From contig JAPLFR010000016.1 in NCBI GenBank assembly GCA_026390575.1, forward strand, positions 598,737 through 662,736: a stretch of DNA of 64,000 bases, read 5' to 3'. The notes below the pieces were generated by a model, which was not told the DNA's origin, ran no database searches, and saw only the letters and a program-made list of their open reading frames with translations. The stretch's first letter is position 1; every line of letters begins with the position of its first letter. The stretch is from Ignavibacteriales bacterium (GTDB taxonomy: Bacteria; Bacteroidota; Ignavibacteria; UBA10030). The translations under genes were made by a program, and so were the position numbers. This document shows, piece by piece, positions 1-64,000 of this stretch.

Positions 1-966
1 TATAAATCCGAAAAAGTTTTTGGCGTATTGATGCCGGGGTACACACATACGCAGCGCGCACAACCGATTTTGCTCTCTCATCATCTCCTGGCGTATATTT
101 CCATGCTGGAGCGCGACTTTGAGCGGTTGCAGGATTGCAGCAAGCGTCTGAACAAATCACCGCTGGGGGCCGCAGCGTTTGCCGGAACATCATTTCCCAT
201 TGACCGCGCAATGGTGGCAAAGAAACTGCACTTCGACGGGATTGTCGAGAACAGCATCGATGCCGTGAGCGATAGAGATTATCTCATTGAATTTACTGCC
301 GCATGCAGTATTCTTACGATGCACTTAAGCCGGTTTGCAGAAGAATTGGTGCTGTGGACGACGAAAGAATTCGGTTTCGCTCAAATCAGCGATTCCTACA
401 CCACAGGCAGCAGTATTATGCCGCAGAAAAAAAATCCTGATATGGCAGAGCTTGTGCGTGGCAAAACCGGCCGCGTGTATGGCGCGCTTGTGAGTCTTCT
501 CACCATGATGAAAGGATTGCCTCTTGCGTACAACCGCGATATGCAGGAAGACAAGAAGCCGATGTTCGATGTCGTGACAACTGTGCGGCAATGCCTCTTC
601 ATTTTTGCGCATGTGCTCGTTCATACAACTTTCAACAAAGCGCATTTGGAAGAAGAACTTCGTACAGATTTCCTTTCGGCTACAGATATGGCAGATTATT
701 TGGTGCGCAAAGGATTGCCGTTCCGGGAAGCACATGAGATTACCGGCAAAGTAGTGGCATACTGCATCGGCCGAAAAATGTACTTTGGCAATCTTGATAT
801 TGAAACGTTGCAACAATTCTCTGCTAAGTTCAACGGCGATGTGTTTGACTTTATCCTGCCGCAGAACAGCGTGAACCAAAAGCAATCGGCTGGCAGTACA
901 AATCCGCATGAAGTGAAAAAACAAATTGCTTCATGGCGGCGCGTGCTGGGAAAACGAAGAGTGTAA
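1..966 (+). CDS. argH: Argininosuccinate lyase, 3' part (5' end outside window)
   Basis: Cleaves argininosuccinate to arginine and fumarate, the last step of arginine synthesis, in the cytoplasm as a homotetramer. The reading frame is open from base 1, so the N-terminal third lies off the window; the internal ATG at 31 is not a true start because the conserved MPGYTH..QRAQP segment already begins there. The fumarase/aspartase-superfamily signature GSSIMPQKKNPD is encoded at 406-441 and carries the flexible catalytic serine loop. The C-terminal RKGLPFREAHE and QKQSAGSTNP segments are typical of ArgH. No downstream partner is close: the next gene starts about 400 bases away in AT-richer DNA. 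Identification is firm. Confidence 0.96.
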   Translation, partial: YKSEKVFGVLMPGYTHTQRAQPILLSHHLLAYISMLERDFERLQDCSKRLNKSPLGAAAFAGTSFPIDRAMVAKKLHFDGIVENSIDAVSDRDYLIEFTAACSILTMHLSRFAEELVLWTTKEFGFAQISDSYTTGSSIMPQKKNPDMAELVRGKTGRVYGALVSLLTMMKGLPLAYNRDMQEDKKPMFDVVTTVRQCLFIFAHVLVHTTFNKAHLEEELRTDFLSATDMADYLVRKGLPFREAHEITGKVVAYCIGRKMYFGNLDIETLQQFSAKFNGDVFDFILPQNSVNQKQSAGSTNPHEVKKQIASWRRVLGKRRV

Positions 967-1077
967 GTTTTCCGTCGTTGTATGAAAACGGGAATGCCGT
1001 CTCGATGATCATAGAGAGAGAAAAATGTGGCTTCCTGTCCAAAATGGATGCTGCATTCTCATGATTGAAACAACAAT

Positions 1078-1167
1078 CTATGTTTTTATTCTTACTCCAA
1101 TCTGCTCCCATACAAAATACACGGGAATTTCCAGCAGGACGATAATCAATCCCGGTGTGGTGTATTG
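1078..1167 (-). pseudogene. Fossil of an APC permease C-terminus
   Basis: Read on the minus strand this stretch encodes YTTPGLIIVLLEIPVYFVW followed by a short tail and a TAG at 1078-1080. The intact permease ending at 4247 has YTWPGLIIVLLGIPVYFIW at the same place, and the two DNA segments (about 1095-1167 and 4270-4340) are nearly identical over a core of more than 25 bases. No upstream permease sequence remains. I read it as the decayed 3' end of a duplicated permease, not as a gene. It is the only recognisable content of the 400-base gap after argH. Confidence 0.7.
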
Positions 1168-1184
1168 CGAAGTTTTTTTTACAT
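1165..1184. repeat. Left copy of direct repeat bracketing the signalling block
   Basis: The sequence TTGCGAAG, a T-run of eight and ACAT occur here; the same string with six Ts is at 4229-4246. Both copies have the same orientation and bracket the block holding the secreted protein and the LytS/LytTR pair. Each copy abuts permease-related sequence on its outer side. Confidence 0.6.
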
Positions 1185-1374
1185 CGCCTTTGAAATGAAG
1201 AGTTTGATAACGGCGATAATTCAAAGCGATTCAACAGTCTAAAACACCAATTTACCATCCTTAATCCTTCGTTCTGCAACTTAATTTTGGGAAAACAACC
1301 TTCTGAGGTTACCTTGTGATTGATTTTTCATAGCGAAATAACAACATCAATCATTAACATAAAGGAGTAATCAG

Positions 1375-2220
1375 ATGAAAAACTCAAGTGTCGTAAATAT
1401 AAAATCTATTTTAGGACTATTACTTATAACAACCTCCAGTGTTTCTTTCTGTCAACAGGCTGCAATTGTTAAATATTTGACCGAGTTACCAAAAAACTTA
1501 AAATTGGATAATAATCGTCCTCAGACCTACAACGTTTCTATACATTGGATAAACAGGGACTTAGATGGGAACCTGATCAATAATAATATTGTGAAAGCGA
1601 AATATGCGAGAGGATTTGAAAATGGCTTTGTCAGATGGGAAGATGTACGATTGACGAATATCCGAGACACAGCCCAATATGAGAATCAATTGACAGAGCT
1701 GAATGGGTTAACATACAAAATTATCGGTGACAATTTCACAAAAAAAGAGTTTTATGATAGTTTTCCTAAAGAAGGTATGGACATTGATATAATACGATGG
1801 TTGGTCCAAGATGCTGTTGGCATTGAAGTCTATGGGTGGATGTATTTTGATAGTTTAAAGTTCAATCAAGTCTTTTATCCGAATTTCTTTAAGAATCAAA
1901 GAATCAAAATGGAAAACTACGTTAATTTTACGAGTCAGGGGCTGAGTCTCTGCTGGACAAGTATATCAAAAATGAACAATGAAATGTGCGCGATTATTCA
2001 TTATCAATCAATGCATAATCCCATTGATGCAAATACTGATGTTATGAAACTGCATGGTCGATCAACATACTGGGGCGATATTTGGATTTCATTGACCAAT
2101 AAACATATTGAATATGCCACAATGAATGAGGATGTCATATTTAAGATGATCTTAACAGCAAATAAATATGAACAAAAATTAGATCTTCAACGTGAGGTGG
2201 TATTTGAGAAAACCAACTAA
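1375..2220 (+). CDS. Secreted protein of unknown function
   Basis: A 281-residue protein with a clear N-terminal signal peptide: a short basic start, a hydrophobic run ILGLLLITTSSVSF, then CQQ near residue 27. It is probably exported to the periplasm or anchored as a lipoprotein through that cysteine. The start is well supported by AAAGGAG about eight bases upstream of the ATG. The rest is rich in Asn, Asp, Tyr and Trp with no further membrane segments, and I recognise no family. It lies directly upstream of the LytS-type kinase and LytTR regulator and shares their low-GC composition, so it may be an input or output of that pair; this is inference from position only. Confidence 0.8.
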   Translation: MKNSSVVNIKSILGLLLITTSSVSFCQQAAIVKYLTELPKNLKLDNNRPQTYNVSIHWINRDLDGNLINNNIVKAKYARGFENGFVRWEDVRLTNIRDTAQYENQLTELNGLTYKIIGDNFTKKEFYDSFPKEGMDIDIIRWLVQDAVGIEVYGWMYFDSLKFNQVFYPNFFKNQRIKMENYVNFTSQGLSLCWTSISKMNNEMCAIIHYQSMHNPIDANTDVMKLHGRSTYWGDIWISLTNKHIEYATMNEDVIFKMILTANKYEQKLDLQREVVFEKTN

Positions 2221-2310
2221 TCTCGCAGTATATTTATCCAAATGAAGACATAAACTATTCTGGATTATTATTGACGCACAACAGTAGAACAAATCAGATA
2301 AAAGATTACT

Positions 2311-3369
2311 ATGGCAATTATGAAAGTTACCATTATGAAAACCCCAAAGAAAATATCACAACAACCATTGCTCACGTTTCTTTTAGCCATTATTTCTTGC
2401 GCTATCACTGCGATATATTTTAAATGGGAGCAAACAGGAAAATTCTTTGTTCCGGAAACTATTTTGGTGTTTGCTGTCATGTTCGTTGCGGGATTTATCA
2501 TGATGGTCCTTGCTTGGCGAATGATGAAGTATTTCTCAAATAAATCTTCTCAACAATTAGTGAAACAAATGATCCCGGCAATTATTTTATTTTATGTTGC
2601 CTGGTATATAGTCTCGAATACAGTGATTAGTATCGGTGATTTTATTTGGTTCCTAATACAAGGATTAGATTTAAGTGGTTTTATCTCATACTTACTCAAT
2701 GTCGAAAAAGTTTTTGTCAAGCCCGAGTTACCGGATTTTTTACTTATATTCACCATTATTTTCTTCTACATTTTATGGCGCCAATCTATATTGCGTGAGC
2801 AAAAACTAAGAGAGGAAAATCTGATTTTTCAAAATCAAACGTTAAAAGATCAGATAAACCCCCATTTCCTCTTTAATAGCTTAAATACCCTTTCGTCGTT
2901 AGTAACTACACAAACCGAAATAGCTGAACTTTTTATCAACCGGTTATCATCGATATACCGATATATTTTGGAGAATAGCCCGAAGGATAAAATTCCTCTG
3001 CAGTCTGAATTAACATTTATCAACGATTATTTCTACCTCTATAAGATACGGGATGAAGACAAAATACAACTTACTATAGATATAAAAGATGCTGATAAAT
3101 TTGAAATATTGCCTGTTTCCCTGCAGTTGTTGATTGAAAATGCTATAAAGCATAACATGGCCACACGCGAGAATCCGTTGATAATTATTATCTATCTTGA
3201 AGATCAATACGTTGTTGTGAAAAACAACTTACAGAAAATGGCAACGCAACTAAAGTCGACTAAAACAGGACTAAAAAACCTCGGTGAACGTATAAGGTTG
3301 ATGACGGGTAAAGAACTTGTTATTGAGGAAACAAAGACTGATTATTTGGTTAAAGTGCCTCTCATATAA
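2311..3369 (+). CDS. LytS/YehU-type sensor histidine kinase
   Basis: Membrane sensor kinase of the His_kinase (PF06580) type that pairs with LytTR regulators. About four hydrophobic segments occupy residues 20-160, followed by a short coiled linker. The phospho-acceptor motif NPHFLFNSLNTL has its histidine at residue 185, followed by an N-box (LLIENAIKHN) and a G-box-like GLKNLGERI, so the ATP-binding domain looks complete at 352 residues. No Gly-rich periplasmic sensor domain is present, so the signal is probably sensed in the membrane. Several in-frame ATGs occur near the start (2311, 2320, 2335) and none has a strong ribosome site. Its TAA overlaps the regulator's ATG (TAATG at 3367-3371), indicating translational coupling. 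Confidence 0.9.
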   Translation: MAIMKVTIMKTPKKISQQPLLTFLLAIISCAITAIYFKWEQTGKFFVPETILVFAVMFVAGFIMMVLAWRMMKYFSNKSSQQLVKQMIPAIILFYVAWYIVSNTVISIGDFIWFLIQGLDLSGFISYLLNVEKVFVKPELPDFLLIFTIIFFYILWRQSILREQKLREENLIFQNQTLKDQINPHFLFNSLNTLSSLVTTQTEIAELFINRLSSIYRYILENSPKDKIPLQSELTFINDYFYLYKIRDEDKIQLTIDIKDADKFEILPVSLQLLIENAIKHNMATRENPLIIIIYLEDQYVVVKNNLQKMATQLKSTKTGLKNLGERIRLMTGKELVIEETKTDYLVKVPLI

Positions 3370-4124
3370 TGAATATATTAATTATTGAAAATGAAAAGCC
3401 AGCAGCTGATAAATTGCAACGGCTTTTAAGGAGCATCGATCCAACTATTTCGGTTGTTGGAATATTGGAATCGGTCGAACATTCAGTAGACTGGCTGCTC
3501 AAAAATGATGCCCCTGATCTGATCTTGATGGACATTCAGCTTGACGATGGCATTTGCTTTGAGATATTTGAATCTGTGAAAATTAAGAGTCCAATTATTT
3601 TTACGACTGCATATGATGAGTATGCCATCAGGGCATTTAAAGTCAACAGTGTCGATTACCTTTTAAAGCCGATAACAAAAGAATCATTAGCGTCTGCAAT
3701 AGAAAAATTGAGAACTCTTTTCCCTGTTCAAACCTTCAACAATGAAAAGATCAATCATATCTATGAGCAATTGGGAGCACAACATAAGACACGTTTTTTT
3801 GTAAAGGTTGGCGAGCATTGCCGATCAATATCGACGAATGAGATTGCCTGCTTCTACATCGTGGAACGCTGTACGTTCTTCATGACATCTTCGGGAAAAT
3901 GCTACGACGTGAATTATTCATTAGAGCAACTTGAGAAATTAATAGATCCGCAACGGTTCTTCAGGATAAACAGGCATACGATCATCAACATCAGCGCGAT
4001 TACCGACATCATCAGTTTTTCTTCGAACAGGTTAAAAATAAAAATAGCCAATGAAGATAAAGTCGGAGAACTTTTGGTGAGCCGTGAGAAGGTGACGGCG
4101 TTTAAGGAATGGTTAGACAGATAA
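3369..4124 (+). CDS. LytTR-family response regulator
   Basis: Cytoplasmic DNA-binding response regulator, cognate to the kinase immediately upstream (one-base overlap). The receiver domain covers residues 1-120: acidic residues E7 and E9, phospho-acceptor D55 in LILMDIQL, a switch threonine in TTAYDEYA and the lysine of YLLKPI. The usual second acidic residue is asparagine (N8), but the neighbouring glutamates may substitute. The C-terminal half, about residues 140-245, is a LytTR DNA-binding domain (FVKVGEH..., FFRINRHTIINI). LytTR proteins commonly bind paired direct repeats upstream of their target genes. The target is not visible here; the secreted protein upstream is the obvious candidate. 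Confidence 0.92.
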   Translation: MNILIIENEKPAADKLQRLLRSIDPTISVVGILESVEHSVDWLLKNDAPDLILMDIQLDDGICFEIFESVKIKSPIIFTTAYDEYAIRAFKVNSVDYLLKPITKESLASAIEKLRTLFPVQTFNNEKINHIYEQLGAQHKTRFFVKVGEHCRSISTNEIACFYIVERCTFFMTSSGKCYDVNYSLEQLEKLIDPQRFFRINRHTIINISAITDIISFSSNRLKIKIANEDKVGELLVSREKVTAFKEWLDR

Positions 4125-4228
4125 TATATTGTATGATTCAAAATGATGGCTTAAAAGATCGCTGTCCGTTTCTTCATAATTTATGGCAAATCAATTCAGT
4201 TGAGGATCCAGTCATTTCATGATGCCAG

Positions 4229-4246
4229 TTGCGAAGTTTTTTACAT
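4229..4246. repeat. Right copy of direct repeat bracketing the signalling block
   Basis: TTGCGAAGTTTTTTACAT matches 1165-1184 except that the T-run is two bases shorter. It lies immediately beyond the stop codon of the minus-strand permease. Recombination between the two copies would remove the whole 1185-4246 block and join this permease end to the fossil end at 1078-1167. Confidence 0.6.
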
Positions 4247-5719
4247 TTAGTCATTCTCATATACAGTTGACGACTTCTTCCATATAAAATACACCGGAAT
4301 TCCCAGCAGGACGATAATCAATCCCGGCCACGTGTAGTTGGGTTTAAATATCAGAAGATCTATCGAGATAGCAGCTGCAAGAAGGATATACAAAGCGGGA
4401 ATAATCGGATAGCCGAATGCTTTATACGGCCGTTCTGCATGTGGTTGCTTTTTCCTAAGAATAAATATTCCGACAATCGTTAAGATGTAAAACAGCAACA
4501 CAGCGAAGACAACATAGTCGAGTAGATCACCGTAGGTGCCAGAGAGACACAGGAGACAGGTCCACACACACTGCACTATCAACGACGTACCAGGGACAGA
4601 TTTATTGTTGAGCACTCCTGCTTTTTTAAAAAACAATCCATCTTGTGCCATTGCAAAATAGACACGTGCACCAGCGAGTATCAATCCATTATTACACCCG
4701 AATGTGGAGATCATAATCATAATTGCCATGATCACTGCAGCACTGTCTCCAAAGATAACCGATGCGGCAGCTGTACCAACACGATCGCTCGCAGCAAATT
4801 GAATTCCCTTTCCTACAGCGTCTGTCGCTTCCGGAGAACCTGTTAACGGCAGGACCAGCAAGTATCCGATATTTGCAAGAAGATATATGAGAATTACTGT
4901 TCCTGTCCCCAATGCGAGACTGAGCGGGATATTTTTCTTCGGGTTGCTCACCTCACCGGCAGTAAATGTAATATTATTCCAAGCATCCGCAGAAAAAAGA
5001 GAACCGACCATTGCAACCCCGATCGCGGATAACAACATCCAACCGGAAAGTGGTGTTAGAGAAACGATCTTGCCATCTGCAATTTGAGTCCAAGTTGCAT
5101 TCCAGAAGCTGCCGACGTTTGCTGCAAGTGCAGAAGTATTTCGACCGATGAAAAGTGCGAGGAGAATAAATCCAAGAAGCGCTAAGATTTTTGTAGCCGT
5201 GAAAATATTCTGTACAATTTTCCCTTCCTGCAAACCGCGCATATTTACAAACGTGAGCAGAACAACGCTTGCAATAGCGAGAATCTGTGCAGCTGTAATA
5301 TGAAACGTGCCAAGAGAAAGAAGAATGTGTTGTTCGCTGAACCACGGAATGAGCACACCGGTGAATTTTGCAAAAGCGACGGCCACCGCGGCAATAGTAC
5401 CGGTTTGAATGACGAGGAATAACGTCCATCCGTAAAGAAATGCTATAAAAGGATTGTACGCTTCACGAAGATACGCATACTGTCCGCCGACATGAGGCAT
5501 CATGCCGGCAAGCTCACCGTAACTGAGTGCTGCGATCACGGTCATCACGCCCGTAATGAACCAAACCAATAACAGATATCCCGGGGCTCCGACGATGCGC
5601 CCGATATCAGCACTGACGATAAAGATACCGGAGCCAATCATTGAACCGATGACAATCATTGTCGAATCGAGTAATCCCAGTCCGCGCTGGAATTGATGGA
5701 AAGGTTCAGATGTTATCAT
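4247..5719 (-). CDS. APC-superfamily amino-acid permease
   Basis: Inner-membrane amino-acid transporter or antiporter of the APC family. The 490 residues form about twelve hydrophobic segments. The N-terminal GSMIGSGIFIVSADI motif matches the APC substrate-binding loop of TM1, and a second conserved segment (FSADAWNNITFTAGEV) corresponds to the TM6 region. The transported amino acid cannot be read from sequence. The start is the ATG at 5717-5719; no good ribosome site precedes it. A decayed copy of its last 25 or so codons lies 3 kb away at 1078-1167, and a second, more distant APC gene ends at 7382. The three genes between 1185 and 4228 appear inserted just beyond its 3' end. Confidence 0.88.
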   Translation of the reverse strand: MITSEPFHQFQRGLGLLDSTMIVIGSMIGSGIFIVSADIGRIVGAPGYLLLVWFITGVMTVIAALSYGELAGMMPHVGGQYAYLREAYNPFIAFLYGWTLFLVIQTGTIAAVAVAFAKFTGVLIPWFSEQHILLSLGTFHITAAQILAIASVVLLTFVNMRGLQEGKIVQNIFTATKILALLGFILLALFIGRNTSALAANVGSFWNATWTQIADGKIVSLTPLSGWMLLSAIGVAMVGSLFSADAWNNITFTAGEVSNPKKNIPLSLALGTGTVILIYLLANIGYLLVLPLTGSPEATDAVGKGIQFAASDRVGTAAASVIFGDSAAVIMAIMIMISTFGCNNGLILAGARVYFAMAQDGLFFKKAGVLNNKSVPGTSLIVQCVWTCLLCLSGTYGDLLDYVVFAVLLFYILTIVGIFILRKKQPHAERPYKAFGYPIIPALYILLAAAISIDLLIFKPNYTWPGLIIVLLGIPVYFIWKKSSTVYEND

Positions 5720-5737
5720 TGTATTATATAGGAAAAA

Positions 5738-6580
5738 TTATGCCCAATATGGTATATAATAGGCATACTTTTTAGAGGCACTATCGGGATCTAATAACTT
5801 TATAAATTTTGCTTTAATTGTATCTGAAATAATTCTAGACGCAATAGGATAATTTTGATCCGAAATTTTAAATCGTTCTCTAATAGTTTGATTGCTCATT
5901 TTTTGATTTGAAACATATTTCAATACACAGTGTTGATAACAAGCACGAATTTTATCTTCTTTACCCATTTCTGAAAATGGTTTAGGGGCGTATAGTACGG
6001 CTTTTAGATAATCTTCTGTTTCACCTAAAAAATCTGGTGCAGGTAATTGAAATATTTCGGAATATGCAACTACTTTGTCGATACCGCTTCCTCGTTCTTC
6101 ACACATTTTTATTCTTCGCATAAATGAAGCAAGGACTTCGTTTCTTGACTTTGGGGGATAGTCTATAAACCTCATTGTACTAATTAGAGGGCGGCCTGGA
6201 TTAGTTATTTCAATTCTATCAGAAAAAATTTCAACTATTGGTCCTGTTCCTGTAACATAAAAATCTTGATGTATGAGAGCGTTTGCTACTAGTTCTCGAA
6301 TAGCAATTTCTGGGTAAACTTTAACTTCTTCTCTTAATGCTTGTCTAATTACTTCGTTGGAAGGTAATTGATCGTTGATATATTTTATTAATCCTTCAAA
6401 GCCACTCGCATAACCCTTCTTTCCAATCTGTTCTTTCTTCGTTTGAAGTCTATTGTTTCCTTGATATTGTATTACGCGAATTGATTTTCTTTTCAATTTA
6501 TCAAATCGTTCTATATCTGTAGCAAAAAGAATTGCTCCAAGGTTAGTGACACGAAATTTAATTCCATCTCTTTTAATCAT
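5738..6580 (-). CDS. C-terminal half (HATPase_c_4) of a split AlbA_2-type regulator
   Basis: The segment carries the C-terminal domains of the COG2865-type regulators: GAILFATDIERF, then a GHKL-like ATPase core (AIRELVANALIHQDF with NPGRP downstream) and a winged-helix-like tail. It is in the same frame as the N-terminal half at 6689-7207. The 36 codons between (6581-6688) are open and encode WIDHISFFKLLGRSLPQTQD, the linker these proteins normally have. Only one TAA at 6689-6691 separates the halves. The ATG at 6578-6580 has no ribosome site, so independent translation is doubtful. Most likely one recently inactivated gene; stop readthrough or a sequencing error are alternatives. The DNA is AT-rich compared with the flanking permeases. 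Confidence 0.75.
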   Translation of the reverse strand: MIKRDGIKFRVTNLGAILFATDIERFDKLKRKSIRVIQYQGNNRLQTKKEQIGKKGYASGFEGLIKYINDQLPSNEVIRQALREEVKVYPEIAIRELVANALIHQDFYVTGTGPIVEIFSDRIEITNPGRPLISTMRFIDYPPKSRNEVLASFMRRIKMCEERGSGIDKVVAYSEIFQLPAPDFLGETEDYLKAVLYAPKPFSEMGKEDKIRACYQHCVLKYVSNQKMSNQTIRERFKISDQNYPIASRIISDTIKAKFIKLLDPDSASKKYAYYIPYWA

Positions 6581-6688
6581 TTTTTCAGATAGTAATCCAT
6601 CTAAAATACTATCCTGAGTTTGCGGTAAACTACGACCTAATAACTTGAAGAAAGATATATGATCTATCCATTCTAAGATTTCGTTTTC

Positions 6689-7207
6689 TTATAAGAGATT
6701 CGTCGCTTCTTCATCCTCGAACTTTTCATGAGAAGAAGATGAGATACAACGTGCTACTTCTGATTTTGACATTTTACGTGTCTGACCAGCTGATCGTATA
6801 AACGATTCGAATGGTGATTTTCCCCGTAAATGTATGGGTTTCTCTTTACTTTCTTCAATATAAACGAATAAAAGAGGGATTTTTTGCACAGTAATAATTG
6901 CATGATCAATGGTGACAGAGGGCTCGACATTTTGGCGAGCGATATTCCCGAGTTTTTTTATTATTTCCGTTGTAATGTCTTGCTCTACACCAGATAACTT
7001 CCCGTCGTTATTAACACCAAACACAATGAATCCACCATCCGCATAATTAGCTAAAGAAGAGATGTGTTCAGCAACTCTTTCAGATTTGTCAGAAAGGGTA
7101 GTTTTCCAATCAATTTCATTAAGTTCTTGTGGAATTGGAATTAAACTCTTTTCAAGTAATCCGATTGCCCTTTTTTCCCATATTTTAGCGGTTTCGTAAT
7201 TGTCCAT
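6689..7207 (-). CDS. N-terminal half (AlbA_2/Schlafen-like domain) of a split regulator
   Basis: The 172-residue segment contains the AlbA_2 (Schlafen-like) putative DNA-binding domain, with hallmarks LANYADGGFIVFGVNNDG and the IAR...PSVTID region. In intact relatives this domain is followed by an ATPase domain, which here lies in the same frame beyond an ochre stop at 6689-6691. The longer frame up to 7252 begins with TTG; the ATG at 7205-7207 is the more natural start, although no ribosome site is visible. Three TTATGTAA direct repeats (minus strand) lie around the start and could be an operator. Full length without the stop would be about 490 residues, which fits the family. Confidence 0.75.
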   Translation of the reverse strand: MDNYETAKIWEKRAIGLLEKSLIPIPQELNEIDWKTTLSDKSERVAEHISSLANYADGGFIVFGVNNDGKLSGVEQDITTEIIKKLGNIARQNVEPSVTIDHAIITVQKIPLLFVYIEESKEKPIHLRGKSPFESFIRSAGQTRKMSKSEVARCISSSSHEKFEDEEATNLL

Positions 7208-7209
7208 TG

Positions 7210-7294
7210 TTACATAACCATTACATAAGAAATGGTGTGTTTGGTATAGCAATAATTAGGTATTCTTACGAAATTATCTCCAAGTGTTACATAA
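7210..7294 (-). promoter_or_regulatory. Three TTATGTAA direct repeats upstream of the AlbA_2 regulator
   Basis: On the minus strand TTATGTAA occurs at 7210-7217, 7221-7228 and 7287-7294, and the copies are followed by AC or TG. The first pair is spaced by one helical turn (11 bases) and sits immediately before the ATG at 7205-7207. The position and spacing suggest a binding site for the adjacent regulator, but an AT-rich leader could contain them by chance. Confidence 0.35.
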
Positions 7295-7381
7295 GTGATA
7301 TATAGAAATTATAACTTCATAAAAATATAGGCATTTTGACGATTTTTTCATAAGTAATTATTATTAAGACATTCGTTTTTC

Positions 7382-8908
7382 TTACTTAATGGCTTCTGCT
7401 TCCGGTACTACTACTTCTCCTCTACGTATCCGTGCCGTCACGCAATGGCGTCTTCCATAGCTGAAGTAGATAAGAAATCCAATTCCCAGCCAAATAAACA
7501 AACGCCACCAATTTTCAACAGGGAGAGAAAACATCAGGATGAGACAGCAGATAATACCGGCGATTGGTACGAAAGGGGACCAGGGTGCGCGGAAGGGCCG
7601 TTCGGCGTTTGGATGTGTTTTCCGCATGATCAGTACCGCCGTGCAGACAATAACAAACGCAAGGAGTGTCCCGATGTTGGTCAACTCGGCAAGTATGCGA
7701 AGTGGAAGCAATGTCGCCATCGCGGCTACAAAGAGTCCAGTGAGAATCGTTGATTTCCATGGTGTCCGGAATTTCGGATGCACTGCACCAAAAAAGCTTT
7801 CCGGCACCATTCCATCACGCGCCATTGCCAAGAGAACCCGCGGCTGGCTGAGCATCATCACTAACAAGACAGATGTTATACCGGTGATCGCACCTATATC
7901 AATAAGACGTTGCGCCATCGGCAATCCTTTTTGTGCGAATGCATTGGCAACCGGTGCGTTAATATCGATTTTGTCGTAAGGAACCATTCCTGTCAGAACT
8001 GCACTCACGGCAATATACAACACAGTGCAAATAAGGAGCGATGTGATAATACCGATAGGGACATCGCGTTGCGGATTTCGCGCTTCTTCTGCGTGTGTGG
8101 AAACCGAATCGAAACCAATGTATGCAAAAAAGATTATTGCTGCGCCGGCAAGCATCCCGAGTGGAACACCATCTGCGCTGGTTTGTCCGAACAACGTATG
8201 GCCAAAGAAACTGATTCCTGTATAACCGAATGGAGCAAACGGTTTCCAATTATTTGGATCGATATAAAATACACCAACGACAATCACAAACAATACAATG
8301 ACTAATTTGACCGCAACCATCGTTGTATTGAAGACAGCACTTTCTCTGATTCCTTTTATTAAAATGAGTGTGATGATTGCTGTAATGATGATAGCCGTGA
8401 GGTCAAAATACGATCCAGTAGCAAAGAAATGATTTGTTGCTGTATCAAAATCAATCGGCGCGGTAGAAAGTGAAAATGGAATAACTATACCGAAACTTTT
8501 GAGAAGATCCTGAAAATGAGCAGACCATCCATGCGCCACCGCTGCTGAAGCGACAGCATATTCGAGAACTAAATCCCAACCGATGATCCACGCAAATAAT
8601 TCACCAAGCGTCGCATAAGCGTATGTATATGCAGAACCGGCGACAGGAGCCATCGAAGCAAATTCCGCATAACAAAGCGCGGCAAAAATGCATGCCACAC
8701 CTGATGCCGCAAACGAGAGAATCAGTGCAGGACCGGCTTTATCATGGGCGCCGACACCTGTGAGAACGAAAATGCCTGTACCGATAATAGCTCCGACACC
8801 GAGACTCGTCAGTGTTACCGGACCTAGTACGCGGCGCAGGCGATTTTCTCCTTTCATCTCTTCGAGGAGGAGTGATAATGGTTTCTTGGCAAAGAAGGAA
8901 CTACTCAT
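7382..8908 (-). CDS. APC-superfamily amino-acid permease (cationic amino-acid type)
   Basis: Inner-membrane amino-acid transporter of 508 residues with about twelve to fourteen hydrophobic segments. It belongs to the YfnA/CAT-like branch of the APC superfamily: GVGAIIGTGIFVLTGV in TM1, AGSAYTYAYATLGE in TM3 and IGFDSVSTHAEEARNPQRD between TM6 and TM7. Substrate is not determined. I moved the start from the GTG at 8923 to the ATG at 8906-8908, because GGAGG lies at the ideal distance before that ATG and would otherwise be part of the coding sequence. It is not close kin of the permease at 4247-5719. It is followed on the same strand by the broken regulator and preceded by a tiny membrane peptide gene. 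Confidence 0.9.
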   Translation of the reverse strand: MSSSFFAKKPLSLLLEEMKGENRLRRVLGPVTLTSLGVGAIIGTGIFVLTGVGAHDKAGPALILSFAASGVACIFAALCYAEFASMAPVAGSAYTYAYATLGELFAWIIGWDLVLEYAVASAAVAHGWSAHFQDLLKSFGIVIPFSLSTAPIDFDTATNHFFATGSYFDLTAIIITAIITLILIKGIRESAVFNTTMVAVKLVIVLFVIVVGVFYIDPNNWKPFAPFGYTGISFFGHTLFGQTSADGVPLGMLAGAAIIFFAYIGFDSVSTHAEEARNPQRDVPIGIITSLLICTVLYIAVSAVLTGMVPYDKIDINAPVANAFAQKGLPMAQRLIDIGAITGITSVLLVMMLSQPRVLLAMARDGMVPESFFGAVHPKFRTPWKSTILTGLFVAAMATLLPLRILAELTNIGTLLAFVIVCTAVLIMRKTHPNAERPFRAPWSPFVPIAGIICCLILMFSLPVENWWRLFIWLGIGFLIYFSYGRRHCVTARIRRGEVVVPEAEAIK

Positions 8909-8942
8909 GAAATCTTCCTCCACGGGTTAGTAAGAAGTGATA

Positions 8943-9062
8943 TTAAAATAGTAACACCTTAAGTATATAGAGGAGAACTATTGTTCCGACTATAAATCCG
9001 ATAATTCCAAGGGCAACTTGTTTGCCTGATTGTTCCGGTTGAAGCTGTTGCTGATCGTTCAT
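8943..9062 (-). CDS. 39-residue single-pass membrane peptide
   Basis: A tiny open frame starting at the ATG 9060-9062, which has a good ribosome site (CAGGAG, seven to eight bases upstream). It encodes a polar Gln-rich N-terminus (MNDQQQLQPEQSGKQ) and one hydrophobic helix (VALGIIGFIVGTIVLLYIL) ending KVLLF. The longer frame upstream to 9206 lacks such support. It lies 34 bases upstream of the permease on the same strand and may be co-transcribed with it. Function unknown; it resembles small accessory subunits of transporters only in size and topology. Confidence 0.55.
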   Translation of the reverse strand: MNDQQQLQPEQSGKQVALGIIGFIVGTIVLLYILKVLLF

Positions 9063-9202
9063 TATGAATCTCCTGTTCTTAATATTTTGAATACCATGTT
9101 TGTGTGGAAGCCGGATATCTCTTCCTTGTTCCGCATAAAATAGCCCTTGTCCGAAGAACGCATTGTTCACGGGTAAAGGGATGGTACATGTGTCAAGGAG
9201 AT

Positions 9203-9562
9203 TCACAGATATGAAGACGTTGTTTGTGTATAGAGTAACGAATGTGTCAGTATTCGCGCATACGCCAAAGAAGAATGTTCAAGTGTTGTAAAGATTCGAA
9301 CATGTTTTTCGAATACTGGTTCATGGATAAGAATTGTAAGGATTTCTGAATATTCCGGTGCCGACTTAGAAAGAATCCTTGGAGAAGCTGATGGAACTGG
9401 ATTGATAGGCAGGATTCTTTGTGTTGGAGAAGATGCAGGCGTAGCGTCAATATCCATTGCAGGAATCGAAATGATCATTGCTATCCAAAGAAGTATAATA
9501 TTGAGAGAGCAAAGAGCACGATTGTGCCGCAGCCGGACGATATAATGATTATTCTTTCTCAT
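9203..9562 (-). CDS. Doubtful 119-residue open frame
   Basis: An open frame in the 640-base gap between the membrane peptide and ddl. It could encode a protein with one N-terminal hydrophobic stretch (SLNIILLWIAMIISIPA), but the remainder is rich in Ser, Thr, Leu and His with no recognisable family and there is no ribosome site before the ATG. It may be spurious. I see nothing else convincing in 9063-9698. Confidence 0.2.
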   Translation of the reverse strand: MRKNNHYIVRLRHNRALCSLNIILLWIAMIISIPAMDIDATPASSPTQRILPINPVPSASPRILSKSAPEYSEILTILIHEPVFEKHVRIFTTLEHSSLAYARILTHSLLYTQTTSSYL

Positions 9563-9698
9563 GAGAATTACGAAAAACTACCGAGTTTTCCATCGAAACG
9601 CAATGATAAAACTGAAGGAGATGCGGATTTGTGTTCATTGCACCTCTCCTCTCTTTTCCATATCATATTCCATGAAAAACATGAACAACTTGTTCTGA

Positions 9699-10883
9699 AT
9701 GACGAGTGACAAATTACTCATGACGAATAACAAGATACCAAACACTCATCAGCAATCATTAATTTCTCAACGCATTCGTGTTGGTGTAATTTTCGGCGGA
9801 CGATCAGTAGAGCACGAGGTTTCGCTCGTTTCAGCGGCTTCTGTTATCAATGCCCTTGATAAAGATAAGTACGAAGTTATTCCTATCGGTATTGCATCAA
9901 CAGGGCAATGGCTCAGCTCCAACGAAACACTACGTCTGCTGAAAGAAAAACAACCAATTGAACTTGAACAGGAACAATGGCTTGTCCCGGATCCGCGCAA
10001 GCAATCTTTGGTTGCCATCAAGGATGGCGGCAGTGTTGGAAAAGCACTCGATGTCATATTTCCTGTCGTGCATGGTAAATTCGGTGAAGATGGAGCGCTG
10101 CAGGGTTTATTAGAACTTGCCGATATCCCCTATGTTGGTCCTGGAGTGCTTGGCTCGGCAGTGGGGATGGACAAGGTAATTCAGAAAGAATTATTGATCC
10201 GGGCAAAGATTCCAACTGCACCGAGTATCTGGTTTTCACTTGAAGAGTACAAAACGCGGCATAAAAAAATAGTTACAGAGATTGAACGAACGTTGAAGTA
10301 TCCGCTTTTTGTTAAACCCTCAAACTCCGGTTCAAGCATTGGTATTAACAAAGCGCATAATCGCAAAGAACTGCTGCTCTCAATAGATGTCGCCGCACAG
10401 TTTGATAGAAAGATTTTAGTGGAACAGGGAATTAACAATGCACGCGAGATCGAATGCGGTGTTCTTGGCAACGACCGGCCTGTCGCTTCTGTGCCGGGTG
10501 AAATTGTTCCTTCAAACGAATTCTATGACTACGATGCCAAGTATGTGGACGATAAATCGGATGCTATCATTCCGGCAAAGCTGCCAAACGCTGTTGTGAA
10601 AAAGATACAGCAGTATGCGCTTACTGCATTTCGTGTTTTGGATTGCGCCGGTATGGCACGCGTTGATTTTCTGGTGACTAAAAAGACAAATCGTATTTTT
10701 TTGAATGAGATCAACACCATTCCCGGCTTTACTTCTATCAGTATGTACCCAAAACTCTGGCAGGCGTCGGGAATATCATATTCTGCCTTGCTGGATAAAT
10801 TGATTCAACTTGCCTTGGAACGTCACGAAGCAAAGACGAAACTCAAGACGACATACCAACCCAAAAATGATTGGTATAAATAA
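9699..10883 (+). CDS. ddl: D-alanine--D-alanine ligase
   Basis: ATP-grasp ligase that makes D-Ala-D-Ala for peptidoglycan precursors in the cytoplasm. It shows [15 protein letters not shown] near the N-terminus, [16 protein letters not shown], the ATP-binding [12 protein letters not shown], and the metal and substrate loop [21 protein letters not shown]. At 394 residues it is of the longer DdlA-like type. Two ATGs are possible, 9699 and 9720; neither has a clear ribosome site, and homology proper begins at [10 protein letters not shown], so the first 25 or so residues are uncertain. It heads a cluster with an FtsB-like protein 11 bases downstream, which links cell-wall synthesis with division. 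Confidence 0.95.
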
Positions 10884-10894
10884 GTATCGATTTG

Positions 10895-11239
10895 ATGGAA
10901 GATCAATTTTATAGAAATCTTCACCCCGAACGATTCCTCAAAAAAATTGCCAAAGGTGCTGCAAAGAACAAGAAACGTACGATTTTCCTCGTCATTCTCT
11001 TCCTGCTCTTTCTCTATCTTCTCTTCGACAATAAAGGCATTATTACGCGTCTTCGTCTCGAAGCGCAGCATCGCGAATGGATTGAGAAAGTAAAATCCGA
11101 CAGTAGTGAAACCAAGCGCTTGCAGGAACAGATCAAGGCATTAGAGGGTGATAAGAAAACCATAGAAAAAACCGCCCGTGAAAAATACGGCATGGCACGC
11201 GAAGGTGAAACGGTGTATCAGGTGAAGAAAGATAAATAG
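10895..11239 (+). CDS. FtsB/DivIC-like septum formation initiator
   Basis: Small bitopic membrane protein of 114 residues. It has a basic cytoplasmic N-terminus, one transmembrane helix (TIFLVILFLLFLYLLF, residues 28-43), and an extracytoplasmic coiled coil of about 60 residues with heptad leucine, isoleucine and lysine spacing. It ends in the KTAREKYGMAREGETVYQV segment typical of DivIC/FtsB proteins. These bind FtsL and FtsQ (DivIB) in the divisome and help trigger septal wall synthesis. I chose the ATG at 10895 rather than the preceding TTG. It sits 11 bases after ddl, a common type of neighbour for it. Confidence 0.85.
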   Translation: MEDQFYRNLHPERFLKKIAKGAAKNKKRTIFLVILFLLFLYLLFDNKGIITRLRLEAQHREWIEKVKSDSSETKRLQEQIKALEGDKKTIEKTAREKYGMAREGETVYQVKKDK

Positions 11240-11347
11240 CAATCAGCAATCAGTTGTCAGTTATCAGAAACAAAAATAATGAATCGATTACCCAATCACT
11301 AAATCATCAAATTTAAGTTCTTCATTCTTATATCATAAATCTTTAAA

Positions 11348-12673
11348 ATGCCCGATTTATTCTTTAAAGAAGATCATCGTCATATGCATTCGCCGGCAGC
11401 GCCGTTAGCGGAACGTATTCGTCCAAAGACGCTGGAAGAATATGTCGGGCAGGATCACCTGACTCAACCAGGCAAACCGCTGCGCTTGATGTTGGAGCAT
11501 GGCGAGGTGAGTTCGATGATTCTCTGGGGGCCGCCGGGAGTCGGCAAAACGACGCTTGCACGGCTTATTGCCAATCATGTAAAAGCCGAGTTTCATCAAC
11601 TCAATGCTGTTGCCGCTGGGGTCAAAGATGTTCGTGAAATCATATCCCGCGCCGAGAAAAATTTAAGCCATTTCGATAAACGCACTATTCTTTTTATCGA
11701 TGAGATTCACCGATTCAATAAAGCACAGCAGGATGCACTACTGCATTCCGTTGAAGAGGGAACGATCACACTCATTGGTGCAACAACTGAGAATCCATCA
11801 TTCGAAGTGATATCTCCACTGCTTTCCCGCTGTCAGGTGTATGTGTTGGAATCGCTCGGCAGAGAAGCTCTGAACAAAATTCTCAATCAGGCATTGGCAA
11901 ACGATTTAGTACTATCAAAACGAAAATTTGAAATTGCCGACCGTGAATTTCTTATGCTCCTTTCCGGAGGCGATGCGCGCAAACTGTTGAACGGATTGGA
12001 AAACTCAATTCGCCTGACAAAACCAAACTCTGACGGTTCTGTCACCATTACCAAACAAAAAATTGAAGAAGCATTCCAGCGAAAATTTACGCTTTACGAT
12101 AAGGAAGGCGAACAACACTACGATATTATCTCGGCGTTTATTAAAAGCGTGCGTGGCAGCGACCCTGATGCGGCAATCTACTGGATGGCGCGAATGCTTG
12201 ATGGCGGTGAAGATCCAAAATTCATTGCTCGCCGAATGATTGTACTTGCCTCGGAAGACATTGGAAACGCTGATGCATACGCCATCACGCTGGCAACTTC
12301 CTGTTTTACAGCCATCGATTATATCGGTATGCCGGAAGCACGGATTGTTCTGGCGCAGACGGCAGCATACCTTGCTTCGGCGCCCAAGAGCAATGCATCA
12401 TATCTTGCTATTGACCAGGCATTAGCCGACGTGCGGAATCTTCCCAATCTTCCTGTGCCTCTTTCCATCCGCAACGCACCAACGAAACTGATGGATGAGC
12501 TTGGTTATGGAAAGGAATATAAATACAGTCATGATTTTCCAGGTCATTTTATTGAGCAGCAATTTCTCCCAGATAATTTGAAAGACAGACTCTATTACAA
12601 ACCAGCCGATATTGGCAGAGAGAAAGATATTCGCGAACGGTTGAATAGGTGGTGGAAGAAAAAACAGAGATAA
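11348..12673 (+). CDS. rarA: Replication-associated recombination protein A (RarA/MgsA)
   Basis: AAA+ ATPase of the clamp-loader family that acts at stalled forks in the cytoplasm. Walker A is GPPGVGKTT and Walker B is [19 protein letters not shown], followed by the sensor segment [13 protein letters not shown] and the arginine-finger region LLSRCQVY. The C-terminal tetramerisation and collar domain contains [21 protein letters not shown] and the ending [18 protein letters not shown], diagnostic of RarA rather than RuvB or DnaX. The 441-residue length is normal. A 91-residue unknown gene follows after three bases and is probably translated from the same message. Confidence 0.96.
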
Positions 12674-12676
12674 GCA

Positions 12677-12952
12677 ATGTTGCCGGAACGTGAGCTTAAT
12701 CATCAGGCCTCAAAATTTAAAACGCTCTTATTGAACGCAGATGATTCTGAAATACTTGCACATGCGGATGAACTGCTTTTATTTCTCAATCGCTTGCGGA
12801 ATATTTCTCGCCGCAATTTAAAAGTGCAAACTCACCTCCGGTCAATCGACGACATCATGTACGGGCTTGAATCCAATCCAGAGGTAACTCTTCACGATAA
12901 AAGCGTTCTCGCACGTTTGCTCAATCGATTTATGAGGTTCTCCTTGCATTGA
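12677..12952 (+). CDS. Small unknown protein downstream of rarA
   Basis: A 91-residue, probably helical soluble protein (LLNADDSEILAHADELLLFL...), Leu- and Asn-rich with basic patches (RISRRNLK-like). It starts three bases after the rarA stop, which favours real, coupled translation, though no ribosome site separate from the rarA end is evident. I recognise no family. Beyond it, 12953-13227 contains no gene I can support. Confidence 0.55.
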   Translation: MLPERELNHQASKFKTLLLNADDSEILAHADELLLFLNRLRNISRRNLKVQTHLRSIDDIMYGLESNPEVTLHDKSVLARLLNRFMRFSLH

Positions 12953-13227
12953 TTGTAAATGGTTTGACAGAGATAGGATTCATCAAGAAGTGAACACTGC
13001 TTGACATTCACCCGAAAAATCTCGAACATTCATTCAGAACTATAACACTTCCTATCACAATATCTAGTAATATTTTTGTTGCATATAAAAATTCAGTTTC
13101 GAAATTTTATCACCTGAATGGCTTTTTCGACAAACAAGGAGCGGTATTTTAGCACTTGATACGCAACACATAAAAATTCTGGGTTAATTATTATTATAGA
13201 GTGTCGTTTATGAAGAAGGGGTGTGCT

Positions 13228-15630
13228 ATGAAACGAAGAATGGTTCTCGGTATATTATGGGCGGGAATAATCGCCGCATCAGTTTCGTACTCCCAACAGG
13301 GAATATATGTTGAGCAGCTTCAATCTATCGATGCCGTTAAAAATTCTATTGATCTTTGTGCGGTTTCATTAAAAACGAACATGCTCGGAGTTATTTCGTC
13401 GGGAGGTGGTGTCAAACTCTATGATATTCCAGCACTCAAAGAGAAAACGATACTTACCTCCGTACCGTTACATGTGAACACCTTGTCATTTTCCGGTTCG
13501 GGACAAACCCTGGTACTCGGAGCTACGGATGGAAATGCATACGTGTTCAATATAAATGCTCCGACCGATCTCAAAAAATTATCTCCTCATTCACTCGGAA
13601 TCACATCGATAGCATTTCTTGGTGAGAATTGGTTGTTTTCCACCGGCGTTGATAAAAAGGTGATTGTTACGGATGTGGTGAATGGAACCGAACTAGGATC
13701 CTTACCGGATTTTCAAGAAGATGTAACCGCAATAGCTGTTCATCCAGGCGCAAAGCATTTTACAGTTGGTTTGTCTTCCGGTAAGATTCAAGTGTATGCC
13801 GTTGCAAAATTAGAGTTGCAGAAAACCTTAGTCACCGGTAAAGATAAAATTTCAACGATCTGTTATAGTGCTGATGGAAAATTTCTTGCCGCTGGCGCTA
13901 TCGATGGGACTGTCTACCTTTGGGATACACAAACAAGCGATTTAAAACTAAAGTATACTCAGAGAGGTTTGATCAGCTCCGTTGCATTCGATCCGAAATC
14001 ACGCTGGCTTATTTCTACAGCAGCAGACAGTTCGCTCAAATTCTATGATCTTACAACGCTCTCTGCTGTTAAGACAATGATTGACCGTGATGGTTGTACT
14101 ACGTATGCAGCATTCTTGAACGATGAAATACTTCTCACCAGCACAAGTACTGGTAAATTGAAGAGCTGGAAAATTACGTCAATTCCGCCTGATACGACAA
14201 ATCCGAGGATTGTTCTGGAGCATACGGCCGATACGACTATCGCTAAAGTGTATGGCCGAGAGTATGAAATCCATGGCGTAGTGTTTGATGATTCAGAGTT
14301 GAAAGAAGCCATGTTCAACGGAAAGCCGCTTATGCTGTCAGCGCTCACAACAAATGACACAGTCAAGATTCCGGCAGGAATGAAAGCCTTCAAGCACTTC
14401 AGCACGGTATTGAAATTGGATTCGGTAGGTATGATTCCATTTGAAATCAAAGTTGCAGACAACGCGAACCATTCCGTGAGCGAGAGAAGATTTGTTCAAC
14501 GCCTTTCAAATGATCAGGCGGTGGAAGTCGAATCTCCGCTTATTAATTCAGAAACAGAATCGATGTCTGTTCCGGTAAAATTCAAGACATGGTTCGATGT
14601 CGCCTCATACTCGATCTCAGTAAACATGGTTGATATTGTAAATGGTCAAATACCAGAATTCAAAGTAGCGGGAGATGTCATTGCAGATGAAGTGCCGTTG
14701 GTAGCGGGATACAATCAGATTCAACTTTCTATTATGAGTAAAAGCGGCGATAAATTTTCCAAAACAATCGGTATTAATAGAAAAGCATCTGTTCTAGGAG
14801 ATGCTCCAATCGTTTCTTCCGGTGCAAAAAAAGAACGTGTTAAAGGTTCCGGCCCGCAACATTGGGCGGTGGTAGTAGGTGTTTCAGAATATAAAAATCC
14901 AGGCATTCCAAGTTTAAAATATGCCGACAAGGATGCTGAAGCGCTTGCAGATTTCCTTCGCCGACCGGAAGGCGGTGGATATGATTCTGATCATATGCAA
15001 GTACTCCTCAATAAAGATGCAACACTCACAAATTTGAAGGCTGCACTCATTACCTTTTTGAACCAGGCGATAGATATGGACCTGGTTATTATCTATTTCG
15101 CCGGGCACGGTGCACCAGAACCGGCGAAGCCTTCTAATACGTATCTACTCACCTATGACACTGATCCAAACTCTCTTGGAACATCGGCTTTTCCTATGTG
15201 GGATATAGAAACTGTTTTAAAGCGGTACATCAGCGCAAAGCGTGTCGTCGTATTCAGCGATGCCTGCCATAGTGGTGCTATTAGTGTGAACTTTACCACG
15301 CGCGGCTTGGCAGATTCGGAACCTAATTTGGTGAACCAATATCTCGCAGATCTATCGAAAACAAAAGAAGGTATTGTAATATTTACTGCGAGTGCCGCAG
15401 GCGAAGTATCGCAGGAATTCCCGGACATGGGTCATGGCGCATTCACGTTTTATCTGCTCGAAGGTTTAGAAGGAAAAGCAGACTTTAACAACGATTACAC
15501 GGTAACTATTAATGAATTGATGCAGTACGTAGAAGAGCAAGTGAAGCGCAAAACGCACGGCGCTCAGAATCCGACTCGCAGTCAGACTGAATACGACAAA
15601 GAGCTGACTATTTCGACTGTCCCTCATTGA
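13228..15630 (+). CDS. Exported WD40-repeat protein with C-terminal caspase (peptidase C14) domain
   Basis: An 800-residue protein with a signal peptide (MKRRMVLGILWAGIIAASVSYSQ). It continues with seven or so WD40 repeats over about residues 30-330 (several ending in VYLWD- or LKFYD-like strands), an all-beta Ig-like linker to about 540, and a caspase-fold domain from about 550 (HWAVVVGVSEY) to 790. The catalytic dyad is present: His627 in IIYFAGHGAPEP and Cys680 in VFSDACHSGAI. The caspase domain is therefore predicted to be an active clan CD cysteine protease acting in the periplasm or at the cell surface. I chose the ATG at 13228, preceded by GAAGGGG, over the upstream GTG at 13201 because it gives a clean signal peptide. 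It is the first gene of an operon with a DUF4384 protein and a membrane adenylate cyclase. Confidence 0.9.
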   Translation: MKRRMVLGILWAGIIAASVSYSQQGIYVEQLQSIDAVKNSIDLCAVSLKTNMLGVISSGGGVKLYDIPALKEKTILTSVPLHVNTLSFSGSGQTLVLGATDGNAYVFNINAPTDLKKLSPHSLGITSIAFLGENWLFSTGVDKKVIVTDVVNGTELGSLPDFQEDVTAIAVHPGAKHFTVGLSSGKIQVYAVAKLELQKTLVTGKDKISTICYSADGKFLAAGAIDGTVYLWDTQTSDLKLKYTQRGLISSVAFDPKSRWLISTAADSSLKFYDLTTLSAVKTMIDRDGCTTYAAFLNDEILLTSTSTGKLKSWKITSIPPDTTNPRIVLEHTADTTIAKVYGREYEIHGVVFDDSELKEAMFNGKPLMLSALTTNDTVKIPAGMKAFKHFSTVLKLDSVGMIPFEIKVADNANHSVSERRFVQRLSNDQAVEVESPLINSETESMSVPVKFKTWFDVASYSISVNMVDIVNGQIPEFKVAGDVIADEVPLVAGYNQIQLSIMSKSGDKFSKTIGINRKASVLGDAPIVSSGAKKERVKGSGPQHWAVVVGVSEYKNPGIPSLKYADKDAEALADFLRRPEGGGYDSDHMQVLLNKDATLTNLKAALITFLNQAIDMDLVIIYFAGHGAPEPAKPSNTYLLTYDTDPNSLGTSAFPMWDIETVLKRYISAKRVVVFSDACHSGAISVNFTTRGLADSEPNLVNQYLADLSKTKEGIVIFTASAAGEVSQEFPDMGHGAFTFYLLEGLEGKADFNNDYTVTINELMQYVEEQVKRKTHGAQNPTRSQTEYDKELTISTVPH

Positions 15631-15654
15631 AAATTTGAAGAAAGGATCTTACAT

Positions 15655-16350
15655 ATGCGATACTTTATTCTTCTTGCAGTTTTGTTAGGTTGTTTCGCAG
15701 TTGGATTTCGATCCAGTGAACAACCGGCGCCAGCTGTACCCCTCATTCAACAAACCGAAGCCAATATAGGGTTTGAATGGGCGTTTGGCGCACTTGTCGG
15801 TAAAAGCAAGACCATGGTCCCCATTACACACGACACAACACTGAAAAGCGGGGAAGAAATAAAAATGATGGTGAAGCTGACAAAGGATTGTTTTGTTTAT
15901 TTGGTTCACCAGGATTCAAAAGGCGAGATAGAATTACTCTTTCCTTCCAAGATACAACAGTTCAAAACCGACTATGCAGTTAATAAAAATTACTACATTC
16001 CCAAAGGCCGCGGTTGGAGTGCCTTTGATAAAAATACCGGCAAAGAAGTTTTCTTTCTTATCGCTTCCACAGAGCGTTTACTTGATCTGGAAATAAAACT
16101 TGGTAATTATTTTTCTGCTGATACATCGAAGAAATTAACAATGGCGAGTGATATTGTATCGGAAATCCGCAGTGTGAGGAAGCGCTACTCAATATTTTCG
16201 ACGCTTGCCGAAAAGCCAGTGACAATCGGAGGCAACATACGGGGAACAGAAAAAGTGGAAGGTGCACGACGTCCCGATGTGGCGGACATTGCTACACATA
16301 TAACCGCGAACAACTTCTACAGCAAAACCATCACCATTGACCACCAGTAA
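15655..16350 (+). CDS. DUF4384-domain protein, probable lipoprotein
   Basis: A 231-residue exported protein whose N-terminus (FILLAVLLGCFAVGF) contains a plausible lipobox LLGC. A DUF4384 domain follows over about residues 40-135: LKSGEEIKMMVKLTKDCFVYLVHQDSKG and ELLFPS..., a beta-sandwich usually found fused or next to caspase or kinase domains. AGGA precedes the ATG at a suitable distance. It lies 24 bases after the caspase gene, and its 3' end overlaps the cyclase frame by 14 bases if the latter starts at 16337. In other proteins this domain is thought to be a sensor or scaffold; its ligand is unknown. Here it probably works with the caspase outside the cytoplasmic membrane. Confidence 0.8.
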   Translation: MRYFILLAVLLGCFAVGFRSSEQPAPAVPLIQQTEANIGFEWAFGALVGKSKTMVPITHDTTLKSGEEIKMMVKLTKDCFVYLVHQDSKGEIELLFPSKIQQFKTDYAVNKNYYIPKGRGWSAFDKNTGKEVFFLIASTERLLDLEIKLGNYFSADTSKKLTMASDIVSEIRSVRKRYSIFSTLAEKPVTIGGNIRGTEKVEGARRPDVADIATHITANNFYSKTITIDHQ

Positions 16351-18319
16351 AAAGCGACCCCTGAGGGACACGATGTTTATCATCGTGTCTTCTCTCGTGT
16401 TTGGACATCTTATCTTTTGGTTACTGCCGAATGTCTTTGAAACATGGAACTCACAGGCGTTCGACCAGATGTTTGTACTTCGAACGAAATACTTTTTGTC
16501 CCGCATTCCGTACGACAATACAATTATTCACGTCAGTGAAACAGACAGTAGTATTCAAGTGCTGTCGGGTGGCACATATATTTCACGCCGCCAGTATGGA
16601 CAAATCATAAAGAATATTGGCGATATGCAGGCTGCTGCCCAAATTTGGGATTATATTGTTCTTGGACTAAAACCGACAGAAGAAGATTCGTTCTACATTG
16701 CTTGTATCAAATCGGCGGGAAATGTTTATTATGGAATGATGCTCGATTTCAAAGACAAGCCTCTTATGCAAAAACCACCACGTCCTGCGTTTTATTGGGA
16801 ATATCTTTCAAAGACCAAATGGAAAGTAAAAGTAGACGGTGATATCAGCAGAATGTACTTCGGTGAGAATCCTTTAATGACATTCAAAGAAGTCGCATTT
16901 GCATCTCGGGGATTAGGCTACCTGACCTACCGCCATGATCCCGATGGTGTGATTCGCCGTGCCCCCCTCTTAATAAGATATGAAGATGGATTTTATCCAA
17001 GTTTTCCATTTCGTACAATTTGCGATTACCTGCATGTAAAACCGGAACAGGTTATCCTGCAACCGGGGAAAAGCATTACGCTCACAGGTGCTTTCCGCCC
17101 CGGTCAACATCCCCATGACATAATTATACCAGTTGATGATCGATGTAATATTATCGTGAATTATGTCGGTCCATGGGGTACAATGATAGACTATAAGATG
17201 GTTCAGATTTATAATGTGTCTCAAGATCAGGATATGATGGAATACGATTGGAAGCCATTATTTAAAGATAAGATTGTAGTAGTAAATTCGGCATCGACCG
17301 GTGCTTCAGACATCCAAAACGTGCCGGGAGATAACGCGTATCCCTTAGGTGGATTGCATGCAAATGTGATGCACACAATCCTGACTGAAAATTTCTTGAA
17401 GGAAGCGAATCCCATTGAAAAAATAGGTGTTGAAATTCTTCTTCTGGTAATCATTGGTGTTTTAGCAGTAAAATTCTCTTCACGCGGTCTCTGGGTCGGC
17501 GCTGTACTTTTGCTTATAGGATATATTATACTTGTCACAACGGCATTTCTGTATGGCAATCTTATCGTTAATTTGGTGCGGCCTATTCTTATCACGGGCA
17601 CAGCTGTATTTTGTGTGCTTGTCTATCGATTTATCAATGAAGAACGGGAAAAAGAAGCAACACAAAGATCGTTTGAAGCATATTTGCCGCCATCGGTAGT
17701 CAAACGCCAGTTGGCACATCCGGAATCTATCTTCGAGGTTCAGAAGAAAGAACTTACGATCATGTTTACCGATATTAAGAGTTTTACAACCTATTCTTCT
17801 ACAATGACGCCGGATCAAATTCAAAATTTTCTTGCTGAATATTTTGATGCAATGGTTCAAATAGTTTTCAAATATGAAGGCACCGTAGACAAATACATCG
17901 GAGATGGGCTCATGGTGTTCTTCGGCGCTCCCGAACCGCAGTTGGACCATGCCGTACGCGCTGTAAAAGCAGGAATCGAGATGCAGATAAAATGCCGCGA
18001 GTTGAAAGAGAAGTGGGTAAAGGAAGGATTGTTTCCACTAAAAATTCGTGTCGGCATCAATACGGGCGAGGTTGTGGTAGGAAATATGGGCACGCGGAAA
18101 AAACTTGCGTACACCGTTCTTGGCTCCGATGTCAACCTCGCCAATCGCCTCGAATCAAATGCGCCTGTTGAGGGGATTATGATATCCCGGCGTACCTATG
18201 AATTCGTAAAAGATTTTATACCAACAGTTCCGCACGAGCCTGTTCTCGTCAAAGGACTTGATACGCCCATTGAAGTGTATACTGTTCCGGTGGATGAAGT
18301 AGTTCCACCAAACGCTTGA
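16337..18319 (+). CDS. CHASE2-domain class III adenylate cyclase
   Basis: Membrane receptor cyclase that makes cAMP from ATP. One N-terminal transmembrane helix is followed by an extracytoplasmic CHASE2 sensor (about residues 35-340) and three clustered helices at about 355-430. A cytoplasmic class III cyclase domain runs from about 465 to 645. Catalytic residues are complete: metal-binding D479 (FTDIKSF) and D523 (KYIGDG), adenine-selecting K519 and D598 (LGSDVN), and the N600/R604 transition-state pair. That combination favours ATP over GTP. The start may be the TTG at 16337 or the ATG at 16373, which has GAGGG in front. It is the third gene of the caspase operon and the only visible route from its envelope proteins to a cytoplasmic signal. 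Confidence 0.92.
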   Translation: MTTSKKRPLRDTMFIIVSSLVFGHLIFWLLPNVFETWNSQAFDQMFVLRTKYFLSRIPYDNTIIHVSETDSSIQVLSGGTYISRRQYGQIIKNIGDMQAAAQIWDYIVLGLKPTEEDSFYIACIKSAGNVYYGMMLDFKDKPLMQKPPRPAFYWEYLSKTKWKVKVDGDISRMYFGENPLMTFKEVAFASRGLGYLTYRHDPDGVIRRAPLLIRYEDGFYPSFPFRTICDYLHVKPEQVILQPGKSITLTGAFRPGQHPHDIIIPVDDRCNIIVNYVGPWGTMIDYKMVQIYNVSQDQDMMEYDWKPLFKDKIVVVNSASTGASDIQNVPGDNAYPLGGLHANVMHTILTENFLKEANPIEKIGVEILLLVIIGVLAVKFSSRGLWVGAVLLLIGYIILVTTAFLYGNLIVNLVRPILITGTAVFCVLVYRFINEEREKEATQRSFEAYLPPSVVKRQLAHPESIFEVQKKELTIMFTDIKSFTTYSSTMTPDQIQNFLAEYFDAMVQIVFKYEGTVDKYIGDGLMVFFGAPEPQLDHAVRAVKAGIEMQIKCRELKEKWVKEGLFPLKIRVGINTGEVVVGNMGTRKKLAYTVLGSDVNLANRLESNAPVEGIMISRRTYEFVKDFIPTVPHEPVLVKGLDTPIEVYTVPVDEVVPPNA

Positions 18320-18391
18320 TTTTCCCACTGCCATTCTTCATATTGATTCAGTAGATGTATGTGTTCTGCGCATTTCATCGATCTCCTAAAA

Positions 18392-19270
18392 ATGAACAAT
18401 CCAAAACTTCATATCAAGGACAAATACTGGTCGGCGGAAGACGGCTTCCGTTACTGTGAAACAATTGCTCGCAGCCACTATGAAAATTTTCCTGTTGCCT
18501 CGCGCTTTGTTTCAAAAGAAATACGTAAGTATGTCTGGACAATTTACGCCTTTGCCCGCATTGCAGACGATTATGCCGATGAGCCTGGTTTTACTCTCGC
18601 CGAACGAATGGATAACTTAAATCAATGGGAGCAGGAGCTTAATGAATGTTATAACGGCAATCCTACGCACCGCGTGTTTGCTGCACTTGCTGAAACGGTG
18701 GAACGATTTCAAATTCCGCGTGAACTTTTCCAGAATCTTCTTTCTGCCTTCCGCGCAGATGTAACCGTGAACCGTTATGAAACGTATGAAGATGTACTTG
18801 CATATTGCCGCAACTCCGCCAATCCTATCGGAAGATTGCTCTTGCTGCTGTTCAATTATCGCAGTGAAACAATGATGCAGCTTTCAGATTCAATATGCAC
18901 AGCATTACAATTGACAAATTTTTGGCAGGATATTTCGGTGGATTTACAGAAAGATCGTATTTACCTTCCCTTAGAAGAATTGACAGAATTTGAATATTCC
19001 GAACAAGATTTATTCAATCAAACGGTGGATGATCGCTTTCGTAATTTAGTGGCATTTCAAGTACGGCGCACAGCTGATCTTTTTGTTGAAGGAAAACCGC
19101 TCTTACCTATGGTTGGCAAGGATTTATCGATGGAATTGAAACTTACGTGGAACGGCGGCATGAAAATTTTACAAAAGATTCATAGTCAGAAGTATGACGT
19201 ACTGACGAAACGCCCGGCACTTTCGGCGTTAGACAAACTAAGTATTCTCTTTCATTCATTTTTATCGTAA
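18392..19270 (+). CDS. hpnC: Squalene synthase HpnC (hydroxysqualene synthase)
   Basis: Trans-isoprenyl diphosphate synthase fold. In the three-gene bacterial squalene route HpnD makes presqualene diphosphate from two farnesyl diphosphates and HpnC converts it to hydroxysqualene. The protein has the first aspartate-rich motif ARIADDYADE, the second motif LTNFWQDISVDLQKDRIYLP, and the N-terminal HYENFPVAS characteristic of HpnC. I prefer the ATG at 18392 (292 residues) to the ATG at 18359 because the first eleven residues of the longer form do not look conserved; neither start has a strong ribosome site. hpnD follows nine bases later. The third enzyme (HpnE) and a squalene-hopene cyclase are not in the window. 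Confidence 0.88.
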   Translation: MNNPKLHIKDKYWSAEDGFRYCETIARSHYENFPVASRFVSKEIRKYVWTIYAFARIADDYADEPGFTLAERMDNLNQWEQELNECYNGNPTHRVFAALAETVERFQIPRELFQNLLSAFRADVTVNRYETYEDVLAYCRNSANPIGRLLLLLFNYRSETMMQLSDSICTALQLTNFWQDISVDLQKDRIYLPLEELTEFEYSEQDLFNQTVDDRFRNLVAFQVRRTADLFVEGKPLLPMVGKDLSMELKLTWNGGMKILQKIHSQKYDVLTKRPALSALDKLSILFHSFLS

Positions 19271-19279
19271 CTTAAACAC

Positions 19280-20164
19280 GTGCAAACAGCAACCTCCGTC
19301 ATACCGGATTTCTCGCAGAATCGGAAGAGTAGTTTCTATTACTCCTTCCTCATTTTACCGCGCCCGAAACGCGACGCCATTGAAACCATTTATGCCTTTT
19401 GCCGATTCACCGACGACATTGTAGATGAAGCGGGAGACGAGAAAGAAAAGTATGCGCTGCTCCTGCAGTGGACAGAAGAGTTGCGGCGCTCGCTCTACGG
19501 AATCTCGCACTATTCACTGCTGAACAAACTTTCTGCCACTATCCAGCGATTCCATATTCCTATTGAACATTTTTATGAGTTGATTAAAGGAATGGAAATG
19601 GATTTGTTAAACAAGCGCTATGGTACGTTCTCCGAATTAGAACAATACTGCTACCGCGCTGCTTCGACGGTGGGATTGATTTGTGCGGAAGTATTTGGTT
19701 ATAAGAACGAGAAAACGAAGCAGTATGCCATCAACCTTGGTATTGCATTACAGTTAACAAATATATTGCGGGATATAAAATCTGACGCTAAACGCGGACG
19801 TATATATTTGCCGCTTGAAGATTTGAGAAAGTTCGATTATTCCGAAGAGGATTTATTGAACCTTACATACAACGAACGATTTATCGAGCTGATGAAGTTT
19901 GAGTGTGAACGCGCTCATGAATATTTCCACCGCGCGAAGGCATGCCTCGCCGAAGAAGACAAACCGCTTTTCACTGCCGCTCGCACCATGGGGAATATCT
20001 ATTATTTGCTTCTTCTCAGAATTGAGCGTGCACAGTATGATGTGTTTTCCAAGCGCATTCGATTATCATCACCGCTTAAGATTCTCGTCGCGATGGTTCT
20101 GCAGCTGCGGAAAAAGTTTCCAAAAAACTTTCACCGTTATGTGCACACGGAACTGCCTGCATAA
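19280..20164 (+). CDS. hpnD: Presqualene diphosphate synthase HpnD
   Basis: A 294-residue member of the squalene/phytoene synthase family. It condenses two farnesyl diphosphates to presqualene diphosphate. First Asp-rich motif FTDDIVDE, second motif LTNILRDIKSDAKRGRIYLP. The start is GTG at 19280; no ATG is available before the conserved YYSFLILPRPKRDA segment. It is paired with hpnC at nine-base spacing, so the pair is one operon, possibly reading through from the cyclase gene. The homologue could in principle act as a phytoene synthase, but the tandem HpnC/HpnD arrangement favours squalene. Confidence 0.88.
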   Translation: MQTATSVIPDFSQNRKSSFYYSFLILPRPKRDAIETIYAFCRFTDDIVDEAGDEKEKYALLLQWTEELRRSLYGISHYSLLNKLSATIQRFHIPIEHFYELIKGMEMDLLNKRYGTFSELEQYCYRAASTVGLICAEVFGYKNEKTKQYAINLGIALQLTNILRDIKSDAKRGRIYLPLEDLRKFDYSEEDLLNLTYNERFIELMKFECERAHEYFHRAKACLAEEDKPLFTAARTMGNIYYLLLLRIERAQYDVFSKRIRLSSPLKILVAMVLQLRKKFPKNFHRYVHTELPA

Positions 20165-20295
20165 ACCGAGGTGAGGACAATTCGAAAGTTCTCTGAGAAT
20201 AACTCTACGATGGCTCTCGAAGAGTTTCAAGATTGCAACTCAACGCAACATTTACTACTTTTCTATCGAATAACCGACCTATGAACGAGGCGTCC

Positions 20296-20679
20296 ATGAA
20301 GAATACGAGCATCAAAAAACTTTACTATTCCATTAGCGAAGTCAGCAGAATTACAGGATTAGAGCAATATGTTTTACGCTATTGGGAAACAGAATTTCCC
20401 GAACTGAAGCCGGCGAAAAACCGCGCCGGCAACCGTATTTACACAAACAAAGATATTAAACTTATCATGCACATCAAGCAATTGCTGCGCGATGAGAAGT
20501 ACACCATTGAAGGCGCAAAGCAGGTCATGAAAGAATTCACACCGGAGCCGGATACAGGAGAACAGCTCGAACTTCTCAACGTTCCGCAAAAGAAAAAAAT
20601 TCAGGATGATGAAATAAAAAAAGAAATGGTCGAAGTAAAAGAATTTTTAGAAGAGATACTGGTCAGGTTGGAAAAGTAG
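20296..20679 (+). CDS. MerR-family transcriptional regulator
   Basis: A 127-residue DNA-binding protein. The winged-helix MerR domain spans residues 10-80: YYSISEVSRITGLEQYVLRYWE, then NRIYTNKDIKLIMHIKQLL. The C-terminal part is a short charged helix, probably a dimerisation coiled coil, with no Cys residues for metal sensing, so it belongs to the short MlrA/HspR-like type rather than metal-sensing MerR. Start chosen at ATG 20296, with GAGG seven bases upstream; ATGs at 20281 and 20233 give longer, unconserved N-termini. It lies 130 bases after hpnD on the same strand and could regulate it, but short MerR proteins of this type are common single genes in this group. Confidence 0.85.
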   Translation: MKNTSIKKLYYSISEVSRITGLEQYVLRYWETEFPELKPAKNRAGNRIYTNKDIKLIMHIKQLLRDEKYTIEGAKQVMKEFTPEPDTGEQLELLNVPQKKKIQDDEIKKEMVEVKEFLEEILVRLEK

Positions 20680-20775
20680 TTGTCAGTGTTCTGTGATCAC
20701 GTATGGGGAACTATAAGAATAGAATCCAAAATCTTCATCTCAATCTGCAAGCACCTATTTTCGAAATCTTTCCCA

Positions 20776-22449
20776 TCAACCTCTTGTTAATCGTTTGTAC
20801 TTAATCCTATGCGGCTGGTCGGCATCAATGCCGAGTTGTTTTTTGCGGTACTCTTCGTATTCAGAATAATTTCCGTCGAACCACACGACACTGCTGTCTC
20901 CTTCAAACGCAAGAATATGTGTTGCAACACGGTCGAGGAACCAGCGGTCATGCGAAATGACGACAGCACAGCCGGCAAAATTACTAAGCGCTTCTTCCAA
21001 CGCACGCAATGTGTTCACATCAAGATCGTTCGTCGGTTCATCAAGCAGGAGTACGTTCGCTCCTTCTTTTAGTACTTTAGCAAGATGTACACGATTACGC
21101 TCTCCACCGGAGAGTTTGCCAACTGGTTTCTGCTGATCGGTCCCGCTGAAATTGAATCGTGCTACATAACCGCGTGAGTTCACCTCGCGATTACCGAGCA
21201 TAATAAGATCTTCTCCTCCTGAGATTTCCTCCCAGATTGTTTTATCGGGATCGAGCGGCCTCATCTGATCGACGTAAGCGAGCTTTACAGTATCGCCAAT
21301 TTTGATATCACCGGTATCTGTCTGTTCTTCTCCCGTGATGAGCTTGAACAGTGTGGTTTTGCCGGCTCCGTTTGGGCCAATAATACCAATAATACCGCCG
21401 GGTGGAAGAGCAAATTCCATGTTTTCAAATAGTAATCTCTCACCGAATGCTTTCGAAACGCCATGAGCTTCGATGACAACGTCGCCCAAACGTGGACCGG
21501 GCGGAATATATATTTCCATCTCTTCATCGCGCTTATCAGTTTGTTCAGCAAGCATCTTTTCATACGACGCGATGCGTGCTTTGCTCTTGGCGTGGCGGCC
21601 CTTCGGATTCAAGCGCACCCATTCTAATTCGCGCTGGAGAACCCGCTGACGCTTGGATTCCTGCTTCTCTTCCACTTCCAACCGGCGTTTCTTTTGATCC
21701 AGCCACGAAGAGTAGTTGCCTTCAAATGGAATACCTTCACCGCGATCGAGCTCTAATATCCATCCGGCTACATTGTCGAGGAAGTAGCGATCATGGGTCA
21801 CCGCGATGACAGTGCCTTTGTATAAACCCAAATGGTGCTCCAGCCATGCGACAGATTCAGCATCGAGGTGGTTGGTCGGTTCGTCGAGTAACAACACATC
21901 CGGTTCTTGTAATAACAGACGGCAGAGCGCCACGCGTCTCCGTTCACCGCCGGAAAGAATATTTATCGACGTTTCTGGCGGCGGACAGCGCAGTGCATCC
22001 ATTGCTTGTTCCAGTTTGCTGTCTAAATCCCATGCGTTGAAATGATCAATTTTTTCTTGAAGCTTGGATTGTTTTTCCAGTAACGTATCATAATCAGCCT
22101 CCGGTTCTGCAAGCTGGAGATTAACGGCTTCGTAGTCTTTTACAAGATTTACAATTTCTTGAACACCCTCTTCAACAATGTCCTTCACAGTTTTTGTTGG
22201 ATCAAGTTCCGGTTCTTGCGAAAGAAAACCAAATGTAATTCCCTTTTGCGCCGTGATCTCACCAAGATAATCCTTGTCAATCCCGGCGATGATGCGCAGA
22301 AGCGTACTCTTACCGGCACCGTTCAATCCGAGTACACCAATCTTTGCACCATAGAAGAAAGAAAGGTAAATATCTTTTAAAATCTGGCGATTCGGTTTAA
22401 CTACTTTACCGACGCCAATCATAGAAAAAATGATTTTGTTGTCGCTCAT
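20776..22449 (-). CDS. ettA: Energy-dependent translational throttle protein EttA (ABC-F)
   Basis: Cytoplasmic ABC-F ATPase that binds the ribosomal E site and gates entry into elongation according to the ATP/ADP ratio. Two nucleotide-binding domains are present: Walker A GLNGAGKSTLL and GPNGAGKTTLF, signatures LSGGERRRVALCRLL and LSGGERNRVHLAKVL, and Walker B ending LLLDEPTNHLD and LLLDEPTNDLD. The EttA-type arm and P-site tRNA interaction motif lie between them (VRLNPKGRHAKSKARI). The real start is the ATG at 22447-22449 (557 residues), matching the family; the frame's extension to 22569 overlaps the upstream trpF-like gene. That gene ends seven bases before this start, so the two are likely one operon. 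Confidence 0.93.
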   Translation of the reverse strand: MSDNKIIFSMIGVGKVVKPNRQILKDIYLSFFYGAKIGVLGLNGAGKSTLLRIIAGIDKDYLGEITAQKGITFGFLSQEPELDPTKTVKDIVEEGVQEIVNLVKDYEAVNLQLAEPEADYDTLLEKQSKLQEKIDHFNAWDLDSKLEQAMDALRCPPPETSINILSGGERRRVALCRLLLQEPDVLLLDEPTNHLDAESVAWLEHHLGLYKGTVIAVTHDRYFLDNVAGWILELDRGEGIPFEGNYSSWLDQKKRRLEVEEKQESKRQRVLQRELEWVRLNPKGRHAKSKARIASYEKMLAEQTDKRDEEMEIYIPPGPRLGDVVIEAHGVSKAFGERLLFENMEFALPPGGIIGIIGPNGAGKTTLFKLITGEEQTDTGDIKIGDTVKLAYVDQMRPLDPDKTIWEEISGGEDLIMLGNREVNSRGYVARFNFSGTDQQKPVGKLSGGERNRVHLAKVLKEGANVLLLDEPTNDLDVNTLRALEEALSNFAGCAVVISHDRWFLDRVATHILAFEGDSSVVWFDGNYSEYEEYRKKQLGIDADQPHRIKYKRLTRG

Positions 22450-22456
22450 AGTGTTT

Positions 22457-23140
22457 TCATTGAATGTTTGAGAACAAAGCGGCAAGCTTTTGCGTATCAA
22501 GATGACCATTGGTACGAACACCGCTGCATACATCGAGAGCATAAGGATGAACTTGCTCGACTGCATCATGCACGTTATCCGGTTTCAACCCGCCGGCAAG
22601 GTAAATCGGAATATGAACACGTTCGCAGATACGCCTGCTAACAGACCAATCATGTGTGCGACCGGTACCTCCAAGTTCTTTCGTCGCCAGCGATGGATTA
22701 CCTGAATCTAAAAGAACCGCATCTACATATGGAGCAATGACAGCAGCCTCCTGTATTGATGTATCTCCGCTGACATGGATCACCTGAACAATACGAATAC
22801 CCGACAACGCTTGTCGAAGTATTGCGTAACCGGAGAGTGGAAAGGCATCTACTAATTGAATTGTATTAACAAATGTTTTTTGCTGTTGTGCGATAACAGC
22901 TTCCGGTTTTTGCTTACAGGTAAGAAGAAAAGTGTCTATACCGGTTGGAACATTCAGCGCAATCTCTCTTATGAGTTCTTCCGAAATCACGCCCGGGCCG
23001 CTTGGCATTTCAGATACTAAGCCAATCGCCGACGCGCCAAAACGAATTGCTGTTAGTGCTTCTTCAATACTGCCGATGCAACAGATTTTTACTCGCGGTT
23101 TTTGATATTCCATTTTCTTCAAAATAAATCTGCTTTTCAT
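22457..23140 (-). CDS. Divergent phosphoribosylanthranilate isomerase (TrpF-like)
   Basis: A TIM-barrel protein of about 220 residues related to TrpF, which isomerises N-(5'-phosphoribosyl)anthranilate in tryptophan synthesis. The first strand is VKICCIGSIEEA rather than the canonical VKICGIT. The putative catalytic cysteine (KIC) is kept, as is the aspartate in VDAVLLDSG, and the C-terminal phosphate loop is IYLAGGLKPDNV. The divergence, and its location away from any trp operon, leave open a related barrel function. The ATG at 23113 is an alternative start beginning nearer to the barrel. It is transcribed towards ettA with only seven bases between. Confidence 0.68.
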   Translation of the reverse strand: MKSRFILKKMEYQKPRVKICCIGSIEEALTAIRFGASAIGLVSEMPSGPGVISEELIREIALNVPTGIDTFLLTCKQKPEAVIAQQQKTFVNTIQLVDAFPLSGYAILRQALSGIRIVQVIHVSGDTSIQEAAVIAPYVDAVLLDSGNPSLATKELGGTGRTHDWSVSRRICERVHIPIYLAGGLKPDNVHDAVEQVHPYALDVCSGVRTNGHLDTQKLAALFSNIQ

Positions 23141-23189
23141 TGTGGCAATTTCGATGACAATATACGAAATTGTGGTGTGAGTAACTAAA

Positions 23190-24749
23190 TTGAGGTTTAC
23201 AATTCAAAAAAGGATTTACACTACAATACTAATTGCCGTATTTTTATTATCCGCTATTCGATGTAACTTGTCTGCACAGGAGCAAAAGAAACCACAGGCA
23301 TTTCGAAGTTACGAATCGGTTTCGGTGCCACTGGTACTTCCCTCCACACTTGATCTTCAGTTACTCGAAGCATTCGTCCTGATGCAGAAAGCAAATGCCG
23401 GTGAATCGCCGGCACAGCACGAATTGGGATTACGCTACTTGTTCGGCAAAGGATTTCCAGCTGATACCGCAAAAGCAGCGTATTGGATTCAAAAGGCTGC
23501 AGATCAACATCTGCCGCTTGCGCAGTTCAATTTGGGTATTCTCTTGATGAATGGCCGCGGGGTTGAATGGAATCCATTTAAAGCGTTTGAAACCTTTCGT
23601 GCTGCAGCAGAGCAGGAAAATCCGGAAGCATTGTACGTGATGGGATTAATGTACACCGAAAAACTTATTGTGCCGCGGAGCTGGCCAAAAGCGTACGGCT
23701 TCTTTAAAAAAGCATCTGAACTCGGATCAGATGCAGCAAAGTTGACAAAGAAAGAAATGGAACGACGTGGACTGGATAAGACTGACACAACAAATATTGT
23801 GAATGCCCCAAAGGAACATTCAAACAGCAATGCAACTCGGTCGGCACCGATCGACACAGGATTCAGTCTCCTCTTTATTGATTTCCACACAGACACAACT
23901 TCAACAATCGAAGATACAACTCTTATTCACGAAGCGTACCAAGGAATTGACACACTCTCTCATGCGACACTCACGGAGAAGACCACAACAGTGAATATGG
24001 ACTCAAGCGTTCAATCCTCATTGTCGCAAGCAGCAAAGTCAGGAAATCCGGAGGCACTCTGCCTGCTTGGGCGCTGCTACGAACGCGGACTCAATGTTCG
24101 GAAAGACATTATTCTTGCAAGCGTGTACTACCTGCGTGCGTTTATTCTAAACTCAAATCGAGCACCGGCATTGCTTTGGAAACTGATGAATACGGAAGAT
24201 TTTGCACGGGAACTTGAATTGCGGTCTGCAAAAAATGACCCGGATGCACTTTATACATGGTCTGGGTTAACATCCATCGGTTTTAGTAAGATGTTAAATG
24301 AAAAACAGGCCTTTGATTTGCTCCAACGTGCAGCATCGCTGGGACATGTGCCTGCAATTGTTGAGTTAGGATCATGTTATTTTACCGGACGCTGGACGCA
24401 GCAAAATCGCGACAAAGCGGTTGAATTGTGGAACCAAGCTTCCGCATTAGGAAGTCTTGAAGCAGACATCCGTCTTGCGACGGCAAATATACTAGATCAA
24501 ATACATACACAAACTTTAAGCGCAGCACTCGCTATTCTTCGCAGCACGGCAAAAGAAGGATCACTGCTTTCAGATCTCACGCTGGCACATTGCTATGAAA
24601 CTGGAATTGGATTGACACAGAATAAGGGTGAAGCGTACCGCATCTTCCATAAATCGATACTGAGAGGAAGCGAGACAGCCTTTCTTGCTCTTCGCAGGAT
24701 GCATGATGAGATCCGCCCGCCGGATAAAGATTTTCAAATGACCGATTAG
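23190..24749 (+). CDS. Exported Sel1/TPR-like repeat protein
   Basis: A 519-residue protein with a signal peptide (IYTTILIAVFLLSAIRCNLSAQ) and two blocks of Sel1-like helical repeats. The first block covers about residues 65-190 (AQHELGLRYLFGKGFPADTAKAAYWIQKAADQ-type units) and the second about 270-510, separated by a Ser/Thr/Asp-rich linker. Such repeats form solenoid scaffolds for protein partners; the partner is unknown. The start is TTG at 23190, because no ATG exists before the signal peptide. It is divergent from the TrpF-like gene. After it, 24750-25013 holds no gene I can support. Confidence 0.8.
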   Translation: MRFTIQKRIYTTILIAVFLLSAIRCNLSAQEQKKPQAFRSYESVSVPLVLPSTLDLQLLEAFVLMQKANAGESPAQHELGLRYLFGKGFPADTAKAAYWIQKAADQHLPLAQFNLGILLMNGRGVEWNPFKAFETFRAAAEQENPEALYVMGLMYTEKLIVPRSWPKAYGFFKKASELGSDAAKLTKKEMERRGLDKTDTTNIVNAPKEHSNSNATRSAPIDTGFSLLFIDFHTDTTSTIEDTTLIHEAYQGIDTLSHATLTEKTTTVNMDSSVQSSLSQAAKSGNPEALCLLGRCYERGLNVRKDIILASVYYLRAFILNSNRAPALLWKLMNTEDFARELELRSAKNDPDALYTWSGLTSIGFSKMLNEKQAFDLLQRAASLGHVPAIVELGSCYFTGRWTQQNRDKAVELWNQASALGSLEADIRLATANILDQIHTQTLSAALAILRSTAKEGSLLSDLTLAHCYETGIGLTQNKGEAYRIFHKSILRGSETAFLALRRMHDEIRPPDKDFQMTD

Positions 24750-25013
24750 CGCTCCCCATCACAACAACAATAAACTCGCCTTTTATTCATCTTGCTTCAA
24801 GAGTTGCCAAGCGGTACATTCAATTCGTTAAAAAGGATAACCAAGCATGAAATAGTGGGGCGCCATGTGCGTAGGATCTGTCAGGGAAAATTGACAAATG
24901 TATATAAATTTAGTAATCTAAGATATTGTGCTTGTGCTCAGTTTCACGAGTGGCAAACACCTGGCTGGACAGTGGATTGCCCAATATGAGTCGTCAGGAT
25001 TTCGGAGAACTTC

Positions 25014-26747
25014 ATGAGATCGTTAGACCTGAAGACAAAAATGACCATCGGCGTATCCGCCGCCGTTATTCTCTCCTTGTCCATGGCTGCATATTTCGCG
25101 ACCTCCTACTTCGAAAAGCAGTTGAAGGCCACCATCGTTAGGAATCAGTTCCTGATGGCCTCGGCGGTGGCAAGTGAGATCGATACGAAGCTGCTGATTG
25201 CAAGCCAGCAGCTTATCCTCGCTTCTCAGGAATTACCCTCCGCAGCGTTGCACGACCCAGAAGCAGCCCAGCGATTCCTCGATAGCAAAGCTTATCTCAC
25301 AAGCTTTTTCAATAACCATTACACCCTCTTGTCTGCTGCTGGTAAATCCATTGCCGAAGCGCCTTTTACTCCAAATAGGCGAGGAAGGGATTATTCTTTT
25401 CGAGCCTATGTCAAAAAAACGCTCGAGACGCGGAAACCCATCATATCCGACCCCTATTTCTCCTCGCAGAAACATAACCATCCGGCGATTATGATGACTG
25501 CCCCGATCTTCAATAGCAAAGGCCTGATAATCAGCATCCTTGTGGGCAGCATCGACCTTATGGGCGACAACATCCTGGGAGACATCGCAAAGATCAAGAT
25601 TGGGCAAACGGGGTATTTGTCACTCACCACAGCGGACCGAGTCATGATCATGCATCCCGATAAGAACAGGATCCTGAAGCCGATTCCTCTTGGGAATAGG
25701 ATGTTCGACGCTGCTGTAGAAGGATTCGAGGGAACAGACGAGACGGTGACGACTGTCGGGATCCCCATGTTGACTTCCTTCAAGCGTATGACGGTGAACG
25801 ACTGGATTATGCTCGCCAATTATCCGCAAGCCGAGGCGTATGCGTCGATCAGGCAGATGAGATTGTACCTCCTAGGAGCGAGTGCGGTAACCGTGACGTT
25901 CGTCTTTTTTATGATCTCATTCCTTATTCGGCGTTACACCGGACCACTCCTTTATCTCACTCGGCATGTCGCAGAGCTTTCCCACAAGCAGGGCGGGGAC
26001 AAACTGATCCAACTCAAAGCGGACGACGAGATCGGGACGCTGTCCCGAGCTTTCAATACCATGGTCGCGGAATTGGACCAGCAGCAGAAGGCGCTCCAGG
26101 AATCGGAGGAGCTGTTCCGCACGCTCGCCGAAAAATCGCTGGTCGGCATTTATCTCATTCAGGATGGTGTCTTCCGCTATGTTAATCCCCGGTTCGCCAA
26201 CATATTCAAGTACTCCGTCGATGAGCTTACGGACAGGCTCGGGCCCGGTGACCTCACTCATCCCGACGGCTGGCTAAGCACACATAATCAAATCCACTCG
26301 AGTATCAAGGGGAATGTCAAATCCACCCATTATTTCTACCGTGCAGTAACGAAGGCGCAAGAGATTATCGACATCGAAGTGTACGGATCGGCGACGATCT
26401 CCCGCGGCCAGCCTGCGATCATCGGGACGATCGTTGACATTACCGACCGCAAACGGGCAGAAGTTGAACGCGAACGACTTATCACGGAACTTCAGAGTAC
26501 CCTTGCCGAGGTCAAGACATTGCGCGGACTGGTACCGATCTGCTCAAATTGCAAGAAGATCCGTGATGACAAAGGATATTGGACACAACTCGAAGGATAT
26601 TTACAGGAACACTCACAAGCAAAATTTAGTCATGGTGTCTGTCCGGATTGTGCAGAAAAGTTATACGGAAAATATTATGCACAACTAAAGAAACAGCGGG
26701 AGAATACCGCTCCGCAAGCTCCTCCAACAGATTTACCGAAGGAATAA
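25014..26747 (+). CDS. Cache-HAMP-PAS sensor protein with a C-terminal four-cysteine tail
   Basis: A 577-residue membrane sensor. One N-terminal helix (GVSAAVILSLSMAAYFAT) is followed by a periplasmic double-Cache-like domain (about residues 35-275), a second helix (LYLLGASAVTVTFVFFMISFLI), a HAMP domain (to about 350) and a PAS domain with PAC tail (about 365-485). It then ends in a helix and a tail with C510-x2-C513 and C543-x2-C546 (PICSNCKKIRDDKGYW...). No kinase, GGDEF, EAL, cyclase or methyl-accepting domain is present. The Cys tail recurs at the ends of PAS and response-regulator proteins and looks like a zinc or metal ribbon. Most of the gene has more GC at third codon positions than its neighbours, which hints at transfer. 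Its last 15 bases overlap the convergent EamA gene. Confidence 0.82.
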   Translation: MRSLDLKTKMTIGVSAAVILSLSMAAYFATSYFEKQLKATIVRNQFLMASAVASEIDTKLLIASQQLILASQELPSAALHDPEAAQRFLDSKAYLTSFFNNHYTLLSAAGKSIAEAPFTPNRRGRDYSFRAYVKKTLETRKPIISDPYFSSQKHNHPAIMMTAPIFNSKGLIISILVGSIDLMGDNILGDIAKIKIGQTGYLSLTTADRVMIMHPDKNRILKPIPLGNRMFDAAVEGFEGTDETVTTVGIPMLTSFKRMTVNDWIMLANYPQAEAYASIRQMRLYLLGASAVTVTFVFFMISFLIRRYTGPLLYLTRHVAELSHKQGGDKLIQLKADDEIGTLSRAFNTMVAELDQQQKALQESEELFRTLAEKSLVGIYLIQDGVFRYVNPRFANIFKYSVDELTDRLGPGDLTHPDGWLSTHNQIHSSIKGNVKSTHYFYRAVTKAQEIIDIEVYGSATISRGQPAIIGTIVDITDRKRAEVERERLITELQSTLAEVKTLRGLVPICSNCKKIRDDKGYWTQLEGYLQEHSQAKFSHGVCPDCAEKLYGKYYAQLKKQRENTAPQAPPTDLPKE

Positions 26748-27623
26748 AATCCCAACTCCGGCGACAGCAACACAAGCTCCAGCAACAGCACGCCAGGAAA
26801 GTTTCTCGCGAAATAAAATCCATACCATTGGCAGCATGATAATTGGAACAAGCGCAATAATTGTAGCCGCGATGGCAACGTCGGTGAGTGAAATAGCGAT
26901 GAGACTAAATGTCACTCCAAGATAAGGACCAAGAAACGAACCAAGCATTGTGAAACGAAATGCTTTACGATCATTTGAGAATACTTCTCTTGGTTTTGTA
27001 AATCGGCCCGCGAAGTAATTTAATGGCGCCAGAACCAATGTAGCAGCAAATGCACGTATAAATGTTGCAACAAATCCGTTGATTGGACCTTGTGCAAATG
27101 CGCTCTTTGCCAAAATCATCCCCCCTGCCTGTCCTAAAGCTCCCAATAATGCATACAACACTCCCGCCATAGATATAGGAATACGGTGCGATGACGATTC
27201 CTTGCGCTCTAACACAACCAGCGCAATACCGGCAAGTGTTATTATCATGCCAAATATTCCGGTGAGCGAAAGCGTTTCATTCAAGAAGAGGAATGCCATG
27301 AGTGCCGTCATCGCTGGAGCCGTCGACATCATAAGTGTGCTAATCCGGGCGTTGTTGTATTCGAAAGACTTGAAAAGGAAGGTATCACCGAAAACGAATC
27401 CGCCAAAACCACTCAGTGAAAGAAATAGTATTTGTATGGCAGATACATTTACCTGAATACCGAAAACAACGATAGTCACAAATAAAAAAACAACTGCTGC
27501 AACAAGCCGCACGACATTCACATACACAGAACCAACGCGTGTGGTTGCAGCCGCAAAAGCAAGCGCGCTTCCCGTCCACATCACAGCTGTTGCGAGAGCA
27601 CTTAATTCACCGGCGTATGGCAT
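26733..27623 (-). CDS. EamA-family (DMT superfamily) transporter
   Basis: Inner-membrane permease of 296 residues with about ten hydrophobic segments in two homologous EamA halves (first half to about residue 140, second from about 155). Conserved small-residue pairs such as GALGQAGGMILAKSA mark the second repeat. Members export or import amino acids, sugars or metabolites; the substrate cannot be inferred. The ATG at 27621-27623 starts directly with the first helix (ALATAVMWTGSALAF). It is convergent with the Cache-PAS gene, overlapping its end by 15 bases. Confidence 0.85.
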   Translation of the reverse strand: MPYAGELSALATAVMWTGSALAFAAATTRVGSVYVNVVRLVAAVVFLFVTIVVFGIQVNVSAIQILFLSLSGFGGFVFGDTFLFKSFEYNNARISTLMMSTAPAMTALMAFLFLNETLSLTGIFGMIITLAGIALVVLERKESSSHRIPISMAGVLYALLGALGQAGGMILAKSAFAQGPINGFVATFIRAFAATLVLAPLNYFAGRFTKPREVFSNDRKAFRFTMLGSFLGPYLGVTFSLIAISLTDVAIAATIIALVPIIMLPMVWILFREKLSWRAVAGACVAVAGVGILFLR

Positions 27624-27775
27624 GAGAGTAACAATTTCTTAAGTAGTGCTTGTTTAAAATGTTTATGTAAGGTAGGAAATTCTTCAGCGAAAAGCAGGTG
27701 ACCACAAATCAATTGGGTTTGAAAATTCGTTGAATTTTTTTTCCAGCGGAAGGTGTGATTTACAAATAGTGTTTC

Positions 27776-28567
27776 TCAACCTCCTCTCTTTTGTTGGACT
27801 TTTTTTATCAGCCTCGCTGGAAGTGGTCTCGGTATAAATCGGACGAGTTGAGTTCCAAGCCAATTTTTCCACCCGGAAATAACAAGCGGTTTTCTTTTCA
27901 TCAATCCTTTATACCCTTCAAGCGCAACTGTGTGTGAATCCATCGAGAGCAGATCGCCAAAGATTTTTTCATTTACAAAACCAGCTCTCTTTCCAAAGCC
28001 GGTAGCTGTCGGTCCGGGGCAAAATGCTGTAGCCGTTACACCTGTTCCCTTCAATTCTTCCGACAGTGCTTCTGAGAAACTTAACACATAAGCTTTTGAT
28101 GCGTAGTATGTCGCCATCATCGGACCAGGTTGAAAGGCGGCTGTTGATGCCATGTTTAATATTTTTCCACGTCTTCGCTCGATCATTCCTGGCAAGAAAA
28201 GCCGCGTGAGATGTGTCAGTGCTGTGATGTTCACCTGAATCATTCCGAGGACATCTGTAAGTTCCATTTGGGAAAACTCGCCGCGCCACCCGAAGCCAGC
28301 ATTGTTGACAAGCACATCAATGTTTCCACCTTCACTTTGAAGTACCTCAAAAATTTCTTCCGGCGTTGAAGAAATAGACAAATCTTTTGCGTAGTATTTT
28401 ACCTGCACACCGTATGTTTGCTGCAGATCTTCTGCAATGTATTTAAGTTTGTCATGACTGCGCGCAACAAGGGCAAGATCATGACTTTCCCTTGCAAAAA
28501 TTTTTGCAAGTTCCAATCCAATGCCGTTTGAGGCGCCGGTAATAAGTGCGATGGGATTTGTTTTCAT
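27776..28567 (-). CDS. Short-chain dehydrogenase/reductase (SDR)
   Basis: A classical SDR oxidoreductase of 263 residues. The cofactor loop is TGASNGIGLELA (residues 10-21), followed by the NNAGFG motif, an active-site serine in MASTAAF, and the YYASK catalytic Tyr/Lys. After the first strand the loop RSHDKL suggests NADP(H) preference, since a basic residue sits where NAD-users carry Asp. It resembles DltE/YqjQ-type reductases with FCPGPTATGF after the active site. Substrate unknown. It lies between the EamA gene and the M64 peptidase gene on the same strand without tight spacing. Confidence 0.88.
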   Translation of the reverse strand: MKTNPIALITGASNGIGLELAKIFARESHDLALVARSHDKLKYIAEDLQQTYGVQVKYYAKDLSISSTPEEIFEVLQSEGGNIDVLVNNAGFGWRGEFSQMELTDVLGMIQVNITALTHLTRLFLPGMIERRRGKILNMASTAAFQPGPMMATYYASKAYVLSFSEALSEELKGTGVTATAFCPGPTATGFGKRAGFVNEKIFGDLLSMDSHTVALEGYKGLMKRKPLVISGWKNWLGTQLVRFIPRPLPARLIKKVQQKRGG

Positions 28568-28609
28568 TAACTTTTATTTTCTAACAATTGCTTTTTACTC
28601 GTTTACTTG

Positions 28610-30037
28610 CTACTTGATATACATTTCTATTATCCGTTCAATCGCTGCAGCGCAGACAGGATCAAAATCCACCGGGTTGAATGTAAACATCTTGCAGTCT
28701 ATTGCAGGGCGATACATATCTTTTGACGTGTACCCCGAACCCTCAAACGCACCTACAATGCCAATCCATTTGGGATCTTTAAGAATTTCTTTTCCACTCT
28801 TCAACAATCCTTCACGCTTATCATAGTAATCGGAAGCAAGTCGGTCTAATTTACCCCGCAATATTTCTATACTATCGTACTTTGCTTTCTGCCAAGGTGT
28901 TGGAATCGGAGTATTCAATAACGTGATATTGCGCCATTTTAAATTTTCCTTTGAATTCGTGCGCGTCACGTTTGGTTCCCACGGTTCAACACCCTTCGGA
29001 TAGAAATCAACATACGAAACTTGTGAGCTGTAATATTCATCCCCTAAGCCGCCAAAACAATGGCCAAACTCATGCACATAGACATAATCCATTTCCCATT
29101 CTTGACCAGCTTTTGCCGGTTTAGTAAAACATGTTGTGTAAAGATTAAAGATTCCACCACCGCCATAACGGTTGTCATTTACAAGAATTGTAATAAAATC
29201 ATAAGGTGCTGTATCGGCAATATCACGCATTGCCCGATTCTCTTCCGTCAGCACATAGCGGGCAGAACCGAATGTGTTGTACATCGTACCAAGTGCCGTA
29301 TGTTTCCAGACATTCTGATCGGGCATATCGATGCCGGAATCGTCTGAGATTACTTCCATCGCACGAACATTAAAATCGTTTTTATGCTTTTTGAACGGTT
29401 GATACGAGAAAAGCTGATCGGTAAAATGTCTTGCGTCCTTCCTAAATTTCTCCATGTCATTTTTTGCGTACCCATCACCAAGGATGAGAATGTCTACCTT
29501 CTTGTCGGTCGGACCATTGACCATCACATCAAACATTGCGAATTTACTTTCCTGTTTCTCACGATTTACAACGGTCGAATTGTTTGGATTAATAACGGTA
29601 GAGAAAACTTCTCTAAACGCCATCACTTCGCCGGCGCCAACAAATTTGTCGCGGCGATTAAAACTGACAATGACTTTTCGTTTTGGAAAAGGAAAGCGAA
29701 CGGTTTCCTGAAATGTCCGCCATGTTCCGCTTATTGCCTCTTCCGTTGTTTGCCATTCACCAAACACCGTTGAATAACCGCGTGAATAAAGAAGCAGGTT
29801 GGTTTGAAGATCGCTCACCTTTACAAAACAATCACCAAGATTGAGCGTGTCGAGCAAATTCACTTTACTGCCGGGCCAGGTATTTTCTTCATACACCTTG
29901 TCTAAGGTAATTTGCTCTTGTCCTTTCGTCCCAATGTGATAGTAATCCACACGCATGGTGGCATTGGTAAAATTATTATCATAGCTCTGCGATAAGCACA
30001 CTGAAATTGTGAAGAAAAGTAGGAACAGTGTTTTCAT
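28610..30037 (-). CDS. Exported peptidase M64 (IgA peptidase-like metalloprotease)
   Basis: A 475-residue secreted zinc protease of the M64 family. It has a signal peptide (MKTLFLLFFTISVCLSQ), an N-terminal beta domain to about residue 175 and a catalytic domain beginning at VDILILGDGYA. The zinc site is VHEFGHCFGGLGDEYY, with both histidines and the catalytic glutamate intact. I chose the ATG at 30035-30037, preceded by AGGAA, rather than the TTG at 30055. The name reflects a Clostridium founding member; members in this bacterial group probably degrade environmental protein. It stands alone, with the NRAMP-related gene ending 66 bases upstream. Confidence 0.9.
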   Translation of the reverse strand: MKTLFLLFFTISVCLSQSYDNNFTNATMRVDYYHIGTKGQEQITLDKVYEENTWPGSKVNLLDTLNLGDCFVKVSDLQTNLLLYSRGYSTVFGEWQTTEEAISGTWRTFQETVRFPFPKRKVIVSFNRRDKFVGAGEVMAFREVFSTVINPNNSTVVNREKQESKFAMFDVMVNGPTDKKVDILILGDGYAKNDMEKFRKDARHFTDQLFSYQPFKKHKNDFNVRAMEVISDDSGIDMPDQNVWKHTALGTMYNTFGSARYVLTEENRAMRDIADTAPYDFITILVNDNRYGGGGIFNLYTTCFTKPAKAGQEWEMDYVYVHEFGHCFGGLGDEYYSSQVSYVDFYPKGVEPWEPNVTRTNSKENLKWRNITLLNTPIPTPWQKAKYDSIEILRGKLDRLASDYYDKREGLLKSGKEILKDPKWIGIVGAFEGSGYTSKDMYRPAIDCKMFTFNPVDFDPVCAAAIERIIEMYIK

Positions 30038-30103
30038 GTTTAAATTCCTATACAATAAGACAGTTGAGGCAATAAGCCGGATACATTGATATCGAACTTA
30101 TTT

Positions 30104-31360
30104 CTATCCAACGCCTATGCCCGAGAAAAGCAGGAATGCACTAAGTATGATTAAGATTATCGTCGTTGTCCAACCGATTGTATTTTGCAGCCGGTTGTTG
30201 GTATATTCTTCCATGATTTCTTTATTGTTCACAATGATCATCATACAAACAAGCACCATGGGAAGCAGAATGGCATTCAGCACCTGCGTCCAAATAGTAA
30301 TAGCAATGAGCGGGGCCCCCGGAATCAAAATAATGCCGGAACCGATGAGAATGATGATAGTAAAAAGCGAATAGAATTGTGGAGCTTCGCTAAATTTTTT
30401 GTCTATACCTGCTTCAAATCCGAAAGCTTCGCAGACATAGAATGCTGTTGCCAGTGGAAGAATCGCTGCGGAAAAAATCGATGCAACAAATAATCCGAAT
30501 GCAAATAATTGACCAGCCAAAGCGCCGGCTAACGGCTGCAAGGCCATTGCTGCATCTGCTGCTTCGTTGATTTTAATACCGTTCACGTGAAGCGTCGCGG
30601 CACAGGCTACAATGATAAAGAACGCAACAACGACGGTAGCAATGCATCCGAGTACGACATCCCAAATTGTGTATTTATAATCGCTGATTTTTAGTCCTTT
30701 TTCAATTACAGCCGATTGCATGTAAAATTGCATCCATGGTGCAACGGTCGTGCCGATAATACCAAGAACGGTGGTGATATATTCACTATCGAATTGCACC
30801 GTTGGTGTAATCATTGCTTTGCCAATGACACTCCAGTCGGGACCTGCAATAACGGCTGAAACGACATACGAAAGGAGAAATACGCTGAAAAGGAGGAATA
30901 CTCTTTCTGCAAATTTATAATTGCCTTTCAGCACAAGCACCCAAACCGCAATAGCTGCAAGCGGAACTGAAATATATTTGCTTACACCGAAGATATTCAT
31001 ACTGCCTGCAACACCTGCAAACTCTGTTGCAGTATTTCCCACATCGGCGACTAAAAGAAAAATAAACATATAGAACGTGATGCGCACGCCAAAGCTTTCG
31101 CGTATCAAATCCGCCAGTCCTTTACCGGTGACAATACCCATGCGCGCATTCATTTCCTGTACAGCCAAGAGCGCTATGAACGAAGGAATAAGTGTCCAGA
31201 GCAGTTTGTACCCGTACAGTGCACCTGCAACAGAGTACGTGGTAATTCCACCGGCATCGTTATCAACGCTGCCTGTGACGATTCCAGGTCCCAAGATGCT
31301 CATGAAGATTAAGAGCTGCCGCAGAGCAGGATTATCTTTGATTCGTTTGAAAAAACTCAT
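30104..31360 (-). CDS. NRAMP-related divalent cation transporter (probable Mg2+-type)
   Basis: An inner-membrane carrier of 418 residues and about eleven hydrophobic segments, related to NRAMP metal transporters. The metal-site motif of TM1, normally DPGN, is DAGG (D35-G38 in SVDNDAGGITTYS). The TM6 motif, normally MPH, is APW (VAPWMQFYMQ), so the soft methionine ligand that selects Mn or Fe is missing. This pattern fits the NRAMP-related magnesium transporter branch more than MntH. Start: ATG 31358-31360, two bases after the upstream gene's stop; the longer frame to 31426 overlaps that gene. It is co-transcribed with a soluble MgtE_N/CBS protein, which supports a Mg2+ role. Confidence 0.82.
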   Translation of the reverse strand: MSFFKRIKDNPALRQLLIFMSILGPGIVTGSVDNDAGGITTYSVAGALYGYKLLWTLIPSFIALLAVQEMNARMGIVTGKGLADLIRESFGVRITFYMFIFLLVADVGNTATEFAGVAGSMNIFGVSKYISVPLAAIAVWVLVLKGNYKFAERVFLLFSVFLLSYVVSAVIAGPDWSVIGKAMITPTVQFDSEYITTVLGIIGTTVAPWMQFYMQSAVIEKGLKISDYKYTIWDVVLGCIATVVVAFFIIVACAATLHVNGIKINEAADAAMALQPLAGALAGQLFAFGLFVASIFSAAILPLATAFYVCEAFGFEAGIDKKFSEAPQFYSLFTIIILIGSGIILIPGAPLIAITIWTQVLNAILLPMVLVCMMIIVNNKEIMEEYTNNRLQNTIGWTTTIILIILSAFLLFSGIGVG

Positions 31361-31361
31361 G

Positions 31362-32663
31362 TCACACTGTTTCCTCTTCTTTAATTTCCGGGAACACTGA
31401 TGCGAGAGCGTCGCGGAAAGATACAAGTCCTTGAAGTTTATCGTTGTCGTCTACAACAGGAATAGCTTCAAAATTATATTTGAAAAAGAGTTTTGCCACG
31501 CGACGAATACGCGTATCAATTTGCACCGAAACAGCCTGTTCAATCATAATATCGGCAATCAAGAGGTCTGCGTCACTCATAAGAAGATTTCGTAAACTCA
31601 CTACGCCGAGAAGCCGTTCGTCATGATCAAGCACATACGCGTATCGATACATCTCAGACTTTTCACATTCAACAATAATACGTTTAAGAACCATCCCCGC
31701 GGTCTCTGTTGGTTTAGCGGTAACGAAGTCGGTGTTCATAATACTGCCGACGCTGTACATTGAAAGAGTAGAAAGCTCTTTTAATTCTGTTACTTTTTCC
31801 GGCGTCAGAAGTGTATACACCGCCTGGCGTTTCTGTGTATCGCATGCTTCCAGCAAATCCACTGCTTCGTCCATCTGCATTTCGTTGATGATCGGTGCAA
31901 GCCTGAGCGGCTCCATTGATTCAACAATTTGTAGACGATTCTTGAATTGCATTTCCTGAAGCGTTTGAGCAGCGGTAAAGTTGTCGAGTGACTCAATGAG
32001 AGCGATACGTTCGTCGGTTCCGAGATCTTCGAGAATATCTGCAAGATCGGCGGGATGAATCTCGGATAACTTCGATGCATCCGTCTTTAATTGTACTGAC
32101 GCGTAGACAGAAGACGTGGCAGTAGGCTGTACATACTTCCATGAAACAAACTCATCTTTGATATCGCGGTCCGTTACCCAGCGGAAGGCGCCGTTTACCA
32201 CGTGCAGAATTCCAATTCTGCGCAAAATTCCTTTCAAGCCGATGTCGATATGTACTACCCAGAGGTTGGTACTTTCTTTCGCCTTGTCTTCGATGAGCAA
32301 TTGCAGATCGTTCACACGAACGATTTTATATCCTTCTGTCGAAATGATTTGCTTGTCTAAAAATGTTTTACAGATAAGAATTTCATTTTCTGCTGCTTTT
32401 ACTTGCTGCTCACCACCATTTGCGGGGTACTCCACTGCAATGTGTTCTTTAAACACCATGCGTTTGACATTGCTCCATGGAATGTAGATTGGCTGTTTAC
32501 CGCGATGTGTTCGCACCATGAGTCCTGTGACACGCGGATAAACCTGCATGGTCGTGGCAGCAAGGTCTACTAACTTACCGATTCGTTTGTTATCACTGAT
32601 TCTTAGTACCGGTAAATTAACAAATTCGCTAAGATAGGAAAATTTTACTACCTCAAGAGCCAT
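31362..32663 (-). CDS. Soluble PRC-barrel / MgtE_N / CBS-pair protein
   Basis: A cytoplasmic 433-residue protein. Its N-terminal part is PRC-barrel-like (about 15-75: LPVLRISDNKRIGKL), perhaps repeated at 110-170. An MgtE intracellular N domain follows (about 205-300: EIHPADLADILEDLGTDERIALI), then two CBS domains (about 305-425, ending LQGLVSFRDALASVF). In MgtE channels these domains sense Mg2+ and gate the pore, but here the membrane domain is absent and a separate NRAMP-related carrier is encoded right behind, two bases apart. The protein probably gates or senses for that carrier. ATG at 32661-32663 begins close to the first strand; no good ribosome site is visible. Confidence 0.85.
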   Translation of the reverse strand: MALEVVKFSYLSEFVNLPVLRISDNKRIGKLVDLAATTMQVYPRVTGLMVRTHRGKQPIYIPWSNVKRMVFKEHIAVEYPANGGEQQVKAAENEILICKTFLDKQIISTEGYKIVRVNDLQLLIEDKAKESTNLWVVHIDIGLKGILRRIGILHVVNGAFRWVTDRDIKDEFVSWKYVQPTATSSVYASVQLKTDASKLSEIHPADLADILEDLGTDERIALIESLDNFTAAQTLQEMQFKNRLQIVESMEPLRLAPIINEMQMDEAVDLLEACDTQKRQAVYTLLTPEKVTELKELSTLSMYSVGSIMNTDFVTAKPTETAGMVLKRIIVECEKSEMYRYAYVLDHDERLLGVVSLRNLLMSDADLLIADIMIEQAVSVQIDTRIRRVAKLFFKYNFEAIPVVDDNDKLQGLVSFRDALASVFPEIKEEETV

Positions 32664-32678
32664 AAATAGTTTTCCACG

Positions 32679-33452
32679 TTATATTAACTTCTCTCGTACA
32701 ATTTTTGCTATAATAAGCATTTCATAATCATTTGGTGTCAGCGGCATGGTACGGCTGAAATTTCCTACTTGGCATCCAAAAATTTCAATCGTTGAAAAAT
32801 GAAGTGATTTCAACATCCACGTAATTTCTGATGGCATATAATAACGCTCATTGCATTGAAGGGTCAGCACCTGACCGTCATCGTCTGTAACTTCGAATCT
32901 AGAACTATCACGCAATGTCATTGCATTGAATACGTGTCCGCTGCTCGTTCCTTCAACGGTGTTTGAATTCAGAAATTCTTCAATAGAATGAGCCAGCGGA
33001 AAAAGTGCATTGAGTGTTGTCAAAATAAATGTACCGCCGGATTTCAATGCTCTCGCCGCTCCTTGCAAGATAGCAAAGTTCATCTCGTCGGTTTCCATCA
33101 ATGGAAATCCACCTTCACACAACATAATGGCAACATCAAATTCATGGGAGAGCTTGAGATCTCGTGCATCTGTATGAATAAACTCCACAACGGTCTGTGC
33201 TTCTAATGCTTTCTCTCGAGCTCGTCTCAGCTGGGATTCGGAAAAATCGATTCCGGTAACTTTGTATCCGCGTTTCGCTAATTCTATAGAATGTCTTCCC
33301 GTACCGCAGCCGATATCCAGAATCCGTTTTGTCCGATCACCGTGAAGTTCTCCTTCAATAAAATCAACTTCTTGAATAGTCCCCTGTGTGAACGTCTCTT
33401 TGTCATAGGTTCGGGCATAATTCTGAAATAATATTTCGTACCATTGTTTCAT
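32679..33452 (-). CDS. Class I SAM-dependent methyltransferase
   Basis: A 257-residue Rossmann methyltransferase. SAM-binding motif I is ILDIGCGTGRHSIELA, motif II is VTGIDFSESQL, and motif III is DVAIMLCEGGF. The C-terminal half has NYEMLIIAKI. Substrate cannot be read; it belongs to the Methyltransf_25/UbiE-like group, possibly acting on small molecules. I moved the start to the ATG 33450-33452, which has GGGAG eight bases upstream. The preceding frame to 33488 adds unconserved residues. It lies 15 bases upstream of the PRC/MgtE_N gene and may share its transcript, though no functional link is obvious. Confidence 0.85.
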   Translation of the reverse strand: MKQWYEILFQNYARTYDKETFTQGTIQEVDFIEGELHGDRTKRILDIGCGTGRHSIELAKRGYKVTGIDFSESQLRRAREKALEAQTVVEFIHTDARDLKLSHEFDVAIMLCEGGFPLMETDEMNFAILQGAARALKSGGTFILTTLNALFPLAHSIEEFLNSNTVEGTSSGHVFNAMTLRDSSRFEVTDDDGQVLTLQCNERYYMPSEITWMLKSLHFSTIEIFGCQVGNFSRTMPLTPNDYEMLIIAKIVREKLI

Positions 33453-33636
33453 GTCATAAACTCCCGAATTTCCATGAAGAATTTGCATTGTCCGATGTTT
33501 AAACTAAAAGAGTTTATCATCTCCGATTAAAATAAGAATTCTTTTTTAGAAATAAACACTTAATCACGAAAAATATTCCTTTTTTCTTTAACTCATAGAC
33601 TGATTCCCGAACACCGACAACACACTGCTTACTCAT

Positions 33637-34515
33637 TTGAAACTCATCTTTCTTTTTCGTACCATCGAAGTGTCTGACACACACGTACTGCAGGAAATTC
33701 TCTTGTCAATACTCTCTTTTATTTTTCTTTTCGCTGGTGGATTCATTGCCGGCACTTTTGGCGCACTGCTCGGACTCGGCGGCGGGGTGCTGCTTATTCC
33801 ATTTCTGGTGATGGTTCTCAATATTCCGATGCACCAAGCGATTGCGACCAGTATTATTGCTGTTATTGCCACATCGAGCGCTGGCGCCGCAATGAACCTT
33901 GAACGCCGCACAGTTCATATGCGGCTCGGAATGCTTCTGGAAATCGCTACGGTCACCGGTGCAATACTTGGAGGGATTACAGCAAACTATTTAAGCGCAA
34001 CCATCCTTGCAAAACTCTTTTCAGGATTACTATTTTTCGTTGCAATCATAATGCTTTGGCGGATACGTCAACATAACGGCCAAGAGATACTCCATACCGA
34101 TGGTATTCTTCCCGGTACTTTTACCGATGATGCCACTGGGACGACTGTCCATTATACGGTAAAGAAAGTGCCTGTTGCGATGCTGATTTCGCTCGTTGCA
34201 GGTAATGTTTCTGGTTTGCTTGGCGTTGGCGGAGGGATTTTCAAAGTACCTGCGATGCATATTCTTTCCGGTATTCCAATGAAAGCAGCAACAGCCACAA
34301 GCAATTTTATGATTGGCGTGACCGCAGCAGCTAGTGCGTTCATTTATTTTGCACATGGACATCTAAATCCATTTGTCGCTTCTACAGCTGCACTTGGTGT
34401 CCTTGCCGGTTCTATGACAGGTGTGCGCATAAGCCGTAAAATTCAAAGCAAAGTACTGACATGGGTATTTGCGCTAGCTTTGTTGGGGATTTCTATTCAA
34501 TTATATTTAAGATAG
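33637..34515 (+). CDS. TauE/SafE-family membrane protein (sulfite/organosulfur exporter-like)
   Basis: An inner-membrane protein of 292 residues with two TauE/SafE repeats, each carrying GALLGLGGG-like and LLGVGGGIFKVPAM motifs, and about eight to nine helices. Family members move sulfite, sulfonates or other organosulfur anions, but the assignment for a given member is weak. The start is TTG at 33637, or a later in-frame codon; no ATG precedes the first helix. A DUF1634 gene follows after four bases, a pairing frequently seen with this branch of TauE, so the two probably form a complex. Confidence 0.85.
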   Translation: MKLIFLFRTIEVSDTHVLQEILLSILSFIFLFAGGFIAGTFGALLGLGGGVLLIPFLVMVLNIPMHQAIATSIIAVIATSSAGAAMNLERRTVHMRLGMLLEIATVTGAILGGITANYLSATILAKLFSGLLFFVAIIMLWRIRQHNGQEILHTDGILPGTFTDDATGTTVHYTVKKVPVAMLISLVAGNVSGLLGVGGGIFKVPAMHILSGIPMKAATATSNFMIGVTAAASAFIYFAHGHLNPFVASTAALGVLAGSMTGVRISRKIQSKVLTWVFALALLGISIQLYLR

Positions 34516-34519
34516 AGAT

Positions 34520-34906
34520 ATGCCAGACATTAATTTCATATCAAACGATTCACATCACGCTGCTGAACGCTGGACAAGCCGCGTTCTTCGGCTTGGTGTT
34601 TGGGTGAGCGCTAGTTTAATGATTTTTGGATTGCTCCTTGCAACAATTTCTCCATCGTTAATCGTTCCCCTTTCCACAAATCCTTCGTTGAGCAATTTGG
34701 CGGAGCAGATGTTTTCTAATACATTTGATCCGGTAACTGTAATGTTTGCCGGGCTTGTGTTACTTATGTTTACGCCAATTCTTCGCGTCATCACTGCAGT
34801 TTTCGGTTTCGCCGTCGAACGAGATTGGCGCTTTGTGTTTGTCTCATCCATTGTTCTTTTGATGTTGATAGGAGAAATTGTATATTCAATTTTTTTGAAA
34901 GGTTAA
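34520..34906 (+). CDS. DUF1634 membrane protein
   Basis: A 128-residue inner-membrane protein with three helices: VWVSASLMIFGLLLATI, DPVTVMFAGLVLLMFTPIL and FVFVSSIVLLMLIGEIVY. The motif LLMFTPILRVITAVFGFAVERDW near the C-terminus is the DUF1634 hallmark. It starts four bases after the TauE-like gene and is almost certainly its partner subunit. pyrF begins five bases after its stop, so the three genes are likely one transcript. Confidence 0.85.
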   Translation: MPDINFISNDSHHAAERWTSRVLRLGVWVSASLMIFGLLLATISPSLIVPLSTNPSLSNLAEQMFSNTFDPVTVMFAGLVLLMFTPILRVITAVFGFAVERDWRFVFVSSIVLLMLIGEIVYSIFLKG

Positions 34907-34911
34907 AATCG

Positions 34912-35733
34912 ATGTCGTTTACACAGCGTCTGCGCGAAGTTCAAATTAATCAAAATTCTCTTTTATGCATCGGTCTTGATGTAGATGAGAATAAAATTCC
35001 AGCGCATATACAATCTATGAGGAATCCTGTGCTGGAGTTCAATCGCCGGATTATTGAAGCGACACATGACCTCGTCTGCGCATATAAGCCGAATCTTGCC
35101 TTCTACGAAGCGACGGGTGAAAGTGGAATTACTGCGTTGCGAGAGACCCTGAAGATCATTCCTAAATCTGTTCTTACTATCGGTGATGGAAAGCGTGGTG
35201 ATATTGGAAATACAGCAGAGCGATATGCTCAATCGCTTTTTAGTGATTTCGGCTTTGATTCGGCGACAGTAAATCCGTACATGGGGTTTGATTCTATTGC
35301 ACCTTTTCTCGCGGATCCAGAAAAAGGAGTTTTTATTCTTGCGCTTACTTCCAATGCTGGTTCTAAGGATTTCCAGCGTTTAAAAGTTGGAACGAAACCA
35401 TTATATGAAAAAGTAGTATACCGTGTAAAGAAATGGGACAAGTATCAGAACATCGGTCTCGTTGTTGGTGCCACACATCCGAAAGAATTGCGATGCATAC
35501 GTAAGATTGTTCCAAATATGCCGCTTCTCATCCCTGGTGTTGGTAAGCAGGGCGGCGATTTGAAATCGGCAATTCGTAACGGCTGCGACAAACACGGACA
35601 GCTTGCCGTCATCAACGCAAGCCGCAGTATCATCTTTGCATCATCAGGAATAGATTTTGCGGAAGCGGCACGATCAGAAGCAAAGAAGATGGTGGAAGAA
35701 ATGAGAAAGTACGTTGAACAATTAAATAATTGA
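34912..35733 (+). CDS. pyrF: Orotidine 5'-phosphate decarboxylase (type 2)
   Basis: Converts OMP to UMP, the last step of de novo pyrimidine synthesis. The 273-residue barrel shows CIGLDVDENK, KPNLAFYE and the catalytic Lys/Asp array in DGKRGDIGNTAERYAQ. The C-terminal part has LIPGVGKQGGD, and the overall length puts it in the longer type 2 (PyrF/UMPS-like) group. The start is ATG 34912, with GAAAGG upstream; the frame's extension to 34825 lies inside the DUF1634 gene. A DUF2851 gene follows 49 bases later with its own strong ribosome site. Confidence 0.95.
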   Translation: MSFTQRLREVQINQNSLLCIGLDVDENKIPAHIQSMRNPVLEFNRRIIEATHDLVCAYKPNLAFYEATGESGITALRETLKIIPKSVLTIGDGKRGDIGNTAERYAQSLFSDFGFDSATVNPYMGFDSIAPFLADPEKGVFILALTSNAGSKDFQRLKVGTKPLYEKVVYRVKKWDKYQNIGLVVGATHPKELRCIRKIVPNMPLLIPGVGKQGGDLKSAIRNGCDKHGQLAVINASRSIIFASSGIDFAEAARSEAKKMVEEMRKYVEQLNN

Positions 35734-35782
35734 GTCGTTGAGTATTTGTCCGATTGGGTAATGCAACTCAGGGAGGTGTATT

Positions 35783-37285
35783 ATGAACCGTCGCACACAC
35801 AATATCCACGAGCGGTTCCTTCGTCACATCTGGAGCAAACAGTATCTTACCGCCGCTCTGCAGACGGCAGACGGCAAAACCCTAAAAGTTTTCGACGTCG
35901 GTCAATTAAATTCCGACGGTGGACCAGATTTTTTCAACGCAAAAATAAAAATCGCTGGTGTGACGTACGTGGGTGATGTTGAGATTCACCGTACAGTGTT
36001 CGAGTGGCTTCAGCATCAACATCAAGAAGATCCACGCTACAATAAAGTCATCCTCCACGTTGTTCTGGAAACCACCAGCGACGCTCCTCCAACACTTGCC
36101 CACAGCGGCAGGCGGATTCCCATCCTTGTGCTCGGTCAGTTTCTTTCAGATTCCATCCAGAGCATATGGCACAAAGCTATTCTCGACGAACGCGCAAAGA
36201 AGTCAGAAACAATTCAATGCTTCGGCAAGAACCATGTCTTGACATCCGATGCGATCGATCATTGGCTTACAAAGTTAGCTATTGCACGGCTTGAATTAAA
36301 GCTTCGCCGGTTTGAGGAACGATTGAAACAGCTTGCACGCGAACGCCGCATGACGTTGCGCGAATGGCAGCGCCCGTACGGTGAACTGCCGGTGGAGGGT
36401 GAACACGATGAAATTCCGCCGCCAATTCTTGAGTTGACACAAAAAGATTTTTCTAACAAAGAATTATGGGAACAAGTTCTTTACGAAGGTGTGATGGAGG
36501 GACTTGGCTACAGTAAGAATCGGGAACCCTTTTTGCGGTTAGCTGAAAATATGACATTAAAAATCATTGCAAATTTCGGAATGTCCCTTACTCATTCTAC
36601 CATAGAATCACTGTTGTTCAGCACGGCCAAGTTGCTGCCTAAAAGTAAAAGTATTACGGAGAAAGAAGCTCGACAGTATGTACATGAATTACGCAAGAAG
36701 TGGAAAGAACTACGTCCGCAGTATCACGGTGAAATTCTTAACGCTGCTGATTGGCAATTCTTCCCAACACGTCCTACAAACTTTCCGACAATCCGGCTTG
36801 CCGCCGCAAGTGTACTGATCAGAAAATTTTTAGTAAATGATTTCTTCCGCTGTATCATCCAGATGCTAAAAGCCAATAGTTCCGCTGCGGAAAAGGAGTG
36901 CAAACTGGTTCAACTCTTCAGCATTGAAACAAACGACTTCTGGAGACATCATTACAGCTTTGATACGACGGCTTCAAATAATGTTACAGCGCTCGGCGCA
37001 CCGCGTATCCGCGAAATCATCATTAATGCTGTTCTGCCAATCGCGATGTTGTATGCGCGCATTTTTAAAGATAAAGCTGTCCGCGAAGGTGCGCTTGATG
37101 TGTACAAAGCTCTTCCTGTATCCGAGAACAACGCCATTACTCGGTTGATGGAAAAACAGTTGCTAAAAGGAAGACTGCCGTTGAAAAATGTAAGTCGCCA
37201 ACAAGCTGTGATTCAACTCTATAAGTTTTACTGTGCCGAGAGGCTGTGTTCTGATTGTGAACTCGGGGCGGTTCTAGTGCATTAG
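35783..37285 (+). CDS. DUF2851 family protein
   Basis: A 500-residue cytoplasmic protein of the DUF2851 family, which is widespread in Bacteroidota-related genomes. The N-terminal region (MNRRTHNIHERFLRHIW) and the segment FDVGQLNSDGGPDFFNAKI...YVGDVEIH match the family, and the GGPDF...GDVEIH pattern recalls a PD-(D/E)xK nuclease-like core. It is rich in basic residues and has a Cys-containing ending (FYCAERLCSDCELG). It has a strong ribosome site (GGGAGG seven bases before the ATG). It ends before a bidirectional terminator shared with glnN. Function is not established; nuclease activity is only suggested by the pattern. Confidence 0.85.
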   Translation: MNRRTHNIHERFLRHIWSKQYLTAALQTADGKTLKVFDVGQLNSDGGPDFFNAKIKIAGVTYVGDVEIHRTVFEWLQHQHQEDPRYNKVILHVVLETTSDAPPTLAHSGRRIPILVLGQFLSDSIQSIWHKAILDERAKKSETIQCFGKNHVLTSDAIDHWLTKLAIARLELKLRRFEERLKQLARERRMTLREWQRPYGELPVEGEHDEIPPPILELTQKDFSNKELWEQVLYEGVMEGLGYSKNREPFLRLAENMTLKIIANFGMSLTHSTIESLLFSTAKLLPKSKSITEKEARQYVHELRKKWKELRPQYHGEILNAADWQFFPTRPTNFPTIRLAAASVLIRKFLVNDFFRCIIQMLKANSSAAEKECKLVQLFSIETNDFWRHHYSFDTTASNNVTALGAPRIREIIINAVLPIAMLYARIFKDKAVREGALDVYKALPVSENNAITRLMEKQLLKGRLPLKNVSRQQAVIQLYKFYCAERLCSDCELGAVLVH

Positions 37286-37331
37286 ACTTCCGTTTCTCTT
37301 CTGTTTTCACACTATTTTTGTCAGTACAAAC

Positions 37332-37364
37332 AAAGCCCGCATTTAAAATACGAATGCGGGCTTT
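37332..37364. terminator. Bidirectional Rho-independent terminator between DUF2851 gene and glnN
   Basis: A 12-bp stem, AAAGCCCGCATT paired with AATGCGGGCTTT (37332-37343 and 37353-37364), with a nine-base loop. It is followed by Ts on the plus strand and by Ts on the minus strand as well, since the flanks are A-rich and T-rich. It lies between two convergent genes and would stop both. Confidence 0.85.
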
Positions 37365-37388
37365 TTGGTTTACACATAAAAAAGAACA

Positions 37389-39479
37389 TTAGATATTGAA
37401 GAGCAAATCAGCATACGTCGGTAACTGCCAGATATCTGCGTCCACCATCGTTTCTAACATGTCACCGTCAACGCGTAATTTTCCCATCGCGACAAAAACA
37501 ACATCACGATAATATTGTGCTTGTTTCAAGGCGTTGTTATCATGTTTCAATTTACTAAGCGCTGATTCAAGTACTTCGATATTTTTACCAAAGGAATCGA
37601 TAGTTGTGGTCAACTCCGATAATAATTTTTCTGCAGATTTCGATTTTGCAGAAACGCTTTTCATTGAAGCGATTGTTGATGCAATCTTGCCAGCAAACGT
37701 AAGAGATGCCGGCAATATTTGACGTTTTGCTATTTCCAACATTGTCAATGCTTCAATATTGACAGTCTTTGTATAGTTTTCGAGAGAGATTTCATAGCGT
37801 GAATGCAATTCCTCTTTACTCAGGACAGAATGCTTTTCATGCACCTTTATAGATTTTTCGCTGATGAACACCGGAATAGCGGCAACTGTTGAGGTGATAT
37901 TTGGCAAGCCGCGTTTTTCCGCTTCTTTTACCCATTCGTCTGTATAATTGTTGCCGTTGAAAATGATTCGTTTGTGTTTCTTTACAATCTCGGTTACAAT
38001 AGTTTGAACCTCTGCGTCGATATCTTTTGCTTTCTCTATCCGGGTCGCAATGCGCGATAAGATTTCAGCAACAATCGTATTTAACGTGGTATTCGGCCCG
38101 GCAATTGAAGCTGAGGATCCTACCATACGGAATTCGAATTTATTACCGGTGAAGGCAAATGGCGATGTTCGATTTCGATCAGTGGAATCTTTCGGTAATG
38201 CTGGCAATGTGTTAACACCTAACTTCAATTCGCCGCCAGCTTTGGAGGTTTTCGCGCCCCCATTTTCGATCTGCTTCAAAATATCCGTCAGCTGTTCTCC
38301 AAGGAAAATGGAAATAATAGCTGGTGGCGCTTCATTTGCTCCAAGCCGATGATCGTTACCCGGGTTTGCGGTAGAAACACGCAATAGATCAGCATATTCA
38401 TCCACAGCTTGTATAACCGCGGTAAGGAATAAAAGAAATTGTTCGTTTTCGTGTGGTGTCTTTCCGGGATCAAGCAAATTCTGTCCATCATCAGTGCTCA
38501 TTGACCAGTTATTGTGTTTACCCGAACCATTGATACCTGCAAACGGTTTTTCATGAAGCAAGCAAACCAATCCTTGACGATTTGCAATCTTCTTCAAAGT
38601 TTCCATCACAAGTTGGTTGTGATCGGTTGCTATGTTTGTTGTGCTGTATATAGGAGCAAGTTCATGCTGAGCCGGTGCGACTTCGTTATGTTTTGTCTTT
38701 GCCAGCACACCGAGTTTCCAAAGTTCCTGATCTACTTCTGCCATGAATGACGCAATTCGTTCCTTCAAATTGCCAAAGTAATGATCTTCCAACTCTTGAC
38801 CTTTCGCTGGCTTTGCACCGAACAGTGTGCGTCCCGTAAGAATGAGATCTTTCCTTTTTTCATATGTTTTTTTATCGATGATAAAATATTCTTGTTCGGG
38901 TCCAACCATTGCAACAACTCGAGTCGCGGTAGCATTGCCTAACAATCGGAGAACTCGAATCGCCTGTTTTGAAAGGGCTTCCATTGATCTGAGAAGCGGT
39001 GTTTTTTTATCGAGTGCCTCACCCGTGTAAGAACAAAATGCCGTTGGAATGCAGAGCGTGTTGTCTTTAAAGAATGCCGATGACGTACAGTCCCATGCGG
39101 TATAACCGCGGGCTTCAAATGTTGAACGCAATCCTCCGGATGGGAACGAGGAAGCATCCGGCTCGCCTTTAATCAATTCCTTACCGGAAAATTCCATAAT
39201 GATACGTCCATCACTGGCTGGGGAAATAAAGGAATCATGCTTCTCAGCTGTCATTCCGGTCATTGGTTGAAACCAATGCGTAAAGTGTGTTGCACCTTTT
39301 TCTATCGCCCAATCTTTCATAGCATTGGCCACGATATCAGCAACCTCTGGCGCAAGTGGCAAACCCTCATCAATAGTTTTTCTCAGCATCTTATAAATAT
39401 TTTTTGGCAACCGTGCCCGCATAACAACATCGCTAAAGACGTTGCATGCAAAAGTGTTTTCCAATGATTCTTTCAGCAT
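37389..39479 (-). CDS. glnN: Type III glutamine synthetase
   Basis: ATP-dependent synthesis of glutamine from glutamate and ammonium, in the cytoplasm, by the large GSIII form of about 700 residues (696 here) rather than GSI. Diagnostic stretches are [39 protein letters not shown] and [13 protein letters not shown]. The ligand residues around MVGPEQEYF and [16 protein letters not shown] mark the catalytic fold. The start is taken as ATG 39477-39479, where AAGGGA precedes; an in-frame ATG at 39497 is the alternative. GSIII is typical of Bacteroidota-like bacteria. The 480-base upstream region is very AT-rich and may carry nitrogen-control sites, but I see no specific one. Confidence 0.95.
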
Positions 39480-39979
39480 CAATGATTCCCTTTCCATGTT
39501 TCGACATTGCTCCTGATTATTAGATATACATTATTTTATTAAGGTCTACTTAATAATAACATAAATAATTAATGTAATCAAGTGTTTTTACAGATTATTT
39601 ATTGTTAATATAATGATGGGCAAATCTCTCCAAATATTGATGGTTTTTTAAATAACGCTGGGCTTTTACAGCTTTGCATTGAATTGTTTAACTGGGTGGG
39701 TTTTGATCCAATATTGGAGGATCAGGTTGTTCTAGAACGACGGGAAATCATTACAACCCGATAGGGTTGCACCGCCCAGGAGGATGTCAGCCTCCTGCAC
39801 CATACACCTCTTATCTTCTACAACTTGCCAATTCCTAATAAGATCGCTACCTTTGCAATGACACATAATTCTGGGCAAGGTAGTTTTTTACTTACCCTCC
39901 GGTGTTGATATTCCGTGTCACATCATGCATTATAACTCATTAAGAAAATTTTTCTTCGTTCAAGATCGTAGGAGTTATC
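39480..39979. other. AT-rich intergenic stretch with two adjacent hairpins
   Basis: No gene is evident. The promoter of glnN must lie at its left end. At 39754-39769 CAACCC and GGGTTG pair around a GATA loop, and at 39777-39797 CAGGAGG and CCTCCTG pair around a seven-base loop. These could be a repetitive palindromic element or an unstudied RNA leader. AGGAG at 39970-39974 is the ribosome site of the next gene. Confidence 0.45.
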
Positions 39980-40396
39980 ATGAAATATTTCATCGTTGCA
40001 TTTTTGCTTTGTAGTGCCGGGTCGCTTTATGCTCAAAATCCTGATGGTCATAACGCCTCCCTTCACATCACTCCATCATGGCTCTGGGGAACTGCAGACT
40101 ATGACCGTTATGCTCCATTATTCGTGCCTTCAACTCAAGTCACGGATTCCTATTTTACCACTGTACGGGATACAGGAGCGACACGGTATCCGGCAGCATT
40201 CGGTCTCGATGTGATGCTCAAGATTCCAACGACCTCTTACCTAACCGTGAGCGTCGCGTATTCATATTCCCAGTTGTTCGAAGAAATTTATACGCCGCTC
40301 AATGTGAACAATGCATTTTATTATTGGTCACTCAAAGGATCTCGTCATAAGATTAGCATGACTGCAAGTATCTATAATCTTTTCTCGATCTATTAA
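39980..40396 (+). CDS. Small exported protein, possible outer-membrane beta-barrel fragment
   Basis: A 138-residue protein with a clear signal peptide (MKYFIVAFLLCSAGSLYAQ) and a strong ribosome site (GTAGGAG, seven bases before the ATG). The mature part has alternating polar and aromatic residues (YLTVSVAYSYSQL, YYWSLKGSRHKISMTASIY) and ends in an aromatic residue (IY), the pattern of outer-membrane beta-barrels. It is shorter than most eight-stranded barrels, so it may be truncated or a minimal barrel. No specific family recognised. The minus strand beyond its stop contains a protein-like fragment (40393-40554). Confidence 0.7.
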   Translation: MKYFIVAFLLCSAGSLYAQNPDGHNASLHITPSWLWGTADYDRYAPLFVPSTQVTDSYFTTVRDTGATRYPAAFGLDVMLKIPTTSYLTVSVAYSYSQLFEEIYTPLNVNNAFYYWSLKGSRHKISMTASIYNLFSIY

Positions 40397-40554
40397 AGAT
40401 CTTCGACGGAAGTGATTCTTTTTATCCCTCGAAAAAGAAACGCATAATCGCTTTGATTGATCTGTCCGGTTTCATTGAATTTCACATGCTCTGTTGAGAT
40501 AAGGTTGTTGATTGTGACCGGAGTCCAATTTGATGTGTTCGATGTTCTAAGTAG
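40393..40554 (-). pseudogene. Possible gene remnant on the minus strand
   Basis: On the minus strand, a 53-codon open stretch ends at TAA 40393-40395 and reads like folded protein (PFLLRTSNTSNWTPVTINNL, then YAFLFRGIKRI). An in-frame TGA lies just upstream (gene sense) and no ribosome site or ATG is near, so it cannot be an intact gene. The residues resemble the end of a larger secreted or beta-rich protein, but no family is recognised. The rest of 40397-40928 holds no gene I can support. Confidence 0.3.
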
Positions 40555-40928
40555 AAATGGACTTGATCCTACGAATCAAGAGAGACTGGAATGATTTCGT
40601 CAGACTGATGTCATACATATAGTAAACAAAATCCGGTACTGCAGAATTAGAATCTGCTTATTTTTCTTACCAATAAACCTGCTCCATAAGACGAAATCCT
40701 CATTGGAGACGCTACTCGCCGACTCCCCTCCGTTATCTGCCGAAATTATTGTAGTTTTTCTGTGTTTTTCGTATACGTTGAGATGGTAAAATTGAAAAAG
40801 CTTTAAAGAAGAAATAAATGTATTTTACTATTACTGAACTTTCCGTGTAACTGCAACTTTTATGGCACAAAGTTCGTTTTAGGTGACAATACCCAAGGTA
40901 TCTGAATTCAACCCCGAAGAAGCACTTT

Positions 40929-42116
40929 ATGGAAACAAAAAACATCGATCTTTCAGCACTTCGCATTCATCGTTCACAAGGCGTACAGGATGGACCACCC
41001 AAAAAAACTGGAATGTTTATAGGAATTGCTGCGACAATAATTATTCTTGTTGCCGGCACATTTTATCTTTCCCAGAAAATATTTTCCCCTGTTATAGAAG
41101 TAAAACTTGTAACAGCGGCTTGGACGTCTCCGTCACAATCAAATGCAGTGCTCACGGCAAGCGGCTATGTTGTCGCGCAGCGCAAAGCTGCCGTCGCATC
41201 CAAGGGGACGGGACGGCTGGTATTTCTTGGGGTTGTGGAGGGGGATCGTGTGAAGAAGGATCAAATTATTGCGCGCCTGGAAGATTCCGACATTCGTGCT
41301 TTGCTCGAACAGTCACGTGCAAATCTCCGGTTGAACGAAGCGGATTTGAAAGATGCACAGCGATCTCTTGCGCGTCAGAAATCTCTTCTGGAAAAAGGAT
41401 TGACGACACAAGCGGAATATGATGCTGCAGATGCACGTCAACAGCGCGTTGCTGCCTCGATTGAGGTAGCAAAAGCGATGGTAACCGGTGCGGAAGTGTC
41501 GTTGGAAAACACTCTTATTCGAGCACCGTTTAATGGAACCGTGCTCGCTAAAAATGCAGATATCGGTGAAATGGTTGTACCAATGGCGGCAAGTGTGGGC
41601 TCGAAATCTGCGGTTGTAACGATTGCCGATATGACATCTTTGCAAGTAGAAGCCGATGTTTCTGAATCAAATATCGAGAATGTGAACAATAATCAACCAT
41701 GCGAAATAACGCTTGATGCGTACCCGGGATTGCGCTATGAAGGACTTGTTGCAAAAATTGTTCCGACTGCCGACCGTTCAAAAGCAACCGTTATGGTGAA
41801 AGTGGCATTTAGAAATTATGATAGCCGCGTGTTGCCGGAAATGGGTGCAAAAGTTTTATTCCTTACAAAACAGGCAGAAAAAAACGAAATGCAAGAAAAG
41901 CCATTTTTATCCATTCCCTCAACTGCTGTTACGGAACGAGACGGAAAGAAAATTGTGTACACTATGAACGATAACACTGCAACGTCCGTTGTTGTCACGA
42001 TCGGCCGTCACTTAGGCACATCGACAGAAATACTGAGCGGCCTCACACCAGGAGAAAAAGTTATCGACAATATCAATGCCGCCATTGTTGAAGGTGTGAA
42101 AGTAAAAATACAATAA
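40929..42116 (+). CDS. MacA/HlyD-type periplasmic adaptor of an efflux system
   Basis: A membrane-fusion protein of 395 residues linking an inner-membrane ABC pump to an outer-membrane channel. One N-terminal transmembrane helix (GMFIGIAATIIILVAGTFYL) is followed by a barrel-sandwich lipoyl domain (VVAQRKAAVASKGTGRLVFL, then APFNGTVLAKNADIGEMV), an alpha-helical coiled-coil hairpin (about residues 120-190) and a beta-barrel domain. This order fits MacA-like or RND adaptors. The ABC genes directly downstream (42225-45342) make it the MacA-type partner. No TolC-like gene is in the window. No strong ribosome site precedes the ATG at 40929. Confidence 0.9.
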   Translation: METKNIDLSALRIHRSQGVQDGPPKKTGMFIGIAATIIILVAGTFYLSQKIFSPVIEVKLVTAAWTSPSQSNAVLTASGYVVAQRKAAVASKGTGRLVFLGVVEGDRVKKDQIIARLEDSDIRALLEQSRANLRLNEADLKDAQRSLARQKSLLEKGLTTQAEYDAADARQQRVAASIEVAKAMVTGAEVSLENTLIRAPFNGTVLAKNADIGEMVVPMAASVGSKSAVVTIADMTSLQVEADVSESNIENVNNNQPCEITLDAYPGLRYEGLVAKIVPTADRSKATVMVKVAFRNYDSRVLPEMGAKVLFLTKQAEKNEMQEKPFLSIPSTAVTERDGKKIVYTMNDNTATSVVVTIGRHLGTSTEILSGLTPGEKVIDNINAAIVEGVKVKIQ

Positions 42117-42224
42117 TGCAGAAGATGGAATGTGATACATTTAGTTATGTATAAGAAAGATTTTATGCAGTACATTTTTTTATGATTACTATATCCTGAA
42201 TTCTCAATATTAAAGGATTCCATT

Positions 42225-42899
42225 ATGGCAAATACCGTCATACAGGTTCAAAATGTTTCAAAATCATATTGGCGGGATAGTTTTGAAGTTCCTGTTCTAA
42301 ATGATATCACTATAGAAGTGAATGAAGGGGAGTTTTTCGGATTGATGGGTCCATCCGGATCCGGAAAAACAACATTGCTCAATCTCATTGCGGGCATCGA
42401 TCGTCCAAGCAAAGGGAATATTATTGTCGGCGGTATCGATATCGCAAAACTCAACGAGTCGGCGCTGGCAAAATGGAGATCGCAGCATATCGGGTTTGTA
42501 TTTCAATTTTATAATCTTCTTCCGGTACTCACGGCATTTGAAAATGTCGAGCTTCCGCTTCTTTTAACATCATTATCAAAAGCTGAACGCAAAAAGCATG
42601 TCGATCTTGCACTCGATGTCGTCGGCCTCGGCGACAGGACTCGGCATTATCCTAAACAACTTTCGGGCGGACAAGAACAGCGTGTGGCTATTGCCCGTGC
42701 CATCGTGACCGATCCTACATTGCTGGTTGCCGATGAACCGACTGGTGATCTTGATAAACACTCGGCCGAAGAGATTATGACTTTACTCGAGCGTTTGAAT
42801 AAAGAATATAAAAAAACCATCGTGATGGTGACGCATGACCCGCGCGCAGTGGAAAAGGCCACAGTTGTTCATCACCTCGACAAAGGCGAATTGTCTTAA
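42225..42899 (+). CDS. ABC transporter ATP-binding protein, MacB/LolD type
   Basis: A 224-residue ATPase of the MacB/LolD/FtsE family. Walker A is [13 protein letters not shown]-loop [16 protein letters not shown], signature [15 protein letters not shown] and Walker [13 protein letters not shown], followed by the H-loop MVTHDPRAV. The start is ATG 42225, with AAAGGA nine bases upstream. It is a separate ATPase, unlike E. coli MacB where it is fused to the permease. It works with the two permeases downstream. The group exports macrolides, peptides or lipoproteins; the substrate here is unknown. Confidence 0.93.
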
Positions 42900-42908
42900 G
42901 GAGTTCGT

Positions 42909-44069
42909 ATGCGAGTACTTAAACTTATTTTTAAAAATGCATTACGTCATAAACTCCGGACGTCGCTTACCATCCTTGGTATGGCGATTGCTGTGATGGC
43001 TTTCGGCGTTTTGCGCACCGTTGTGGATATGTATTATGAGGGATTGGAGGCAACCGCCGCGAATCGCCTCATAACGCGGCATTCAGTCTCGTTCGTTTTC
43101 CCGCTTCCTTATTCATACCGGGACAAGATAGCAAAAATTCCAGGTGTCGAAACAGTATCTTTTGCTAATTGGTTCGGGGGGACGTATAAAGATAAAAATA
43201 ATTTTTTCGCACGTATGGGCGTTGATCCCGAAACAATTTTCGATGTATATCCTGAATACCTTATTAGCGCAAAAGAACTTGAAACATTCAAACAGGAACG
43301 CAACTCGTGTATTGTTGGCTCGACAATTGCAAAACAATACGGCTTTAAGATCGGCGATATTATTCCCATTGATGGCGACATTTATCCGGGCAAATGGGAG
43401 TTTGTTGTCCGCGGCATTTATAAACCGCGAGATAAATCGACCGATGGAACGCAAATGTTTTTTCACTGGTCATCGATCGATGAACGTATGAAAGTGGAAA
43501 TGCCAGGACGAGCGGGAAACGTTGGCTGGTATATTATTAAAATTAAGGATCCGGCACAAGCCGCAGCTATTTCGGAACAAGTTGATACACCTTTTAAAAA
43601 TTCTTCGAATTCAACCAAAACAGAAACAGAACGTGCATTTACACAGGGTTTTATTTCGGGGTTCAGCTCGCTGCTTAATGCGATGAACGCTGTTTCTTAC
43701 ATTATTATTGGCATTATTATGCTCGTACTCGGCAATACAATGATCATGTCTGCACGCGAGCGAACATGCGAATATGCGGTACTGAAGACGCTCGGATTTT
43801 CCGGCGGACATTTATTCGGACTTATTTTCGGCGAATCATTGTTTATCTCAGCACTCGGCGCGGGTGCAGGAGTGTTGCTCACTTACCCGGTCGTTGCCGG
43901 CATTGAAGCGGTTGTACCCAAAGGATTCTTTCCGTACTTTTTCATAACTCCTTCAACGCTTATTATTGCCGCGAGCGCTGCATTGCTTATCGGTGTTGCT
44001 GCTTCGATCTTTCCGATCCAGCGTGCATTAAGAACAAAGATTGTTGATGGTTTAAGGTTTGCGGGATAA
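42909..44069 (+). CDS. FtsX/MacB-type ABC transporter permease, first copy
   Basis: A 386-residue inner-membrane permease with the MacB_PCD plus FtsX layout: one helix near the N-terminus (TILGMAIAVMAFGVLRTVVD), a large periplasmic domain (about 50-260), then three helices near 265-375. It starts nine bases after the ATPase gene, with GGAG at about 42900. A second, related permease follows, and the two probably form a heterodimer with the ATPase dimer. Mechanistically these MacB-like pumps are mechanotransmitters rather than classical translocators, pushing periplasmic cargo through an adaptor and TolC. Confidence 0.9.
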   Translation: MRVLKLIFKNALRHKLRTSLTILGMAIAVMAFGVLRTVVDMYYEGLEATAANRLITRHSVSFVFPLPYSYRDKIAKIPGVETVSFANWFGGTYKDKNNFFARMGVDPETIFDVYPEYLISAKELETFKQERNSCIVGSTIAKQYGFKIGDIIPIDGDIYPGKWEFVVRGIYKPRDKSTDGTQMFFHWSSIDERMKVEMPGRAGNVGWYIIKIKDPAQAAAISEQVDTPFKNSSNSTKTETERAFTQGFISGFSSLLNAMNAVSYIIIGIIMLVLGNTMIMSARERTCEYAVLKTLGFSGGHLFGLIFGESLFISALGAGAGVLLTYPVVAGIEAVVPKGFFPYFFITPSTLIIAASAALLIGVAASIFPIQRALRTKIVDGLRFAG

Positions 44070-44172
44070 GGGAGTCGATTAATAATAATCAATCGCCAAT
44101 AAATAAAATCATAGTTCTTATAAAAGATTGTTTTTAGTTTGATGAAGCTAGTGTTTTTGAAAGGTCTTTTTT

Positions 44173-45342
44173 ATGAAAATTCCCTTGAAATATACATTAC
44201 GCAATTTTAAATCGCGCAGGCTTACGACAGCAATTACTGTTACAGGTATTGCACTTGTTGTTTTTGTGTTCGCCGCGGTTCTTATGCTTGCGCATGGTAT
44301 TCAGAAAACTCTCGTTGCAACAGGTATGCCGGACAACGTTATCGTGGCACGTAAATCAGCAAACGGAGAAATCTCCAGTATTATTGTCCGTAACGATTAT
44401 AATATCATGCTTACGCTTCCGCATATTGCAAAACAAGCTGACGGCAAACCTCTGGCATCCGGTGAAACAGTTGTTATCATCAACTTACCGAAAAAGACAG
44501 GCGGGTTAAGCAACGTAACTGTGCGCGGCGTTGCACAAGAAGCGTTCCTCCTGCGCCCACAAGTACACATTGTAGAAGGCAGAATGTTTAAAGCAGGAGC
44601 GCGTGAAGTTGTCGCCGGTTCAGCAATAGTAAAAAATTTTACCGATACAAAAATCGGTTCTATGGTAACTTTCGGTGGTAATCAATGGACAATTGTTGGG
44701 AAATCTGATGCTGGCGGAAGCGGGTTTGATTCAGAGATGTGGGGCGACAATGATCAGCTGCAGGATGCCTTTAACCGCCAGGGCGGTTACTCAACAATGA
44801 CGTTTAAACTTGATCAGCCTGATGCGTTTAATGCCTTCAAGGCAGCATTTGATGCCGAGCCGCGGCTGCAGCAATTCGAGCCAAAGATTGAAAAGAAATT
44901 TTTTGAGGAGCAATCGGAGGCAATGGCGACATTTATCCGCATCCTCGGTATTTTCATCACAGTTGTTTTTTCATTCGGTGCAACCATCGGCGCGATGATT
45001 ACGATGTACGCCGCCGTCGCAAACCGTACGGTGGAAGTAGGAACATTACGCGCGCTCGGATTCAGGCGCCGCAGTGTGCTGTCGGCATTTTTAATCGAAT
45101 CGCTTTCCCTTGCATTGATTGGCGGTGTGATCGGATTATTCTTGGCATCATTCCTGCAATTCTTTTCCATCTCGACATTGAATTACCAATCTTTTTCTGA
45201 GCTGCAATTTTCGTTTGCGCTGTCGCCTTCCATTGCTTTTACATCACTTCTCTTTTCGCTTTTTATGGGATTTGCCGGCGGCTTTTTACCTGCCGTGCGG
45301 GCGGCGCGATTAAATATTGTCAATGCGTTGCGTTCAGCTTAA
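44173..45342 (+). CDS. FtsX/MacB-type ABC transporter permease, second copy
   Basis: A 389-residue paralogue with the same layout: N-terminal helix (TAITVTGIALVVFVFAAVLM), periplasmic domain, and three helices (IFITVVFSFGATIGAMITMY and others) at the C-terminus. Conserved EVGTLRALGFRRRSVLSAFL marks the cytoplasmic loop that contacts the ATPase. It is separated from the first permease by 103 bases, which may hold a weak internal promoter. It ends at TAA 45340-45342, just ahead of the 14-bp palindromic hairpin at 45371-45404. The heteromeric arrangement of two permeases is typical of LolCDE- and MacB-like systems in this group. Confidence 0.9.
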   Translation: MKIPLKYTLRNFKSRRLTTAITVTGIALVVFVFAAVLMLAHGIQKTLVATGMPDNVIVARKSANGEISSIIVRNDYNIMLTLPHIAKQADGKPLASGETVVIINLPKKTGGLSNVTVRGVAQEAFLLRPQVHIVEGRMFKAGAREVVAGSAIVKNFTDTKIGSMVTFGGNQWTIVGKSDAGGSGFDSEMWGDNDQLQDAFNRQGGYSTMTFKLDQPDAFNAFKAAFDAEPRLQQFEPKIEKKFFEEQSEAMATFIRILGIFITVVFSFGATIGAMITMYAAVANRTVEVGTLRALGFRRRSVLSAFLIESLSLALIGGVIGLFLASFLQFFSISTLNYQSFSELQFSFALSPSIAFTSLLFSLFMGFAGGFLPAVRAARLNIVNALRSA

Positions 45343-45370
45343 ATTCTAGATAAGCTATTTTCGCATAGTC

Positions 45371-45404
45371 AGATGGAGCCCATCTTCAAAGATGGGCTCC
45401 ATCT
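45371..45404. repeat. Perfect 14-bp stem-loop after the efflux operon
   Basis: AGATGGAGCCCATC (45371-45384) and GATGGGCTCCATCT (45391-45404) form a perfect 14-bp stem around TTCAAA. No T-run follows on either strand, so it is not a classical terminator. The right half plus loop (21 bases from 45385) recurs at 46968-46988 with three differences, which suggests a small dispersed repeat. Confidence 0.6.
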
Positions 45405-45552
45405 ACAAAGACCATGCGGAGGATTCTATTCTGCCATAATTCTCTCTTTGAAGAAACCCCGGTTCTCTGTCTTTTCATGAAAAGTTTTTATTAATACTCT
45501 TGAGATTAGATAGAAAACTCGGTACTGTTTTGTTTAGAGTAGTGACTCTTCT

Positions 45553-46782
45553 ATGGTAGACAAAGAAAATTATATAAAAAATATGAATGTTGATAATCAA
45601 AGTGCCAATAAAACTAAGACTTCAATTGAATCACGTATTCATGTCGTTGATGCGTTGCGTGGTTTTGCTATTGTATCGATCATGTTTTTACACAATATCG
45701 AACATTTCGATTTCTATTACTCTCCAACGAATCTTCCTGCTTGGATGGTTCGTTTAGATAAAGGTATTTGGGACAGCTTATTTTTTCTGTTTGGCGGAAA
45801 ATCATATGCTATTTTCGCTCTACTTTTTGGTCTGACGTTTTTCATTCAATCAAATAATCAAGAGAAAAGAGGCAAAGATTTTAGGGGACGATTTGCTTGG
45901 AGGTTAGTTCTTTTGCTTGCTTTTGGTCTCATCAATTCTGCGTTCTACGAAGGGGATATTCTTACTATTTATGCAGTTATTGGTTTCGTGTTGATCCCTG
46001 TCGCCACGCTGGGAAATAGTACTGTATTTTGGATTGCATTTTTATTGATGCTTCAGCCTTATGAGTGGATCAACTTTTTAAATGGATTACAAAATCCCGA
46101 TTTAAAAATGGTCGATCCTGTATCATGGTCATACTTTGGTAAGATTGGTGAATACATCACCGGCAATTCATTACTAAAAACATGGATTGGTAATTTGACT
46201 ACAGGAAAAATAGGGGTATTAATCTGGAATTGGGAAAATGGACGGGTTTTTCAAACGGCATCATTATTTATGTTCGGTATGTTGGCCGGCCGCAAAGCTC
46301 TTTTCGTAATGTCTGCCGAATCTAAACGGTTTTGGGTTAAAACACTGATCATTGCATTTATATTGTTCATCCCATTGTTTATTGCTAAAAACGGCATTGG
46401 TCATTGGGTGAATAGCGTAGCAATTCACCGTCCATTAATAACCATCATATCTTCTTGGTCAAATATGGCTTTTATGTTGGTATTAGTATCGGGTTTCGTT
46501 TTGCTTTTTCAAACCAGATTTTTTCATCGATTTTTAAATGTCTTTTCATCTTTTGGGCGTATGAGTTTGTCAAACTATATCATGCAATCTATCATTGGTT
46601 CATTTATTTACTATGGTTTTGGATTGGGTTTATACCAATACACTGGCGCAACATTTTGTTTACTTATCGGTATTGTGTTGGCCGTGCTGCAGGGATGTTT
46701 TAGTTCATGGTGGTTTAAACACCGCACGAAAGGACCACTCGAAACCATTTGGCATAATGTAACATGGGTTGGTTCAAAGTAA
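45553..46782 (+). CDS. DUF418-family membrane protein
   Basis: A multi-pass inner-membrane protein of 409 residues with about nine to ten helices. The N-terminal motif RIHVVDALRGFAIVSIMFLHN and the C-terminal DUF418-like region (MSLSNYIMQSIIGSFIYYG) belong to the YeiB/DUF418 group, related to acyltransferase-3 type membrane enzymes. Function is not established; an acyl-transfer role is inferred from the fold. Two ATGs occur (45553 and 45583) with no ribosome site. It lies alone and has lower GC than the efflux genes. The following 350 bases (46783-47133) hold no gene I can support. Confidence 0.82.
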   Translation: MVDKENYIKNMNVDNQSANKTKTSIESRIHVVDALRGFAIVSIMFLHNIEHFDFYYSPTNLPAWMVRLDKGIWDSLFFLFGGKSYAIFALLFGLTFFIQSNNQEKRGKDFRGRFAWRLVLLLAFGLINSAFYEGDILTIYAVIGFVLIPVATLGNSTVFWIAFLLMLQPYEWINFLNGLQNPDLKMVDPVSWSYFGKIGEYITGNSLLKTWIGNLTTGKIGVLIWNWENGRVFQTASLFMFGMLAGRKALFVMSAESKRFWVKTLIIAFILFIPLFIAKNGIGHWVNSVAIHRPLITIISSWSNMAFMLVLVSGFVLLFQTRFFHRFLNVFSSFGRMSLSNYIMQSIIGSFIYYGFGLGLYQYTGATFCLLIGIVLAVLQGCFSSWWFKHRTKGPLETIWHNVTWVGSK

Positions 46783-47133
46783 AACAAATCACTTTTTTCT
46801 CTTTGTGTGTTATGTAAACCAAATGTTGAATACATACGGTGTACAACAAGCAGTCATGCACCACAAGAATGTTAGCGGTAACTCAAGTGCAGCGCGATTG
46901 AATGTTGTCGGGGCAATAAGCGTAAGCTCTAGAAGAATAACCTTTATTCGATATAGATAAGTTCTATTTCAAAGACGGATTCCATCTATATTAATTTTTC
47001 AAATGCTTTCGTCCCGCCATTTTTTCAGTAAAAGAATATTGGTTATTTGTAATTTCAATACTTGATAGATACATTCTGAACGGTTATCTTATTGTCGACG
47101 TATTAATCAAATAACTGCTCGGAGTTAATTCCT
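46783..47133. other. Intergenic stretch without a recognisable gene
   Basis: AT-rich with short out-of-frame ORFs only. It contains the second copy of the 21-base repeat related to the 45371 hairpin (46968-46988) and, at its right end, the ribosome site GGAG (about 47120) of the TIGR03546 gene. Confidence 0.5.
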
Positions 47134-47664
47134 ATGTTCTGGCTTAAACTCGTCACAAATTTTATAAAAATCTTGCGAGAGGGGCAGACACCGGCGCAGG
47201 TTGCCGGTGGCTTCGCGCTTGGCTCCATTCTCGGTTTATCTCCTATGCTCACACTTCAAGGGTTGGTGGTGTGGCTGATTATACTTGTGTTAGATGTCAA
47301 TTTATCGGCAGCGACATTCTCACTGGGACTGTTTGCGCTGATCGCATACATCTTCGATCCAATATTTCATCGGTTAGGATATTTCTTGCTTGTAGATATC
47401 GACGGCTTGAAGGGATTGTGGACAATACTTTACAATGCGCCCATTGCTCCGCTCACCCGCTTTAACAATACGGTGGTTATTGGAAGTTTTGTTAGTGCCC
47501 TCATTTTCTTTACGCCAATTTATTTCGGAATGAAGAAATTCGTCATTGCGTACCGCGCAACCCTCGGAGTTCGGATGCGCAATATGAAAATCTATCAGAT
47601 TATAGACCGAAGTTCTCTCGTACAATGGTATAAGCGCGTACGGAACCTGGGGGGTGTACTATGA
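47134..47664 (+). CDS. TIGR03546-family membrane protein
   Basis: A 176-residue inner-membrane protein, related to DUF2062 (GQTPAQVAGGFALGSILGLSP is its typical opening), with about three to four helices (VVWLIILVLDVNL, LFALIAYIFDPIF, VIGSFVSALIFFTPIY). It matches what I know as TIGR03546 proteins. Its stop overlaps the following TIGR03545-type gene by four bases (ATGA at 47661-47664), so the two are translationally coupled. The pair recurs in several lineages, with function unknown. Confidence 0.75.
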   Translation: MFWLKLVTNFIKILREGQTPAQVAGGFALGSILGLSPMLTLQGLVVWLIILVLDVNLSAATFSLGLFALIAYIFDPIFHRLGYFLLVDIDGLKGLWTILYNAPIAPLTRFNNTVVIGSFVSALIFFTPIYFGMKKFVIAYRATLGVRMRNMKIYQIIDRSSLVQWYKRVRNLGGVL

Positions 47665-49574
47665 GAAGGAAATTTGTACTTTTTATCCTTATTCCTTTTA
47701 TCATTTTTTCGATCATTGTTTATTTATTTGTCGATAGCTGGATTACATCTGGACTTGAATATGCTGGTGAAAAAGCTGTCGGTGCAAAAGTAGAAATTGA
47801 CCGCTTACATGTAACAATCAATCCGATTGGTGTTGAGTTCGCCCGTTTACAGGTTACGAGTCCCGACGATGGTTGGAAGAATGCATTTGAAACCGGCAAA
47901 GTAAAATTTGCCTTGAATTTCGGCCAGTTATTACGCGGCAAGTACATCATCGAAACCATGGAAGTGAACAATCTTATCCTTGGCACTCAACGCGCAACGG
48001 ATGGTTCCATTCCTAAACCAAAAGAAAATATTTCGACATCTCAACAGTTACAATTTGATTCGACGGGGAAACCCATTGCAATCCTTCCTCCGCTCACGGA
48101 ACAAGCAAAGTCGTCTCTGAACCCTGGGGGTTCAAAAACATCACCATCATTTGATATTGACAAGATCAAGCGCGAATTAAAAATCGACAGCTTGTTGAAT
48201 CCTAACAACCTCGCTACATACCGCCACATCGACACACTTAAAAAACAAATCAACGATGCAAGCACGCAATGGCAGGCTACTTTAAATGATATGGATAAAT
48301 CAAAAGCGAAACTTGCAGAGATTGAATCCAAAGCAAAATCAATTGATGTGGGAGCAATTAAGGATATACAGTCGGCAAGCGATGCTTTAAATAACACAAA
48401 AAATATTCTTAATAATGCTAACGAGGTAAAAACTTCTTTTAATAATCAAAAGACTGTATTGACTGATGGTGTTAATAAGTTCAACGGTTCTATGAAAGAT
48501 TTGGACGATCTTGCGACACAGGATTTTCGAAATGTTGTAAGCATGGCGCATCTGCCGGATGTTTCAATGAAGGGTATTGCAGAGATGGTCATGGGAAAAG
48601 ATCTTTTAAATAAAGCATATAAATATCTCGGCTATGTTGAGCTTGCAAGAACAAAAATACAAAACTCTTCTGATAAACCGCAAATTGAAACGCCCAAGCG
48701 ATTAAAGGGACAAAACATTCCATTCCCTGTCGAACGCGCTTACCCAAAATTCTGGATCAAGAAAATTCTTATTTCCGGCGGCACGGACAAAGCGAATGAC
48801 CCACAGTACTTCTATGCCAAAGGACAAGTACTCAACATCAGCAACGACCAGCGTATTACCGGTTTACCGCTCACTGTTGATTTGATGGCAACCAAAGGTG
48901 GAACAACAACTCTTTCTCTTGACGCATTTTTCGATCGCCGCAAGGAGATTGCTGTAGACAATTATAAAGCACGGCTTTCCGGCTTAGCAGTTACAGAAAT
49001 GTCTTTAGGACAGTCAGATTTTCTGCCTGCGAAAGTGTCAAATGCAGTTGCTGATGCTTCTATTGTTGTCGATGTGCCGGGTAATCATTTTGATTCAAAC
49101 ACAAAGATTGTATTTAAAAATATGAACTTAGCGTTTGAGCGCGATCCCAATGGAATGGTTGAACGTATTGTGCACGATGTGCTTTCTTCTATTAAGGGCT
49201 TTAATGTCAATTTAAGAATGTGGCGAAATGAAGATAAGTTTGATGTCGCATTTACAACCGACCTTGACGATCAACTGACATCGCGCACGAAGCAAGTCAT
49301 TGGAGACGAAGTAGCGAAAATTCAGAATGATCTCCGCAACAAACTGAATGCAAAAATTGCGGAAAAACGCCAAGAGGTAGAAAAACTGTTAGCTGAAAAG
49401 AAAGATATGGTAACAAACCGCCTGAAAGATTACGAGAACCAGTTCAATGACAAGCTTGCAGTGGTAGAGGCAAAGAAAAAAGATATCGAAAATCGCATCG
49501 ATCAAGAGAAGAAAAAGCAAGCGGACGATATAACCAAGAAAGCAAAAGGTGCGTTAAAAGGATTGTTTAAGTAA
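47661..49574 (+). CDS. TIGR03545-family envelope protein
   Basis: A 637-residue protein anchored by an N-terminal helix (FVLFILIPFIIFSIIVYLFV), with the bulk outside the cytoplasm. Residues 30-100 recall AsmA-like bridging proteins (KVEIDRLHVTINPIGVEFARLQV). The middle (about 170-290) is a long coiled coil, and another coiled coil closes the C-terminus (about 545-635, Lys/Glu/Asp-rich). I recall the family as TIGR03545, always next to TIGR03546. The bridging-protein likeness suggests lipid or cell-envelope transport, but that is speculative. It ends 75 bases before the convergent VanZ gene. Confidence 0.7.
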   Translation: MRRKFVLFILIPFIIFSIIVYLFVDSWITSGLEYAGEKAVGAKVEIDRLHVTINPIGVEFARLQVTSPDDGWKNAFETGKVKFALNFGQLLRGKYIIETMEVNNLILGTQRATDGSIPKPKENISTSQQLQFDSTGKPIAILPPLTEQAKSSLNPGGSKTSPSFDIDKIKRELKIDSLLNPNNLATYRHIDTLKKQINDASTQWQATLNDMDKSKAKLAEIESKAKSIDVGAIKDIQSASDALNNTKNILNNANEVKTSFNNQKTVLTDGVNKFNGSMKDLDDLATQDFRNVVSMAHLPDVSMKGIAEMVMGKDLLNKAYKYLGYVELARTKIQNSSDKPQIETPKRLKGQNIPFPVERAYPKFWIKKILISGGTDKANDPQYFYAKGQVLNISNDQRITGLPLTVDLMATKGGTTTLSLDAFFDRRKEIAVDNYKARLSGLAVTEMSLGQSDFLPAKVSNAVADASIVVDVPGNHFDSNTKIVFKNMNLAFERDPNGMVERIVHDVLSSIKGFNVNLRMWRNEDKFDVAFTTDLDDQLTSRTKQVIGDEVAKIQNDLRNKLNAKIAEKRQEVEKLLAEKKDMVTNRLKDYENQFNDKLAVVEAKKKDIENRIDQEKKKQADDITKKAKGALKGLFK

Positions 49575-49648
49575 ATGTGAAATCTATTCCATTTCTCCTT
49601 TTAGCTTACCTCTCAAATTATATGTAGTATGAGAAGCGGCACGGTTTT

Positions 49649-50191
49649 TTATTGTCGATGACGCCGGTATATCAAAACACTCGCGCATTGAGCAAGAAAT
49701 CCTCCTAGTATATCGATACCAACATCGGCGAAAGAGGCTGTTCTCGTATAGACAAATGATTGGTGTAGCTCGTCGCTGGCAGCTATCATCACAACGACGA
49801 AGAAGGAAGAAAACGCCCAAAGCCATTCCCTCTGCTTGTCGGAGCCATTTCTAAAAGCTCGAAAAAGTAAAAGTCCTGAAATAAAGTATTCGGTAACGTG
49901 TGCCAGTTTCCGTATGATGAAATGAACAACAATTATTTCTTTCTGGGAAATGGACGGCGAAAAAAAACGCAGCAGCGGTACGAAGAACAGGTAAGTATTG
50001 TGTGCAGAAAATATTCCTGTTGACATCCAAAAGATAAAACCTATCCATAGAAAAGCCGGAAACCAATATTGAACTTTTTTCCTGAAACTTATTTTACTCT
50101 CAGTTGAAATAATATTCTCCTCTGATTTAATATTACAAACAGATTTATCCGGATCGTAAAGATACGAACGGTAGAGAAAAACACACAACAA
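49649..50191 (-). CDS. VanZ-family membrane protein
   Basis: A 180-residue inner-membrane protein with four helices. It carries the VanZ signature residues: IIRKLAHVTEYFISGLLLF in the second helix and AASDELHQSFVYTRTASFADVGIDILGG in the fourth. VanZ proteins are tied to teicoplanin resistance in enterococci, but most family members outside that operon have unknown roles. Upstream the frame opens with TTG at 50189-50191 and the true start is uncertain. It ends close to the TIGR03545 gene, and gyrA ends 90 bases before it. Confidence 0.75.
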   Translation of the reverse strand: MLCVFLYRSYLYDPDKSVCNIKSEENIISTESKISFRKKVQYWFPAFLWIGFIFWMSTGIFSAHNTYLFFVPLLRFFSPSISQKEIIVVHFIIRKLAHVTEYFISGLLLFRAFRNGSDKQREWLWAFSSFFVVVMIAASDELHQSFVYTRTASFADVGIDILGGFLAQCASVLIYRRHRQ

Positions 50192-50281
50192 AAAATAATG
50201 CAGAATTATTACCGGCGTTCAACATTAAGAACCGAATTTTTACGATAACGGTATTTCCTGGTTATACTTATTTTCTTCGGT

Positions 50282-52909
50282 TTACTTTTTCTTTTTTTTG
50301 GATAGTTTCTTTACTGGTTTCGTTGGCGAAGCTGGTTTTTTCTTTTCGTTTTTATCGGATTTTGGTGTAACGATGTTCTCTTGTTTCAATTCATCTCTTC
50401 CACCGATTAATGGTTTATCCGGTGTTGATGATTTAATATTAGCGCCATTTTTTTCTTTCTCGGCAAGTTGTTTCTCTTCTTCTTCCTCGGCAACAACAGC
50501 AGCTACGTCTGCAACCGAATCACCTTCTTTTAGTCGTATAAGGTGTACGCCTTGCGTGTTGCGCCCTGCCACTCGAATATCCGCTGCATGCTGACGAATA
50601 ACCATACCATCGCTTGTAACGATCACAACATCGTCCGTATCGACAACTTCTTTAATCGCCACCATCTTTCCGGTTTTTTCAGATGCCTTCACGGTAAAAA
50701 TACCTTTACCGCCCCGGTGGCTAATGCGATACTCGTCTTCTTCACTGCGTTTGCCGAAACCTTTCTGTGTTGCAACAAGAATAGTTGTGCCTTTGCGCCG
50801 CAGATTCACCGCTCCAACAACCTTGTCTCCTTTGCCAAGCCGGATACCGCGTACACCTGCCGCCGAACGGCCCATGGGTCGAATTTCATCTTCGTGAAAA
50901 CGAATGGCCAGTCCGTTTTGCGTTCCGATGACAATATCCTGCGTTGCATCGGTGAGCTTTACATCGGTGAGTTGATCGCCTTTTTTCAAGTTTGCCGCAA
51001 CAATACCGTTGCGTCGAGGATTGCTAAATTCTGATAGAACAACTTTTTTCACTAACCCCAACTCTGTGAACATAAAAACAAAATGTGTATCGTCAAACTC
51101 TTTAACCGCGATGAATGAGGCAATCTTTTCGTCCGGATCTTTGTCGATAACATTGTTAATCGATTTCCCTTTTGCGGTTCTTCCGCCTTCGGGAATCTCG
51201 AACACTTTCAGCCAATAACATCGTCCTTTATCGGTGAAGATAAGCACATAATCATGAGTGCTGGCGATAAACATATGAGCAACAAAATCGTCTTCACGTG
51301 TTGCGGCTCCGGTAACGCCCTTGCCGCCGCGTGATTGCCGTCGATAACCTGATACGGGGAACCGCTTGATGAAGCCGCTGTGGCTAATCGTCACAACAAC
51401 TTCTTCTTCGGCAATCATGTCTTCAATGCTAAATTCTTCCGCCTTATAAACAATCTCGGTTCTGCGGTCATCGCCGTACTTCTCTTTCATTGCAACCAGC
51501 TCTTCTTCTATTATTTTCATCTGGAGCTGTTTATTCTTCAAAATTGATTTTAGTCTTTCGATAAGTTTAATTGTCTCGCGGTATTCATCCTCCACTTTTT
51601 TACGTTCAAGACCGGTTAACCGCTGCAGGCGCATGTCGAGAATCGCTTTTGCTTGAATCTCAGACAGCTTAAATTTTTTCATCAAACCCAGCTTGGCGCT
51701 TTCGACATCTTTCGATTTCTTGATGAGTGCGATCACTGCATCTATGTTGTCGAGCGCGATGATGTACCCTTCAAGAATATGTGCACGTTTTTCGGCCTCA
51801 TCCAAATCAAACTTTGTACGCCGTACTATGACTTCATTGCGATGCTCGATGAAGTGCTGTATGAATTCGCGCAGCTGAAGCACCTTTGGACGGCCGTCCA
51901 CCAGGGCGAGCATAATAACGCCGAATGTTGTTTGCATCGGTGTGTGCTTGTAAAGATTGTTGAGCACGACTTCGGCATTCGCCTCACGTTTCAAATCAAC
52001 AACAACGCGCAACCCGTCGCGATCGGATTCATCTCGAACATCAGAAATGTCTTCTAATTTTTTTTCTGTGACGAGATCTGCGATCTTGACAATAAGCGAT
52101 GCTTTGTTCACTTGATATGGCAGCTCTGTGATAATAATTCGCTGACGTTCACCCTTACCCGTTTCAATGCTGGCGCGGGCGCGGACAACAACCTTGCCGC
52201 GTCCTGTTGTGTACGCATCTTTCACACCTCCATACCCGTAGATAATTCCACCTGTTGGAAAATCCGGCGCAAGAATATGTTTCATCAGCTTTTCATTGCT
52301 GATATTCGAATCCTTAATATAGGCGACACAGCCGTCAATCACTTCACGCAAATTATGCGGAGGAATATTGGTTGCCATGCCAACTGCAATGCCGCTGGTG
52401 CCATTACATAAGAGATTGGGAATAAGCGATGGCATCACCGTTGGTTCTTCGAGCGTGTCATCAAAGTTTGGCGCAAAGTTCACAGTATTCTTTTCGAGAT
52501 CCTTAAGCATCTCTTCTGCGATTTTAGTAAGGCGCGCTTCTGTATAGCGCATTGCCGCAGGCGAATCACCATCAACCGAGCCGAAGTTTCCTTGCCCATC
52601 TACAAGCATGTAGCGCATTGAAAAATCCTGCGCCATGCGCACCATTGTTTCGTACACAGCAGAATCGCCATGCGGATGATATTTACCGAGAACTTCTCCA
52701 ACGATACGTGCGCTTTTTTTATATGCACGATTACTTGCCAATCCAAGTCCTTGCATACCGAACAACACACGCCGGTGCACTGGTTTGAGACCATCCCGAA
52801 CATCTGGTAGGGCGCGCGACACAATAACCGACATCGAATAATCGATGTACGATCCTCTCATTTCATCTTCAATATCAACCGGTATTATTTTTTCGCTTAT
52901 CGTTGCCAT
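50282..52909 (-). CDS. gyrA: DNA gyrase subunit A
   Basis: The breakage-reunion subunit of gyrase, which introduces negative supercoils as A2B2. It is 875 residues, normal length. The quinolone-pocket region and catalytic tyrosine are in [16 protein letters not shown]-like sequence ([17 protein letters not shown]). The C-terminal domain has six beta-pinwheel blades and the GyrA box QSRGGKG, distinguishing it from ParC. The C-terminus is a lysine-rich tail (KKLSKKKKK). It is the last gene of the six-gene dnaA-to-gyrA run on the minus strand, 39 bases after gyrB. Confidence 0.97.
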
Positions 52910-52948
52910 GTCGTTTTAGTTCTCTTTTTCGGTTGTCACTTTTCTTCA

Positions 52949-55009
<2,061 letters not shown>

Positions 55010-55023
55010 TTAATTTTGTCCAT

Positions 55024-55323
55024 TTATTGAAACTTGATATCTTTCACTACGTTGATTCCAATGACGATATTAAGTTTATCTATAATTTCTTTTTTTCTCA
55101 GCGTTAATTCGTTTCTCCATGTGCCTGTTTTTACATGCACATACAGGACGCCTTGCAAAATTCGTGTTGCTGTTGTCATTTGCGCAATGCGTTCTCCAAC
55201 AACACTTTCCCAATAGACAACAGCATCGTACTCTTGAAGCTTCTTTTGAATTCCTAAACCTTTTACGAGTTCGTCTAATGCAGAACCGATAGGTCTAACG
55301 GATGTTCGCAGCGTCTTCGACAC
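55024..55323 (-). CDS. DUF721 (DciA-like) protein
   Basis: A 99-residue protein with the DUF721/DciA fold: GIQKKLQEYDAVVYWESVVGERIAQ and a KTGTWRNELTLRKKEIIDKLN segment. DciA is the ancestral loader that helps the replicative helicase onto origin DNA in bacteria lacking DnaC or DnaI. In this window it lies between recF and gyrB within the dnaA cluster, which fits that role. Its 5' end overlaps recF by 29 bases, so translation is coupled. The start is ATG 55321-55323. DciA function for this short form is inferred from family and location. Confidence 0.85.
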   Translation of the reverse strand: MSKTLRTSVRPIGSALDELVKGLGIQKKLQEYDAVVYWESVVGERIAQMTTATRILQGVLYVHVKTGTWRNELTLRKKEIIDKLNIVIGINVVKDIKFQ

Positions 55324-56443
55324 GATTAATAGTACCTTGTCTTACAAAGAACTTTCGCGGATTTGAAGTAACAATCGGTATCCAGTTGAGTGCTCTTTCG
55401 TCGGTTGACGTCATAAAGACCTGCCCAAGCTCTGCTATCGTTTCTAACAATTTCTGAGATCGACGTCCATCCATCTCGCTAAGAACATCATCAAGCAATA
55501 AAATGGGTGTCTCGTTGCATCGATCCTTTAAGTAAAAAAATTCTGCCAGTTTGATCGCAATTAAAAAAGTTTTATGTTGTCCTTGTGACGCAAAATTCCG
55601 TGCCTCAAGCTTGTTAATCTTAAAAATAAATTCGTCACGATGAGGTCCAACAAGCGAATGCCCGATGCGGCATTCCTCTTGATTGCGATCTCTAAGCGCC
55701 TGATGAAAAGTCGTTTCTATCGCCTCTTTACCATTCCCGGCACATTCAAACGACGGCACATAAGAAATCTCTGGGCTTTCTGCTTTTCCGGCAATGGTTG
55801 CGTATGAATCAATCACAATTGTTTGAAAATCTTCAATAAACTCAATGCGTTTCTCTACAATCGCGGTGCCAACATGAACAAGATTTTCGTTCCATGGCTC
55901 AATTGCGGTGTTGTTTTCTTTATGCGAAAACAGCATGTCCGACAAAATTTTGTTTCGCTGCTTTAATATCCGCCTATAATCTAAAAGATATTCTAAATAT
56001 GTTCTGCTCGATTGAGAGATAACAAAATCTACAAATCGTCTTCGGTCCGACGGAGAACCAATTGTAATAGAGCTCTGCTCTGGTGAAAGAATTACCATGG
56101 GAAACTGGCCAAGGAGAGATGACGCTTTATCAACTTTTGCTTTATTCACAGTAATTGTTTTTTGATTTTGTAGTTTATCAAACACTACCCGTGCTTCATA
56201 AAATATATTACCGTCAGAAAGAAAACCCCCCGTGACAACAAACCCGTTCTTCTGAACATTCATGACAATTGTATCGTTTGCTGCATAAAAACTTTTTGAG
56301 AGGCAAAGATAAGAAATACCTTCAAGTATATTTGTCTTCCCCTCACCATTGTCCCCTAAAAAAAGATTTACACCCGAGGAACAATCAACAATGGTTTGTT
56401 CATGGTTACGAAACGTTTCGAGTGCTAGCCGCTGTAATTTCAA
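55295..56443 (-). CDS. recF: DNA repair and recombination protein RecF
   Basis: SMC-like ATPase that with RecO and RecR loads RecA at gaps. It has Walker A (FLGDNGEGKTNILEGI), signature (SPEQSSITIGSPSDRRRFVD-like), ABC-type Walker B (PILLLDDVLSEMDGRRSQKLL) and the sequence between them for the coiled coil. At 382 residues the length is normal. It is 90 bases from the dnaN stop, with a 10-bp hairpin between, and overlaps the DUF721 gene by 29 bases. ATG at 56441-56443 begins directly at the first strand (LQRLALETFRNHEQ). Confidence 0.96.
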   Translation of the reverse strand: MKLQRLALETFRNHEQTIVDCSSGVNLFLGDNGEGKTNILEGISYLCLSKSFYAANDTIVMNVQKNGFVVTGGFLSDGNIFYEARVVFDKLQNQKTITVNKAKVDKASSLLGQFPMVILSPEQSSITIGSPSDRRRFVDFVISQSSRTYLEYLLDYRRILKQRNKILSDMLFSHKENNTAIEPWNENLVHVGTAIVEKRIEFIEDFQTIVIDSYATIAGKAESPEISYVPSFECAGNGKEAIETTFHQALRDRNQEECRIGHSLVGPHRDEFIFKINKLEARNFASQGQHKTFLIAIKLAEFFYLKDRCNETPILLLDDVLSEMDGRRSQKLLETIAELGQVFMTSTDERALNWIPIVTSNPRKFFVRQGTINRVEDAANIR

Positions 56444-56468
56444 TCCAAGGTTACCTTGCTTACAACAC

Positions 56469-56502
56469 GATAGCCCCAGTTCCTCTTCAGAATGGGGCTA
56501 TC
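56469..56502. other. Hairpin between dnaN and recF
   Basis: GATAGCCCCA (56469-56478) pairs with TGGGGCTATC (56493-56502), a 10-bp stem with a 14-base loop. There is no T-run on the recF side, so it may be an attenuator, an mRNA processing or stability element, or a partial terminator that lowers recF relative to dnaN. Confidence 0.45.
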
Positions 56503-56533
56503 AACGATAACACCAACACCTTGTGATGTCGTA

Positions 56534-57649
56534 TTAGACATTGAGGCGCATGGGCATAACCAACATCAAGACATCTTCGTTTTCTTTTATGGTTGCCGGC
56601 GTTATAATTGCCGCCTTGACAGAACTGCTGAAACTAAACACAACTTCATCAGAATCAATATGAGAAAGAATATCAACAAGATATGTGGCATTAAAACCAA
56701 TTTCTAAATCATCTGCGCTGTATACACATGTGATATGCTCACGTGCTTCACCACCAAAATCAATATCTTCTGCAGCAATTTTTAATTCGTTCTTTCTCAT
56801 TGAAAATCGAACTTGGTGTGTTGTGTTGCTTGAGTAAAGAGAGACTCTTCGTACCGATGCCAATAACATATTTCTATTCACAGACAATTTTTTTTCGTTG
56901 TCAAGCGGTATTACACTTTCATAATTAGGATAACTTTCTTCAATTAATCGTGAAGTAAGTGTAAAGTTTTTAAATGAAAACTTAATGTGTGTCGTGTTAA
57001 CCGAAAGAGTATTAGAGCCGCTTTCAATAGCTTTTGACACTAAAATAAGTGCTTTTGCCGGCACAATAATATCTTTATGCGGTTTTGCTTGGTTGATATT
57101 TGAATAGACAACACGAACGAGACGGTGTCCGTCTGTTGCTACGGCGTTCATTACATTGTTTTTGAATTGGAGAAGCAACCCGGTCATGGAAGGACGTAAT
57201 TCATCTGTGCTGACAGAGAAAATAGTTTTTGAAATCATAGATCCTATTAAAGACCCTTCAAACACAATTTCGCTTTCACCTTTAAATTCAGGGACAGCTG
57301 GATAATCTTGACTTATTTCACCTATAAGATTGTATTCTCCGTTATCGGTAATCATACGAATTTTGTTTGTTGTTGTGTCTGCATGAAAATTCAGTTGTGT
57401 CTCTGGTAAAGCTCTTAACGTATCCATAACCCTTTTAGCTGGTACAGCGATAGATCCATCTTCATTTCCCTTTACATCTAAAGTTGCCGACATAGAAATT
57501 TCTAAATCTGTAGCAATAAGTTTAAGGGAATTAGCTGATAGAGAAAAAAGAATATTCTCTAATATTGGAAGTGTTGATTTAGATGGAACAACACCACTGA
57601 TTTTCATCAGTGCTTTTTGGAGTTCACTGCTTTCAACTGTAAATTTCAT
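56534..57649 (-). CDS. dnaN: DNA polymerase III beta sliding clamp
   Basis: Ring-forming processivity clamp of 371 residues built of three similar domains. Conserved segments are NILFSLSANSLKLIATDLEISM at the start, FSVSTDELRPSMTGLLLQ in the middle and MLVMPMRL at the C-terminus, the classical end of DnaN. The ATG at 57647-57649 follows GGAG at a proper distance. It lies downstream of dnaA with a 340-base AT-rich intergenic region that holds DnaA-box-like 9-mers. Confidence 0.97.
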   Translation of the reverse strand: MKFTVESSELQKALMKISGVVPSKSTLPILENILFSLSANSLKLIATDLEISMSATLDVKGNEDGSIAVPAKRVMDTLRALPETQLNFHADTTTNKIRMITDNGEYNLIGEISQDYPAVPEFKGESEIVFEGSLIGSMISKTIFSVSTDELRPSMTGLLLQFKNNVMNAVATDGHRLVRVVYSNINQAKPHKDIIVPAKALILVSKAIESGSNTLSVNTTHIKFSFKNFTLTSRLIEESYPNYESVIPLDNEKKLSVNRNMLLASVRRVSLYSSNTTHQVRFSMRKNELKIAAEDIDFGGEAREHITCVYSADDLEIGFNATYLVDILSHIDSDEVVFSFSSSVKAAIITPATIKENEDVLMLVMPMRLNV

Positions 57650-57989
57650 TACGAAAACTCCTATAATACTTAAACTTCAGGTTTGTGTGAATTTACCTAT
57701 TTTTTAGGCAATACACAATATAACTCAGTGTATATAATTAATATATTTTAAAGAAATAATAATACTTATAATAAGAATGTGGATACTGTGTATAAACAAA
57801 TAATTCATACTATAACAACATAAGGAGAACGCAATACACATATAAGATAGTGTGTATATAATGTTTAAATAAAACGATTTGTAAACAGTTTATTTATAAA
57901 GGAGTAAAAATCTAAAATTAAAAAAATTTATTCACACAACAGGAACAATAATAAACACGTTATCAACAAGTGTATAACTCGTAACGACA
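57650..57989. other. dnaN-dnaA intergenic region, DnaA boxes, possible unwinding element
   Basis: Very AT-rich, with DnaA-box-like 9-mers: TTATACACA on the minus strand (57787-57795), GTATCCACA on the minus strand (57778-57786), TTATTCACA (57928-57936) and TTATCAACA (57960-57968) on the plus strand. The strand asymmetry and AT-richness fit a bipartite origin or an autoregulatory dnaA leader. It also contains the promoter of dnaN. Confidence 0.6.
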
Positions 57990-59438
57990 TTACCTATTAA
58001 GTTCGATAGTTCTACGTATTTGATCGATATGTTGTTTATGTTTATTGTCTGTTTTTAAGAAGTCCTCCACAGCTTGGCATGCATGAATAACAGTACTATG
58101 GTCCCTTCCACCAAAGTGCATACCTATTGTTTTGAGTGAAGAATTCGTCATGTCTTTTGCGATATACATTGCAATCTGCCGAGCGACAACGATTTCTTGT
58201 CTTCTTGTTTTAGCGCGAAGAAGATCAACAGGAATATTAAAATATTCGCAAACAACATTTTGTATTTGCTCAATAGTAAGAGGTGTGTGAATATCGTTAA
58301 CAACAACTCGCAATACGTCTTTCGCAAGGTCTATGCCAATTTCACGGTTTTCTAGGGAAGCTCTTGCAAGGAGGCTAATAAGGCATCCCTCAAGTTCACG
58401 AATATTTTTTGTGACATTTGCAGCAATAAAATCGATAACATTTGTTGGCAACTCTAAAGAGTTCTCTTCGCTCTTCTTTTGAAGAATAGCTATGCGTGTT
58501 TCGAGATCGGGAGGTTGAAGATCTGCGGTAAGTCCGCATTGAAAACGAGAAATCAAACGTTCATCCAACCCGTGTAGTTCTTTCGGTGGAACATCAGAAG
58601 AAAGAACAATTTGTTTACCAAGCTGGTAGAGTGTGTTAAAGGTGTGAAAAAAATTGTCCTGGGTTTTTTCTTTTCCAGCAAAAAACTGAATATCGTCAAC
58701 AATCAATAAATCCATACTTCTATAAAACGAAGAAAACTCGGTAACCTTATCCCCCTGCACAGATTCGATAAAGTCGACAGTAAATTTTTCGCTTGATATA
58801 TACGCAATTCGTTTTGCTTTGCCGTTGACTGCCGCGTGGTTTCCAAGAGCGTGCATCAAATGTGTTTTTCCAAGTCCAGTACCGCCATAAAATACTAGAG
58901 GATTAAACGAAGTACCACCAGGATTGTTCGCAACAGCCATTGCTGCAGCACGGGCAAGCTGATTGCAGTCACCCTTAATAAAGTTGTCGAATAAATAGCG
59001 GGGATTTAAATTATTACGAATTGATTGTAAGTTTTCTGTACGAAAAGGTACATGAGGAGCAAACGGTGTACGTGCTGGATCGTTTGTTAGCAAGACCGTC
59101 TCGTGTTCGGGTTGTGCCGGCTGGATTGAAGCGGGTTCTTCAGAAGCAACAAAGTAATATAGTTTTCCGGATTCCCCAATAACGCTTGTGATTGTATTTC
59201 GAATCAGTGTATTGTAATGTTCTTCTAACCAATCATAAAAAAATTGACTGGGGACTTGAACCGTTAAATCTTTTTCATTCAGACGAATTGGGATAATGGG
59301 CTGAAACCAAGTTTTATAGCTCAACGAAGAAACCTGATCTTTGATAATCGATAGGCATCGTTCCCATGTTTGGTTTGCAAGGACCTGATCGTCAGAAATT
59401 TGGCCGGCTTGAGCGGGCAGCAACATAGCACTCTCCAT
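57990..59438 (-). CDS. dnaA: Chromosomal replication initiator protein DnaA
   Basis: Binds DnaA boxes at oriC and melts the origin; AAA+ ATPase of 482 residues. Domain I is about 1-100 and domain III about 140-360, with Walker A YGGTGLGKTHLMHA and Walker B LLIVDDIQFFAGK. The domain IV helix-turn-helix ends in MHFGGRDHSTVIHAC, the DnaA signature. Two starts are possible: ATG 59436-59438, or ATG 59424-59426 four codons later, which has GGAGAG in front. It faces the rpmH cluster across a 340-base gap rich in DnaA boxes, and is followed by dnaN, recF, DUF721, gyrB and gyrA. Confidence 0.97.
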   Translation of the reverse strand: MESAMLLPAQAGQISDDQVLANQTWERCLSIIKDQVSSLSYKTWFQPIIPIRLNEKDLTVQVPSQFFYDWLEEHYNTLIRNTITSVIGESGKLYYFVASEEPASIQPAQPEHETVLLTNDPARTPFAPHVPFRTENLQSIRNNLNPRYLFDNFIKGDCNQLARAAAMAVANNPGGTSFNPLVFYGGTGLGKTHLMHALGNHAAVNGKAKRIAYISSEKFTVDFIESVQGDKVTEFSSFYRSMDLLIVDDIQFFAGKEKTQDNFFHTFNTLYQLGKQIVLSSDVPPKELHGLDERLISRFQCGLTADLQPPDLETRIAILQKKSEENSLELPTNVIDFIAANVTKNIRELEGCLISLLARASLENREIGIDLAKDVLRVVVNDIHTPLTIEQIQNVVCEYFNIPVDLLRAKTRRQEIVVARQIAMYIAKDMTNSSLKTIGMHFGGRDHSTVIHACQAVEDFLKTDNKHKQHIDQIRRTIELNR

Positions 59439-59781
59439 CTAAACAACAAACAACTTATTCACATTTATATACACAGACTAAAAGTGGAGCAAAAAACAAT
59501 ACCGTTATCTCAATAGAACAAGATATCACCGACAAGCAAGCACACAAATATCTACCGGCCGTTGGTTTTCCACAAGTTATCAACACCAGTGTTTAGCTTA
59601 GCAATCGAACTTTATTATAGCACCAATGGTGGAAGCATGCAAGAGGAATTTTTACAATAGGGAAAATATTTTTGATAGCAATGCAAAAAGATCATCCAAC
59701 ATGTTTTCTTGTTTGTACACCAATATTTTCGTAAGTTAATTAAACTAAAAACAAAAGGCACACAAGAAAGAGTCCATTACA
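59439..59781. other. Candidate origin of replication between dnaA and rpmH
   Basis: DnaA-box-like 9-mers on the plus strand at 59455-59463 (TTATTCACA), 59566-59574 (TTTTCCACA, one mismatch from consensus) and 59577-59585 (TTATCAACA). The dnaA and rpmH genes diverge across this region, and AT-rich tracts lie to the right (59640-59760). Genes on both sides point away from it, as expected at a bidirectional origin. Together with the dnaN-dnaA gap it is the best oriC candidate. Confidence 0.65.
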
Positions 59782-59928
59782 ATGAAGAGAACGTATCAGC
59801 CACATAAGCGAAAAAGAAAAAATACACATGGATTTCGCGCGCGGATGTCGACAAAAAATGGTCGAAAAGTAATTAACCGACGACGGGCCGCAGGCAGAAA
59901 AAAACTTTCTGTGAGTAGCGAAAAATAA
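59782..59928 (+). CDS. rpmH: 50S ribosomal protein L34
   Basis: A 48-residue, highly basic ribosomal protein of the large subunit. It opens [19 protein letters not shown] and continues [20 protein letters not shown], which is the L34 signature almost throughout, ending KKLSVSSEK. No strong ribosome site is visible before the ATG. It leads the cluster rpmH, rnpA, yidD, yidC, mnmE, mnmG, the standard order on one side of many bacterial origins. It is short enough to be missed by automatic ORF thresholds. Confidence 0.97.
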
Positions 59929-59960
59929 AAGAACAAACCTGCCGGAAAGACGAGGCGTGT

Positions 59961-60350
59961 ATGCCTCATTTACAGCCATCAATTGAAACTCTAAGTGGGT
60001 TTGGATCGTTTACTAGAGTAATCACTCGTGGTAAAAAATACGAAAGTAAGCCAATAAAAGCTTTTGTGTGTACGTCTCTATCGGAGCAAACGTCATTACG
60101 AGTCGGTTTTGCAGTGTCAAGAGGGATACGGAAAGCAGCCCACCGCAATTTGTTTAAAAGATGGATGAAAGAAGCGTTTCGAACTAAAAGGGAGGAGTTT
60201 TTCGGACATATCGAGCCTGAAACACTGCTAGAAATTGTCTTTTTGTATAACGGCGATATGAAAACCTTACCGAAAAAGTGCCGATTTTCATATATAAATA
60301 ATGCACTTGCTGAACTTTCCTCAACAATAAATTTTGTTTGCCCCAGATAA
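59961..60350 (+). CDS. rnpA: Ribonuclease P protein component
   Basis: The 129-residue protein subunit of RNase P, which helps the catalytic RNA mature tRNA 5' ends. The conserved RNR-type helix appears as [25 protein letters not shown], slightly divergent from the usual KRNRIKR. It begins 32 bases after rpmH, as usual. The C-terminus is longer than average (VEIVFLYNG to FVCPR). The M1 RNA gene rnpB is not in this window. Confidence 0.92.
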
Positions 60351-60354
60351 AAAC

Positions 60355-60570
60355 ATGAAGCAAGCGTTTATTCTAATAATTCGACTGTATCAACGCTTTA
60401 TTTCAGGGCTGCTCCCATTTAACCACTGTCGTTTTTATCCTTCTTGTTCAAACTATTCTCTAGAGGCAATTGAAACACATGGTTTTATGAGCGGATTTTG
60501 GCTTACCATTAAAAGAATTTCAAAGTGTCATCCGTTTAGCACCTCAAACGGATATGACCCAGTTCCTTAA
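60355..60570 (+). CDS. yidD: Membrane protein insertion efficiency factor YidD
   Basis: A 71-residue peripheral membrane protein with an amphipathic helix. The Cys-rich core is intact ([20 protein letters not shown], then [18 protein letters not shown]), with the three conserved cysteines. It is thought to help YidC insert proteins. I chose ATG 60355, four bases after the rnpA stop, rather than the TTG at 60334, which lies inside rnpA. It is typically located between rnpA and yidC, as here. Confidence 0.93.
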
Positions 60571-60603
60571 TTATTCACAAGAAGCTTTGAGGTAAAAATT
60601 CTT

Positions 60604-62388
60604 ATGGATCGACAATCAACAATTGGTTTTATTTTGATTTTCGTTGTTCTCGTTGTGTGGATGTGGCTTAATTCGCCTGTACAGAAACAGAAGCCAGTGG
60701 AGCAAACCGCAAAAATGGGACAAGCGAAAGATACGGTTAAGGCCCTCAATCGGCAGAAACCGCCAGAGCCAAAAGAAACGCAAGAAACGAATCCGTACGG
60801 AAAGTTCTTTTCCGAGCGCGCGAAAGGAATAGAAAAAATTATTTCCATAGAGACTGATTTATACTCAGCGGAGGTTTCGACAAAAGGCGGGGTAATTAAG
60901 AAGTGGGAGCTTAAAAAATTTAAGACTTGGGATGGACATCCGGTCCAACTTGTTGATTATACGAAAAACGGAGATTTTGCAGTTCTCTTTACAACATCTG
61001 ATGGGCGAGTGATTAACACGAAAGATCTTTATTTTGACGTACAGGCACCTCGGAACAACGTCAAGGTTGAAGGAAATTTTGAATTTGAAGTAATATTTAC
61101 TCTTCCCGCCTCCAACGGTGGACAGCTTGTGAAGAAGATGAAATTTCGCAATGAAGAGTATGGTTTCGAAACTGAAATACAATTGCTTAATCTAAGCTCT
61201 GTAGTTGCAAATTACCAGTATGAAGTTGCCTGGGAACAAGGCATCCGGTATGCAGAACAAAATAGCGTTGACGAATCGGGTTTTGCAGCAGCATATGCGT
61301 ACGCTGGCAAAGAACTCGCAGAAATCGATGCAACAAAAAATGATCAAAAAGAACAAAAAGAATTTTCCGGTGCTATCGATTGGGTTGCAACACGCAACAA
61401 ATATTTTGCTGTTGCACTTATTCCAACAGAAAATGTAAGCGAAGGTGCGTACTTGGAAGGAACGCGCTCTGCAATGCCGGACAATGGCGAAAAGGAGACG
61501 TACGGCATTTCCTTAAAGATGCCATATAAGGGAGGGGCGAGAGAGAACAGTACATTCAAGGTGTTTCTGGGTCCGCTTCAACACAGTGTATTGAAGTCAT
61601 ACGAGAAGGGACTTGAAAACATAATGAGCTTAGGATGGGCATGGTTGATCCGGCCTATTTCCGAATATATCATGCTGCCAATATTCACAGCAATTCATTA
61701 TGTCGTACCCAACTGGGGATTGGTAATTATTGTTTTTTCTATTCTCATTAAGCTGGCTATGCATCCGCTGTCCAAGAGTCAAATGAAGTCGATGAAGAAA
61801 ATGCAAAAACTTCAGCCATTAATGGATGAGTTGCGAACAAAATACAAAGATGATCCCCAAAAGATGAATCAGTCAATAATGAATTTATACAAAGAATACG
61901 GTGTTAATCCTGCTGGCGGATGTCTACCATTGTTACTGCAAATGCCAATTATGTACGCATTATATGCAGTGTTTCGCGGAGCAATTGAATTGAGACAAGC
62001 AAGTTTTGTTGGATGGATACATGATTTATCGATTCCTGATGTAATTTATCGCCTGCCGTTCAAGCTGCCATTCGTGGGTATTCAAGACATCAGCGGCATC
62101 GCCGTACTGATGGGTGTCACCATGTTTATTCAAACGAAAATGACAACAAAAGATCCACGGCAAAAAGCAATGGTGTGGATGATGCCAATTATGATGACGT
62201 TTTTATTTAACGGTTTTCCGGCAGGATTAAATTTGTATTACACGGTGTTCAACATATTGTCTATTGGTCAACAATTATTAATCAATAAACAGCATGATGA
62301 CGAGCCGCTTCGAAAAGTTGAACAAAAAAAGAAGCCTCGCGGTGGAATATTTAAATTCACAAAAGATTTACCACGTCTAAAAAAATGA
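60604..62388 (+). CDS. yidC: Membrane protein insertase YidC
   Basis: Inner-membrane insertase/chaperone of 594 residues. It has an N-terminal helix (IGFILIFVVLVVWMWL), a long periplasmic beta-sandwich domain (about 80-350) and five C-terminal helices (about 355-565) with the conserved YidC/Oxa1 core (NPAGGCLPLLLQMPIMYALYAVFR). The C-terminus is basic (KKPRGGIFKFTKDLPRLKK), as in members that contact ribosomes. It starts 33 bases after yidD and is followed by a strong terminator. Confidence 0.96.
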   Translation: MDRQSTIGFILIFVVLVVWMWLNSPVQKQKPVEQTAKMGQAKDTVKALNRQKPPEPKETQETNPYGKFFSERAKGIEKIISIETDLYSAEVSTKGGVIKKWELKKFKTWDGHPVQLVDYTKNGDFAVLFTTSDGRVINTKDLYFDVQAPRNNVKVEGNFEFEVIFTLPASNGGQLVKKMKFRNEEYGFETEIQLLNLSSVVANYQYEVAWEQGIRYAEQNSVDESGFAAAYAYAGKELAEIDATKNDQKEQKEFSGAIDWVATRNKYFAVALIPTENVSEGAYLEGTRSAMPDNGEKETYGISLKMPYKGGARENSTFKVFLGPLQHSVLKSYEKGLENIMSLGWAWLIRPISEYIMLPIFTAIHYVVPNWGLVIIVFSILIKLAMHPLSKSQMKSMKKMQKLQPLMDELRTKYKDDPQKMNQSIMNLYKEYGVNPAGGCLPLLLQMPIMYALYAVFRGAIELRQASFVGWIHDLSIPDVIYRLPFKLPFVGIQDISGIAVLMGVTMFIQTKMTTKDPRQKAMVWMMPIMMTFLFNGFPAGLNLYYTVFNILSIGQQLLINKQHDDEPLRKVEQKKKPRGGIFKFTKDLPRLKK

Positions 62389-62414
62389 TTTAACGAGAAT
62401 ACAAATCGTTATTG

Positions 62415-62455
62415 AAACGTCCCGTCCATATTACTTGACGGGACGTTTTGTTTTT
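62415..62455 (+). terminator. Rho-independent terminator after yidC
   Basis: AAACGTCCCGTC (62415-62426) and GACGGGACGTTT (62437-62448) form a perfect 12-bp GC-rich stem with a ten-base loop, followed by TTGTTTTT. It lies between yidC and mnmE and separates the ribosomal/insertase operon from mnmE-mnmG. Confidence 0.9.
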
Positions 62456-62510
62456 ATAGCATTGTTAAAGGACATGGCTTTTCGTACATTTATTTACGGA
62501 GAGAAAAAAA

Positions 62511-63902
62511 GTGATAGGACGATTAGAAAAGACTATCGCCGCCATTGCAACACCAATAGGTGAAGGAGCAATTTCGGTTATACGCGTCAGCGGTGAATCT
62601 GCAATTTATAAAGTTGCTAGTCGATTTAAGGGAAAACAAAACCTCGTAAAAGCAAAAAATCGTACCGCACACTTTGGACGCATTGTCGACAGTCAAAACG
62701 CGACTGTTGATGAGGTTATATGTACAATCTTTCGCGCACCTAAATCGTTCACAGGCGAAGACACAGTCGAGGTGAGCTGCCATGGCGGAATTCATGTAAC
62801 ACGCCGAGTGTTGGAATGTATACTGGAAACAGGTATAGACCCTGCAGAACCAGGTGAATTTACTCAACGGGCATTTCTCAATGGCAAATTAGACCTTTCT
62901 CAAGCTGAGGCAATTGCCGACATTATTCAGGCTCAATCAGATAAAGCACGACAAACATCATTAGATCAATTAGAAGGCGCCCTTTCAAAACAAATCCATG
63001 TAGTGCGAGAACAATTAGTCCAGTCTCTTGGGCTCTTAGAATTAGAATTAGATTTTTCAGAAGAAGGCATTGCACTTGTTGACAAAAAGAAGGTAGAGAA
63101 TTTATTCAAACTCGGAATACTAGAAATAGATCGACTTATTAAAACATATAAATATGGCAAAGTATGGCGTGAAGGTGTTCGCGTTGCTTTGGTTGGAGTT
63201 CCAAATGCTGGTAAATCAAGTTTGCTGAACACACTACTTAAAGAGGATCGAGCCATTGTAACAAATGTTCCCGGTACAACACGAGATTTCATTGAAGAGA
63301 AAATGACAATCGAGGGTGTGCTGTTTAGAATGATTGACACAGCGGGACTTCGCGAGACAGAAGATCCAGTTGAAAAAGAAGGTGTACATAGAACATGGAA
63401 AGTCATATCAGGATCGGATATAGTAGTCTTAGTCCACGACAGTACAAAAACAATAGCACATGATGAAATGAATTTTCTTGAAATTATTAAAGAAAACAAA
63501 AACCATAAAGAGCTCGTGATCGCAAACAATAAAATAGATCTTCAAGATGAAAAAATACCGCTTCAATATATACCGGAAAAAACCCTTGTGGTGGAGACAT
63601 CGGCTGTGAATAACACTGGCATCGAAAGGCTCAAAGATGCATTATTCAAAAAAGTTCTTAATAAAACACATGCGGAGAGTAAAGAATCTGTAATTATTAC
63701 CAATGAAAGGCATTATTCTGCGTTATTGAGAGCAAAACAAAGTCTGACTTCTGCTTTGGACTCGCTAAAAAATGGGGAAAGTGAAGAATTTATTGCAGTT
63801 GATCTAAGAACAGCGATAGATTCAATCGGAGAAATTATCGGCCTTGTGACTACGGAAGATATACTGAATAATATCTTTTCAAAATTCTGCATTGGTAAAT
63901 AG
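62511..63902 (+). CDS. mnmE: tRNA modification GTPase MnmE
   Basis: Works with MnmG to form 5-carboxymethylaminomethyl-uridine at the tRNA wobble position. A tetrahydrofolate-binding N-domain (IAAIATPIGEGAISVIRVSG) leads to a helical domain and a GTPase domain inserted at about residues 215-380 (G1 GVPNAGKSSLLN, G3 DTAGLRE, G4 NKID). The last residues are FSKFCIGK, with the catalytic CxGK cysteine. The start is GTG 62511 with GGAGAG upstream. At 463 residues it is normal length. mnmG begins 38 bases later. Confidence 0.97.
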   Translation: MIGRLEKTIAAIATPIGEGAISVIRVSGESAIYKVASRFKGKQNLVKAKNRTAHFGRIVDSQNATVDEVICTIFRAPKSFTGEDTVEVSCHGGIHVTRRVLECILETGIDPAEPGEFTQRAFLNGKLDLSQAEAIADIIQAQSDKARQTSLDQLEGALSKQIHVVREQLVQSLGLLELELDFSEEGIALVDKKKVENLFKLGILEIDRLIKTYKYGKVWREGVRVALVGVPNAGKSSLLNTLLKEDRAIVTNVPGTTRDFIEEKMTIEGVLFRMIDTAGLRETEDPVEKEGVHRTWKVISGSDIVVLVHDSTKTIAHDEMNFLEIIKENKNHKELVIANNKIDLQDEKIPLQYIPEKTLVVETSAVNNTGIERLKDALFKKVLNKTHAESKESVIITNERHYSALLRAKQSLTSALDSLKNGESEEFIAVDLRTAIDSIGEIIGLVTTEDILNNIFSKFCIGK

Positions 63903-63908
63903 TACTTA

Positions 63909-63922
63909 GTTTCACGTGAAAC
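63909..63922. promoter_or_regulatory. parS-like palindrome (ParB-binding site core)
   Basis: GTTTCACGTGAAAC is a perfect 14-bp palindrome matching the central 14 bases of the widely conserved parS consensus (TGTTTCACGTGAAACA); only the outermost bases differ (A on the left, G on the right). It lies between mnmE and mnmG, the classical location next to parA/parB near the origin. No second copy was noticed in the window. Confidence 0.85.
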
Positions 63923-63940
63923 GAAGATGGAGTACAAACG

Positions 63941-64000
63941 TTGCCCGGATTAAATTACACAAATTACGATGTTATTATAGCTGGTGGCGGCCATGCTGGA
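63941..64000 (+). CDS. mnmG: tRNA uridine 5-carboxymethylaminomethyl modification enzyme MnmG, 5' part
   Basis: The first 20 codons, cut by the window edge. They read (M)PGLNYTNYDVIIAGGGHAG, with the FAD-binding Rossmann motif GGGHAG typical of MnmG (GidA). The only start in this frame after an in-frame stop at 63917-63919 is TTG 63941, which has GGAG eight bases upstream. MnmG uses FAD and NADH and pairs with MnmE encoded just upstream. The parS-like site at 63909 lies in the short gap between the two genes. Confidence 0.88.
   Translation, partial: MPGLNYTNYDVIIAGGGHAG

Follow-up and report, generated by a model that had tools for sequence, protein, structure and literature searches.

What might a WD40-caspase, a DUF4384 protein and a membrane-bound adenylate cyclase be doing together in one operon? 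The question is raised by a locus in a 64,000-nucleotide stretch of an Ignavibacteriales genome (3.82 Mb in 16 contigs); we refer to this whole stretch as the window. With a probability of about 0.5, we read the three genes as one module that would carry a signal from the envelope to the cytoplasm. The features concerned are listed below.

13228..15630, plus strand: WD40-caspase, predicted to be exported (Pfam, ortholog alignment; alternative start GTG at 13201), with a signal-peptide-like N-terminus (aa 1-23), a WD40 propeller (aa ~30-320), an Ig-like region (aa 321-535) and Peptidase_C14 (aa 545-792)
15106..15108, plus strand: codon of the catalytic caspase residue His627, invariant in nine orthologs
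15265..15267, plus strand: codon of the catalytic caspase residue Cys680 (SDACHSG), invariant in nine orthologs
15301..15303, plus strand: codon of caspase Arg692 in T-R-G, after the catalytic Cys, in a low-confidence loop; speculative candidate for a self-processing site
15655..16350, plus strand: DUF4384 protein of 231 aa with a hydrophobic N-terminus, probably exported (Pfam, ortholog alignment)
16225..16269, plus strand: DUF4384 residues 191-205, a low-confidence loop with GN[IV]R (R196); speculative candidate for a cleavage or binding motif
16337..16350, plus strand: 14-base overlap with the TTG start of the cyclase gene, kept in 5 of 7 orthologous operons measured
16337..18319, plus strand: CHASE2-adenylate cyclase receptor, predicted to make cAMP (Pfam, hydropathy, residue alignment), with TM1 (aa ~11-34), a predicted extracytoplasmic CHASE2 domain (~35-350), further TMs (~357-434) and a class III cyclase domain (470-648)
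18359..20164, plus strand: hpnC and hpnD (squalene/hopanoid synthesis), directly downstream of the trio and outside the conserved core

A first-pass annotation had described three tightly packed genes, and each open reading frame was found where it had been placed, with a 24-base gap between the first and second genes and a 14-base overlap between the second and third. The cyclase start inside this overlap is a TTG, and TTG stood at the aligned place in six of seven other orthologs inspected; the 14-base overlap with its TTG start was seen in both families of the order. The conserved C-terminal TI[DE]H of the DUF4384 protein may account for part of this recurrence. A promoter and terminator scan at the operon gave signals no higher than the shuffled background.

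The first-pass annotation had made its proposal depend on finding the same gene order in other genomes, and the order was kept far beyond chance, also at deep divergence in the class and in Nitrospirota. A class-wide search recovered a DUF4384 ortholog in nine genera of one taxonomic order, six from the window's family and three from a second one; each of the nine had the caspase gene upstream and the cyclase gene downstream, with 37-64% identity. The second family had the trio in the same order and different flanking genes. Among 32 genomes of the window's family (most genomes compared being MAGs), all three genes were present in 21, two in one and none in 10. The DUF4384 gene and the operon-type cyclase occurred in the same 22 genomes, 21 of which had the orthologous caspase. 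Because these genes were present together or missing together in this way, the trio appears to have been gained or lost as a unit; the 10 genomes without it still held other CHASE2-cyclases. The genome that kept two genes (G165, locus L147 5590-8767) had the DUF4384 and cyclase genes but no caspase in the interval up to the next upstream gene, and it offers a natural test case for the contribution of the caspase.

A search of MAG records returned 28 loci with an orthologous caspase followed by a CHASE2 gene on the same strand, many of them from the genomes already in the family count. In the class sample, we counted eight same-strand caspase-CHASE2 neighbours against about 0.05 expected, the eight being relatives and hence not independent, and the expected counts for such neighbours ignoring relatedness. 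Outside the orthologs, the class yielded one same-strand pair against 0.16 expected, which at this sample size was not significant. The majority of caspases in the class lacked a CHASE2 neighbour.

Downstream of the trio, both hpnC and hpnD scored over the NCBIfam cut-off, and they begin 39 bases after the cyclase gene. The pair lies beside the trio in most operons of the window's family, which suggests a longer unit tied to squalene/hopanoid synthesis. In the second family, the trio is kept and hpnC-hpnD is not adjacent to it; because the pair is common in one family and absent beside the trio in the other, we regard the trio as the core. The continuation of the block into membrane lipid genes would also suit genes that are merely co-regulated for envelope maintenance, the caspase being a periplasmic processing or quality-control protease and the cyclase reporting the state of the envelope alone, with no direct coupling. 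Related loci that combine caspases with DUF4384, CsgG, SH3, papain and TPR envelope genes fit this explanation too. We nevertheless consider it unlikely, since the second family keeps the trio without adjacent hpnC-hpnD, and since a caspase gene beside CHASE2 is seen again in other phyla, also where the output domain differs.

The first gene matched Peptidase_C14 (4.6e-22) as well as WD40 repeats in Pfam, and its product combines a caspase domain with a His-Cys dyad, as members of the Peptidase_C14 family do. The dyad had been called intact, and H627/C680 was indeed present and unchanged across the nine orthologs; both dyad motifs were retained in every one of the 40 caspase domains examined at orthologous loci, and the catalytic His and Cys also in the distant caspases of deep relatives. 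Export, likewise proposed from the outset, is predicted from a signal-peptide-like N-terminus that was found in 9 of 9 orthologs. In the nine-ortholog alignment, D569 and D678, which we take to be the equivalents of metacaspase S1-pocket residues, were also invariant. Metacaspases cleave after Arg or Lys, and from its sequence the caspase is predicted to be an Arg/Lys-directed protease; the sole solved relative found by sequence was metacaspase-4 (E 0.003). AlphaFold and Foldseek gave a clear seven-bladed propeller for the WD40 part, and geometry was taken from the propeller only, the caspase part of the model being mostly below pLDDT 70. Identity to the window protein was 65-80% in the caspase domain versus 20-37% in the propeller, the pattern to be expected of a conserved enzyme that carries a variable part for recognition.

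The second gene product matched DUF4384 at 1.2e-15, with 57.7 bits against a Pfam gathering score of 27. It had been taken for a probable lipoprotein, an identification that we abandoned: Cys13 is missing at that place in most orthologs, where an ordinary signal-peptide-like N-terminus replaces it, and the site makes a poor lipobox, with an unconserved Cys and an unusual L at -2. The motif GN[IV]R was invariant, R196 being present in 31 of 31 distinct DUF4384 orthologs. It sits in a loop left unstructured by AlphaFold, and the T-R-G of the caspase, just past the catalytic Cys, lies in a similar loop; the low confidence of these loops may merely reflect a shallow alignment. Because metacaspases cut after Arg or Lys, we speculate that R196 and Arg692 are candidate cut sites. 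A structure search with the DUF4384 fold gave no match (best E 0.13), and a sequence search found no solved relative.

The third gene matched CHASE2 (4.6e-32) and Guanylate_cyc (1.4e-30) in Pfam. By Pfam and hydropathy, its product has the layout of a CHASE2 receptor: an N-terminal TM, an extracytoplasmic CHASE2 domain, more TMs and then an output domain. Catalytic residues described earlier as complete were all there (D479, D523, K519, T593, N600 and R604) and invariant in nine orthologs, comprising the two metal Asp, the transition-state Asn/Arg and the adenine-specifying Lys plus Asp/Thr of a class III adenylate cyclase. The K519/T593 pair matches the Lys/Thr signature of class IIIb adenylate cyclases, and on this basis we infer that the product is probably cAMP. 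The closest solved cyclase domain by sequence was Pseudomonas aeruginosa CyaB (PDB 3r5g, 5.9e-42). The source genome encodes five cNMP-binding proteins, two of them of Crp size; no cAMP regulator adjoined the operon.

PADLOC matched PycC models and a caspase model at the locus, as might be expected if the trio were a Pycsar-type anti-phage defence with a caspase effector. However, the PycC matches were limited to the class III cyclase domain, the caspase has a predicted signal peptide, the neighbouring genes are housekeeping genes, and a Pycsar effector was absent from the operon and its neighbours. We give this explanation almost no credence. As a candidate defence system, the locus was rejected on generic domain matches that lacked the pairing of a cyclase with a cyclic-nucleotide effector gene.

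Further from the window, another family of the class repeats the gene order of WD40-caspase, DUF4384-like protein and CHASE2-cyclase, with 22-27% identity (L156, with the WD40 part split across two frames), and a further family has a TPR-caspase, an LPP20-DUF4384 protein and a CHASE2-cyclase, again in the same order (L234). At two loci (L143, L144), an additional caspase that lacks WD40 precedes an additional CHASE2-cyclase. At L024 (36-11667), a DUF4384-like protein and a CHASE2-cyclase occur without a caspase in a run of OmpA/TPR/SPOR genes. In Rokubacteria (L214), caspase and CHASE2-cyclase genes overlap by 4 bases; in Acidobacteria (L193, L196), the caspase gene is convergent with a FecR-like plus CHASE2-cyclase pair on the opposite strand.

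Among about 88 caspase loci inspected in Nitrospirota, four adjoined CHASE2 (L286, L300, L314, L332) against an expectation of about 0.2, a figure to be taken as a guide only, as it rests on a generous assumption, the loci were those ranked highest by E-value and two genomes are possibly related. L314 holds a complete run of DUF4384, WD40-caspase and CHASE2-cyclase. At L213 (2885-9890) and L332 (1409-6560), the CHASE2 receptor beside the WD40-caspase carries a sigma-54 activator and no cyclase, and L213 additionally has an LPP20-DUF4384 gene. The proteins at L286 (3535-8566) and L300 (2198-7254) are CHASE2-only, with no known output domain, and their genes are divergent from the caspase gene; the L286 caspase shows a weak C-terminal DUF4384 match. 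We also observed one gene run (L236, 312-5890) encoding a CHASE2-only protein, a papain-type protease that weakly matches DUF4384, and an Ig-caspase, as well as clusters of at least two caspase genes without a cyclase (L148, 4692-8318; L155, 1-8253; L319, 2357-10489), those at L155 and L319 including DUF4384 genes.

In a tree of the CHASE2 region, which has long branches for L193, L213 and L214, the operon orthologs, L156, L024 and Nitrospirota L213 formed one supported clade, and L234 and L143/L144 fell in another. Because caspase-linked receptors occur in more than one clade, the pairing would be old or would have arisen more than once. The linkage across distant bacteria points to control of an intracellular signal with the help of a caspase located outside the cytoplasm.

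Across these loci, the constant parts are those predicted to lie on the outer side (caspase, CHASE2 and usually DUF4384), and the changing part is the cytoplasmic output. Because the output domain varies while caspase and CHASE2 stay, we place the caspase and the DUF4384 protein at the receptor's input, where, most simply, they would feed the CHASE2 domain. The direction could also be the reverse: CHASE2 would sense stress, cAMP would increase operon expression, and the exported caspase would be the effector, cleaving proteins of the envelope and possibly killing the cell. In favour of this, the best-known role of caspases is that of executioner, the genome encodes Crp-type proteins, and the sigma-54 activator that replaces the cyclase at L213 and L332 would suit expression control as well. 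No binding site or regulator could be tied to the operon promoter, however, and the extracytoplasmic parts accompany CHASE2 and not a particular output, so we judge the reverse direction decidedly improbable.

The envelope-to-cytoplasm module thus remains our preferred reading, and it builds on what the sequences show: the genes and their domains, residues that are intact, a linkage that is conserved, and output domains exchanged in relatives. Its account of export, proteolysis, substrate, stimulus, signalling direction and cAMP product is predicted from these. The WD40-caspase and the DUF4384 protein would act outside the cytoplasm and set the state of CHASE2, and this state would pass through the membrane helices to the class III cyclase and so to cAMP, probably read by Crp-type regulators encoded elsewhere in the genome. 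The fast-evolving propeller would likely be the recognition part and the strongly conserved caspase domain the enzymatic switch, which would most probably cut DUF4384 or CHASE2 after an Arg or Lys residue. G165 and L024, which have DUF4384 or a DUF4384-like protein with a cyclase and no caspase, count against the model; given these loci, the caspase would not always be needed. The first-pass idea, a protease or scaffold in the envelope with a cyclase receptor coupled to it, therefore stands as a gene association, with its order conserved and its dyad invariant, but without the lipoprotein.

A literature search for a caspase-CHASE2-cyclase pathway found, among the papers covered, no description of the trio, which we rate as a variant among CHASE2 receptors with an envelope partner. 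In relatives, the receptor gene adjoins the genes of exported partners (DUF4384 and WD40-caspase), as in a CHASE2 operon. CHASE2 histidine kinases with exported FecR/LysM partners have been described, for example in the Burkholderia BiofilmReg operon, and these share with the trio a CHASE2 transmembrane receptor beside an exported partner and a variable cytoplasmic part; unlike the trio, the BiofilmReg type has a histidine kinase and response regulator as output and lacks caspase and DUF4384 (PMC5192318). The CHASE2 adenylate/guanylate cyclases CyaD1/CyaD2/CyaK of Sinorhizobium act downstream of an outer-membrane protein, NsrA, with Clr as a Crp-family reader, much as in our model, whereas NsrA is a beta-barrel and neither a protease nor DUF4384 is described there (PMC13001267). 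Trichodesmium erythraeum has a known fusion of a caspase-type domain to CHASE2 (PMC3501461, PMC2853523); it is one protein with a predicted cytoplasmic caspase and no cyclase, whereas the caspase of the trio is encoded by a separate gene and predicted to lie on the outer side. DUF4384 and WD40 are known companions of prokaryotic caspase homologs, which show the same domain pairings and His-Cys dyad (PMC7475262, PMC3501461), but the trio encodes DUF4384 as a protein of its own and has a CHASE2 receptor gene as the partner. The match to P. aeruginosa CyaB covers residues 466-650 of the trio cyclase only, with CHASE2 outside it.

To our knowledge, a function has been assigned to only a minority of bacterial caspase homologs, and inputs are known for few CHASE2 receptors. 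A conserved set of three genes that brings the two together provides a direct, testable handle on both questions, and the exchanged output in Nitrospirota is a reason to seek the receptor input among envelope proteins. It is possible, and we put it forward tentatively, that these loci represent a widespread, undescribed transmembrane signalling class in which an exported caspase, with DUF4384 as substrate or adaptor, switches CHASE2 receptors with interchangeable outputs (cAMP cyclase, sigma-54 activator). If so, such bacterial caspases would be extracytoplasmic signalling proteases, not death proteases.
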